Shown here one piece after another: positions 1 through 38,188 of a stretch of DNA of 38,188 nucleotides. A program made the translations under genes and the position numbers. The DNA lies in NCBI GenBank assembly GCA_022823505.1, contig JAJEIA010000056.1, forward strand, positions 1-38,188, read 5' to 3'. How positions within the stretch are numbered: the first letter of the stretch is position 1; each line of letters opens with the position of its first letter. The DNA comes from Dehalococcoidia bacterium. Its GTDB lineage: Bacteria > Chloroflexota > Dehalococcoidia > Lucifugimonadales > UBA3495. Below the pieces are notes generated by a model, which did no database searches, was not told the origin of the DNA, and was given only the letters and a program-made list of their open reading frames with translations.

Positions 1-40
1 CCTGTGCCCGCCCCCGACGATTCCGCACCCAGGGGCAAAT

Positions 41-2323
41 CTACTCGGCGGCGAGACCTTCGGCCCGGCGGAGTTCATCCACGTCGAACTCGATGTCCGC
101 GTTCTGTCCGTTCAGCGCGGCAAGCACGCGTTCGCCGGACAGGGGCAACTCCTTGACGCGCACGCCCACCGCATCGTACACCGCGTTGGCGATGGCGGCG
201 GGCGGGCCAAAGCCGGGCGGTTCGGCCACGGCCCGGGCGCCGAATGGCCCATCGGGGGCCGGCACGTTGATCAGGACGTTCTCCAGTTCGGGCAGGTCGA
301 TGGCCAACGGCATCAGGTACGAAGCGAACGAGGGGTTCCGGACGGCGCCCGTTTCCGGGTCGAATTGCTGGTCTTCCGTCAGGGCACGGCCAATCCCCTG
401 GACCACTCCGCCGTCCAACTGACCCTCAACTGCCATGGGATTGATCGGCGTTCCCACGTCCTGGGCCTGGATGTAACGGAGCACCCGGATCTGGCCGGTT
501 TGCCGGTCGACCTTGACCTCGGCGGCCTGCGCGGCGAATACCGGGGTGTAGGGCATGCTGGAAAGAGACGCGGTGCCGATGATGGGACCGCCCCGTGAGG
601 TCACGCTGGCTGCGGCCAACTGCGCGAAGGTCAGGCCCTGCGGCTCGTTGTCCATCACGTAGACGCGACCATCCTCACAGCCCAAAGCGTCCTCGGGAAG
701 TCCCAGGCGCTCGGCAGCCAGAGCGATGAGCTTTTGGACCGTGTCCTCGGCGGCGCGCTGCACTGCGGTTCCCTGGCTGTACACGATGCGGCTGCCGCCG
801 GACTGACCGGTGTATGGCGCGAGGTCAGTGTCGCGCTTGGCCACGACCACCTGGTCCATCGGGATGCCCAGGGCCTCGGCGGCAATGGCGGCCAGGGACG
901 TGTCGCTGCCGGATATGTCCACCGAACCGGTGAGCAGGCTTACCGTGCCGTCGTCATTGACGCTGATCGATGCCGTGGACGGGCCGCTGCCACTCCTCCA
1001 CTCACACAGCGCCAGGCCCAGGCCGTGGCCGTCTTCCAACTGGCGCGGCCAGTCGATCTTTTCCTTGATGGCCTCCAGAGTTTCCATGAGCCCGTTGGTT
1101 GGGACCACGGCTCCGCTCACGGACACATCGCCTTCGCGCAGGGCGTTCTTCACGCGCAGGTCGTATGGGTCCATTCCAATTTCATGAGCGATGCGGTCCA
1201 TGTGGGATTCCACCGCAAAGGTCATGTCGGCGACGCCGGAGGCCCGGTACGAACCGACGTAGATCTTGTTGGTGTAAACACCGTAGGAACGCAGCCGGAA
1301 GTTGGGCACCCGGTAGGCCCCGATGCCGTGACCAATCCCCGAGTTCGGGCCGGCGCCCAGGTACGCTCCCACGTCGAAGATCGTGTAGGCTTCACGGGCG
1401 ACGATGGTTCCGTCCCGCGTGACCCCGGACCGGATGTAGTTGGTGACCGGAAGCCTCGGGCCATTCATGGTGAACACTTCCTCGCGGGTGTTCACCAATT
1501 TGACGGGCCGCCCGGTCCTCATAGCCAGCAGCGCGGGAAAAGCCTCGAAGGCGAGCCGCAGCTTGGCGCCGAAGCCGCCGCCGAGTTCCATGGGAACCAC
1601 GCGGATGCGCGACACCGGGATCTCAAGCACGCCAGCCAACGCCGCCCTGATCTGGTAGGGTCCCTGAGTGGAAGCATAGACCACCAGCCGGCCGTTGGCT
1701 TCTACGTCGGCTACGCACGCCATGGGCTCGAGGAATCCCTGGTTGATCCCCTGGGAGCGATACACGTCCTCCACCACGACGTCGGCGTCCCGGAATGCCT
1801 GGTCGACGTCTCCCCGGTCGGCGTCCAGCAGTGTGCTGACGTTGTGCCCAAGGGTGAACCCGTATCCCTCGTACTCTTCCAACTCCGGATGGACGGTGGC
1901 CGCATCTGAACCGATGGCGGACAAGGGGTTGACCACGGCCGGCAGGTCTTCGTATTCGACCTCGATCAACTCGATGGCTTCCTGGGCCGTGGCCTCGTCG
2001 TCCGCCGCCACCGCGGCGATGGGCTCGCCCACGAAGTTGACCACGTCGCGCGGCATGACGTACCGGTCGCGCAGAGCGCCGGAGCCGAACCGAATGTCGG
2101 GAAAATCGGTCCCGGTGATGACACACCTGACTCCCGGAAGGGAGGCCGCCTTGGCCGTGTCCAGCCGCACGATGCGGGCGTGGCTGCGTGTGGCAGGGAG
2201 CAGCTTGCAGGCCAACATACCGGGCAGGTACACGTCGGACGCGTAGGTGGCGCGGCCGGTCACCTTGTCGTGCGCATCGACGCGAGGATGATTGCGCTCC
2301 AAAACTTTGAACTGCGTTGTCAT
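41..2323 (-). CDS. Molybdenum hydroxylase large (Mo-cofactor) subunit, CoxL/xanthine dehydrogenase family
   Basis: The 760-aa protein has the normal length for the molybdopterin-cytosine-dinucleotide subunit of xanthine oxidase family hydroxylases. The N-terminal a/b hammerhead domain covers about residues 15-135. The Mo-cofactor motif GGGFGAK is at 248-254, and the C-terminal GARAVAEPP (696-703 region) carries the base Glu at about 701. The active-site loop reads GSYRASG (357-363). It is neither the CSFR loop of Cu-Mo CO dehydrogenase (form I) nor the usual AYRGAGR of form II, so CO oxidation is unlikely and the substrate (an aldehyde or N-heterocycle) is unknown. It is the last gene of an operon with the FAD and Fe-S subunits just upstream. 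The ATG start at 2323 opens directly into the conserved N-terminus. Confidence 0.93.
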   Translation of the reverse strand: MTTQFKVLERNHPRVDAHDKVTGRATYASDVYLPGMLACKLLPATRSHARIVRLDTAKAASLPGVRCVITGTDFPDIRFGSGALRDRYVMPRDVVNFVGEPIAAVAADDEATAQEAIELIEVEYEDLPAVVNPLSAIGSDAATVHPELEEYEGYGFTLGHNVSTLLDADRGDVDQAFRDADVVVEDVYRSQGINQGFLEPMACVADVEANGRLVVYASTQGPYQIRAALAGVLEIPVSRIRVVPMELGGGFGAKLRLAFEAFPALLAMRTGRPVKLVNTREEVFTMNGPRLPVTNYIRSGVTRDGTIVAREAYTIFDVGAYLGAGPNSGIGHGIGAYRVPNFRLRSYGVYTNKIYVGSYRASGVADMTFAVESHMDRIAHEIGMDPYDLRVKNALREGDVSVSGAVVPTNGLMETLEAIKEKIDWPRQLEDGHGLGLALCEWRSGSGPSTASISVNDDGTVSLLTGSVDISGSDTSLAAIAAEALGIPMDQVVVAKRDTDLAPYTGQSGGSRIVYSQGTAVQRAAEDTVQKLIALAAERLGLPEDALGCEDGRVYVMDNEPQGLTFAQLAAASVTSRGGPIIGTASLSSMPYTPVFAAQAAEVKVDRQTGQIRVLRYIQAQDVGTPINPMAVEGQLDGGVVQGIGRALTEDQQFDPETGAVRNPSFASYLMPLAIDLPELENVLINVPAPDGPFGARAVAEPPGFGPPAAIANAVYDAVGVRVKELPLSGERVLAALNGQNADIEFDVDELRRAEGLAAE

Positions 2324-2401
2324 TGCATGTGCCTCCGGGTTGGAGTCGGACTTGATGGCGAGGTTCCCGATCTGGTTACGGAGATACCGAGCGGTTTCAC
2401 G

Positions 2402-2752
2402 CTATTGAAATTTGGCACTCAACTCCCGACTCACTCTTCGGTTGTGCTCGTAGTATTCTTCTTCCAACCGCGCGTCTTCTTCGGGATCGCTGGAAGCGCG
2501 GCGCATTTCTCGTTGCGTTTCCAGTGCTTCGGTTCGTCCATCAGCAAATATTCGTTCGTGGCGATCATTGCTCATCCGGTGCGTGGCGTAGAAATCCAGG
2601 TACTCATCGACGCCATCACTACCGAATAGCCACTGTATCGACCAGCCAGCCTGCGTGATTCTGCCTCGTTGACGGTTGGCCACGGCTTCCGCTGGCAACT
2701 CGATACCCCAGTTGGCGAAGTACCGGTTGAAATAAGCGACGACGTTGTCCAT
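2402..2752 (-). CDS. Small conserved hypothetical protein inside the molybdenum hydroxylase operon
   Basis: This is a 116-aa soluble protein that I do not recognise. I chose the ATG at 2752 because the longer open frame running upstream only shadows the Fe-S subunit gene; the reading turns protein-like at MDNVVAYFNRYF. Visible features are an aromatic N-terminus, a central stretch with GWSIQWLFG and YLDFYATHRMSNDRHERIFADG-type residues, and a charged, Glu/Arg-rich helical C-terminus (residues 80-116). It has no cysteines, signal peptide or membrane segment. It starts 26 nt after the Fe-S subunit gene and ends 78 nt before the Mo subunit gene, so it is very likely co-transcribed. Its position suggests a role linked to the hydroxylase, such as assembly or substrate handling, but nothing in the sequence proves that. 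Confidence 0.75.
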   Translation of the reverse strand: MDNVVAYFNRYFANWGIELPAEAVANRQRGRITQAGWSIQWLFGSDGVDEYLDFYATHRMSNDRHERIFADGRTEALETQREMRRASSDPEEDARLEEEYYEHNRRVSRELSAKFQ

Positions 2753-2778
2753 TGTCAGAATCCCACGAAGCCCGGAGA

Positions 2779-3255
2779 TCAGGCGGACCCGCGCATTTCT
2801 TCGGCGGCGGCCATGACCGCTTCGACCACTCGCTGGTACCCCGTGCACCGGCACAGATTGCCTCCGATGGCGAAGCGGACATCCTCCACGGTCGGGTCCG
2901 GGTTGTCCTGCAGGAACCCCGTGGCCGACATGATCAGTCCCGGGATGCAGAACCCGCATTGCAGTCCGCCGTGTTCCACGAAAGCTTTCTGGACGGGACT
3001 GAGGCCGTCCACGCCGGCCAACCCCTCGATGGTCGTGATGGCTGAGTCGTGAGCGCTGTGGGCCAGGACCAGGCACGAAGTGACCGGCTTGCCGTCCATC
3101 AGCACCGTGCAAGCTCCGCAGTCCCCTTCGTCGCAACCCTTTTTTGCGCCCGTCAACTGCGCTTCGTCACGCAGGCAGTCCAGCAGTGAATAGAACGGTT
3201 CCACCAGCATCAGCCGACTTTCGCCGTTGATGTTCAGATTGAGCGGCTGTTTCAT
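2779..3255 (-). CDS. Molybdenum hydroxylase small [2Fe-2S] subunit, CoxS family
   Basis: The 158-aa protein has both [2Fe-2S] cluster sites of the family. The plant-type ferredoxin site is C41, C46, C49, C61 in the GCDEGDCGACT context. The second, helical-domain site is C100, C103, C135, C137 in QCGFCIPG and NLCRCTGY. This subunit passes electrons from the Mo centre to the FAD subunit. It lies 21 nt downstream of the FAD subunit gene and 26 nt upstream of the small hypothetical gene. All eight cluster cysteines are intact and the length is normal, so the enzyme is probably functional. Confidence 0.96.
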   Translation of the reverse strand: MKQPLNLNINGESRLMLVEPFYSLLDCLRDEAQLTGAKKGCDEGDCGACTVLMDGKPVTSCLVLAHSAHDSAITTIEGLAGVDGLSPVQKAFVEHGGLQCGFCIPGLIMSATGFLQDNPDPTVEDVRFAIGGNLCRCTGYQRVVEAVMAAAEEMRGSA

Positions 3256-3276
3256 GTCATCAACCTCGCGGGCCGG

Positions 3277-4197
3277 TTACCAGACGGTCTGGACGGCCAG
3301 TCGCCGAATGTCATCGAAATTGGGGACACCACCGACGGCAGTGTCGGCGGCGTGTCGCAGAGTGCGTTCGGCCAGAACCTGGGCGATCTCCCGGCGATAC
3401 TCAGCGCCGCTCCGCACGTCTGCGATTGGTCGCGATGCCTGGGCCGCCAGCCGCGCCGATTCCGCGACGTTGTCGTCCGTCGGCGCCTGTCCAACCAGAC
3501 GCCCCTCGGCTCCAAAGGCTCGCATTGGCGTGGGGGCAACCGCGCCCAACGCGATCCGGACCGACGCGCATAGCCCGTCGGCTCCGATGCTGACCACGGA
3601 CGCCGCGCCCACGGCGGATATGTCCATTGCTCCACGCGGGCTGTGCTTGATGTACAGGCCGCCCGAGTTCGGCGGCGGAGTTGGCAGCCGCAGTTCGGTC
3701 ATAATCTCGCCGGCGGCAACGGCGGTTTGACCCGGGCCCACGAAGACTTCGGTGAGCGGCAGCCAGCGTTCGCCGTTAGAACCCACGATGCGACACTCGG
3801 CATCGTATGCCAGCAGCGCGGGCAGCGTGTCTCCGGCCGGCGAGGCGTTACACACGTTGCCGACTACGGTGGCTAGATTGCGCACCTGCACGCCGGCGAA
3901 GGCCGTGGCGCCAGCCGCCAGCGCGGGGTAACGCGCTCGAACGATGGCGTTCTGCTCAATGTCCTGCACCGTCGCCATCGCGCCAATCGACAGCCCATCG
4001 TCATCGTTGAAATCAACGCCGTTCAGTCCGGGCACGTGTTGCATACACACGACTATCTCGGGTCGCCATACACCGGTGCGCCAGCGGACCAGGAAATCGG
4101 TGCTGCCCGAAACGAGACGCGCCCGTTCCCCGTACTTATCCAACATCCCGAGCGCCTCATCCAGCGAGTGCGGCTCCAGGTAGTCGAAACGAGCCAT
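3277..4197 (-). CDS. Molybdenum hydroxylase medium (FAD-binding) subunit, CoxM family
   Basis: The 306-aa protein belongs to the FAD-binding subunit family of molybdopterin hydroxylases. The two FAD pyrophosphate motifs are recognisable as VSGSTD (29-34) and TVVGNVCNASPAGDT (110-124). The C-terminal part fits the CO dehydrogenase flavoprotein C-terminal domain. I set the start at the ATG at 4197 because GGAGG lies 6 nt upstream in a clean ribosome-binding position; the open frame continues to 4290 but that part is not protein-like. It is the first gene of the operon FAD-FeS-unknown-Mo and sits about 70 nt downstream of a near-consensus promoter at 4273-4301. Confidence 0.94.
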   Translation of the reverse strand: MARFDYLEPHSLDEALGMLDKYGERARLVSGSTDFLVRWRTGVWRPEIVVCMQHVPGLNGVDFNDDDGLSIGAMATVQDIEQNAIVRARYPALAAGATAFAGVQVRNLATVVGNVCNASPAGDTLPALLAYDAECRIVGSNGERWLPLTEVFVGPGQTAVAAGEIMTELRLPTPPPNSGGLYIKHSPRGAMDISAVGAASVVSIGADGLCASVRIALGAVAPTPMRAFGAEGRLVGQAPTDDNVAESARLAAQASRPIADVRSGAEYRREIAQVLAERTLRHAADTAVGGVPNFDDIRRLAVQTVW

Positions 4198-4272
4198 ATC
4201 AGCCCTCCAACGCCGACACCGTTGCGGCGGGGGTCTATCGCGGCACGTCCCGCCCAGCGTCGGTCTGCCGGG

Positions 4273-4301
4273 ATTATATGGCGGGCACAAAACCGGGTCA
4301 A
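4273..4301 (-). promoter_or_regulatory. Sigma70-type promoter of the molybdenum hydroxylase operon
   Basis: On the minus strand TTGACC (4301-4296) is followed after exactly 17 nt by a perfect TATAAT (4278-4273). The expected transcript start near 4266 leaves a leader of about 70 nt before the FAD subunit ATG. This is the best promoter match in the window. Confidence 0.8.
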
Positions 4302-4321
4302 CGAACAGACACCTGGAATCG

Positions 4322-4349
4322 TTTGGGGCGGGATCATTCCCGCCCCAAA
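4322..4349 (-). terminator. Hairpin downstream of the aldolase-MfnB fusion gene
   Basis: A perfect 12-bp stem (4322-4333 with 4338-4349, GGGGCGGGA core) closes a 4-nt TCAT loop 36 nt after the stop of the fusion gene. It lies just upstream of the hydroxylase promoter. There is no clear U-run after it, so it may be a weak intrinsic terminator or an RNA-stabilising 3' end. It suggests that the two transcription units are separate. Confidence 0.55.
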
Positions 4350-4385
4350 ACAGGTTGCTGCCTGAGGCCCACCGGCCGCCGGCAA

Positions 4386-6497
4386 TTAATGGTTGCCGTT
4401 GCCGTAGGGCTCGATCAACACCCGGAGGGTACCGTCGCTTTCCTTACGCTGGGTCAGCAGGCGGTGTCCGGCCTGCTCGGCCCAGTAGATGACGTCGTAG
4501 ATGTTGAGCGCGTCGTGGAGGATGGCCTCGACGAAGGAAGCGCGGTCGTACTCCATCTGGCGGCTCAGTGCGGCGATTACGCCGGCGCAGTTCTTGCCGC
4601 GGCCATCGATCACGGTCCACCCGTTCCCTTGGCCATTGCCATTTCCATTGCCGTGCCCGTAGCCATTGCCGCCGGGAACTGCCCCGACGGGAGCGCGCAC
4701 GTCGATCACGCCGCTCTTGCGCAGATCCAGTTGCTCCTTGAAGTAGGCCACCGCTTCCCAGGCCACGGCGCGGTCCCGCTCCCCACTGGAGCACACTGCG
4801 CCCCGAACGCCTACGATGTCGGGATTGATGCGAGCCAACTCGTCCAGGTTCTCCAGTTTGAGGTGGCCGCTCAGCGCGGTGCTCAAGCCTTCCTGTTTCG
4901 CGTGCATGACCATATCGCGCAACACCGGTTCGGGCATGAAGTCGAACAGGTTGCGGCCGTCCTTGGTCAGCGTGTCGATCAGGAACCCGTCGCACTCACC
5001 GTCGATGGCCAGCCTGACCATGAGGTGGGGGTCCAGCCCGCCTTCAAAGAGCAGGTTGTCGGCAAACAGGGAACCGATCAATTTGGTGTCCGCATTGCCG
5101 ATGGCGGCGCGGGATTCGCGCAGGACCTCAACGGCGGTTTCGTAGTCGGCGACCTGGAAGCCCACCTTGACCGAAGTCGCGTCCATCAACGCCGCAGCGT
5201 GAACCGCCATGGCGACGGTGCCGGGTTGGTTGGGCACGACACCGAGGGTGACGCTAACGTGCTTTTCGGGCGAGATGATCTCCCGCACTTCCCGAACGAG
5301 GCTGGGATGGGCCGAGCCCACCAGAGCTTCCTGGAGGTTTTTCAGGTCGATGATGTCGGCGCCGCCCCGGTCGGCTTCCAGCGCCTCGGCCTTGTTCTGG
5401 GCGCTCACCAGCAGCATCATGCCTGATTCGGAAAGGCCGCTCCGGCCATCGCGCGCGCCGTTTCCGTTGAGCCACGGCGCATGCGGGCGGCCGTGGATTA
5501 CCTCACGAGCCGGCTCGGCCGGCGGGCCGCCGCGGGGAAGCAAGGGCTCCAACTCACTCCACAGTTCGGCTTTCTCTTCGTGGGTCAGGTCCTGCAGTGG
5601 GGCGCGAACGCTCCCACCGGCCATGCCCATCATCTCACCCCACGCCTTGCACATGGCCACCGGCAGCGCGCCGCCGGTCTTCTTCATGGTGCCGCCCCAC
5701 CACTTGTCGGACAGCGCCTTTATGTCCTTCAGGTAGTGGTTATAGAAGTCCACGTCCAGGTCGCCGGCCGTGGCGCGGTCGATGAACTGGGTGTAGTAGT
5801 TGTGGCGCGGCGTGTCGAACCGCCAGTCGGAAGTGTTGGCGAACATCACCTGCTGGTGGAAGCCCAACTCTCTGGCCTTGTGGAAGATCCACTCGTCCGG
5901 AGTGCTGATGATCGCGTCCCGACCGACCAGCAGGTGGGTTTCAATGGAAATCTGCTGATTGAAGCTGGCCTCTTTCACACCGACCACGTTGGGAATGGAG
6001 CACAAACGCTTCAAGCCCTGGGTGCTGATGGTAATACCGAACTGGGGCGAGTTGTAGAACATGATCGCCAGTTCGGTGTTGTCCGCGACCTGCCGCACGA
6101 AGTCGACCACCTGATCCTCGGTCTTGGTGACCATGTAGGAGGGGGCAATGATCGCCAGGTCGAACCCCCGGCGTTCGGCGTGCTGGGCCAACTCGATGCT
6201 CTCCCGCAGCGACGTGTCGGTGACGTGGGCCCCGATCAACCAATGCCCGGCGGCTTCGTCGGCGACGGTGTCCATCACCAACCGCCGTTCACCCTCGGTC
6301 AGGCTCCAGAATTCGCCCATATTCCACGTACAGCCGCCGCCGCGCACGCCCAGGCTCTGAACGTGTCGAATGTTCCGGCGGAGACCTTCGGTATCCACCT
6401 GGTTGTCCGGCGTGAAGGGCGTGATCAGGGTCGTCCATTGCCCTTTCAAGGTTTGCCAGGCCCATTCCTGCGCTTCATGCTTGCGGTAACCGGCCAT
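4386..6497 (-). CDS. Three-domain fusion: DHDPS-family aldolase, MfnB-type (5-formylfuran-3-yl)methyl phosphate synthase, TusA-like tail
   Basis: Residues 15-320 form a dihydrodipicolinate synthase/N-acetylneuraminate lyase family TIM barrel with the Schiff-base lysine K175 (VVGVKEAS) and active-site Y148 (FYNSP). The usual GTTGE loop is replaced by CTWNMGE (56-62). After a linker, residues 360-590 match archaeal MfnB over the full length. MfnB condenses two glyceraldehyde-3-phosphates into a furan aldehyde phosphate, the methanofuran precursor. The residues equivalent to M. jannaschii D25, K27, K85, D151 and K155 are all present (D384, K386, K444, D508, K512). A Gly/Asn-rich linker (609-626) leads to residues 627-697, which resemble TusA/SirA with one cysteine (C637), although the CPxP prolines are missing. 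The start ATG has GGAGG 9 nt upstream. Domain calls one and two are firm; the third is tentative. The combined product is unknown. Confidence 0.88.
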   Translation of the reverse strand: MAGYRKHEAQEWAWQTLKGQWTTLITPFTPDNQVDTEGLRRNIRHVQSLGVRGGGCTWNMGEFWSLTEGERRLVMDTVADEAAGHWLIGAHVTDTSLRESIELAQHAERRGFDLAIIAPSYMVTKTEDQVVDFVRQVADNTELAIMFYNSPQFGITISTQGLKRLCSIPNVVGVKEASFNQQISIETHLLVGRDAIISTPDEWIFHKARELGFHQQVMFANTSDWRFDTPRHNYYTQFIDRATAGDLDVDFYNHYLKDIKALSDKWWGGTMKKTGGALPVAMCKAWGEMMGMAGGSVRAPLQDLTHEEKAELWSELEPLLPRGGPPAEPAREVIHGRPHAPWLNGNGARDGRSGLSESGMMLLVSAQNKAEALEADRGGADIIDLKNLQEALVGSAHPSLVREVREIISPEKHVSVTLGVVPNQPGTVAMAVHAAALMDATSVKVGFQVADYETAVEVLRESRAAIGNADTKLIGSLFADNLLFEGGLDPHLMVRLAIDGECDGFLIDTLTKDGRNLFDFMPEPVLRDMVMHAKQEGLSTALSGHLKLENLDELARINPDIVGVRGAVCSSGERDRAVAWEAVAYFKEQLDLRKSGVIDVRAPVGAVPGGNGYGHGNGNGNGQGNGWTVIDGRGKNCAGVIAALSRQMEYDRASFVEAILHDALNIYDVIYWAEQAGHRLLTQRKESDGTLRVLIEPYGNGNH

Positions 6498-6518
6498 GAT
6501 AAAAAGCCTCCAACGACA

Positions 6519-6581
6519 ATTGCCGTAGCTTCCAAGACATTAAGGCGGACAGCCGGCAATATGCGCGGGGGTATGGTCCGC
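6519..6581 (-). promoter_or_regulatory. Structured 5' leader of the fusion gene, possible pseudoknot
   Basis: Between the predicted promoter and the ribosome-binding site, minus-strand gcggac (6581-6576) can pair with gtccgc (6550-6545). The segment attgccg (6560-6554), inside that loop, can pair with cggcaat (6525-6519). Together they make an H-type pseudoknot or two competing hairpins that end about 8 nt before the GGAGG. The pairing is seen in the sequence; a regulatory role is inference. Confidence 0.35.
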
Positions 6582-6593
6582 TTTTCGTGCCAC

Positions 6594-6623
6594 AGTGTAC
6601 GGGCCGACTTGCCGTGCCGTCAA
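6594..6623 (-). promoter_or_regulatory. Predicted promoter of the aldolase-MfnB-TusA fusion gene
   Basis: On the minus strand TTGACG (6623-6618) is followed after 18 nt by TACACT (6599-6594). It lies in the 219-nt gap after mutM and gives a leader of about 90 nt. Both boxes are one or two bases from consensus. Confidence 0.55.
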
Positions 6624-6716
6624 TAAATCGCGCCTGTCGCCACGCGCCGTAGCGGCCGCCTGCGCTGACGCTCCAAGTGTCAACAGGTGCCCGGAACCCG
6701 ACGCTCCGATATGCCG

Positions 6717-7529
6717 TCACTTGGCCGGTTGGCAAGTTGGGCAGTGCCACGAACTGCGGCCTCGCACCCGTATCATGGCCACCGCGCCTGAGCATCTGGG
6801 ACAGGGTTTGTGGGTAGACCTGGGGATCGACCAGGGCGAGAGAGCCACCGGCGGGTCGGGCCATTCGGCGTCCCTTGCCGCGGCATAGGCGGCCACGGAA
6901 TGCGACAGCGCCTGGACGATTGCCGCGTGCAATGCCCGGATTTCGTCACCCCCCAGGTCGTTGGCCTGCCGTTCCGGATTTATGCCGGACAAAAACAGGG
7001 CTTCGTCGGCGTAGAGGTTGCCCAAGCCCGCGATCACCGACTGTTCCAGCAGGAGTGCCTTGATGGGGGACTTGCGCCCGGACAGGGTTTTGGCAACCAC
7101 GTCGACCGTGAACGTAGGCTCCAACGGTTCGGGGCCCATTTTCCGCATGGCGTCGGCTGGGTCGGGTAGCAGCCACAGGTGTCCGAACTTGCGAGGATCG
7201 ATAAATCGCATCTCGCGACCGTCTTCCAGAGGGAAAGTGTGCCGGACCATGGGCGGTGGTTCACGCCCGGCGTCGTGGATGCGCAGGCTGCCGGTCATGC
7301 CCAGGTGCAGGACCAGGAATTGATCGTCGTCCAGCGGAGCGATCAGATACTTGCCCCGCCGTCGCACGTCAGTGACGCGCCGGCCGGCGACCCCTTCGAT
7401 GAACTCGCCGATCGGAGGCTCGTGGACGGTTTTGGCCCAGGTTATGTCAGGCGCGCCGAACCGGCAGCCGACCAATCCGCTCCGCAGGAGATATTGGCGA
7501 GTGTTTTCGACCTCTGGGAGTTCCGGCAT
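6717..7529 (-). CDS. mutM: Formamidopyrimidine-DNA glycosylase (Fpg/MutM)
   Basis: The 270-aa bifunctional base-excision repair glycosylase/AP lyase removes oxidised purines such as 8-oxoguanine. The catalytic N-terminus MPELPEVE supplies P2 (nucleophile) and E3, and K60 in RRRGKYL is the conserved DNA-phosphate-contacting lysine. The C-terminal zinc finger is C243, C246, C263, C266, with the finger arginine R258. The segment before the zinc finger (about 220-240, Pro/Trp-rich) departs from the common family sequence. The ATG lies only 6 nt after the ileS stop codon, which suggests translational coupling to ileS, with the ribosome-binding site inside the ileS end. Confidence 0.96.
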   Translation of the reverse strand: MPELPEVENTRQYLLRSGLVGCRFGAPDITWAKTVHEPPIGEFIEGVAGRRVTDVRRRGKYLIAPLDDDQFLVLHLGMTGSLRIHDAGREPPPMVRHTFPLEDGREMRFIDPRKFGHLWLLPDPADAMRKMGPEPLEPTFTVDVVAKTLSGRKSPIKALLLEQSVIAGLGNLYADEALFLSGINPERQANDLGGDEIRALHAAIVQALSHSVAAYAAARDAEWPDPPVALSPWSIPRSTHKPCPRCSGAVAMIRVRGRSSWHCPTCQPAK

Positions 7530-7535
7530 ACCGGG

Positions 7536-10500
7536 CTAAACGCCGGAGAGACGGCGCACCCCCAGGGTCACTTCCATACCTTCGATTTGCGCCGTTTCGG
7601 ATTTGGCGGCATCTTCCGGGATTGCGGCCAGCAGGTCGTCACTGAGAGTTTCCTGCCTGATGTAGTCCCCGTGATTGGTCATTACCCGGAGGATGTCGTC
7701 CGGCCCTTCGAAATAGGTGACTATGCGGTCGGTGATCTCGAAACGAGCATTCTTGCGCAGGTTCTGGATGCGGTGGGCCAGCTCCCGGGCCAAGCCCTCA
7801 TCGGCCAGTTCCGGGGAAATGCGGGCATCCACCGCCACCATGTAGCCAGCTTCCAGGGCGGCCGAGTAGCCGGCGACCGACACCACCGCATCGCCCTCGT
7901 CGCCCGCCGACTCCTGCGCCTGAACGTAAAGATCGCCCGCGGCTTCGGCTGCGTGCAGTTCCTTGATGTTCAGTTCTTCCAGGATCTGAGGACGCACCTG
8001 GTCGAGGTATGTCGACTCTGCTTCCGTGCGGGTTTTGACTACCACTTGGGCCAGCGGCTGGCGAACTTTCAAGCCGGCCTTGCTTCGAGCCGCGCGGCCC
8101 ATACTGGAGACGCGAATCGCCAGGCGGGTGGCTTCCATGATGGGTCGGTCGATCAGCGAGGTGTCGGCCACCGGGTAGGCGGCCAGGTGCACGCTGTCCG
8201 GCCCGTCAGTCCGGTAGCGCAGTTCCAGGTTGCGGTACATCTGCTCGGAAACGAAAGGAGCCAACGGCGCCATTAGCCGGGCCACCGTGGTCAGGCAACG
8301 GTACAGGGTCGCATACGCTCCGAGCTTGTCCGCATCGTTTTCCGATTTCCAAAAACGGCGGCGGGAACGGCGAACATACCAATTGGAGAGCACGTCGATG
8401 AACTCGGCGATCCGGCGTCCCGCGTCGGTGGGGTTGTAGTTGTCCAGGTGATCGTCCACGACCTGGACCAGTTGGTTGAGCTCCGCCAGGATCCATCGGT
8501 CCAGTTCGGCCTCGGGACGCCATCCTTCGGGTATCTGCGACGGCTCAAACTCGTCGATGTTGGCGTAGTTGGTGAAGAAAGCGTAAACGTTCCACAGCGT
8601 GAGCAAAACCTGGCGCAGGGTTTGTTGCACCAGCCGGTCGGAGAAGCGCCTGGGCTCGCCGGGGTGCGACGCAGTGAACAGATACCACCGCAAGGCATCC
8701 GCACCGTGGGCGTTCAGGATGCTGTCCGGCTCGACGATGTTGCCGAGACGCTTGCTCATCTTTCGGCCGCGCCCGTCCAGGATCAGGCCCAGGCAGATGA
8801 CGTTGCGGTAAGCGACGTCATCCTTGAGCAGGGTCGAAAGGGCGTGCAGGCTGTAGAACCACCCGCGGGTCTGGTCGACGGCCTCACAGATGTAATCGGC
8901 GGGGAAGCGCCCGTCGGTTTCGATGTCGCGGTTCTCGAACGGGTAGTGCCACTGGGCCAGCGGCATCATGCCGGAATCGAACCAGCAGTCCATCACCTCC
9001 GGGATCCTGCGGTAGATGCCGCTGCAATCGCTTGCGCCGCAGGGCCAGGTGACGTCATCAACGTAGGGCCGGTGCAGGTCCAGATCGTCAAGATCCTGGC
9101 CGCATCGCTCCGACAACTCTTCAACACCGCCCACGCAGTCCATCGCGCCGCACTCTTCACACTGCCAGATGGGTATTGGCGTTCCCCAATAGCGCTCCCG
9201 GGAGATCGCCCAGTCCACATTGTTGCGCAGCCATTCGCCGAACCGGCCCTCACGGATGTGCTCGGGGTACCAGTTGATGCTCGAATTGTTGCCCACCAAG
9301 CGGTCTTTGACAGCAGTGGTCCGGATGTACCATGAGGTTTTAGCGTAATAGAGCAGCGGGGTGTCGCAGCGCCAGCAGAACGGGTAGGTGTGCCGATACA
9401 CGCCCTGGTGGTACAGCAGGCCCCGGGATTCCAGATCGGCGAGGATTTCCGGATCCGCGTCCTTGACGAACCTGCCGGCAAAGGGATAGTCGCCGGTGAC
9501 AACGCCCTGCAGATCGACGGGTTGGACGAAGGCGAGTTGGTGCTCCCTCCCCAGGCCGAGGTCCTCGTCTCCGAAGGCCGGGGCGATATGGACGATTCCG
9601 CTGCCGTCTTCCATGCTCACGAAGTCGGCGGCCACGACCTTGGTCGCGTAGGAGTCGGCGTCCTCCAGGGAAATCTGGCCCTCGGCGTTGGCCACGAACT
9701 GGCGGATCGGAACGCCGAATTCGGAGGCGTCATACAGGGGGCGGTAGGACAGGCCGACCAGATCGCTTCCCTGCACCTCTCGCGTAACGGTGTAATCGTT
9801 CTGTAGAACCCCCAACAGCGCGGTGGCCAGCGCCATCCTGATCGTCTGTCCGGCGCCGTTGACGGTTTCAACAATGGAGTAGTCGGCGTCGGCGCTGACG
9901 GCCAGGGCCGTGTTGCCGGGCAACGTCCACGGTGTAGTGGTCCACGCCAGGAAGTACGAAGGAACCTCGGGCGCGCCGCCGTCGAGCCATTCGGTAGCCT
10001 CAAAAGTCACGAAGGTCGACGGGTCGGGTGTGTTCTCACGATATCCAAGGGCCACCTCGTGGGAGGACAGGCTGGAGACGCAGCGCGGGCAATGAGGCGC
10101 TCCCCGGCGGTCCTGGTAGAGCAGGCCCCGATCCCATAGCTGCTTTAGGATCCACCACCCGGTTTCGATGTAATCGTTCTCAAGCGTCACATAGGGGTCA
10201 TCCATGTCCACCCAGTAGCCGATGCGGTCGGTCATGACCTCCCATTCTTTGACGTAGCGGAAAACGCTCTCACGGCAGCGCCGGTTGAACTCGGCGATTC
10301 CAAACTCCTCGATTTCCCGTTTGGACGACAGGCCCAGCTCCTGCTCGATCTGCAACTCGACCGGCAGGCCGTGCGTGTCCCATCCGCCCTTGCGGATCAC
10401 GCGGCATCCTTTCATCGTGCGGTAGCGGGAGATGACGTCCTTGAACACGCGTGCCAGGACGTGGTGAATCCCCGGGCTGCCGTTGGCGGTCGGTGGGCCC

Positions 10501-10640
10501 TCATACATCATGAACAGCGGTGCGTCCGGCCGATCGTCTACCGACCGACGGAACACATCGCGTTCCTTCCAATAATCGAGGATCTCGGCGTCGAGCTCCG
10601 GGAAACTCACCCGGCTGGAAACCACGTCAAAAGTTGGCAT
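7536..10640 (-). CDS. ileS: Isoleucyl-tRNA synthetase, eukaryote-like (type 2) form
   Basis: The 1034-aa class I aminoacyl-tRNA synthetase charges tRNA-Ile and edits misactivated valine. The HIGH signature appears as GIHH (57-60) in the context GPPTANGSPGIHH, and KMSKR is at 627-631. The long C-terminal anticodon-binding and extension region, the motif GGWDTHGLPVE and the overall length fit the type 2 group found in many Chloroflexota and Actinobacteria. That group is often naturally insensitive to mupirocin. The gene starts 96 nt after thiD and runs into mutM with a 6-nt gap. A TATAAT at 10717-10722 may give it its own promoter. I see no T-box leader. Confidence 0.96.
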   Translation of the reverse strand: MPTFDVVSSRVSFPELDAEILDYWKERDVFRRSVDDRPDAPLFMMYEGPPTANGSPGIHHVLARVFKDVISRYRTMKGCRVIRKGGWDTHGLPVELQIEQELGLSSKREIEEFGIAEFNRRCRESVFRYVKEWEVMTDRIGYWVDMDDPYVTLENDYIETGWWILKQLWDRGLLYQDRRGAPHCPRCVSSLSSHEVALGYRENTPDPSTFVTFEATEWLDGGAPEVPSYFLAWTTTPWTLPGNTALAVSADADYSIVETVNGAGQTIRMALATALLGVLQNDYTVTREVQGSDLVGLSYRPLYDASEFGVPIRQFVANAEGQISLEDADSYATKVVAADFVSMEDGSGIVHIAPAFGDEDLGLGREHQLAFVQPVDLQGVVTGDYPFAGRFVKDADPEILADLESRGLLYHQGVYRHTYPFCWRCDTPLLYYAKTSWYIRTTAVKDRLVGNNSSINWYPEHIREGRFGEWLRNNVDWAISRERYWGTPIPIWQCEECGAMDCVGGVEELSERCGQDLDDLDLHRPYVDDVTWPCGASDCSGIYRRIPEVMDCWFDSGMMPLAQWHYPFENRDIETDGRFPADYICEAVDQTRGWFYSLHALSTLLKDDVAYRNVICLGLILDGRGRKMSKRLGNIVEPDSILNAHGADALRWYLFTASHPGEPRRFSDRLVQQTLRQVLLTLWNVYAFFTNYANIDEFEPSQIPEGWRPEAELDRWILAELNQLVQVVDDHLDNYNPTDAGRRIAEFIDVLSNWYVRRSRRRFWKSENDADKLGAYATLYRCLTTVARLMAPLAPFVSEQMYRNLELRYRTDGPDSVHLAAYPVADTSLIDRPIMEATRLAIRVSSMGRAARSKAGLKVRQPLAQVVVKTRTEAESTYLDQVRPQILEELNIKELHAAEAAGDLYVQAQESAGDEGDAVVSVAGYSAALEAGYMVAVDARISPELADEGLARELAHRIQNLRKNARFEITDRIVTYFEGPDDILRVMTNHGDYIRQETLSDDLLAAIPEDAAKSETAQIEGMEVTLGVRRLSGV

Positions 10641-10716
10641 GGCTGTAATACCTCATCGTTGAATGCGAACGGGACCGTGCGCAAGCAGCGATCCCAAAAG
10701 ACCTGACCGGAACCCG

Positions 10717-10722
10717 ATTATA
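10717..10722 (-). promoter_or_regulatory. Candidate -10 box upstream of ileS
   Basis: A perfect TATAAT (minus strand) lies in the thiD-ileS gap. No good -35 is visible at 17 nt; TTGGTG sits 15 nt upstream. The resulting leader of about 70 nt contains a 7-bp hairpin with one G-U pair and a GAGG ahead of the ileS ATG. Confidence 0.5.
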
Positions 10723-10736
10723 GCGCAGGCGAGTTT

Positions 10737-11534
10737 TCACCAATACGCGTGGAAATGGTGCAGCGGCCCATGACCCTGGCCTATTGGGTAGGACGAGCGA
10801 ATCGCGGCGGTGACGTAATCTTTCGCCTGAGCGACCGCGGCGGGCACGTTCAGCCCGTGTGCAAGGCCGGCCGCAACGGCGGACGCGAAGGTACAGCCGG
10901 TTCCGTGGGTGTTAGTCGAAGGGATGCGCTCCGTGGTGAATTCCGTGAACTCAGCGCCGTCGAACAGGACGTCGGTTGGCGCCCCGTCGCGGTGACCGCC
11001 TTTCACCACGACCGAGCGAGCCCCCATGGCGACGATACGGGTCGCGGCCTCCCGGACGTCGTCATCGGATCGGATGGTGAGCCCCGTCAAATCCTCGGCC
11101 TCAGGGATGTTGGGAGTGACCACCGCCGCCAGCGGTATCAACGAATTGCAGATGGATTGTATGGCCTCCTCCCGGAGCAGGCGGTCGCCACTCTTGGCGA
11201 CCATCACGGGATCGACCACCAGGTTGGCGACGCCGTGCCGCCGGATGGCATCGGACACCGTTTCCACGATCTCGCTGGAAGACAGCATTCCGGTCTTCAC
11301 GGCGTCGGCTCCGATGTCCGTGATCACCGCGTCGATTTGGGCAGAGATGATCCCGGTGGGTATCTCGTGCACCGCGCTGACGCCAACGGTGTTTTGAGCC
11401 GTGATTGCGGTGAGTGTGGACGTGCCGAACACTCCCAGGGCGGAGAAGGTTTTGAGGTCGGCCTGGATTCCGGCTCCGCCGCCGGAGTCGGAGCCGGCGA
11501 TTGTCATCACAGTCGGCGGACGCGCATCAGCCAT
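10737..11534 (-). CDS. thiD: Hydroxymethylpyrimidine/phosphomethylpyrimidine kinase ThiD
   Basis: The 265-aa ribokinase-fold kinase phosphorylates HMP and HMP-phosphate in thiamine biosynthesis. It shows the N-terminal [18 protein letters not shown] substrate/ATP region and the C-terminal anion-hole motif [12 protein letters not shown] prefer the ATG at 11534 (AAGGTGG 8 nt upstream) over the in-frame GTG at 11546, which would lie inside that ribosome-binding site. It follows the GYD gene by 30 nt, and thiE is found elsewhere in this window (27016-27993). No TPP riboswitch is visible upstream. Confidence 0.95.
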
Positions 11535-11564
11535 GCCAGTTACCACCTTGCGCTCAGGAGTCGC

Positions 11565-11954
11565 CTAGTCGGGTTCGTCGGGCAAACGCCAGGAATCATC
11601 GGTATCCTGGTCAACTGCATCCGGCCCGTCCGGCACCGTAAGAGCCACCGCCACGTCCCGGATCATGCTGAGGTGTTCCTCATCCGACAGGATGCCGATG
11701 GGCAGCGCCGGCAGGGTTTCAATGTTCAGCCCGGCACGCACGCCCAGGTCCAGCGAAAGCCGGGCGGCGGACTGGTTGTCCTCCGCTTCTGTGAGGATTA
11801 CAAAGTCGTAACGGCCCAGCACCGCGTATTGAGTCAGCACCTTGCTGGATGGGGTCTCCGCGTCGGTCGCGGCGTCGCTCAGCAGGTTGGGATTGTCCTG
11901 GCCCATTCGTCGACCACGACCCGTAAAACTGGCGAGCATTATGTATAGAGACAT
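11565..11954 (-). CDS. GYD domain protein
   Basis: The 129-aa protein matches the GYD family, a small ferredoxin-like-fold domain of unknown function. Visible hallmarks are the N-terminal [11 protein letters not shown] strand and [14 protein letters not shown], which carries the family's G-x-YD signature. The C-terminus is Asp-rich. I set the start at 11954, where GGGAAG lies 6 nt upstream; the open frame further upstream has no family similarity. It is divergent from the LLM oxidoreductase gene across a 159-nt spacer and is followed by thiD in the same direction. Confidence 0.85.
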
Positions 11955-12042
11955 CGCAGGCTTCCCGATTATCAGCGTGCATTCGTTAAAGAAGGTGGAA
12001 ATACCGTCAATGAGTATATCATCGGACACCCGTGTGCCCGCA

Positions 12043-12071
12043 TGGACGGGCGGCAGGGCCGGTGCTATCAT
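12043..12071 (+). promoter_or_regulatory. Candidate promoter of the LLM oxidoreductase gene
   Basis: TGGACG (12043-12048) is followed after 17 nt by TATCAT (12066-12071), about 43 nt before the ATG. The match to consensus is moderate. Confidence 0.4.
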
Positions 12072-12113
12072 CCCGGCAAAGTCGGCAGGCGACGCTGGCC
12101 CCTGGAGGCGACA

Positions 12114-12956
12114 ATGGACATCGGTTTGAACATGTCAATTTCCACCAACTCGATCGACGTGGCTGACATTGCCGCGAGGGCGGAAAGCGCCGGGTTCGAG
12201 TCCATATGGTTGCCCGAGCATCCGGTGATGCCGGTGAACCCCACGTCCAAGTACCCCGGGTCGCCGGACGGGTCAATCCCCCCGTACATGGCCGACATGG
12301 GCGATCCGTATATCGGGCTGGCCCGAGCCTCGGCGGTGACCAGCAGGATCAAGTTGGGCACCGGCATCACGCTGATCCCGGAACGCAATCCGTTGGTGCT
12401 GGCGGGCGCCATATCTACCCTGGACCGGTTTTCGGGCGGGCGGTTCATCCTCGGCATCGGGACGGGATGGCTCCGAGAGGAGACCGAGATCATGGGCGGC
12501 GATTTCGATCACCGGTGGACCCAGGCTCGTGAAGCGATTGAGGTGATGCGCGCGCTGTGGACCCAGGACGCCGCCGAGTACCACGGGCAGTACTACGACT
12601 TCCCACCCGTCCAGTGCAATCCCAAGCCGGCCCAGGAAGGCGGCCCTCCCGTGCTCCTGGGAGGGAACGCGAGGAACGTGTTCCGCCGGGTCGCCCGATG
12701 GGGGGACGGCTGGATGCCGACCGCTGCGAGCCCCGACCAAATCGCCGCTGGCCGTGCCGCTATCGACGAGCTCGCCGAGGCGTCGGGCCGGGATCCGTCT
12801 GGCATCGATGTCACGGTATTCGGCCAGGGCCCGGACCGCGATTTGATCTCCCGGTTTGAAGAGGCCGGCGCGAACCGCGTGATCATCCGACTCGGCGACA
12901 CGACAAACTCCAGCGCCCTCGATGAGATCGACCGGATCGCGGAGGCCGTGATGTAA
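12114..12956 (+). CDS. LLM class (F420-dependent type) oxidoreductase
   Basis: The 280-aa luciferase-like monooxygenase-fold protein belongs to the group of probable F420-dependent oxidoreductases (TIGR03619-like). Typical segments are ESIWLPEH (32-39 region), ASAVTSRIKLGTGITLIPERNPLVLA, TLDRFSGGRFILGIGTGWLREE and PPVLLGGN...RVARWGDGW. The family usually reduces or oxidises small organic substrates with F420 or FMN; cofactor and substrate cannot be told from sequence alone. The ATG at 12114 is fixed by GGAGG 6 nt upstream. It forms a single-gene unit closed by a strong hairpin at 12987-13032. Confidence 0.93.
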   Translation: MDIGLNMSISTNSIDVADIAARAESAGFESIWLPEHPVMPVNPTSKYPGSPDGSIPPYMADMGDPYIGLARASAVTSRIKLGTGITLIPERNPLVLAGAISTLDRFSGGRFILGIGTGWLREETEIMGGDFDHRWTQAREAIEVMRALWTQDAAEYHGQYYDFPPVQCNPKPAQEGGPPVLLGGNARNVFRRVARWGDGWMPTAASPDQIAAGRAAIDELAEASGRDPSGIDVTVFGQGPDRDLISRFEEAGANRVIIRLGDTTNSSALDEIDRIAEAVM

Positions 12957-12986
12957 CATCACCCGTCTGCCACACAAATCACGTCG

Positions 12987-13042
12987 GCCGTACCGGCGTC
13001 GCGTTCCCAGCAGATCGCAACGCCGGTACGGCATTATTTCGG
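12987..13042 (+). terminator. Intrinsic terminator after the LLM oxidoreductase gene
   Basis: A perfect 13-bp stem (12987-12999 with 13020-13032, GCCGTACCGGCGT) is followed by ATTATTTC, a short T-rich tail. It lies 30 nt after the stop codon. Confidence 0.7.
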
Positions 13043-13080
13043 TTATCACCATCTCCGATATATCAAAAGATACTATATTA

Positions 13081-13115
13081 CATATTCGTCAAGGTGATTT
13101 AAACATATCGTCAAG
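13081..13115 (+). repeat. Direct repeat in the AT-rich spacer upstream of the peptide importer operon
   Basis: catattcgtcaag (13081-13093) and catatcgtcaag (13104-13115) are near-identical direct repeats. They start 23 nt apart, close to two helical turns, inside a strongly AT-rich stretch (about 13045-13200) that contrasts with the GC-rich surroundings. Apart from these repeats and the promoter at 13226-13255, the 385-nt gene-free gap (12957-13341) contains only the terminator at its left edge. An activator-binding site is a reasonable guess. Confidence 0.5.
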
Positions 13116-13225
13116 TCGTAACTGTGATCAGCCAATAAAACCATAATTCGTACTTCATCACAACTTCCATCCAATGTTTTCGCATTTTATTGCGGAATTC
13201 GGATTAATCGTCGCTGTGACGTCGA

Positions 13226-13255
13226 TTGACAGGTACGTCCGATATTGCCTATATT
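13226..13255 (+). promoter_or_regulatory. Sigma70-type promoter of the peptide importer operon
   Basis: A perfect TTGACA (13226-13231) is followed after 18 nt by TATATT (13250-13255). The expected transcript start is near 13262, about 80 nt before the first binding-protein gene. Confidence 0.7.
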
Positions 13256-13341
13256 GCGGGCGCCAAACGGGAGGGCGCCAGCTGTACCCGTCTCGAATCA
13301 AGTGTGAGGAATTCGTACCAAACAGGCCTTGGAGAATGCGT

Positions 13342-15300
13342 ATGCGAGCGAAATGGTTTTTCAAATTTCCGAATATCGCATTGATAGCCGCCCTGACATT
13401 TGCCACCGTGATAGTGGCGTGTGGCGGTGCGGCAGAACAGCCGGCCGCTCCGGCGACCGCTGCGCCGGCGGCTCCTCAGGTTGAAGCGCCGACGAATACC
13501 CCAGTGGTCCGGGCGACCAACACGCCGACGGCTGGCAATGCGTTGCCCACGCCAACCCAACGCGCATCCGTGCTACAGGCCACGCCGCGACCCACCCTGG
13601 CTCCACAAACCGAAGGCGAACTGGTGACCGACCGGCTGATCCTGGTCGCCGACCCGCCTTCGCTGGAGTCGATGCTGGACTGCGAAGTGACCGGCTCCGG
13701 CGTGCTGAACTACCGCATGTCGGCGGAGTGGATGGTGGACGCCAGCCGCTTCGACGGGTCGTACGAGCCGATGCTGGCAACCGAATGGGGCATCAGCGAC
13801 GACGGGCGGACCTGGAACTTCAAGCTTCGGCAGGGGGTCCGCTGGCATGACGATTGGGGCGAGTTCACGGCCAAGGACGTCGTGCACTCCATGGCGTACT
13901 ACACCAACCCCGATTGCCGCGCCTCCTATTCTGACTACTTCCGCAGTGACCCGGGCGGCGAGGTGGAAGTCGTCAACGACTATGAAGTCAACATCCATAT
14001 GAAGCGCCGTCCAGCCGTTGACTTCGTCTACTGGTACTCGGGCTACCGTGGCATCCCCCATAGCAGCAAGGTCCAGTGGGACCAGGAATGCCCCAACGGC
14101 GAAGCCGATTACGGGACCAATGAAGCCGGTCTGCCCCTGAACTATTGCATTCAAAGCCGGGATGCGGTGGCTGCAAAACCCGCGCGGACCGGGCCTTATG
14201 AATTCGTGAGCTTCCAGGAAGGCGTGGGCTGGGAATGGCGCCGGGTCGACTACGACCACTGGCGAGTGAACCCTGACTTTGCTGAGATCGAAATCAAAGA
14301 CGTGCGTGAATCGGCCACCCGCCTGGCCATCATGCAGGCCCGTGAAGGGCATATCGCCACTATCAACCGCGCTTTGATCCAGGACGCCGTCGACGACGGC
14401 CTGGAGGTGGTCGACAGCTCTGTCCGGTCCGTGACCGCCTTTGCCCTGTTCGGCGGCATGTACTTCTCCACCGGCAGCGCAGGCATCCCGACCGACCTCT
14501 CCGCGGAAGAACAGGCAGACATCAGGTCTGAGTACGATATCGTGGCCGCCCGGGACGAGATGATGCCCTGGAACGAACCCACTGAATCGGGAAAGCTGGT
14601 TCGTATGGCGATGAACAAGGCCATCGACCGCGACCAGATCAACGAAGCCATCTACAAAGGCGTGGGCGGACGGCAGTGGGTAGCCACCCTGGTACCTGAC
14701 TTCCCAGCGGGCTTCAATCCGGAATGGGAAGCCAAGTGGGACGAGCTCTACGGGTATGACCCGGACAAGGCCCGCGAATTGCTGGTCGAAGCCGGCTATC
14801 CCAACGGGTTCTCCTTCCGTGTGCCGGTGTTCGTGCTGGGCGGCGTACCCGAGTTGCCCGACCAGATGGAAGCCATGGCCAAGTTCTGGTCTGAGATCGG
14901 TCTGGACCCGCAACTGGATCCCATCGAGTTCTCCAACTGGCGCAACCACTACCGCGGACTTGACACCGACTGCTGCATATACGGGTTCCGCGGCCCGGCG
15001 GCGCCCATTGACACTCGCGTGCACTTCTACTTCAGCGCCGAACGGTTCTTCCGCGCCTACACCAGCGACGCAATCCAGGAGCATAAAAACAAGGCCCTGC
15101 GCGCGTTGAACGAGGCGGACGCCACGGCGGACTGGCAGAAGGTTTCGGACGAGATCTTCTACGAAGTCGGTACCATCCCCGGCTGGACCATGCCGATCAG
15201 CGCAACTATCGATCCGGATGTGGTGGCCGAATATGTCTTCCTGGGCCCGAACCAGGGGAGCTTCATCTACCTGGAATACGTGAAGGGCGTCCGGGAATAG
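13342..15300 (+). CDS. ABC importer substrate-binding lipoprotein 1 (SBP_bac_5 family)
   Basis: The 652-aa exported lipoprotein is of the oligopeptide/dipeptide/nickel-binding (OppA/DppA) family. The signal peptide has a lysine/arginine start and a hydrophobic core. It ends in the lipobox IVAC with C27 as the predicted lipidated residue. A Thr/Pro/Ala-rich spacer (about 30-85, TNTP and PTPTQR units) then separates the membrane anchor from the ligand-binding fold. The ATG at 13342 is preferred because GGAGA lies 6 nt upstream; the ATG two codons earlier overlaps that site, and the frame to 13174 crosses the promoter. It is a close paralogue of the next gene. It is longer than the typical DppA because of the spacer and an inserted loop around the PTDLSAEEQ stretch. 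Confidence 0.94.
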   Translation: MRAKWFFKFPNIALIAALTFATVIVACGGAAEQPAAPATAAPAAPQVEAPTNTPVVRATNTPTAGNALPTPTQRASVLQATPRPTLAPQTEGELVTDRLILVADPPSLESMLDCEVTGSGVLNYRMSAEWMVDASRFDGSYEPMLATEWGISDDGRTWNFKLRQGVRWHDDWGEFTAKDVVHSMAYYTNPDCRASYSDYFRSDPGGEVEVVNDYEVNIHMKRRPAVDFVYWYSGYRGIPHSSKVQWDQECPNGEADYGTNEAGLPLNYCIQSRDAVAAKPARTGPYEFVSFQEGVGWEWRRVDYDHWRVNPDFAEIEIKDVRESATRLAIMQAREGHIATINRALIQDAVDDGLEVVDSSVRSVTAFALFGGMYFSTGSAGIPTDLSAEEQADIRSEYDIVAARDEMMPWNEPTESGKLVRMAMNKAIDRDQINEAIYKGVGGRQWVATLVPDFPAGFNPEWEAKWDELYGYDPDKARELLVEAGYPNGFSFRVPVFVLGGVPELPDQMEAMAKFWSEIGLDPQLDPIEFSNWRNHYRGLDTDCCIYGFRGPAAPIDTRVHFYFSAERFFRAYTSDAIQEHKNKALRALNEADATADWQKVSDEIFYEVGTIPGWTMPISATIDPDVVAEYVFLGPNQGSFIYLEYVKGVRE

Positions 15301-15326
15301 TAGAAGGCCGTATCCCGTGACAGTTG

Positions 15327-15361
15327 CCCCTGACGCTGCGCTGTTGTCGCAGCGTCAGGGG
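15327..15361 (+). terminator. Strong intergenic hairpin between the two binding-protein genes
   Basis: A perfect 14-bp stem (15327-15340 with 15348-15361, CCCCTGACGCTGCG) closes a 7-nt loop. No T-run follows, so it is more likely a partial terminator or an mRNA-stabilising element. It would favour more of the first binding protein than of downstream products. The rest of the 194-nt gap shows no clear promoter. Confidence 0.6.
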
Positions 15362-15494
15362 TCATGCAAAGCATCACCCTAACAAACCAAACCGCTGAAC
15401 GAACGGCATTAGGGCAACGGGATTGCCGCTGGCGGTGACCCTCACGCCGATCAAATCAACGAGTTCCAATCGGTAGCGAGCCTGGAGCGAATAT

Positions 15495-17423
15495 ATGTCA
15501 ATCAGACGACCATGGAAACTTCCGGTAATCGCGTTATTCGTGACCCTGGCCCTGACGGCCTTCCTGGTGGCGTGTGGCGGAACCCAGGAGGTAACTGCCC
15601 CGGTTGAGCAGGCCACGGCGGCCCCCCAGGTGGAGGCGCCCACGAACACGCCGGCGGTCCGCGCGACCAACACACCGGTCGCCAGCGGCGCGCTGCCCAC
15701 TCCGACGCAACGCTCGTCGGTGCTGCAGGCCACGCCCAGGCCAACCGCCGAGGTGGTCCAGCAGGAGGGCGAGCTGGCCTCAGAGCGCCTCATCATAGTG
15801 CTGGATCCACCGTCCCTTGAATCTATGCTGGATTGCGAGGTGACCGGTTCGGGCGTGGTGAATTACCGGATGTCCATGGAATTCATGATCGACGCGAATC
15901 GCTACGACGGTGAGTATGAACCGACACTGGCCACGGAATGGAGCATTTCGGACGACGGGATGATCTGGAACTTCAAACTGCGGCAGGGCGTGAGATGGCA
16001 TGACGACTGGGGCGAATTCACCGCCCAGGACGTGCAGCATTCGCTGGCCTACTACACCAATCCCGATTGTCGTGCTTCCTACTCGGACTATTTCCGGTCC
16101 AATCCGGGCGCCGCTGCGGAAATCGTGAACGACTACGAGTTGAACATGGTGATGCAGAAGCGCCCCGCCGTGGACTTCGTGTATTGGCTCTCCGGTTTCC
16201 GCGGCATGCCCATCAGTAGCAAGGCCCAATGGGACCAGTCCTGCCCCAATGGTGCGGCCGACTACGGAAGCAACGAAGCGGGTCTCGACCTGGGCTACTG
16301 CCTGTCCAGCCGGGACCTCGTGGCGGAAAAATCGGCGCGAACCGGTCCCTACGAATACGTGAGCTTCGAAGAGGGCGTCGGTTGGGAATGGTCCGAGGTG
16401 ACCTATGACCACTGGCGCGTTGACCCGGATTTCAGCGAGATCGAAATCAAGGACGTCCGGGAGCCCGCCACCCGCCTGGCGGTCATGCAGGCCAGGGAGG
16501 CGCACATTGGGTCGGTGAACCGGGCGCTACTGCAGGATGCAATCGACGACGGACTGGAAGTCGTTGACTCATCGGTTACGGCCACCATGGCCTGGGCAAT
16601 CTTCGGCGGTTTGTACTACTCCACGGGCCAAACACCGGAAGGGTACGTGGAGGAATACGACATCGTGGGCCATCGGGACGAAGAATTGCCGTGGAGTATT
16701 CCGGGCGAAACGGGGCGCACGGTTCGCATCGCAATGAACAAGGCGATTGACCGAGACGCCATCAACGAAGCCATCTTCGGCGGCGCCGGCGAACACCACT
16801 GGATCGGCGGGATCGTTCCCGACTTCCCGGCCGGATACAACCCGGCATGGGAAGAAAAGTGGGACGAATATTACGGCTATGACCCCGAGGCCGCGAAACA
16901 GTTGCTGGCCGAGGCGGGATTCCCCAACGGGTTCTCATTCCGCGTAATTTCGTACCCGCTGGGCGGAGTTCCCGAGATCCCGGACATGCTGGAAGCGATG
17001 TCGGCCTACTGGTCTCAGATTGGGTTGGAACCGGTGATTGAACCCATCGAGTTCTCCAACTGGCGGAACGAGTATCGCGGCCTCAACACCGACTGCTGCA
17101 TTTACCCGCACCGCGGTCCGGCCGCGCCCATCGATACCCGCGTCCACTTTTACTACAGCGCGGAACGCTTCTTCCGCATGTACACCAGCGACGACATCCA
17201 GAATTACAAGGAACAGGCGCTCCGGGCATTGAACGAGTCGGACGCCACCCACCTGTGGCAGAAGGTCTCGGACGAGATATACGAGCAGGTCGGCGTGATA
17301 CCGGGTTGGACACTTCCCATCAGCGCCACCATCGACCCCGATGTCGTGGCCGAGTATGTCTTCCTTGGCCCCAACAACGGGACATTCATCTACCTGGAAT
17401 ACGTGAAGGGCGTGCGTGAATAG
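15495..17423 (+). CDS. ABC importer substrate-binding lipoprotein 2 (SBP_bac_5 family), tandem paralogue
   Basis: The 642-aa lipoprotein is collinear with the preceding gene product. The signal peptide ends in LVAC with lipidated C27, followed by the same TNTP/PTPTQRSSVLQATPRPT-type spacer. Long identical blocks then follow, such as LDCEVTGSG, NFKLRQGVRWHDDWGEFTA and ATIDPDVVAEYVFLGPN. It lacks the loop insertion that the first copy has near its middle. GGAG lies 8 nt before the ATG. The pair probably arose by tandem duplication and may give two specificities to one permease. The ligand (peptide, nickel complex or other) cannot be read from the sequence. Confidence 0.94.
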   Translation: MSIRRPWKLPVIALFVTLALTAFLVACGGTQEVTAPVEQATAAPQVEAPTNTPAVRATNTPVASGALPTPTQRSSVLQATPRPTAEVVQQEGELASERLIIVLDPPSLESMLDCEVTGSGVVNYRMSMEFMIDANRYDGEYEPTLATEWSISDDGMIWNFKLRQGVRWHDDWGEFTAQDVQHSLAYYTNPDCRASYSDYFRSNPGAAAEIVNDYELNMVMQKRPAVDFVYWLSGFRGMPISSKAQWDQSCPNGAADYGSNEAGLDLGYCLSSRDLVAEKSARTGPYEYVSFEEGVGWEWSEVTYDHWRVDPDFSEIEIKDVREPATRLAVMQAREAHIGSVNRALLQDAIDDGLEVVDSSVTATMAWAIFGGLYYSTGQTPEGYVEEYDIVGHRDEELPWSIPGETGRTVRIAMNKAIDRDAINEAIFGGAGEHHWIGGIVPDFPAGYNPAWEEKWDEYYGYDPEAAKQLLAEAGFPNGFSFRVISYPLGGVPEIPDMLEAMSAYWSQIGLEPVIEPIEFSNWRNEYRGLNTDCCIYPHRGPAAPIDTRVHFYYSAERFFRMYTSDDIQNYKEQALRALNESDATHLWQKVSDEIYEQVGVIPGWTLPISATIDPDVVAEYVFLGPNNGTFIYLEYVKGVRE

Positions 17424-17448
17424 AGCAAGCCGGCCTGGTCTGGCGGTC

Positions 17449-17485
17449 GCCGCTGACGCCGCGCCGAGTGGGCGGTGTCGGCGGC
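17449..17485 (+). terminator. Intergenic hairpin between binding protein 2 and the first permease gene
   Basis: A 13-bp stem with two G-U pairs (17449-17461 with 17473-17485, GCCGCTGACGCCG) encloses an 11-nt loop. There is no T-run. It resembles the hairpin at 15327 in position and core sequence, so it may act as an RNA processing or stability element. Confidence 0.45.
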
Positions 17486-17564
17486 ACGAAAGCGCCGCAC
17501 ACGAAGATCAGGACGGATCTACGGATACCGCGCCACCGACGGGATTGTAAGCGGGGTCAGTAAC

Positions 17565-18482
17565 ATGCAGCGATTTATCGTGCTGAGGATTTTGCAGGGA
17601 CTGCTGGCGGTGTTCGTCATCAGCCTCATCGTCTTCGCGCTGTCACGCGTGGCGGGAGACCCGCTGGCGGCGATCCTGGACGACGAGGCTGGCAAGGAGC
17701 AGATCGAACGGCTCCGCCAGAGCTGGGGATTGGACAAGCCGCTTCATGTCCAGTACTTCACCTACATGCGGCGTCTGTTGACCGGCGACCTCGGAGTCTC
17801 CTTCCGGTGGGACCGGCCGGTGCTCGAACTGATCGCAGAGCGCTTGCCGGCCACGATTCAACTTTCGGCGTTCGCACTGGTCGTCACCGGAATCATCGCG
17901 TTCCCGATCGGGGTTTTATCGGCGGTGAAGAAAGACTCGTGGTTCGACGCCGGCGGCAAGATGTTCGCCATATTAGGTCAGTCGGCGCCAACTTTCGCCG
18001 TGGGTTTGATCCTAATGTGGATCTTCGCCGTCCAGTTAGGATGGCTGCCCACCTCGGGTAGAGGAGGCGTCAAGCATATGATCTTGCCCGGCTTTGCGTT
18101 GGGTTACTACAACGTGGCGGCGATCATGCGGTTGACGCGCTCTTCGATGCTGGACGTGCTGGATACGGAGTACGTCAAGCTGGCCCGGATCAAGGGAATC
18201 CCCGAATGGAAGATTGTGTGGAAACACTGCTTCCGGAACGCCCTGATCGGACCGTTGACGTATTTCAGCCTGATCTTCGCGATCCTCATCACCGGCTCCG
18301 TCGTCATTGAAACGGTGTTTGCCTGGCCTGGCCTCGGGCTGATGGTCATCGAAGCCATCAACTCGAAGGATCATATCGTCGTGCAGGCGGTGGTGATGCT
18401 GTTCGCGCTGCTTTACGTCGGGATCAACATCGTCACCGACATTACTTATGCATACGTCGACCCACGGATCCGCTACGGCTAG
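17565..18482 (+). CDS. ABC transporter permease, DppB/OppB type
   Basis: The 305-aa inner-membrane permease has about six transmembrane helices. The N-terminal LRILQGLLAVFVISLIVFAL helix and the GDPLAAIL segment are typical of DppB. The cytoplasmic EAA loop is recognisable as YVKLARIKGIPEWKIVWKHCFRNALIGPL (about 205-233). The ATG at 17565 begins directly at the first helix; the longer frame to 17475 overlaps an intergenic hairpin and is rejected. It pairs with the next gene to form the membrane channel for the two lipoproteins upstream. Confidence 0.94.
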   Translation: MQRFIVLRILQGLLAVFVISLIVFALSRVAGDPLAAILDDEAGKEQIERLRQSWGLDKPLHVQYFTYMRRLLTGDLGVSFRWDRPVLELIAERLPATIQLSAFALVVTGIIAFPIGVLSAVKKDSWFDAGGKMFAILGQSAPTFAVGLILMWIFAVQLGWLPTSGRGGVKHMILPGFALGYYNVAAIMRLTRSSMLDVLDTEYVKLARIKGIPEWKIVWKHCFRNALIGPLTYFSLIFAILITGSVVIETVFAWPGLGLMVIEAINSKDHIVVQAVVMLFALLYVGINIVTDITYAYVDPRIRYG

Positions 18483-18552
18483 AGGCCGGTTCGGATCCAC
18501 CGGCTTCGCGCCGGACCAACCATGAAGTGGTCAAGCTTGAGGGGAGAAACTG

Positions 18553-19641
18553 ATGGCTGTTCAAACTAGCGTGCCGCCGGGCGGAGCAGCGGCCGGAGTC
18601 GCCACCGGAGCACGGGGCGTATTGGCGGGGCGTATATGGAGCGAGGTTCGCCGCTTCCCGGTGATTCCGATGTTCATCCTCGTCTTCCTGCTCGTCATTC
18701 CAGCAATCTTTGCTGACGTTCTGTCTCCGCATCACAGCACCATAGGCGATCTGGACCGTGCCCTGGAACCTCCGGGGTGGGTGCCCGACCGCCAACGGAG
18801 CCAGACCGTAGTCCAGCGAGTGAGGGACAAGAACCCCAACGAAGTCAGTATCAACAATGCCCGGCGCAATCTGAATAGCGGGGTCGCCACGCTGATAGAC
18901 GCCAACGGAAACGGCGAGGTCGATCTGGGCGAAACCGTGGTCCGCCTCGAGGAAGGCGGCAGCTGGGAGTACCCGTTCGGTACTGACAAGCAGGGCCGGG
19001 ATGTGCTGAGCCGCATGATGCACGGCGCCCGCATCTCTCTGGCGGTCTCGTGTCTCGCCATCCTGCTCGGAGGGATCCTGGGCACCGGCCTGGGGATGGT
19101 TGCCGCCTATCGGGGCGGTCTCCTGGATGCGATCCTGATGCGCATCGTGGACATCAAACTGGCGTTTCCTTCGATCCTCCTGGCGCTTACCCTCGTGGTG
19201 GCCATCGGCTCGGGGTTCAGCACCGTGATCATCGTGATCGCGCTGTTGCTTTGGGCTCGTTACGCCCGGGTGATCCGCGGCGAAGCGCTGGCGATCCGGG
19301 AGCGCGACTTCATTGACCGCGCCAGGGTAGCCGGGGCCTCCAACCTGCGGATCATGATGCGCCACATCTTCCCCAACGTGTTCAACACGGTGATCGTGCT
19401 GGCGACGCTGGAGGTGGGCCACGTGATCATCCTGGAAGCCACGCTGAGCTTCCTGGGAGCCGGGATACCCCGACCCAACCCGGCGTGGGGCCTCATGGCA
19501 GCCGACGGGAGGGAAGTGATCACAAGTTCCTATTGGATCTTCATGTTCCCGTGCCTGGCCATCGTTCTGACGGTGCTGTCCATGAACCTGCTGGGCGACT
19601 GGCTCAGAGACCGGTTGGACCCCAAGTTGCGGAATGTGTAA
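18553..19641 (+). CDS. ABC transporter permease, DppC/OppC type, with an extracytoplasmic insertion carrying an EF-hand-like loop
   Basis: The 362-aa permease is longer than the usual 280-300 aa. The normal features are the N-terminal helix (about 36-55), the motif YPFGTDKQGRDVLSR (140-154), the C-terminal five-helix bundle, and the EAA loop with DRARVAGASNLRIMMRHIFPN. Between the LEPPG segment (71-75) and the PFGTD motif there are about 60 extra residues. These include DANGNGEVDLGE (116-127), which fits the canonical EF-hand calcium loop at positions 1, 3, 5, 6, 8, 9 and 12. The insertion should face outside the membrane. The start codon follows GGGGAG. It is probably co-expressed with the permease upstream (70-nt gap). 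Confidence 0.93.
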   Translation: MAVQTSVPPGGAAAGVATGARGVLAGRIWSEVRRFPVIPMFILVFLLVIPAIFADVLSPHHSTIGDLDRALEPPGWVPDRQRSQTVVQRVRDKNPNEVSINNARRNLNSGVATLIDANGNGEVDLGETVVRLEEGGSWEYPFGTDKQGRDVLSRMMHGARISLAVSCLAILLGGILGTGLGMVAAYRGGLLDAILMRIVDIKLAFPSILLALTLVVAIGSGFSTVIIVIALLLWARYARVIRGEALAIRERDFIDRARVAGASNLRIMMRHIFPNVFNTVIVLATLEVGHVIILEATLSFLGAGIPRPNPAWGLMAADGREVITSSYWIFMFPCLAIVLTVLSMNLLGDWLRDRLDPKLRNV

Positions 19642-19657
19642 GTCTCCGACAGGGCTG

Positions 19658-19686
19658 GTCACATACGGACCGCAACGCGTTATAAT
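19658..19686 (+). promoter_or_regulatory. Candidate internal promoter before the ATPase genes
   Basis: A perfect TATAAT (19681-19686) lies 17 nt after GTCACA (19658-19663), a weak -35. It lies 40 nt after the dppC stop and would give the two ATPase genes their own transcript with a leader of about 190 nt. Confidence 0.45.
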
Positions 19687-19689
19687 CGG

Positions 19690-19736
19690 GCCCGACGCTG
19701 ACGTATAGATGTCGCACTTCTACCCCAGCGTCGGGC
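19690..19736 (+). terminator. Hairpin in the dppC-dppD gap
   Basis: An 11-bp perfect stem (GCCCGACGCTG, 19690-19700 with 19726-19736) holds a 25-nt loop that contains a second small TAGA/TCTA pairing. It begins at the expected transcript start of the internal TATAAT, so it could cap the 5' end of a dppDF mRNA or end the upstream transcript. No T-run follows. Confidence 0.45.
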
Positions 19737-19882
19737 GCGCCATCGCACCAACGGAGCAAACCCAAACCTGAGAGAACCGGGCACTTCCCCACCTTTACGC
19801 TGGGAACCCGGAAGATCGACGGCAATCGACAAGCCACATTTGCCGACACGGCGACCGAACCAACACACAGGGGAACGCTGCC

Positions 19883-20926
19883 ATGACCGCTGTTCAAACT
19901 GCCACCGATACCCTCCTCGAGGTCAACAATCTCAAGACCTACATCTTCACACGGGCGGCCACGGTCAAGGCCGTTGACGGTATCTCCTTCGATCTGAAGA
20001 AGGGGGAGACGCTCGGTATCGTGGGTGAATCGGGTTGCGGAAAGACGATGACGGCTCTGTCGCTGTTGCGCCTGGTCCCGAGGCCGGCCGGCCGGATCGT
20101 GGAAGGTGAGATCGTCCTCAACGGCGAGGACATCCTGCAGAAAAGCGAAGACGAAATGCGCGACGTCCGTGGCCGGCAGATTTCCATGATCCTGCAAGAC
20201 CCGCAGACCTCGCTCAATCCGGTGTTCACCATCGGCAACCAATTGCGCGAAGCCCTGGGCATCGCCCACAAGGAAAACAAGAGCTCGATGCTGGGCAGGG
20301 CGGTGGACGCTTTGCGCAAGGTCAACGTGGCCGCGCCCGAGCGCCGTCTCGACGACTATCCCCACCAGATGTCCGGCGGCATGAAGCAACGCGTCGTGGG
20401 CGCCATCGCGATGTCGTGCGAGCCCGGTATCATCATCGCCGACGAGCCCACCACCGCGCTGGACGTAACGATCCAGCTGCAGTACCTGCGGCTCCTCAAG
20501 GAGATCCAGGCCGAGACCGGACTGGCGATCATCTTCATCACACACGACTTCGGCGTGGTGGCGCGCATGTGTGACCGCGTGGCCGTCATGTACGCGGGCC
20601 GTATCATCGAGCAGGGTGACGTGCGGGACATCTTCAGCCGTCCGGCTCACCCGTACACCCAGGCTCTGATTAATTCGGTGCCCAAGCTCGAAGAGCGTGT
20701 CGACCGTCTGTACTCGATCGAAGGGCAGCCGCCGCTGTTGTCCAACCTGCCGGAGGGTTGCCGTTTCGCCCCGCGCTGTCCTTACGCATCCGACCGGTGT
20801 CTAGAGTCATATCCCACGTCCATCCAGATTGCCGAAGCGCATCACGCGGACTGCTGGGCCCTGCACCCTGATTGGGAAGGGACGCCCATAGCGGAATACG
20901 TGGCGCCGACCGGAACCACCGGATAG
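19883..20926 (+). CDS. Peptide/nickel ABC transporter ATP-binding protein, DppD/OppD type
   Basis: The 347-aa cytoplasmic ATPase energises the importer. Walker A is GESGCGKT (48-55), the signature MSGGMKQR is at 163-170, and Walker B with the D-loop is IIIADEPTTALD (183-194). The C-terminal oligopeptide-transporter domain carries the cysteines in GCRFAPRCPYASDRC and HHADC. These are the set that binds an iron-sulfur cluster in some OppD proteins. The ATG follows AGGGGAACGCTGCC. It pairs with the following ATPase gene, 53 nt away. Confidence 0.96.
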   Translation: MTAVQTATDTLLEVNNLKTYIFTRAATVKAVDGISFDLKKGETLGIVGESGCGKTMTALSLLRLVPRPAGRIVEGEIVLNGEDILQKSEDEMRDVRGRQISMILQDPQTSLNPVFTIGNQLREALGIAHKENKSSMLGRAVDALRKVNVAAPERRLDDYPHQMSGGMKQRVVGAIAMSCEPGIIIADEPTTALDVTIQLQYLRLLKEIQAETGLAIIFITHDFGVVARMCDRVAVMYAGRIIEQGDVRDIFSRPAHPYTQALINSVPKLEERVDRLYSIEGQPPLLSNLPEGCRFAPRCPYASDRCLESYPTSIQIAEAHHADCWALHPDWEGTPIAEYVAPTGTTG

Positions 20927-20979
20927 ACTACGCGCATCACCGCAATCAGCAATTTCCCGCAGAGGAGGTCCCGACCACG

Positions 20980-21960
20980 ATGGCAGTCGCTACTGACAAC
21001 AACCTTCTGGAAGTCACCGGCCTGAAGAAATATTTTCCGGTCACCAAGGGTCTCATCTTGATGAAGACCATAGGCTACGTGCAGGCCGTGGACGGGATTT
21101 CCTTCAACATCAAACAGGGTGAAACCCTGGGCCTGGTTGGCGAATCGGGTTGCGGGAAAACCACCACCAGCAAGCTTCTCCTCCGCCTGGAAAGACCCAC
21201 CGATGGCGAAATCCTCCTTGACGGCGAGGACATTAACACGTTCCGGGGATCGCAGCTCCAGGAGTACCGCACCACGGTGCAGGCGGTTTTCCAGGATCCC
21301 TGGTCTTCACTGAGCCCACGGATGCGGGTGCGGGACATTGTCTCCGAGCCCCTGGTGGTCAACCGCAATGTCACCACCCAGGAGAAAAACGACCGGGTCT
21401 CCGAGGTATTGGCTCAGGTCGGTTTGCACTCGCAGCAGGCCAACAACTACCCGCACGAATTTAGCGGTGGACAGAGGCAGAGGATCGCGGTCGCGTCCGC
21501 CCTGGTGTCATATCCCAAGCTTATCGTCTTGGACGAGCCCGTTTCCGCGTTGGACGTGTCCATCCGGGCGCAGGTGATGAACCTGCTGAAAGACCTGCAG
21601 GAACAGTACAACGTCAGCTACCTGCTCATCGCGCATAACCTGGCGACGGTGCGGTACATGGCGCACCAGACGGCGGTGATGTACCTGGGTCAGATCGTCG
21701 AGTACGCCGAGACCGAGGAGCTATACAACAACGCGCTGCACCCCTATACGAAGGCGCTCTTCTCCGCCGCGCTACCCTCTCACCCGGACCTCATTCGGGA
21801 GGACATCGTGCTCCAGGGCGAGGTCCCGTCGCCGATCAACCCGCCCACCGGGTGCCGGTTCCACCCGCGCTGCCCGTTTGCGATGCCACAGTGCTCCGAA
21901 GAGGCGCCGGTTGAAAAAGAAGTGTCGCCGGGCCACCGGGTTTCGTGCCACCTCTACTGA
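20980..21960 (+). CDS. Peptide/nickel ABC transporter ATP-binding protein, DppF/OppF type
   Basis: This is the second ATPase of the importer, 326 aa from the ATG at 20980, which has AGGAGG about 11 nt upstream. The frame open to 20872 overlaps the previous gene and is not used. Walker A is GESGCGKT (54-61), the signature FSGGQRQR is at 161-168, and Walker B is [12 protein letters not shown] (181-192). The C-terminus has the [15 protein letters not shown] cysteine region seen also in the partner. It is the last gene of the operon and is followed by a strong terminator at 21984-22018. Confidence 0.96.
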
Positions 21961-21983
21961 TCAACCCCGACACGCGTCACGAA

Positions 21984-22018
21984 AAACGCCCCTGGCCTCG
22001 ATCGGGCCAGGGGCGTTT
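21984..22018. terminator. Bidirectional intrinsic terminator between convergent genes
   Basis: A perfect 14-bp stem (21984-21997 with 22005-22018) has AAACGCCCC and GGGGCGTTT ends and a 7-nt loop. A-rich and T-rich flanks make it work on both strands, serving the ABC importer operon (plus) and the PQQ-propeller gene (minus). Confidence 0.85.
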
Positions 22019-22042
22019 CGCATCACGTAATTGAAATGGGGA

Positions 22043-23842
22043 TCATTCGATGCCGTACACGTTGCCATCGGCGGTGCGCACGATCAACAACCCGTTGCTG
22101 ACTATCGGCGGGATAACGATGGGCCCTCCCAGGTTCATGCTCCAGTTTTCTTGCCCCGTCAGCCGGTCGAGTGAGTGCAGGGCGCCGGATTCATCGCCGA
22201 CGATCACGTGATCCTTGATCACGAGGGGTGACGCCCAGACCGCATCCGTAGTGGGGAAAGTCCACAGGAGATCGCCGTTGATGGCGTCCAACGCGTAGAC
22301 GTGGTTGTCATGCCCTCCGACGTACAGGGTGCCACCGTCTCCCTCGTCCACCAGCGCCGGGCTGCTCTTTACGCCCTGCAGGGGATTCTCCGGAGTGAAC
22401 CGCCACAGTCCTCCCTGCTGGCCCTTGGGACGCGGCACTCCCGGAACCTGCCAGAGCCAAAGCTGGGCCCACAGTTGCTTGAACTGGTAGAGCCCCGGAA
22501 TTTCGCGTCGGGTGGCTTCAACCGCGTATAACTGACCACCTGCCGCGAAATACGCCCGTTCACCATCTTCCGACACTACTGGTGAACCCGAGATGGCCCG
22601 TGGGGTTCGGAAACGGAACCATTCCTGGCCGGTGCGAGCGGACAGGATGTAGAAAACGCCCTTCTCGTCTCCGATGAACAGCTTGCCCTCGTGAATTGTG
22701 GCCGCGTTACTGGCGTTGCTGTCCAGCTGTTTCTTCCAGATCAACGCGCCGTTGTGGGCATCCAACGCATAGATCCAACTCTCCCCGGAGCTGATGTAAA
22801 CCAGTCCATCGGAAACCACGGGGGGAGTTTCGACCGTATCGGCGGCGGGGAAGCTCCAGCGCACCTGACCGTCAAACGCGTTCCACGAGCTCACGGTGTG
22901 GTCCGTGCTGCCGAAAAACAGATACAGTCCGATCACCGCTGCGCCTGCGGTGATGCGGCCGGGCGTGTCGCCTTCCCACTTCTCGATAAACGACAGATCA
23001 GCGTGGGACAACGCGTACATGCCTTCGGATGATCCGACGTAAACGTGCGTGTCCTGCGCCACAGGTTCGGACAGCAGCGGATCGCCCGGCACGTCGAAAT
23101 TCCAGTACCTGATTTGACCCGACGGCGGCGGCGGCCCGATGTCCACGCGCCGGCTGTGCCGAAGATCTCTGCCGACACCCGTCCATGATCCTGGCCCGGC
23201 ATCTATCGTCAACTGGGTCTGGGTCTTTTTGAACAGCACCACCGGGTCGGGAGCGAACGGGTAGTTGACCCAGATGACGAACACGATGAAGAGGGCGACG
23301 ACGCACGCGGTGACGATCCGCCGCCACGAGAGACGCCGAGCGAACCAATTGTGCCTCCGGTGCTGCGCCCAGGGCGGCAGCCGCACGATCACTCGGTTGC
23401 ATCGTTCATTGGCGCACCGGGCGCCGACTCTCTGATCCTCGGCGCCGCAATAGGGGCAAACGAGGATCAGGGGATCATCGATCAGGGCATCGTCATCTGC
23501 GACGGCAACCAACGGAGGTTCCAGCACCCCGACATTGCCGTCATCGCGTGGCCCGGAAGGGAAGCTCACCAATGGTTCGAAGGAAGGCGACGCCGGCACA
23601 TCATCCCGCAGGGGCTGATCGTCGAGGGCGGGTTGGGAAGACGTTGGCTCACCGTCCGGCGAGACCCGCACCTCCTCGAACGCCGGTGTGGAACCGGAGA
23701 AGGGCGGTTCGGTATCGCGCTCCCAATCCGCCGGCTCCGGGGAAGTCACATCGGGCCCAGGGTCCGGTGTCGCAGCTGGCTCAGTCTCCTGCGCCCGCGA
23801 ACGACGCGTTACCCTTCGGAAAATGTCCCCAAATCCAGGCAT
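22043..23842 (-). CDS. Zinc-ribbon, single-pass membrane protein with PQQ-like beta-propeller
   Basis: The 599-aa protein has an unusual order of parts. Residues 1-125 are acidic, Pro/Ser-rich and probably disordered. A zinc ribbon follows with CPYC (129-132) and C143/C148, then a basic stretch and one transmembrane helix (about 175-193). About 400 residues of PQQ-like beta-propeller repeats follow, with recurrent VYALDAxNGxxxW blades such as IYALDAHNGALIW and VYALDAINGDLLW. The positive-inside rule puts the zinc ribbon in the cytoplasm and the propeller outside. It lies 17 nt downstream of the selenoprotein gene, so co-transcription is likely. The family often has scaffolding or quinone-binding roles; no catalytic function can be assigned here. 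Confidence 0.88.
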   Translation of the reverse strand: MPGFGDIFRRVTRRSRAQETEPAATPDPGPDVTSPEPADWERDTEPPFSGSTPAFEEVRVSPDGEPTSSQPALDDQPLRDDVPASPSFEPLVSFPSGPRDDGNVGVLEPPLVAVADDDALIDDPLILVCPYCGAEDQRVGARCANERCNRVIVRLPPWAQHRRHNWFARRLSWRRIVTACVVALFIVFVIWVNYPFAPDPVVLFKKTQTQLTIDAGPGSWTGVGRDLRHSRRVDIGPPPPSGQIRYWNFDVPGDPLLSEPVAQDTHVYVGSSEGMYALSHADLSFIEKWEGDTPGRITAGAAVIGLYLFFGSTDHTVSSWNAFDGQVRWSFPAADTVETPPVVSDGLVYISSGESWIYALDAHNGALIWKKQLDSNASNAATIHEGKLFIGDEKGVFYILSARTGQEWFRFRTPRAISGSPVVSEDGERAYFAAGGQLYAVEATRREIPGLYQFKQLWAQLWLWQVPGVPRPKGQQGGLWRFTPENPLQGVKSSPALVDEGDGGTLYVGGHDNHVYALDAINGDLLWTFPTTDAVWASPLVIKDHVIVGDESGALHSLDRLTGQENWSMNLGGPIVIPPIVSNGLLIVRTADGNVYGIE

Positions 23843-23859
23843 GTTTCACTACCGTGCCA

Positions 23860-24432
23860 TCATGCGGCGTCAGTTCGCGCCAGTTCCCCGTTGGTCAGCA
23901 GTTCGCGAACCTGTGGAGTCAGCAACCGTGCCCGCTCTTGCAAACCATCGTCAGTGAGGTTGCCGATCGGGTGCGCACACATTAGATACGGGAAATCCGG
24001 CACGCCCATCAGTCGGGTGTACGCGCGGGCCGTGTTGGCGAAAACAGTCGTGATAATGGTCGCTGCGGGGATTCCCTGCCGTTCCAAAGTAATTCCGTCG
24101 TGCAAACTGCCCGACGAGCATCCCCCTCAATCCCCGACACCGGCGATGACGAAATCCGAATTGCGGTGGAGGTCGGCCAGCACCTCGGGATGCGGCGGCA
24201 GCGATGAACTGTGCTTGCGGGCATAGAAGATGTCGGCAAACTCAAACTCCTCATCCAAGGCGTTCGCGATTGCCCAAAGGATCGCATCCGCGTTGGCCTT
24301 GGAATTATCCAACAGGCCGAGCCGCCCGCCGCGCAGATCGATGGGACGAGCCGCCATCACCAACGGAGTGTCGCCGGGATCAAAGCCGGTGGGATCGACC
24401 AATTGCAGGGCAGGTAGGTTTTGCGTTGCCAT
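23860..24432 (-). CDS. UGSC-family selenoprotein with in-frame UGA read as selenocysteine
   Basis: Two ORFs separated by one in-frame TGA (24127-24129) form a single 190-aa protein. The upstream 101 codons and the downstream 88 codons are in the same frame, with protein-like sequence up to and straight after the TGA. The TGA codon sits at position 102 in the motif U-G-G-C (102-105), which fits the UGSC (seleno)protein family, where a redox Sec or Cys precedes a Cys. Family-like segments are GLLDNSKANADAIL (39-52) and ERQGIPAATIITTVFANTARAYTRLMGVPDFPYL. A SECIS-like hairpin starts 10 nt after the TGA. The ATG at 24432 has GGAG about 6 nt upstream; the earlier frame to 24459 lacks one. It lies 30 nt after the partner gene. 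The exact reaction is unknown; a thiol/selenol redox role is inferred. Confidence 0.85.
24096..24129 (-). promoter_or_regulatory. UGA selenocysteine codon and bacterial SECIS element
   Basis: On the minus strand the UGA (24129-24127) is followed by a hairpin. Its outer stem is CGUCG/CGACG (24116-24112 with 24100-24096). A G-A mismatch separates it from an inner stem GCA/UGC, and the loop is GUU (24107-24105). The loop begins 19 nt after the UGA. A G at the start of the apical loop and a 16-37 nt distance are the published features of bacterial SECIS elements. Confidence 0.75.
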
Positions 24433-24462
24433 GAAAGCTCCTTTGTACGACCGTCCCAAGCG

Positions 24463-25500
24463 TCAGATAAAGCCGATTTCGGCGGGAACACCGTAGTAGT
24501 TCATAATCAGTTCGCTGTACATTCCGCTGTCCCCGCCGGCTTTGAAAATCAATATGTCGTCAGGACCCGCCACGCTCATCCGACGCGCCTCGTCATCGCC
24601 GGGCTGGACGGCGCCGGTCGCCATGCCGAGACGCTTCAACTGTCCGGCCGACCGCCAGGAACGCTCGTAGACATACTCCTGCATGTCGGTTCGGGTCCAG
24701 CCCTGCCGCTGCAACCGTTCAGAGTGCCAATGGCCAACGATCCATACCCATTTGATGTTCCGTCCGAAGTAGGCGGCCAGACCATGAGACGCCATGCCAT
24801 CGGCGATGGAATCCAACAGGCTCTCGGCGGTTGAGCCGTATCGGTTGCTGTGCATGGACGGGTCCTGGATCGTCGCCACGGTCACCGTGGACTGCTCGGC
24901 CGAAAAACCCTGGCTGACGTGGAAGGGCTCCCAGGGGCTGTTCTCCTCATCCTCGCCGAAGACCACGCCGAACTTGGTCAGGCTACCCATGCAGCCCCGG
25001 TCCAGCAAGCCGGGTCGTTGTTCGAATACGTTGATCAAAATCAGACGGAGCGCCCGGCCGATAGTTGAGTTGGCGCGATTGCCGGGACTGAACAGGTTGT
25101 CGGTGCAGTTCAGGTTGATCTCGCGCCGGATGGGGCCATTGACCGCGACCATCAAGCCGGTGGAGTTGGTGACCGCAGACACTTCGTGAATGCAATTGGG
25201 GTCGTGCTCGAACAGAACGCGCATGGTCGCCAGCACGACTGGAAAATAGGACGGCAGGCAGCCGGCCATCACGGCGTTGGCGGCGGCTTGTTCGGCGGTC
25301 AGCGCCCTGCGGCGTACCGGAACCTCTCCAAGCACGTGGCCCGGCTCCATTCCAACCGCTTCCAGCATCGCTTGCACGCGGTCGGCGGTGGGCGGAACTA
25401 CCGGCAAACCGTCTGTCCAGCCGCGCCGGTAGCACTCCTCGATGGCGTCCAGGGAATCGGGGACCGTATGTATGGTCGCCCGGGGCACTGCTTCGACCAC
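24463..25500 (-). CDS. Conserved hypothetical protein, probable partner of the UGSC selenoprotein
   Basis: I do not recognise a named domain in this 345-aa protein. It is soluble, with strongly conserved-looking blocks: WTDGLPVVPPTADRV (28-42), MAGCLPSYFPVVLATMRVL (78-96), VTNSTGLMVAVNGPIRREINLNC-type residues (110-132), FSPGNRANSTIGRALRLILINV (137-158) and RGCMGSLTKFGVVFGEDEENSPW (168-190). Cysteines at 81, 132 and 170 in these blocks could be redox active. The GTG start at 25500 has AGGAT 5 nt upstream. Its stop lies 30 nt before the selenoprotein ATG, and a promoter at 25552-25581 appears to serve both. The adjacency makes it a likely functional partner. Confidence 0.8.
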   Translation of the reverse strand: MVEAVPRATIHTVPDSLDAIEECYRRGWTDGLPVVPPTADRVQAMLEAVGMEPGHVLGEVPVRRRALTAEQAAANAVMAGCLPSYFPVVLATMRVLFEHDPNCIHEVSAVTNSTGLMVAVNGPIRREINLNCTDNLFSPGNRANSTIGRALRLILINVFEQRPGLLDRGCMGSLTKFGVVFGEDEENSPWEPFHVSQGFSAEQSTVTVATIQDPSMHSNRYGSTAESLLDSIADGMASHGLAAYFGRNIKWVWIVGHWHSERLQRQGWTRTDMQEYVYERSWRSAGQLKRLGMATGAVQPGDDEARRMSVAGPDDILIFKAGGDSGMYSELIMNYYGVPAEIGFI

Positions 25501-25551
25501 TCAAATCCTGCCTTGCCAATCCGCGCTTGCGGGATCGGCCTGTGATACAGC

Positions 25552-25581
25552 ATTCTAACAACGGCTGATGGACTATCTCAA
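25552..25581 (-). promoter_or_regulatory. Predicted promoter of the selenoprotein operon
   Basis: On the minus strand TTGAGA (25581-25576) is followed after 18 nt by TAGAAT (25557-25552). It lies at the very end of the DUF2071 gene and about 50 nt before the GTG of the partner gene. Confidence 0.5.
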
Positions 25582-26349
25582 CTTGGTCGGCCAGTGCACT
25601 CGTGACTCTGACCCCAAGGCCAACAGGGCTGAGGCCGGCGGGCCAGCCATGACTTCTGCGATCCGGGGTCCGAACCGGGTTTCCGCATCAATGTTCAATT
25701 CATGGTCAATGACAGGAACCAGCGACCAGGGCTCCCTGGAAATTCGGTACGCTCGAACCCGGCTTCCGGATGTGCCGTTGTAACCCCAGTACCGAGCAGT
25801 GACGAACTCTTCCAACGAGCCCGGCTCGGCGAGGTAGGCATCGCCGGAGGCGGTGATGCGCAACGCTGCGTCATGACTTCCATTTCGCCATTGGTATCGC
25901 AACCCCAACCGCCGCTGCCGGTCGACCGAGTCCTCCGACTCAACCTTGCAGGTCACTGGGGTAGTCAGCATCGGCTCCCGGAGAATCCTGCGGCCTGCGA
26001 ACGCCACGAACGGATTTGAAACCAATTGCCTGAGAAAAACGACGCCCCTCCGATCGCCATCCGCGGACGCAGGTTGCACGTAGAACCTCAGGTTCACCTC
26101 GGCGAAACGGCGCGGCAAAGCCGGCAACGTCAACAGGCGCAGGTTTTCCATGACCAGGCATACGAGACTGATGTACCCCTCGCCGGCCCAACGATCCAGA
26201 AGCATCCCGTCGGGCACCAGTGGAGCTAGGCGCTGGTCATCTATCGGCCACGACAGGATGGCCACGTTGCGCCAGCGGGCGGCGATCACGGCGGAGGTGG
26301 ACGGCCAGTCAGAGGATGGCGGCGGATCGGCAACATGGCGCGGGAACAC
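25573..26349 (-). CDS. DUF2071 (YqjF-like) family protein
   Basis: The 258-aa protein matches the DUF2071 family (acetoacetate-decarboxylase-like fold, function unknown). It shows the N-terminal WRNVAILSWPIDDQRLAPLVPDGM block, GEGYISLVCLVMENLRL, RRFAEVNLRFYV and RGVVFLRQLVSNPF. The only upstream start is a GTG at 26349 without a clear ribosome-binding site; the next ATG (about codon 48) would cut into the domain. It starts 21 nt after the translin-family gene and probably shares its transcript. Confidence 0.85.
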   Translation of the reverse strand: MFPRHVADPPPSSDWPSTSAVIAARWRNVAILSWPIDDQRLAPLVPDGMLLDRWAGEGYISLVCLVMENLRLLTLPALPRRFAEVNLRFYVQPASADGDRRGVVFLRQLVSNPFVAFAGRRILREPMLTTPVTCKVESEDSVDRQRRLGLRYQWRNGSHDAALRITASGDAYLAEPGSLEEFVTARYWGYNGTSGSRVRAYRISREPWSLVPVIDHELNIDAETRFGPRIAEVMAGPPASALLALGSESRVHWPTKLR

Positions 26350-26370
26350 CGTCCGCCGCCAGCAGGCCGG

Positions 26371-27003
26371 CTAGGTCAGTCCCTCGAGGCGCCGCTCGAG
26401 GCGCCGTTGTTGCAGGGAGATGGTCAGATCTCCGCGCGTGCGCTCCAGAACGCCCCGCATGGCGTCGGTGCTGTGGCGCAGGCCACCGGTGACCGCTTCC
26501 GGGAAATCGACGGTGACCAGGATGCCATAGATCTCGTCCATGAGCTCCATCAACTCCTCGCACCGGGAGGTATCGTCGCGCCGCAGGGCATCCAGGATGT
26601 AGCGGCGCAGCTCGCCGATCACCTCCGCCATGCCGTTGAGGTAGGCCGGCGGGTCCATGTCCAGCGACTCGGCATCCGGGATGTCAGCGCCGGAAATCAC
26701 CGCGAGCGTTATGTTGGCTTCGGTGAACTCCTTGCGCGCATCGGAAAGGAACCCGGCGTAGTAAATCTCTGGGTTGTCGATGCGGATGCTGCGCGTCTCT
26801 GCGAGGCGGCCCGCAGCCTCGGCGATCAGACGTCTCGCTTCGTCGAAATCGTTGCGGTGCACCGCTCGGATCGCGTTGGCCGAATTCCGGATCACCTGCC
26901 GGGACACACCCAGCGCCTGCTCCCGGGCCCGGTGCCGGGCCGTTAATTCTTCCACCGCCTGCGCAGAAAGCGCGGTCAGGTGCGGGCCGTAACGGGTGGG
27001 CAT
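26371..27003 (-). CDS. Translin-family protein (bacterial homologue)
   Basis: This 210-aa, almost wholly helical protein carries the translin family pattern: KEFTEANITLAVISG (91-105), YLNGMAEVIGELRRYIL (121-137), EELMELMDEIYGILVTVDFPEAV (149-171) and LRHSTDAMRGVLERTRGDLT (175-194). Eukaryotic translin and TRAX form the C3PO ribonuclease; archaeal homologues are known and bacterial ones are scarce. E92 and E95 have the spacing of the two catalytic glutamates of TRAX, so nuclease activity is possible. It starts 12 nt after thiE in an operon with fmdB and thiE upstream and a DUF2071 gene downstream. Confidence 0.85.
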   Translation of the reverse strand: MPTRYGPHLTALSAQAVEELTARHRAREQALGVSRQVIRNSANAIRAVHRNDFDEARRLIAEAAGRLAETRSIRIDNPEIYYAGFLSDARKEFTEANITLAVISGADIPDAESLDMDPPAYLNGMAEVIGELRRYILDALRRDDTSRCEELMELMDEIYGILVTVDFPEAVTGGLRHSTDAMRGVLERTRGDLTISLQQRRLERRLEGLT

Positions 27004-27015
27004 CGGGTGAGACCG

Positions 27016-27993
27016 CTAAATCCGCCCGCCGGCGGCGCGGATGGCCTCGGTCAGGGCTGCGGCCGCGGCTTCCGGTTCCGGCGCGCTCCCCACTGCCGCG
27101 GTGACGCAAATGGCATCTGCGCCGGCTTCGACCACCGGAGCCACGTTCTCCGCCGTGATCCCACCGATAGCCACCAGGGGCACGCTCGCGGCGGCACGGG
27201 CCTGCTTCAAGCGTTCCGGTCCCTGCGGTGCGCGAGTGACCTGCTTGGTCGTCGTGGTGTACATCGCGCCGAAGGCAACGTGGTCAGCTCCCATTTCCTG
27301 CGATTCGATTATCAGATCGATCTCGCGATTGGAACGGCCCAGGACCTGTCCCGGCGCCAGAATTTTCCTGGCTGCGGCTACGGGCAGATCGGTCTGGCCA
27401 ACGTGCAGCCCCACGTGGTGTGGGCCCAACGCCGCGGCCAGGTCGGCGTGATCGTTGATGATCAGCAGGGCGTCGTTGGCGGCGCACAGATCCAGCAGCG
27501 CCGCGCCCAGGGGCATCTGTTCACCCTTGTCCCGCAGTTTATCCCGGAGCTGCAGGATGCGGGCGCCACCGTTGATGGCAGCGCGCGCGATTTCAAGAGG
27601 ATCCCGGCCGCCCGTTACTTCCGGATCGATGATTACGTATAGGCCCCGTATGCGGTTCGCCTGATCGCGGCGCAACGCGGCGCCAATTCGCGCAACGGTG
27701 TCATCCAGGGCGCGACGCAACTGTAGCGCTTCGTCGGCGGGAACCCCCTGGGTTGTCTCCAGCACATCGAGCAAACCCCGGGCCGCGCCGGCCATCTCCA
27801 GTGCGGTATCTCGACTCTCGACGGCGATAAGCGCGGTGGATGCTCGGTCGGGGTCGCTGAGGCCGTCGCCCAGCCATCCAATTTCCCCTCGCATGAGACC
27901 CTCGGGAAGAGCGTCCGACGCCACAATGCCGTCCAGACACGCCACGAGCGCCGGCAGCAAGTCAGGTTGGGAACTGCGTTCCTGGTTTGTCAC
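27016..27993 (-). CDS. thiE: Thiamine-phosphate synthase ThiE with N-terminal helical extension
   Basis: Residues 115-325 form the TIM-barrel ThiE, which joins HMP-PP and thiazole phosphate. Visible segments are RGLYVIIDPE, GARILQLRDKLRDKGEQ, LLIINDHADLAAALGPHHVGLHVGQTD, GRSNREIDLI, GADHVAFGAMYTTTTKQ and VPLVAIGGITAENV. All of these are typical. The first 110 residues are an additional helical region (ARGLLDVLETTQG, LRRALDDTVARIGAALRR) that might be a degenerate ThiD2-like domain; I cannot prove that. The GTG start overlaps the stop of the fmdB gene upstream (GTGA), which indicates translational coupling. Confidence 0.93.
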   Translation of the reverse strand: MTNQERSSQPDLLPALVACLDGIVASDALPEGLMRGEIGWLGDGLSDPDRASTALIAVESRDTALEMAGAARGLLDVLETTQGVPADEALQLRRALDDTVARIGAALRRDQANRIRGLYVIIDPEVTGGRDPLEIARAAINGGARILQLRDKLRDKGEQMPLGAALLDLCAANDALLIINDHADLAAALGPHHVGLHVGQTDLPVAAARKILAPGQVLGRSNREIDLIIESQEMGADHVAFGAMYTTTTKQVTRAPQGPERLKQARAAASVPLVAIGGITAENVAPVVEAGADAICVTAAVGSAPEPEAAAAALTEAIRAAGGRI

Positions 27994-28325
27994 AAGTCCA
28001 ATCCTTTTGGCGTCTCCCCGCTGCGGGCGGAATCTATCGATTCGCGGACCGAGGCGGGCATGTCCACGCCGTGGCGAGCGAATGACTCCTCGACGTGCCG
28101 CCCGATGTTCCGAGGGTCGCTGTAGTAGTCCCGCGTGTTACTACCCATGGGATGGGCGTCATGGACTTCACCGGTGGTTTTGCCCATGGCAAAGGTGGAC
28201 ATTCGGCGCTCCACGTCTTCGCTTCCGCAGGCGTCGCACGCCGGCGCAATCGGAGAGTTGATCGAACGCACGAAGATCGAGGAAACCTGCCGGCACTGTT
28301 GGCAGCGGTACTCGTAGATCGGCAT
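27990..28325 (-). CDS. FmdB-family zinc ribbon protein 1
   Basis: The 111-aa protein has the FmdB N-terminus MPIYEYRC and a zinc ribbon with C8, C11, C30 and C33 (RCQQC, CDACG). The C-terminal two thirds are hydrophilic. The FmdB name comes from formamidase/amidase operons, but the molecular function is not settled. The 4-nt GTGA overlap with thiE suggests a shared transcript. It is a paralogue of the next gene upstream, 61 nt away. Confidence 0.88.
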   Translation of the reverse strand: MPIYEYRCQQCRQVSSIFVRSINSPIAPACDACGSEDVERRMSTFAMGKTTGEVHDAHPMGSNTRDYYSDPRNIGRHVEESFARHGVDMPASVRESIDSARSGETPKGLDL

Positions 28326-28386
28326 GATAGTGGTGGCGAACCGGCGCTGGGTCTGTTAAACGGCGTGAGGGCGAACCGATTGCGAC

Positions 28387-28704
28387 TCAGGGATCGGGAT
28401 GAGTGATCTCATGCCGGTGTTCGTGGAAATCCGGAGTGACCTGTCCGCCCATCGCCTCGCCCATGCGGCCCATGTGCTCGTCGATGCTGCCAATGTGACT
28501 GTTGTCCAGGTCCGCGGCGGCATTGTCGGGCATCCAGTTCAGGCTGTCTCCCCAGGAGCGATGGAACGAGAAACCGGAAACCAGGCGAGTCAGATCGGCG
28601 TCACCGCACCCGTTGCAGGTGATCGCCTCGGCCGGTGTCCAACTGAACACGAGGCGCGACTGACGAGCGCCACAAGCGTTGCATCGGTACTCGTAAACTG
28701 GCAT
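28387..28704 (-). CDS. FmdB-family zinc ribbon protein 2
   Basis: The 105-aa paralogue has MPVYEYRC and the same zinc ligands C8, C11, C30, C33 (RCNAC, CNGCG). It is followed by a His-rich C-terminus (FHEHRHE). There is no ribosome-binding site before the ATG, but a TACAAT at 28714-28719 sits only 10 nt upstream, so a leaderless mRNA is likely. It is the first gene of the run fmdB-fmdB-thiE-translin-DUF2071 and is divergent from polA. Confidence 0.88.
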   Translation of the reverse strand: MPVYEYRCNACGARQSRLVFSWTPAEAITCNGCGDADLTRLVSGFSFHRSWGDSLNWMPDNAAADLDNSHIGSIDEHMGRMGEAMGGQVTPDFHEHRHEITHPDP

Positions 28705-28713
28705 GACAGGCGC

Positions 28714-28719
28714 ATTGTA
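28714..28719 (-). promoter_or_regulatory. Candidate -10 box of fmdB 2, leaderless transcript
   Basis: Minus-strand TACAAT lies 10 nt before the ATG. The position of its -35 (around 28737-28742) falls inside the 20-bp palindrome at 28725-28744. Confidence 0.45.
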
Positions 28720-28724
28720 GCATA

Positions 28725-28744
28725 GGCCGGGAACGTTCCCGGCC
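28725..28744. promoter_or_regulatory. Perfect 20-bp palindrome between divergent fmdB and polA promoters
   Basis: GGCCGGGAACGTTCCCGGCC is a perfect inverted repeat with no spacer. It sits between the two outward -10 boxes (28714-28719 and 28756-28761) and covers the -35 position of both. That placement fits an operator for a dimeric repressor. The regulator is not encoded in view. Confidence 0.55.
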
Positions 28745-28755
28745 GCTGGCTCATG

Positions 28756-28761
28756 TATAAT
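28756..28761 (+). promoter_or_regulatory. Candidate -10 box of polA
   Basis: A perfect TATAAT lies 57 nt before the preferred polA start. There is no consensus -35 at 17 nt; that position lies in the palindrome at 28725-28744. Confidence 0.5.
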
Positions 28762-28818
28762 GCGGCAATCATCCGGGCCACTACCGGCGGCCGTTTTGTC
28801 CGCGCACGGAGCCCCAAC

Positions 28819-31608
28819 ATGTCCAGCGCCAACCAGATGTCAATGCCGATGACCTTCACCGCCGGCGATCAGGGGACTCCGCTGCTGCTGTTGATCGACG
28901 GGCACGCCATGGTGCATCGGTCTTTCCGGGCAATCAGCGCGAGCCGCAACCTCACCGTTTCGACGACCGGCGAAGATGTCACCGGAGTCTACGGGTTCGC
29001 CAGCGTTTTCATGCGCGCGCTGAACGAGTGGCAACCCAGCCACGTCGCCGTCGCCTTCGACACGCCGAGCCCGACTTTCCGGCACGAACGCTTTCCCCAA
29101 TACAAGGCGCAGCGCCCTCCGACGCCGCCCGAACTGCGGGGTCAGTTCGACCGTGTGAAGGAGTTGATGGCAACCTTCTCCGTGCCCATTTACGAATTGC
29201 CGGGCTACGAGGCCGACGATGTGATCGGGACCCTGTGCCGCCAGGCCGAGGCGGCTCACGTGCCCACCGTCATCCTCACGGGAGACCGGGACACCTTTCA
29301 GCTCATCTCGCCCCTGGTACGCGTTGACCTGGCGAGTAGCGAGCGGGATCGTCGCATCGTCGATGAAGAGGAACTGGCTGCCAGGTACGGCGGGTTGACC
29401 GCGGAACAGCAACCGGACTACAAAGCCCTGGTCGGTGACAAATCCGACAATATCCCCGGCGTGCCCGGTGTTGGGGACAAAACGGCCACCACCCTCCTGA
29501 GCAATTTCAGCACTCTCGAAGGCATTTACGAACACCTCGAAGAGATCACCCAAAAGCGCGTGCAAAATAATCTGGCGGCGAACCGGGAAGAAGCTTTCGA
29601 GTACCGCTTTTTGACGACCATAAATTGCGACGCGCCGACCAACCTGGATCTCGAAGCCTGCCGGTTCGGCGACTACGACCGTGCTGGCGTGGTCGCCCTG
29701 ATGACCGCGCTGGAATTCCACAGCATCGTCGGGCGCGTTCCCTCGCCGGACGCCCCGTGGGCCACCGCGTCGGAAAACGCCGGTCGACCCCCGGCCGCCG
29801 CGGAAACGGAGCAGCCAGCCGACTGCGATTACCGCATCGTCGACACGCGTCAGGGCCTCGACGCGATGATCGCCGCCATCCATGAGGCCGGTTCCTTCGC
29901 TTTCGACACCGAAGCCAGCGGCACCGACCCGATGTCGGCCGAGTTGGCTGGCCTGAGCTTCGCGGTCGACGGCGGCGTGGCCTGGTACGTGCCGGTGGGT
30001 CACCAATCCGGGCAGCAGTTGCCGCTGGACGAAGTTTTGGCGGCGGTGCGACCACTGTTCACCGCCGACGGCCTCAAGCGATCCGCGCATAACGCCAACT
30101 ACGATCTGACCCTGCTTAGCAACTACGGGGTTGACCCCTACCACGTGGTGGACCACGACACCATGATCGCCGCCCACCTGCTGGGCAACAACCGGTTGGG
30201 GTTGAAGCCGCTCGCCCTGTCGATCCTGGGCCGGGAAATGACCGAAATAACCGACCTGATTGGCAAGGGGGCCCGGCAGAAAACCTTCAACGAGGTCGAG
30301 ATCGGCGACGGAGCACCGTATGCCGCGGCCGATGCGGATTGTACGTTGCGCCTGCGCCGGCATTTCGAACCTCCCCTGGAGACCCAGGGGTTGGACGATC
30401 TCTTCGCCGACGTGGAACTCCCGCTGGTTCCGGTACTGGTCGAAATGCAGCGGGCGGGGGTGCGACTGGACGCCGGGATACTGCACGAGATGTCGCGCGA
30501 CCTGCACGAACAGCTCGAGCAGATTCAGGCCGAACTCTTCGAATCCATCGGGCACAGCGTCAACATCAACTCCCCGAAACAGCTCAGCGATCTCCTGTTT
30601 GGAGAGCTGGGTTTGCCCAAATCGCGGCGAACCCGGTCCGGGTTTTCCACCGACGCCAACGCGCTGGAAGCATTGAAGGGACTGCACCCGGCCGTGGACA
30701 AGATTCTCGATTACCGCCAGGTTTCCAAGCTGAAGTCCACCTACGTCGACGCCCTTCCCGAAATGGTCAATTCAGGCACGGGGCGGATCCACACCTCGTA
30801 TCACCAGACCGGTTCGGCCACGGGCCGGGTCAGCAGCAGCGACCCGAACCTCCAAAACATACCGGTGCGGACCGAATTGGGCCGCCAGGTGCGCCGCGCC
30901 TTCGTGGCTGACTCTGGCTGCCAGCTGCTATCTGCCGACTACTCGCAGATCGAGCTGCGGGTCTTGGCCCACATGTCTCAGGACCCGTCGTTGTTGGAAG
31001 CCTTCCGCCGGGGAGAAGACATCCACGCCGCGACAGCGAGCCAGATGTTCAACGTGCCGATCAACGATGTGGACGGCGAACAGCGCCGGATTGCCAAGGT
31101 CCTCAATTTCGGGGTGATCTACGGCCTCGGCCCGTTTGGCATTTCGCAACAGACGGGATTCAGCCGCGAAGAAGGGCGGCATTTCATCGAGACCTACCTG
31201 TCGCGCTACCCCGGCATCAACGGGTACCTGGAATCGGTGAAGGAACGGACCCGGAACGTGATGTACGCGGAGACCCTGCTGGGCCGCCGCCGGTATTTGC
31301 CGGACATCCAATCCACCAGTCACAACACCCGGGCCGCGGCGGAGCGAATGGCGATCAACATGCCGATCCAGGGAACGGCGGCCGACATCATGAAGATTGC
31401 CATGATCAACGTGCGCGCCCGAATGATCAACGAGCAGATGCGCTCCAGCATGATCCTGCAGGTGCACGACGAGCTGGTGTTCGAAGTGCCGGACGACGAA
31501 ATGGACGTGATGACCGAGCTGGTGTTGGACGAAATGCCGGCGGCTATGGACCTTGACGTCACGCTCAAGGTTGACGTCAAATCCGGCTACTCGTGGGGCG
31601 ACTTTTGA
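28819..31608 (+). CDS. polA: DNA polymerase I
   Basis: The 929-aa polymerase has all three activities visible. The N-terminal 5'-3' exonuclease begins LLLLIDGHAMVHRSFRA and includes GYEADDVIGT and GDKSDNIPGVPGVGDKTA. The 3'-5' proofreading domain keeps its metal ligands: D363 and E365 (DTE), D429 (NANYD), Y501 and D505 (YAAAD). The polymerase domain has motif A with D707 (DYSQIELR) and motif C with D884 (VHDELVFEVP). I chose the ATG at 28819 because GGAG lies 7 nt upstream. The frame to 28753 would put the -10 box inside the gene. Confidence 0.96.
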   Translation: MSSANQMSMPMTFTAGDQGTPLLLLIDGHAMVHRSFRAISASRNLTVSTTGEDVTGVYGFASVFMRALNEWQPSHVAVAFDTPSPTFRHERFPQYKAQRPPTPPELRGQFDRVKELMATFSVPIYELPGYEADDVIGTLCRQAEAAHVPTVILTGDRDTFQLISPLVRVDLASSERDRRIVDEEELAARYGGLTAEQQPDYKALVGDKSDNIPGVPGVGDKTATTLLSNFSTLEGIYEHLEEITQKRVQNNLAANREEAFEYRFLTTINCDAPTNLDLEACRFGDYDRAGVVALMTALEFHSIVGRVPSPDAPWATASENAGRPPAAAETEQPADCDYRIVDTRQGLDAMIAAIHEAGSFAFDTEASGTDPMSAELAGLSFAVDGGVAWYVPVGHQSGQQLPLDEVLAAVRPLFTADGLKRSAHNANYDLTLLSNYGVDPYHVVDHDTMIAAHLLGNNRLGLKPLALSILGREMTEITDLIGKGARQKTFNEVEIGDGAPYAAADADCTLRLRRHFEPPLETQGLDDLFADVELPLVPVLVEMQRAGVRLDAGILHEMSRDLHEQLEQIQAELFESIGHSVNINSPKQLSDLLFGELGLPKSRRTRSGFSTDANALEALKGLHPAVDKILDYRQVSKLKSTYVDALPEMVNSGTGRIHTSYHQTGSATGRVSSSDPNLQNIPVRTELGRQVRRAFVADSGCQLLSADYSQIELRVLAHMSQDPSLLEAFRRGEDIHAATASQMFNVPINDVDGEQRRIAKVLNFGVIYGLGPFGISQQTGFSREEGRHFIETYLSRYPGINGYLESVKERTRNVMYAETLLGRRRYLPDIQSTSHNTRAAAERMAINMPIQGTAADIMKIAMINVRARMINEQMRSSMILQVHDELVFEVPDDEMDVMTELVLDEMPAAMDLDVTLKVDVKSGYSWGDF

Positions 31609-31718
31609 TCCGCCTGAAATTGATTGGATAAGCAGCGGTACTGCCCTTCCGCGCCAGTCCCCATTTCCGGGCCTGTGCCTGCCGACTACGTATCGAACTA
31701 TCGAAGAGGTTTACTACC

Positions 31719-32600
31719 GTGCAGTTGCTCCGCAGTCTCGTCTTCGTGCCCGGCAACCGATCCAACATGCTGGAGAGGGCATTGGGGTTTGGCGCCGACA
31801 TCATCATGGTGGACCTGGAGGACTCGGTGCCGCCCGGCGAGAAGGCCGCGGCGTGCGATCTTGCCACCGAATGGGTCCCTCGCCTGGCAGAGGCCGGCAA
31901 GCGGGTGATGGTGAGGGTGAACGCGTTGGACACCGGGCTGGCCGCCGGGGAATTATCCGCGGTGGTGTCGCCGGATCTCGCGGGTGTCAGCATCGGCAAA
32001 GGAAACACCGCTTGGGATTTGCAGCAAGTCGACCGGCTGCTGGCTCCCCTGGAAGCGAAAGCAGGCATGGACTCCGGCAGCATCAAGGTGATCCCCTGGA
32101 TCGAAACCGCCATGGCCATCGTCCACGTTTACGAGATGGCGCGAGCATCCCAGAGGATCGTGGGCCTCGCCTTCGGAGCCGAGGACTACACCAACGACAT
32201 GGGTGTGACCCGCACCGATTTCGGCGAGGAGTGTTATTTCGCTCGGTCCTCCGTGGGTGTCGCCGCCCGCGCCGCCGGGGTTGCCGGGCTGGATGGGCCC
32301 TTCGTCGGATTCCGCGATCCCGAAGGACTGAAGGCCGATGCCAGCGCCGCCCGGCGGATGGGCTACACCGGTAAATTCGCGATCCATCCGGCCCAGATCG
32401 ACGTGATCAATGAGACCTTCTCCCCCAACCCCGAAGATGTGGCCTACGCCCAGCGCGTGGTGGCGGCATGGGACGAAGCGGAAGCCGCCGGCCGGGGTTC
32501 GCTGTCTATCGACGGACGCATGGTCGACGTGCCGGTCGTCAAGCGAGCGCAGAACCTGCTGGCTCAAGCTGCGGCCATCGAAGCCCAGACCAACGCGTGA
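31719..32600 (+). CDS. CitE-like CoA ester lyase (HpcH/HpaI aldolase family)
   Basis: The 293-aa TIM-barrel lyase is of the citrate lyase beta/malyl-CoA lyase group, which cleaves or forms C-C bonds in acyl-CoA substrates. Motifs are RSLVFVPGN (5-13), DLEDSVPP (32-39), VRVN (65-68), the Mg ligand E129 in WIETAMA and GAEDYTND (153-160). The substrate is not clear; stand-alone CitE-like proteins act on citramalyl-CoA, malyl-CoA or similar. The GTG start at 31719 has AGAGGT about 8 nt upstream. It lies 110 nt after polA, with no obvious promoter between. Confidence 0.92.
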   Translation: MQLLRSLVFVPGNRSNMLERALGFGADIIMVDLEDSVPPGEKAAACDLATEWVPRLAEAGKRVMVRVNALDTGLAAGELSAVVSPDLAGVSIGKGNTAWDLQQVDRLLAPLEAKAGMDSGSIKVIPWIETAMAIVHVYEMARASQRIVGLAFGAEDYTNDMGVTRTDFGEECYFARSSVGVAARAAGVAGLDGPFVGFRDPEGLKADASAARRMGYTGKFAIHPAQIDVINETFSPNPEDVAYAQRVVAAWDEAEAAGRGSLSIDGRMVDVPVVKRAQNLLAQAAAIEAQTNA

Positions 32601-32641
32601 TGGCTACAGCCCGGCTAACTGAGTTCCCGGTTCCAGGTCGT

Positions 32642-32658
32642 CCCAGTCCTTTACTGGG
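32642..32658 (+). terminator. Small hairpin after the CitE-like gene
   Basis: A 6-bp stem CCCAGT/ACTGGG with a 5-nt loop lies 42 nt after the stop. It is short and has no T-run; it is a weak candidate only. Confidence 0.3.
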
Positions 32659-32737
32659 CGTCGGGTGATCCCCAACTGATCTGCAGGACGACCCAACGCC
32701 GTTCCGTGGTCTCGCTACACTGTTGCCCGCCTCCCGA

Positions 32738-33112
32738 ATGTCGTCCGATCGCATCATCCTGACCGGCCTCCAGTTCTACGGCTTCCACGGAGTGAACCCG
32801 GAGGAACGGAGCCTGGGCCAGCACTTCATCGTGGATCTGGAAGCGGAACTGGAGCTCAGCATACCCGCCGCCTCGGACCGGTTGGAAGACACGGTCAGCT
32901 ACACCCAACTCTATCGGGCGGTCAAAGAGGTCATGGAAGGCGAACCCCGGAATCTGCTGGAAGCAGCCGCCGGCGCCATAGCTGCCCGCGTGCTGGACCG
33001 TAATCCGCAGGTGAACGGGGTGCGCGTCCGAGTTCAAAAGCCACGTCCGCCGATCAAGGGTTCGGTGATCGAATCCGCGGCAGTCGAAATCTACCGGTCA
33101 CGTTCGGCTTGA
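32738..33112 (+). CDS. folB: Dihydroneopterin aldolase FolB
   Basis: The 124-aa folate-pathway enzyme converts dihydroneopterin to 6-hydroxymethyldihydropterin. It shows IILTGLQFYGFHGVNPEER at the N-terminus, GQHFIVDLEAEL, DTVSYTQLYRAVKEVME, NLLEAAAGAIAARVL and VRVRVQKPRPPIKG. E22 lies where the conserved active-site glutamate is expected. The ATG at 32738 is chosen over a TTG at 32723. There is no ribosome-binding site, and a TACACT box at 32716-32721 suggests a nearly leaderless transcript. It is followed 31 nt later by the SagB-type gene. Confidence 0.9.
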   Translation: MSSDRIILTGLQFYGFHGVNPEERSLGQHFIVDLEAELELSIPAASDRLEDTVSYTQLYRAVKEVMEGEPRNLLEAAAGAIAARVLDRNPQVNGVRVRVQKPRPPIKGSVIESAAVEIYRSRSA

Positions 33113-33143
33113 CCCGCCGTATCGCAACGCGAGGACCAACAAC

Positions 33144-34778
33144 ATGGTTACCAACCAGATGACGGGCGACGCCTCCGTCGCCCGCGAGTTCAACGACGCG
33201 ACCAAGCTCCAGTACATCAACCTGAGCAACAAGCCGCCCCTGTACAAGATCTACCCCGGGCTGCGCGCAATCCCATTGCCGGACGTGGGAGGAACATCCA
33301 ACCTCGAGATGTCCACGTTACAGGCCATTCGCGGCGGCGATCAGGACGCCGGTAGGGGCAGCGCCGTGACCTCGGAGACCCTGGCCGAGCTGCTTTACCA
33401 CGCCGCAGCGGTGATCCGCCGCCGGACGCTACGGGACGGCGAGGTCCATTACCGGGCTGCCGCCTCCGCCGGGGCGCTGTATCCCACGGAGGTATACGTG
33501 GTTTGCGGCGACCTGGAGGGGCTGCGCGCCGGCGTCTACCATTTCAATCCGTTGGATTTTACCCTGGCGCGTTTGCGAAACGGCGACTTGCGACGCTGGG
33601 TTGCCGCCGCCGCCCAAGACCACGCCGCCTACCCGGCGACGCTGGTATTCACCACGGTGTTCTGGCGCAGCGCCTGGAAATACCGTGAAAGAGGCTACCG
33701 GTACTGCTACTGGGACCTGGGCACGATAGCCGCAAATCTCGCGGCGGCCGGCAACGCCGCCGGTACCCAGGTGGGCCTGAAATTTGGCTTCGTCGACCGA
33801 TCGCTGACCGGTTTCTTCGGGATCGATGGGATCGAAGAGGCGCCTTCTCTGGTGGCCACCCTTGGCAACCCCGACGGCACGCTGAACTCCGGCTCCGGCG
33901 ACGTTCCGGGGATGCTGCCCCAGGAGAGCAACGAACTCGCGGCCGGGGCCCTGGAGTACCCGCTATCTCGCCGGGTCCACCTGGCTTCCTGGCTGCAGAC
34001 CGGCGATGACGTGGCGGCGTGGAACGCCCCAAGCGACGCTGGACGCAGTAGCGACAAAGACGAACTGGACGGCACCGGCGAGGGGTTTCGGCCGCTGCGC
34101 GCGGGCCCCGATGGAAGCTTTGACGGGGACCTGGACCTGGCGTCCCGGCCGGCGCAATCGCTGGGTGAGTGCATTCGCTCCCGCGGCTCGACCCGCCGGT
34201 TTGCCACCGAACCCATCCAATGGGAGGATTTCCGGTCCATTGTTGAAGCCGCCGGCAACCCGATTAACGCCCCACACCTGGCGAACGGGCTTTCCCCCTA
34301 TCTGAGCATCTACCTGATCGTCAACGCGGTCGATGGCCTTGCCCCCGGAGCCTACTACTACAACCGTTTCTACAACGGGCTGCGGTTGCTGAAGGCGGGC
34401 GACTTCCGGGAAACCGCCGGCCACCTGGGCTTTGAGCAAGCGCTCCCGGCGGACGCGGCGGCCGTGGCGTTCATAACTGCCGACCTGCCGTTGATCGAGC
34501 GCGAATTCGGGACGCGGGGCTATCGCATGGCGCAGACGGTGGCGGGCATCATTGGCGGTCGCATCTATCTCGCCACGCACGCGCTGGGATTGGGAGCCAC
34601 GGGGCTCACCTTTTTCGACGATGCCGTCGTCGAGTTTTTCGGTCCTCACGCCACGGGGCAGGAAGCGGTGTTCGTGGTGCCCATGGGCGTCCCGCATCAG
34701 GACAACCGTGTGCGCCCGTTCCGGTCCAGATTGGCGGTGAGCCTGGACGCCCGTGCCAGAGGCGCCGGTCAGGACTGA
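33144..34778 (+). CDS. SagB/ThcOx-type nitroreductase-fold oxidoreductase, two tandem domains
   Basis: The 544-aa protein contains two copies of the FMN-dependent SagB-type nitroreductase fold. The first (about 75-250) has ETLAELLYHAAAVIRRR, HYRAAASAGALYPTEVYVV and YCYWDLGTIAANLAAAGNAAG. The second (about 335-530) has SLGECIRSRGSTRRFATEPIQWEDF, LAPGAYYYNRF and YRMAQTVAGIIGGRIYLATHALGLGATGLTFFDD. The linker (280-335) is acidic and hydrophilic. Single-domain SagB proteins oxidise azoline heterocycles in thiazole/oxazole peptides. No cyclodehydratase or precursor peptide gene is nearby, so another redox role is likely. It probably shares a transcript with folB. Confidence 0.9.
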   Translation: MVTNQMTGDASVAREFNDATKLQYINLSNKPPLYKIYPGLRAIPLPDVGGTSNLEMSTLQAIRGGDQDAGRGSAVTSETLAELLYHAAAVIRRRTLRDGEVHYRAAASAGALYPTEVYVVCGDLEGLRAGVYHFNPLDFTLARLRNGDLRRWVAAAAQDHAAYPATLVFTTVFWRSAWKYRERGYRYCYWDLGTIAANLAAAGNAAGTQVGLKFGFVDRSLTGFFGIDGIEEAPSLVATLGNPDGTLNSGSGDVPGMLPQESNELAAGALEYPLSRRVHLASWLQTGDDVAAWNAPSDAGRSSDKDELDGTGEGFRPLRAGPDGSFDGDLDLASRPAQSLGECIRSRGSTRRFATEPIQWEDFRSIVEAAGNPINAPHLANGLSPYLSIYLIVNAVDGLAPGAYYYNRFYNGLRLLKAGDFRETAGHLGFEQALPADAAAVAFITADLPLIEREFGTRGYRMAQTVAGIIGGRIYLATHALGLGATGLTFFDDAVVEFFGPHATGQEAVFVVPMGVPHQDNRVRPFRSRLAVSLDARARGAGQD

Positions 34779-34805
34779 TCGCCTCCGGGCGCCACTATTG
34801 ACCGG

Positions 34806-35756
34806 CTAGTCCCATTCATCGTCATCGTCGGAATGTGTGGTAACGGGAGACCAGCCGTCCGTGTCGTCGTCGGTGTCCAGGGTTGGGACCTCGTCAATCC
34901 CGACTGACTCGACCGCGGCATCGTCGGGCATTTCCATCGCCGCGGATTCCGACGGGTCCAGGGAGTCCTCCGAGTCGGTTCCGTCGCCCGCGGGCTGATC
35001 CGAATCGTCACTGGTCGGTGGCAGGAGGTCATCGAACGCTGGCGTCGCGTCAGTCCTGTCCGTTCCGCTGGCCTGGGCCGGAAATGACACCACGTGGCGC
35101 AGTGCCGGCGCCTGCTCCGTTTCCCGCAGTATGACCGACAACCCTTCCGCTTCGAAGCCGACCACGGCTGCCTCGTACCGGTTCCCGCCGGCCATCAATT
35201 TGTTCACCCGGCGTCCCAGCCGACGGGGCAGGGTGCCCAAATTCCGGCCGTCCAGGGTGTTGACGGCTATCCCGTCATTCCGCGCGTTCAGCAGCACCAC
35301 GTCACCCGCGCTCACGGTCACGCTATCCGACGCCACCGCCTGACGGCACAGGATGGTGGTGCACGATTTGCCGCTTTCTGCTATGAACATCCCCGGAGAC
35401 TTGCCGGTCACCGCAGGCTGTGATCTAACCTGGCCGGACTGACTTTGCAGTTGATCCAGCCGGGCGAGGTTTTTGCGCGCGATCACATTGGCCGGAGCGT
35501 GCAACCGGAGCTCCTCGAGGGTGCGGCGAGCCCCGGAATAGTCCCCCAGTTCCATCAGCGCCTTGGCCAGTCGATTTGACGCTTCGCAGTTGGTGGGGCA
35601 GATGTCCAGGATCTGCCGGTTTGCCGCGACGGCCAGTTCCCATTCGCCGTTCAGCGCGCACCGAATGGCTTCCTTGCCCAGTTGGGCCTTGGCGCGGCTG
35701 TCCGTTGTATCGGCGACCGACACTCTGCGTTGCGAGCTAGGCACGTTATTAACCAT
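34806..35756 (-). CDS. TPR protein with C-terminal acidic tail
   Basis: The 316-aa soluble protein starts with about two tetratricopeptide-like helical repeats (24-100: ALNGEWELAVAANRQILDICPTN, EASNRLAKALMELGDYSGARRTLEELRLHAP). A central globular segment (about 125-225) includes GRNLGTLPRRLGRRVNKLMAGGNRYEAAVVG and weakly recalls HIRAN-type folds. The last 80 residues are a highly acidic Asp/Ser/Thr/Glu tail ending DDDDEWD. I assign no function; the layout fits a protein- or nucleic-acid-binding adaptor. GGAGG lies 6 nt before the ATG, and a promoter is predicted at 35818-35845. It converges with the SagB-type gene, 27 nt apart. Confidence 0.8.
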   Translation of the reverse strand: MVNNVPSSQRRVSVADTTDSRAKAQLGKEAIRCALNGEWELAVAANRQILDICPTNCEASNRLAKALMELGDYSGARRTLEELRLHAPANVIARKNLARLDQLQSQSGQVRSQPAVTGKSPGMFIAESGKSCTTILCRQAVASDSVTVSAGDVVLLNARNDGIAVNTLDGRNLGTLPRRLGRRVNKLMAGGNRYEAAVVGFEAEGLSVILRETEQAPALRHVVSFPAQASGTDRTDATPAFDDLLPPTSDDSDQPAGDGTDSEDSLDPSESAAMEMPDDAAVESVGIDEVPTLDTDDDTDGWSPVTTHSDDDDEWD

Positions 35757-35817
35757 TATTGACCTCCACCACCGATCGACTACCGCTCCCAGACAATTGA
35801 CGAGGTTTCAATATACG

Positions 35818-35845
35818 ATTACACCCACCGACGGCGTATGTTCAA
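35818..35845 (-). promoter_or_regulatory. Predicted promoter of the TPR protein gene
   Basis: On the minus strand TTGAAC (35845-35840) is followed after 16 nt by TGTAAT (35823-35818). It lies about 60 nt before the ATG in the 168-nt gap after the glycosyltransferase gene. Confidence 0.45.
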
Positions 35846-35924
35846 TCTATTGGGACTGCCGGTTTCGGCGATTTGTTGCCTCCGGGATTGGGCCTGCCAT
35901 AGGCGGAGTTCGCAAGTCCCAGTT

Positions 35925-36650
35925 TCAAAGCTCGTAGCGCCCGACGAGTGACCGGTACCGCACGATGACGAGGTCTCGCAAGGTGCGCCAGCCGTCACGG
36001 ATTGGTCGGACTTTGCTCTCGGCCCGGTAGTGCCAGTCAATCCCCACCTCAACAATCCTGAACCCACGGCGGCGCGCGAGAAACAGGATCTCGGCATCGA
36101 ACGCAAAGCCGTCCAGCGTCTGCAATGCGAAGAGAGCTTCGGCGGCGGTGGCGTGGAACACCTTGAATCCGCACTGGGTATCAGCGATGCCCGGCGTGGC
36201 CAGCAGCCGGGTCATCGCGTTGAACACTCGGCCCATGAGCCAGCGTCGCCGGGGTTCGCCGATACGTCGCGCGCCCGGCGCCTCCCGCGACCCGATGACT
36301 ATCTCCGCGGACGCGTCACCCGCCGGCAACAGGCGCTCCAACAGGGTTATGGGCATGGACAGGTCGGCATCGCACAGAAAACGGTATTCGCCACGAGCCG
36401 CAAGCATGCCGTTTTTGACCGCCCATCCCTTGCCACGATGCGGCAGCGAAAGGAGCCTGATGCGCTCGTCGTCCCGCGCCGTCCTGCCGACGACCTCCGC
36501 CGTAGCATCGGTACTCCCGTCGTCAGCGACTATGATTTCCCACGCGTACGCCTGCGTGGCGAGGTAGTCGCGAACGGTTTCAAGCGTCTCGGGAAGACGG
36601 CGCTCCTCGTTGTACGCCGGAATAACGACGGACAGGTAGCGAGCGGACAT
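35925..36650 (-). CDS. Family 2 glycosyltransferase, polyprenyl/dolichyl-phosphate glucosyltransferase-like
   Basis: The 241-aa GT-A fold enzyme has LSVVIPAYNEERRLP (6-20), the nucleotide-binding VADDGSTD (41-48), GKGWAVKNGML and the metal-binding DAD in CDADLSMP (93-100). DTQCGFKVF and the C-terminal WHYRAESKVRPIRDGWR are typical of dolichyl-phosphate beta-glucosyltransferase relatives. It would transfer a sugar to a lipid carrier at the inner face of the membrane, although no C-terminal membrane helices are present. The start is GTG-ATG; I used the ATG at 36650. It follows lysC by 21 nt and so may be co-transcribed with it. Confidence 0.92.
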   Translation of the reverse strand: MSARYLSVVIPAYNEERRLPETLETVRDYLATQAYAWEIIVADDGSTDATAEVVGRTARDDERIRLLSLPHRGKGWAVKNGMLAARGEYRFLCDADLSMPITLLERLLPAGDASAEIVIGSREAPGARRIGEPRRRWLMGRVFNAMTRLLATPGIADTQCGFKVFHATAAEALFALQTLDGFAFDAEILFLARRRGFRIVEVGIDWHYRAESKVRPIRDGWRTLRDLVIVRYRSLVGRYEL

Positions 36651-36671
36651 CACCGTCCGGCCAGGGAGCGT

Positions 36672-37901
36672 CTAATCGGACTCGTCCAGTTCAAAGCCCT
36701 GGTGCAGCAAGCGGACGGCTTCCTGGACCTGGTCACGGCCAATGATGCATGAGATCCGGATTTCCGACGTGGTGATCATGTCGATGTTGATCCGGCCGTC
36801 GGCCAGGATTCGAAACATGCGAGAGGCGTAACCCGGAGTGTTTTGCATCCCCGAACCGACCACGCTCACCGACGCCAGTGTCGGGTCGCTGATCACCTGC
36901 CCGGTGCCAAGGGACGTTTCCAGCGGAGCCATGACCCGCAGGGCGTGGGGCAGGTCGTCGGTGGTCACGGTGAAGCTTATGTCGGTCGTGGTGCGGTCGG
37001 CGCTGGTGTTCTGCACTATGGTATCCACGTTGATCCCGGCCGCGGACAACGGCTCGAATAGCGCCGCAGCCACCCCCGGCTTGTCGGCCACTCCGCAAAC
37101 CGTGACCTTTGCCACGTTGGTCTGGTACGCGATGCCAGTAACCTTGATCCGGTCTTCCATCTGCCTCTCGTCCGATGCTTGATGTATCAGGGTCCCGGGG
37201 GCGTCGACGAAGCTCGACGCCACGTAGATGGGGACATTATAGACCGCGCCCAGTTCGATTGACCTCGGGTGCATCTTCGCACCCGCGGCAGCCAGTTCCA
37301 GCATCTCCTCGTAGCCCACCTCGGGCATCTTCGCCGCCTTGCCAACCACCCGCGGGTCGGCGGTATAGATACCCTCAACGTCTGTGTAGATGTCGCACCG
37401 GTCCGCTCGCAGCGCGGCGGCCAGCGCCACCGCCGTGGTGTCGGATCCACCCCGGCCCAGGGTGGTAATGTCGTCGTCGGGCGTCAGACCCTGAAACCCG
37501 GCCACGATGACCAGGCGGCCGGCATCCAGCTCCCGTCGCACCCGGTCAGGGTCGACCTGGCTGATGCGCGCCCGCCCGTAGGAGTTGTCGGTCCGTATAC
37601 CCGCCTGGGGCCCGCTGAGGCTGATGGCGTCGTATCCCAGGCTGCGCAGCGCCATCGACAGCAGCGTGATTGACACCAACTCGCCTGTGGACAACAGAAA
37701 ATCGAGCTCCCGGGGATCGGGCTCGCTGGAAACGGTACGCGCCAAATCGATCAACTCGTCGGTGGTGTCTCCCATCGCCGAAACCACCGTAACGATCTGG
37801 TGGCCGTCGTCATGCACGTTGGCGATACGTCGCGCCACGTTCACAATCTTTTCGGCGTCGGCAACCGAACTGCCGCCGTATTTATGCACGTAAAGGGACA
37901 T
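36672..37901 (-). CDS. lysC: Aspartate kinase
   Basis: The 409-aa enzyme catalyses the first step of the aspartate pathway (Lys, Thr, Met). The kinase domain begins VHKYGGSSVAD (5-15) and includes STGELVS, GFQGLT, TTLGRGGSDTTAVALAAAL and TDVEGIYTADPR. Two ACT domains (about 265-330 and 340-405) provide allosteric feedback control. The methionine at 248 has GAGAGG just upstream and matches the position where other bacteria begin a separate regulatory beta subunit. It lies 78 nt downstream of the homoserine kinase gene. No lysine riboswitch is visible in that gap. Confidence 0.96.
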   Translation of the reverse strand: MSLYVHKYGGSSVADAEKIVNVARRIANVHDDGHQIVTVVSAMGDTTDELIDLARTVSSEPDPRELDFLLSTGELVSITLLSMALRSLGYDAISLSGPQAGIRTDNSYGRARISQVDPDRVRRELDAGRLVIVAGFQGLTPDDDITTLGRGGSDTTAVALAAALRADRCDIYTDVEGIYTADPRVVGKAAKMPEVGYEEMLELAAAGAKMHPRSIELGAVYNVPIYVASSFVDAPGTLIHQASDERQMEDRIKVTGIAYQTNVAKVTVCGVADKPGVAAALFEPLSAAGINVDTIVQNTSADRTTTDISFTVTTDDLPHALRVMAPLETSLGTGQVISDPTLASVSVVGSGMQNTPGYASRMFRILADGRINIDMITTSEIRISCIIGRDQVQEAVRLLHQGFELDESD

Positions 37902-37979
37902 CAGATTCGCTCGGTTAAGTGAGGGGCTGGGGGGTGCGACCGCCGCTCGTGTGGACGCCAGGGTTGACGCGTGTTTCTG

Positions 37980-38188
37980 CTACTCGCCCTCGCTCGCCGC
38001 AACGACGTGTGCCCCGAGAACCGTGGGCTGGGTCACTTCAACTCGCCCATCGACGCCGGCCAACCGGGCAGCGTCGAACATTTCGTAGGCGACCGTCATG
38101 GCTCGATCGCGGGCGAAGGCCAAAATCGTGCTCCCACTCCCGGACAGGAAAACGCCGAACGCGCCAGCCGCCTGGGCGGCGGCGAAAA
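37980..38188 (-). CDS. thrB: Homoserine kinase, 3' end only
   Basis: The last 69 codons are present, and the 5' part lies beyond the right edge. The translation includes GAFGVFLSGSGSTILAF, the C-terminal glycine-rich motif of GHMP-family homoserine kinases (GA.GA.LSGAG.T). It ends VVAASEGE before a TAG at 37982-37980. Adjacency to aspartate kinase supports the threonine-pathway assignment. Confidence 0.8.
   Translation of the reverse strand, partial: FAAAQAAGAFGVFLSGSGSTILAFARDRAMTVAYEMFDAARLAGVDGRVEVTQPTVLGAHVVAASEGE

Follow-up and report, generated by a model that had tools for sequence, protein, structure and literature searches.

A conserved enzyme module of SAR202-type Chloroflexota combining a DHDPS-family aldolase, a divergent MfnB-family barrel and a TusA-like tail

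Organization of the locus

The window (the whole stretch of 38,188 nucleotides analyzed here) carries a single gene at 4386–6497(-) that, read as an open reading frame, starts with ATG and encodes a protein of 703 aa. A Shine-Dalgarno-like GGAGG can be read in the sequence at 6507–6511(-), 9 nt 5' of the start codon. Based on the open reading frame, Pfam matches and comparison with relatives, the gene is a fusion of a DHDPS-family aldolase, an MfnB-family barrel and a TusA-like tail. Residues 18–315 (5553–6446(-)) form a DHDPS-family barrel of the N-acetylneuraminate lyase type, with the Schiff-base lysine K175 together with Y148 and Y121. Its Pfam match covers the same residues and lies above the cut-off (E 2.2e-28), and both PF00701 membership and fold place it in the DHDPS/NAL superfamily. 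A first linker, a low-confidence region of approximately residues 325–355 (5433–5525(-); pLDDT mostly < 50), marks the site at which a two-gene form is split. The second barrel (residues 362–584; 4746–5414(-)) matches 4HFCP_synth/MfnB (PF04476) with an E of 6.5e-55 and 186.8 bits against a cut-off of 22.4, and comprises D384, K386, K444, D508, K512 and R574. It is followed by a Gly/Asn-rich linker that is evident in the sequence (residues 604–624; 4626–4688(-); pLDDT < 50) and by the TusA-like tail (residues 627–697; 4407–4619(-); profile match 4407–4622) with C637, H678 and R692. The TusA (PF01206) match of the window protein, at residues 629–696 (E 8.7e-4), is sub-threshold with 19.5 bits against a cut-off of 28.6. 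Domain packing is uncertain in the model of the 703-aa protein (pTM 0.51). The result rows of the fold search with this model were taken up by the two barrels, and the tail was therefore folded separately. The source genome, an assembly of 3.7 Mb in 164 contigs with 87% completeness, matches PF04476 only once, at the 703-aa gene.

A three-subunit molybdenum hydroxylase, recognized by profile and PDB matches, occupies 41–4290(-) (FAD subunit 3277–4290, 2Fe-2S subunit 2779–3255, Mo subunit 41–2323) and begins 95 bp downstream of the fusion gene on the same strand. Its best PDB match is 4-hydroxybenzoyl-CoA reductase, and it could oxidize an aldehyde, which would be a putative link to the fusion. 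It was rejected as the furan-aldehyde oxidase of the module, since the Mo subunit is present in only 12 of the 80 loci compared, all of them from the nearest relatives (L062–L074), and thus lies outside the conserved module. No pathway neighbors common across lineages were found in flanks of up to 8 kb at these 80 loci, in which genes were called by a crude script; housekeeping or lineage-specific genes are present instead, and the commonest other neighbor gene cluster occurs in 20 of the 80. Further along the window, a 544-aa protein (33144–34778(+)) contains a SagB-family dehydrogenase region (78–241) above the NCBIfam domain cut-off and a nitroreductase Pfam match (344–515).

Distribution of the fused and two-gene forms

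Because relatives with 48–97% identity occur throughout the order, the fusion is far beyond chance, and the three-domain gene is a real, conserved module of SAR202-type Chloroflexota. The label SAR202-type for the order rests on the titles of related MAGs. The relatives compared, the best 80 of 153 loci from a search by aldolase motifs only, derive from MAGs titled SAR202, Dehalococcoidia or Chloroflexi/Chloroflexota; four of the 80 are titled Planctomycetota or Actinomycetota, yet are placed among Chloroflexota rows in the tree. PF04476 was detected in 118 of 250 genomes of the order, or about half, with a single copy in 116 of these 118. In overlapping samples, it was present in 18 of 393 genomes of the class (four of these outside the order) and in two of 400 genomes of the phylum, both inside the order.

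For 59 genomes spread across the order, PF04476 was searched together with a tail profile (E ≤ 1e-3) and a DHDPS-subfamily profile (E ≤ 1e-60). At these thresholds, the same 33 genomes carry all three parts and the other 26 carry none. None of the sampled genomes thus has only some of the three parts, which are two barrels with conserved class I aldolase (Schiff-base) lysines and a single-cysteine tail of TusA fold. One genome (G586) has two copies, giving 34 modules, and the parts adjoin on one contig in 34 of 34. Among the loci of the 80 best relatives, 51 are fused, L107 and L116 among them being truncated at contig ends, and 29 consist of two adjacent genes on the same strand. In 28 of these 29 (all but L131), the measured intergenic gap ranges from -4 to 182 bp. 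The listed order loci found through PF04476 (L032–L061) encode the tail in 30 of 30 cases and the aldolase in 29 of 30, L046 starting at a contig end. Two loci outside the order (L154, L155) are likewise fused. In a tree of 79 rows built with a quick method and midpoint-rooted, all 52 fused rows fall on one side of a single branch (one change; SH-aLRT 97; 0 of 500 shuffles as low), and with this root the simplest history would be one in which the two-gene form is ancestral.

The initial annotation had read three domains in one 703-aa frame and had proposed a domain search, a genome count and a structure prediction. Pfam, profile-profile and model evidence bears this reading out, with three parts seen, the same 33 of 59 genomes carrying all of them and a tail model that is TusA-like. 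The fusion had also been presented as one with no known description. No description was found in the literature searched, but the account was incomplete, as the gene is not a one-off: PF04476 is present in 46 of 50 genomes of the window's family (the four without it are 56–88% complete), and related genomes have the two-gene form.

Conserved and divergent features of the two barrels

Each residue was recounted over the distinct rows that are not gapped or cut at its position. K175 and Y148 are invariant in 87 of 87 rows and Y121 is kept in 85 of 87. D384, K386, K444, D508 and K512 are invariant in 88 of 88 and R574 in 87 of 87; these six residues align with D25, K27, K85, D151, K155 and R217 of MJ1099, all of which are kept in the Streptomyces MfnB as well. 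According to a review (PMC6604932), MfnB cannot do without two Lys and two Asp that it shares with deoxyribose-phosphate aldolase, and Lys27 forms the Schiff base. All residues named in the initial annotation (K175, Y148, C637 and the MfnB set D384, K386, K444, D508, K512) are thus present and invariant in the relatives. Its wording of a full MfnB furan synthase holds for the catalytic set, whereas "full" overstates the case for a barrel of a divergent subfamily with 27–38% identity to other MfnBs.

The identity of the SAR202 barrel is 38% to MJ1099 (4-HFC-P synthase, PDB 4rc1), 34–36% to Streptomyces MfnB and 27–31% to Azospirillum and Phyllobacterium MfnB. It misses the NCBI cut-offs for the named MfnB enzyme (186.6 vs 341 bits and 178.9 vs 304 bits). 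As a control, both Azospirillum MfnB-annotated proteins miss these cut-offs as well, and all three Streptomyces proteins pass the first one. The missed cut-offs are thus weak evidence, and given this control the divergence is better captured by type-specific columns, defined as columns with the same residue in at least seven of eight classical MfnBs and a different one in at least 95% of 87 SAR202 rows. The classical set is small, with eight sequences of which four are from Streptomyces. Fourteen such columns separate the SAR202 barrel from the classical MfnBs, all eight classical sequences agreeing at eight of them; at the F163 column, MJ1099 itself carries the SAR202 residue. The Azospirillum and Phyllobacterium MfnBs, with only 33–39% identity to MJ1099, have the classical residue at most of the 14 columns. 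In the model, the changes at strand ends, where the active sites of barrels are located, include D61 to V420, A186 to S543 and S188 to H545. V420 ends strand 413–420 (barrel strand 3), while S543 and H545 lie at the end of strand 539–544 (strand 7). All eight classical sequences have D61 and S188 where all 87 SAR202 rows (88 of 88 in the recount) have V420 and H545. Judged from these columns, the MfnB barrel is a separate, divergent subfamily with a predicted change in the rim of its active site.

Within the DHDPS/N-acetylneuraminate lyase superfamily (DapA, NanA, KdgD, YagE), the first barrel scores below every NCBIfam cut-off listed for the family. Its best model is 5-dehydro-4-deoxyglucarate dehydratase (94.9 against a cut-off of 278), and it reaches 73.7 bits against the DapA equivalog cut-off of 206.15. 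It differs from DHDPS by a Phe at the substrate Arg column and by Gly/Asn-Met at the Thr-Thr pair, both of them functional positions in DHDPS. YagE, named a probable 2-keto-3-deoxy-galactonate aldolase, is the top fold match, tied with others. Three plasmid relatives of the aldolase, with approximately 30% identity, were inspected and are located in what look like catabolic operons. On alphaproteobacterial plasmids (L151:3713–7551, L152:5995–8530 and L153:5995–7535), a DHDPS-family gene is found near an annotated 3-hydroxyanthranilate 3,4-dioxygenase, and the gene sets probably encode an aromatic catabolic pathway.

The TusA-like tail

C637 is invariant in the 87 rows that cover its column (the remaining one of 88 is truncated), as are H678 and R692 in the 86 rows that cover theirs. 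A TusA match at E ≤ 1e-3 was obtained in 24 of 52 MfnB-bearing rows. In the genome search, the tail scores 24.1 bits for TusA, and a relative (G489) reaches 28.8, above the cut-off of 28.6. The relatives make a stronger case for the identity of the tail than the window protein does by itself. In an hhalign comparison with genuine TusA of the same order, 70 columns aligned at a probability of 92%, and the cysteines were matched to each other. The tail has a β-α-β-α-β-β fold in both models (pLDDT 87.7 when folded alone), and model and profile comparison together assign it a TusA fold with the Cys at the start of helix 1. In Foldseek, no match to the tail model fell below an E of 0.001. The first-ranked hit, methyltransferase TnmH, aligns over only a segment of a longer chain (target TM 0.18). 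E. coli YhhP/TusA (1dcj) ranks second with an end-to-end superposition (TM 0.77/0.74, E 1.8e-2), YeeD inside a 406-residue chain third (TM 0.77/0.16) and IscS-bound TusA (3lvj) 29th (TM 0.78/0.79). A PDB sequence search with the tail profile returned one chance-level match.

The tail therefore resembles the TusA/YeeD sulfur carriers in its fold (TM 0.74–0.79 both ways to 1dcj and 3lvj), in the position of its Cys and in a full-length profile match, and the DG.GK.C approach to the cysteine is conserved in the tail rows. It differs from them by lacking proline at either CPxP position in 29 of 29 rows, which read CAGV, CAGI, CQGI, CASI or CXGI; the 12 TusA sequences of the same order used for this comparison were chosen by the CPxP motif itself. 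Other differences are the score below the Pfam cut-off in the window and the restricted occurrence of the tail, which was found only beside SAR202-type MfnB in the 59 genomes. It is the sole TusA-family match in the source genome.

Relation to methanofuran and thiamine synthesis

Three methanofuran markers were searched in genomes of the order, module carriers and non-carriers together: FTR and Fae were found in none of 98 genomes and TIGR03123 (MfnF) in none of 59, while positive controls matched in two methanogens. With these three markers absent from the searched order genomes, a role in methanofuran or methylofuran synthesis is not supported. That the three-part enzyme belongs to either pathway would rest on MfnB homology only and on the methylotroph MfnB homologue Orf22, which serves methylofuran according to PMC8141765; it is nearly contradicted already by the marker counts, and we regard it as extremely improbable.

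Pyruvate, triose phosphate and sulfur are precursors of thiamine too. ThiD-type kinase and ThiE-type genes are located in the window (10737–11546(-) and 27016–27993(-), respectively), and ThiG is encoded on another contig. A module replacing thiazole synthase is ruled out for the source genome, given this ThiG match (E 1.1e-103). Strong ThiG matches (E ≤ 1e-99) were found in 23 of 33 module carriers versus 24 of 26 non-carriers, and ten carriers have weak matches only.

Proposed function and alternative explanations

We put forward a self-contained SAR202-type enzyme that would turn triose phosphate and pyruvate into a furan-type metabolite, which may contain sulfur, with a product and a reaction order that we infer; this reading is possible, yet somewhat more likely wrong than right. 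Two triose phosphates would be condensed at K386 by the MfnB barrel to an aldehyde phosphate with a furan ring or a closely similar cycle. In the DHDPS barrel, K175 would form an enamine with pyruvate, which would be added to the MfnB-made aldehyde with invariant aromatic residues close by and no arginine of the DHDPS kind. The flexibly tethered tail may hold sulfur (as a persulfide) or some other group on C637 and hand it to the product. The resulting compound, a metabolite or a cofactor precursor, would be new, derived from a furan and distinct from methanofuran. This order of furan aldehyde formation, pyruvate extension and sulfur delivery, as suggested in the initial annotation, would fit the observations. 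A more specific version, in which an undescribed SAR202 cofactor or metabolite combines a furan from two triose phosphates, a pyruvate-derived side chain and sulfur on one enzyme, with the tail as a dedicated, permanently attached sulfur carrier, is speculative and very unlikely to hold in full. Several points count against the proposed reading: no activity is known for any member of the three-part family, the MfnB barrel departs from at least seven of eight other MfnBs at its 14 columns, the NCBI MfnB cut-offs are missed (although the Azospirillum MfnBs miss them too), both CPxP prolines are gone from the tail, no pathway neighbors are common across lineages at the 80 loci with crude gene calling, and the three plasmid aldolase relatives in catabolic-looking operons would also allow the breakdown direction.

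The same 14 columns, which include positions at the ends of barrel strands 3 and 7, would suit an MfnB barrel that is no longer a furan synthase and that, with its DERA-like Lys/Asp core kept, makes another aldol or cyclized product from triose phosphate or another aldehyde, the more so as the distant Azospirillum and Phyllobacterium MfnBs retain most classical residues. All six MJ1099-mapped residues are nevertheless kept, also in the Streptomyces MfnB, and the missed cut-offs do not discriminate, which makes this alternative slightly less likely because the Azospirillum MfnBs miss them as well; we consider it unlikely overall. A similar judgment, rather unlikely but a little less so, applies to a tail that is a structural or regulatory (redox-sensing) TusA-fold domain instead of a sulfur carrier. 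The loss of both prolines in all 29 rows and the occurrence of the tail only beside MfnB agree with such a role, while the conservation of Cys (87/87), His and Arg (86/86 each) and the DG.GK.C approach seems more than a scaffold would need. The aldolase might also act first, the DHDPS barrel cleaving a 2-keto-3-deoxy sugar acid (phosphate) to pyruvate and glyceraldehyde(-3-phosphate) that feeds the MfnB barrel. Both the best NCBIfam model of the first barrel, although far below its cut-off, and the presence of YagE among its tied best fold matches point this way. Glyceraldehyde-3-phosphate is abundant in cells, however, so that a dedicated source would presumably need a reason, and the 80 loci share no neighbors across lineages; we judge this order quite improbable.

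Comparison with known systems

Compared with MfnB MJ1099, the SAR202 barrel is not only a separate subfamily by its 14 type-specific columns but also comes with two other domains, either in one fused gene or in adjacent genes, in genomes in which FTR, Fae and TIGR03123 were not found. The module thereby gives MfnB a context without these markers, and a three-part enzyme without the methanofuran partners looked for points to an undescribed small molecule. It naturally joins two Schiff-base barrels to a carrier-like domain and, as a mostly single-copy enzyme with conserved residues in about half of the order, offers a testable handle on new chemistry in SAR202, mostly uncultured bacteria that are described in the literature as abundant and widely distributed in the ocean. 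The SAR202 strains in culture belong to group I (PMC10444878). No account of the trio was found in the open-licence PMC literature, including term look-ups in PMC6946804, PMC10444878, PMC11994032 and PMC11245477, an absence that is not proof; the module is built from known families and is undescribed as far as the literature searches reach.

The MfnB of Streptomyces plasmids is likewise bacterial, and its operon has no gene annotated for methanofuran synthesis. It differs in its identity of 59–60% to MJ1099 and only 34–36% to the SAR202 protein, in passing the NCBI equivalog cut-off (3/3) and in lacking an annotated DHDPS or TusA neighbor in all four regions inspected. All four regions (L142:11989–16446, L143:12001–16263, L144:11989–16359 and L145:12010–16271) encode MfnB, an aldehyde dehydrogenase, an NAD(P)-dependent alcohol dehydrogenase and a SAM methyltransferase, a set that looks like a putative furan pathway. 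In Phyllobacterium (L158:2992–4188), an MfnB-annotated protein of 398 aa, longer than a single MfnB domain, is encoded beside a dihydroneopterin aldolase and is possibly another MfnB fusion.
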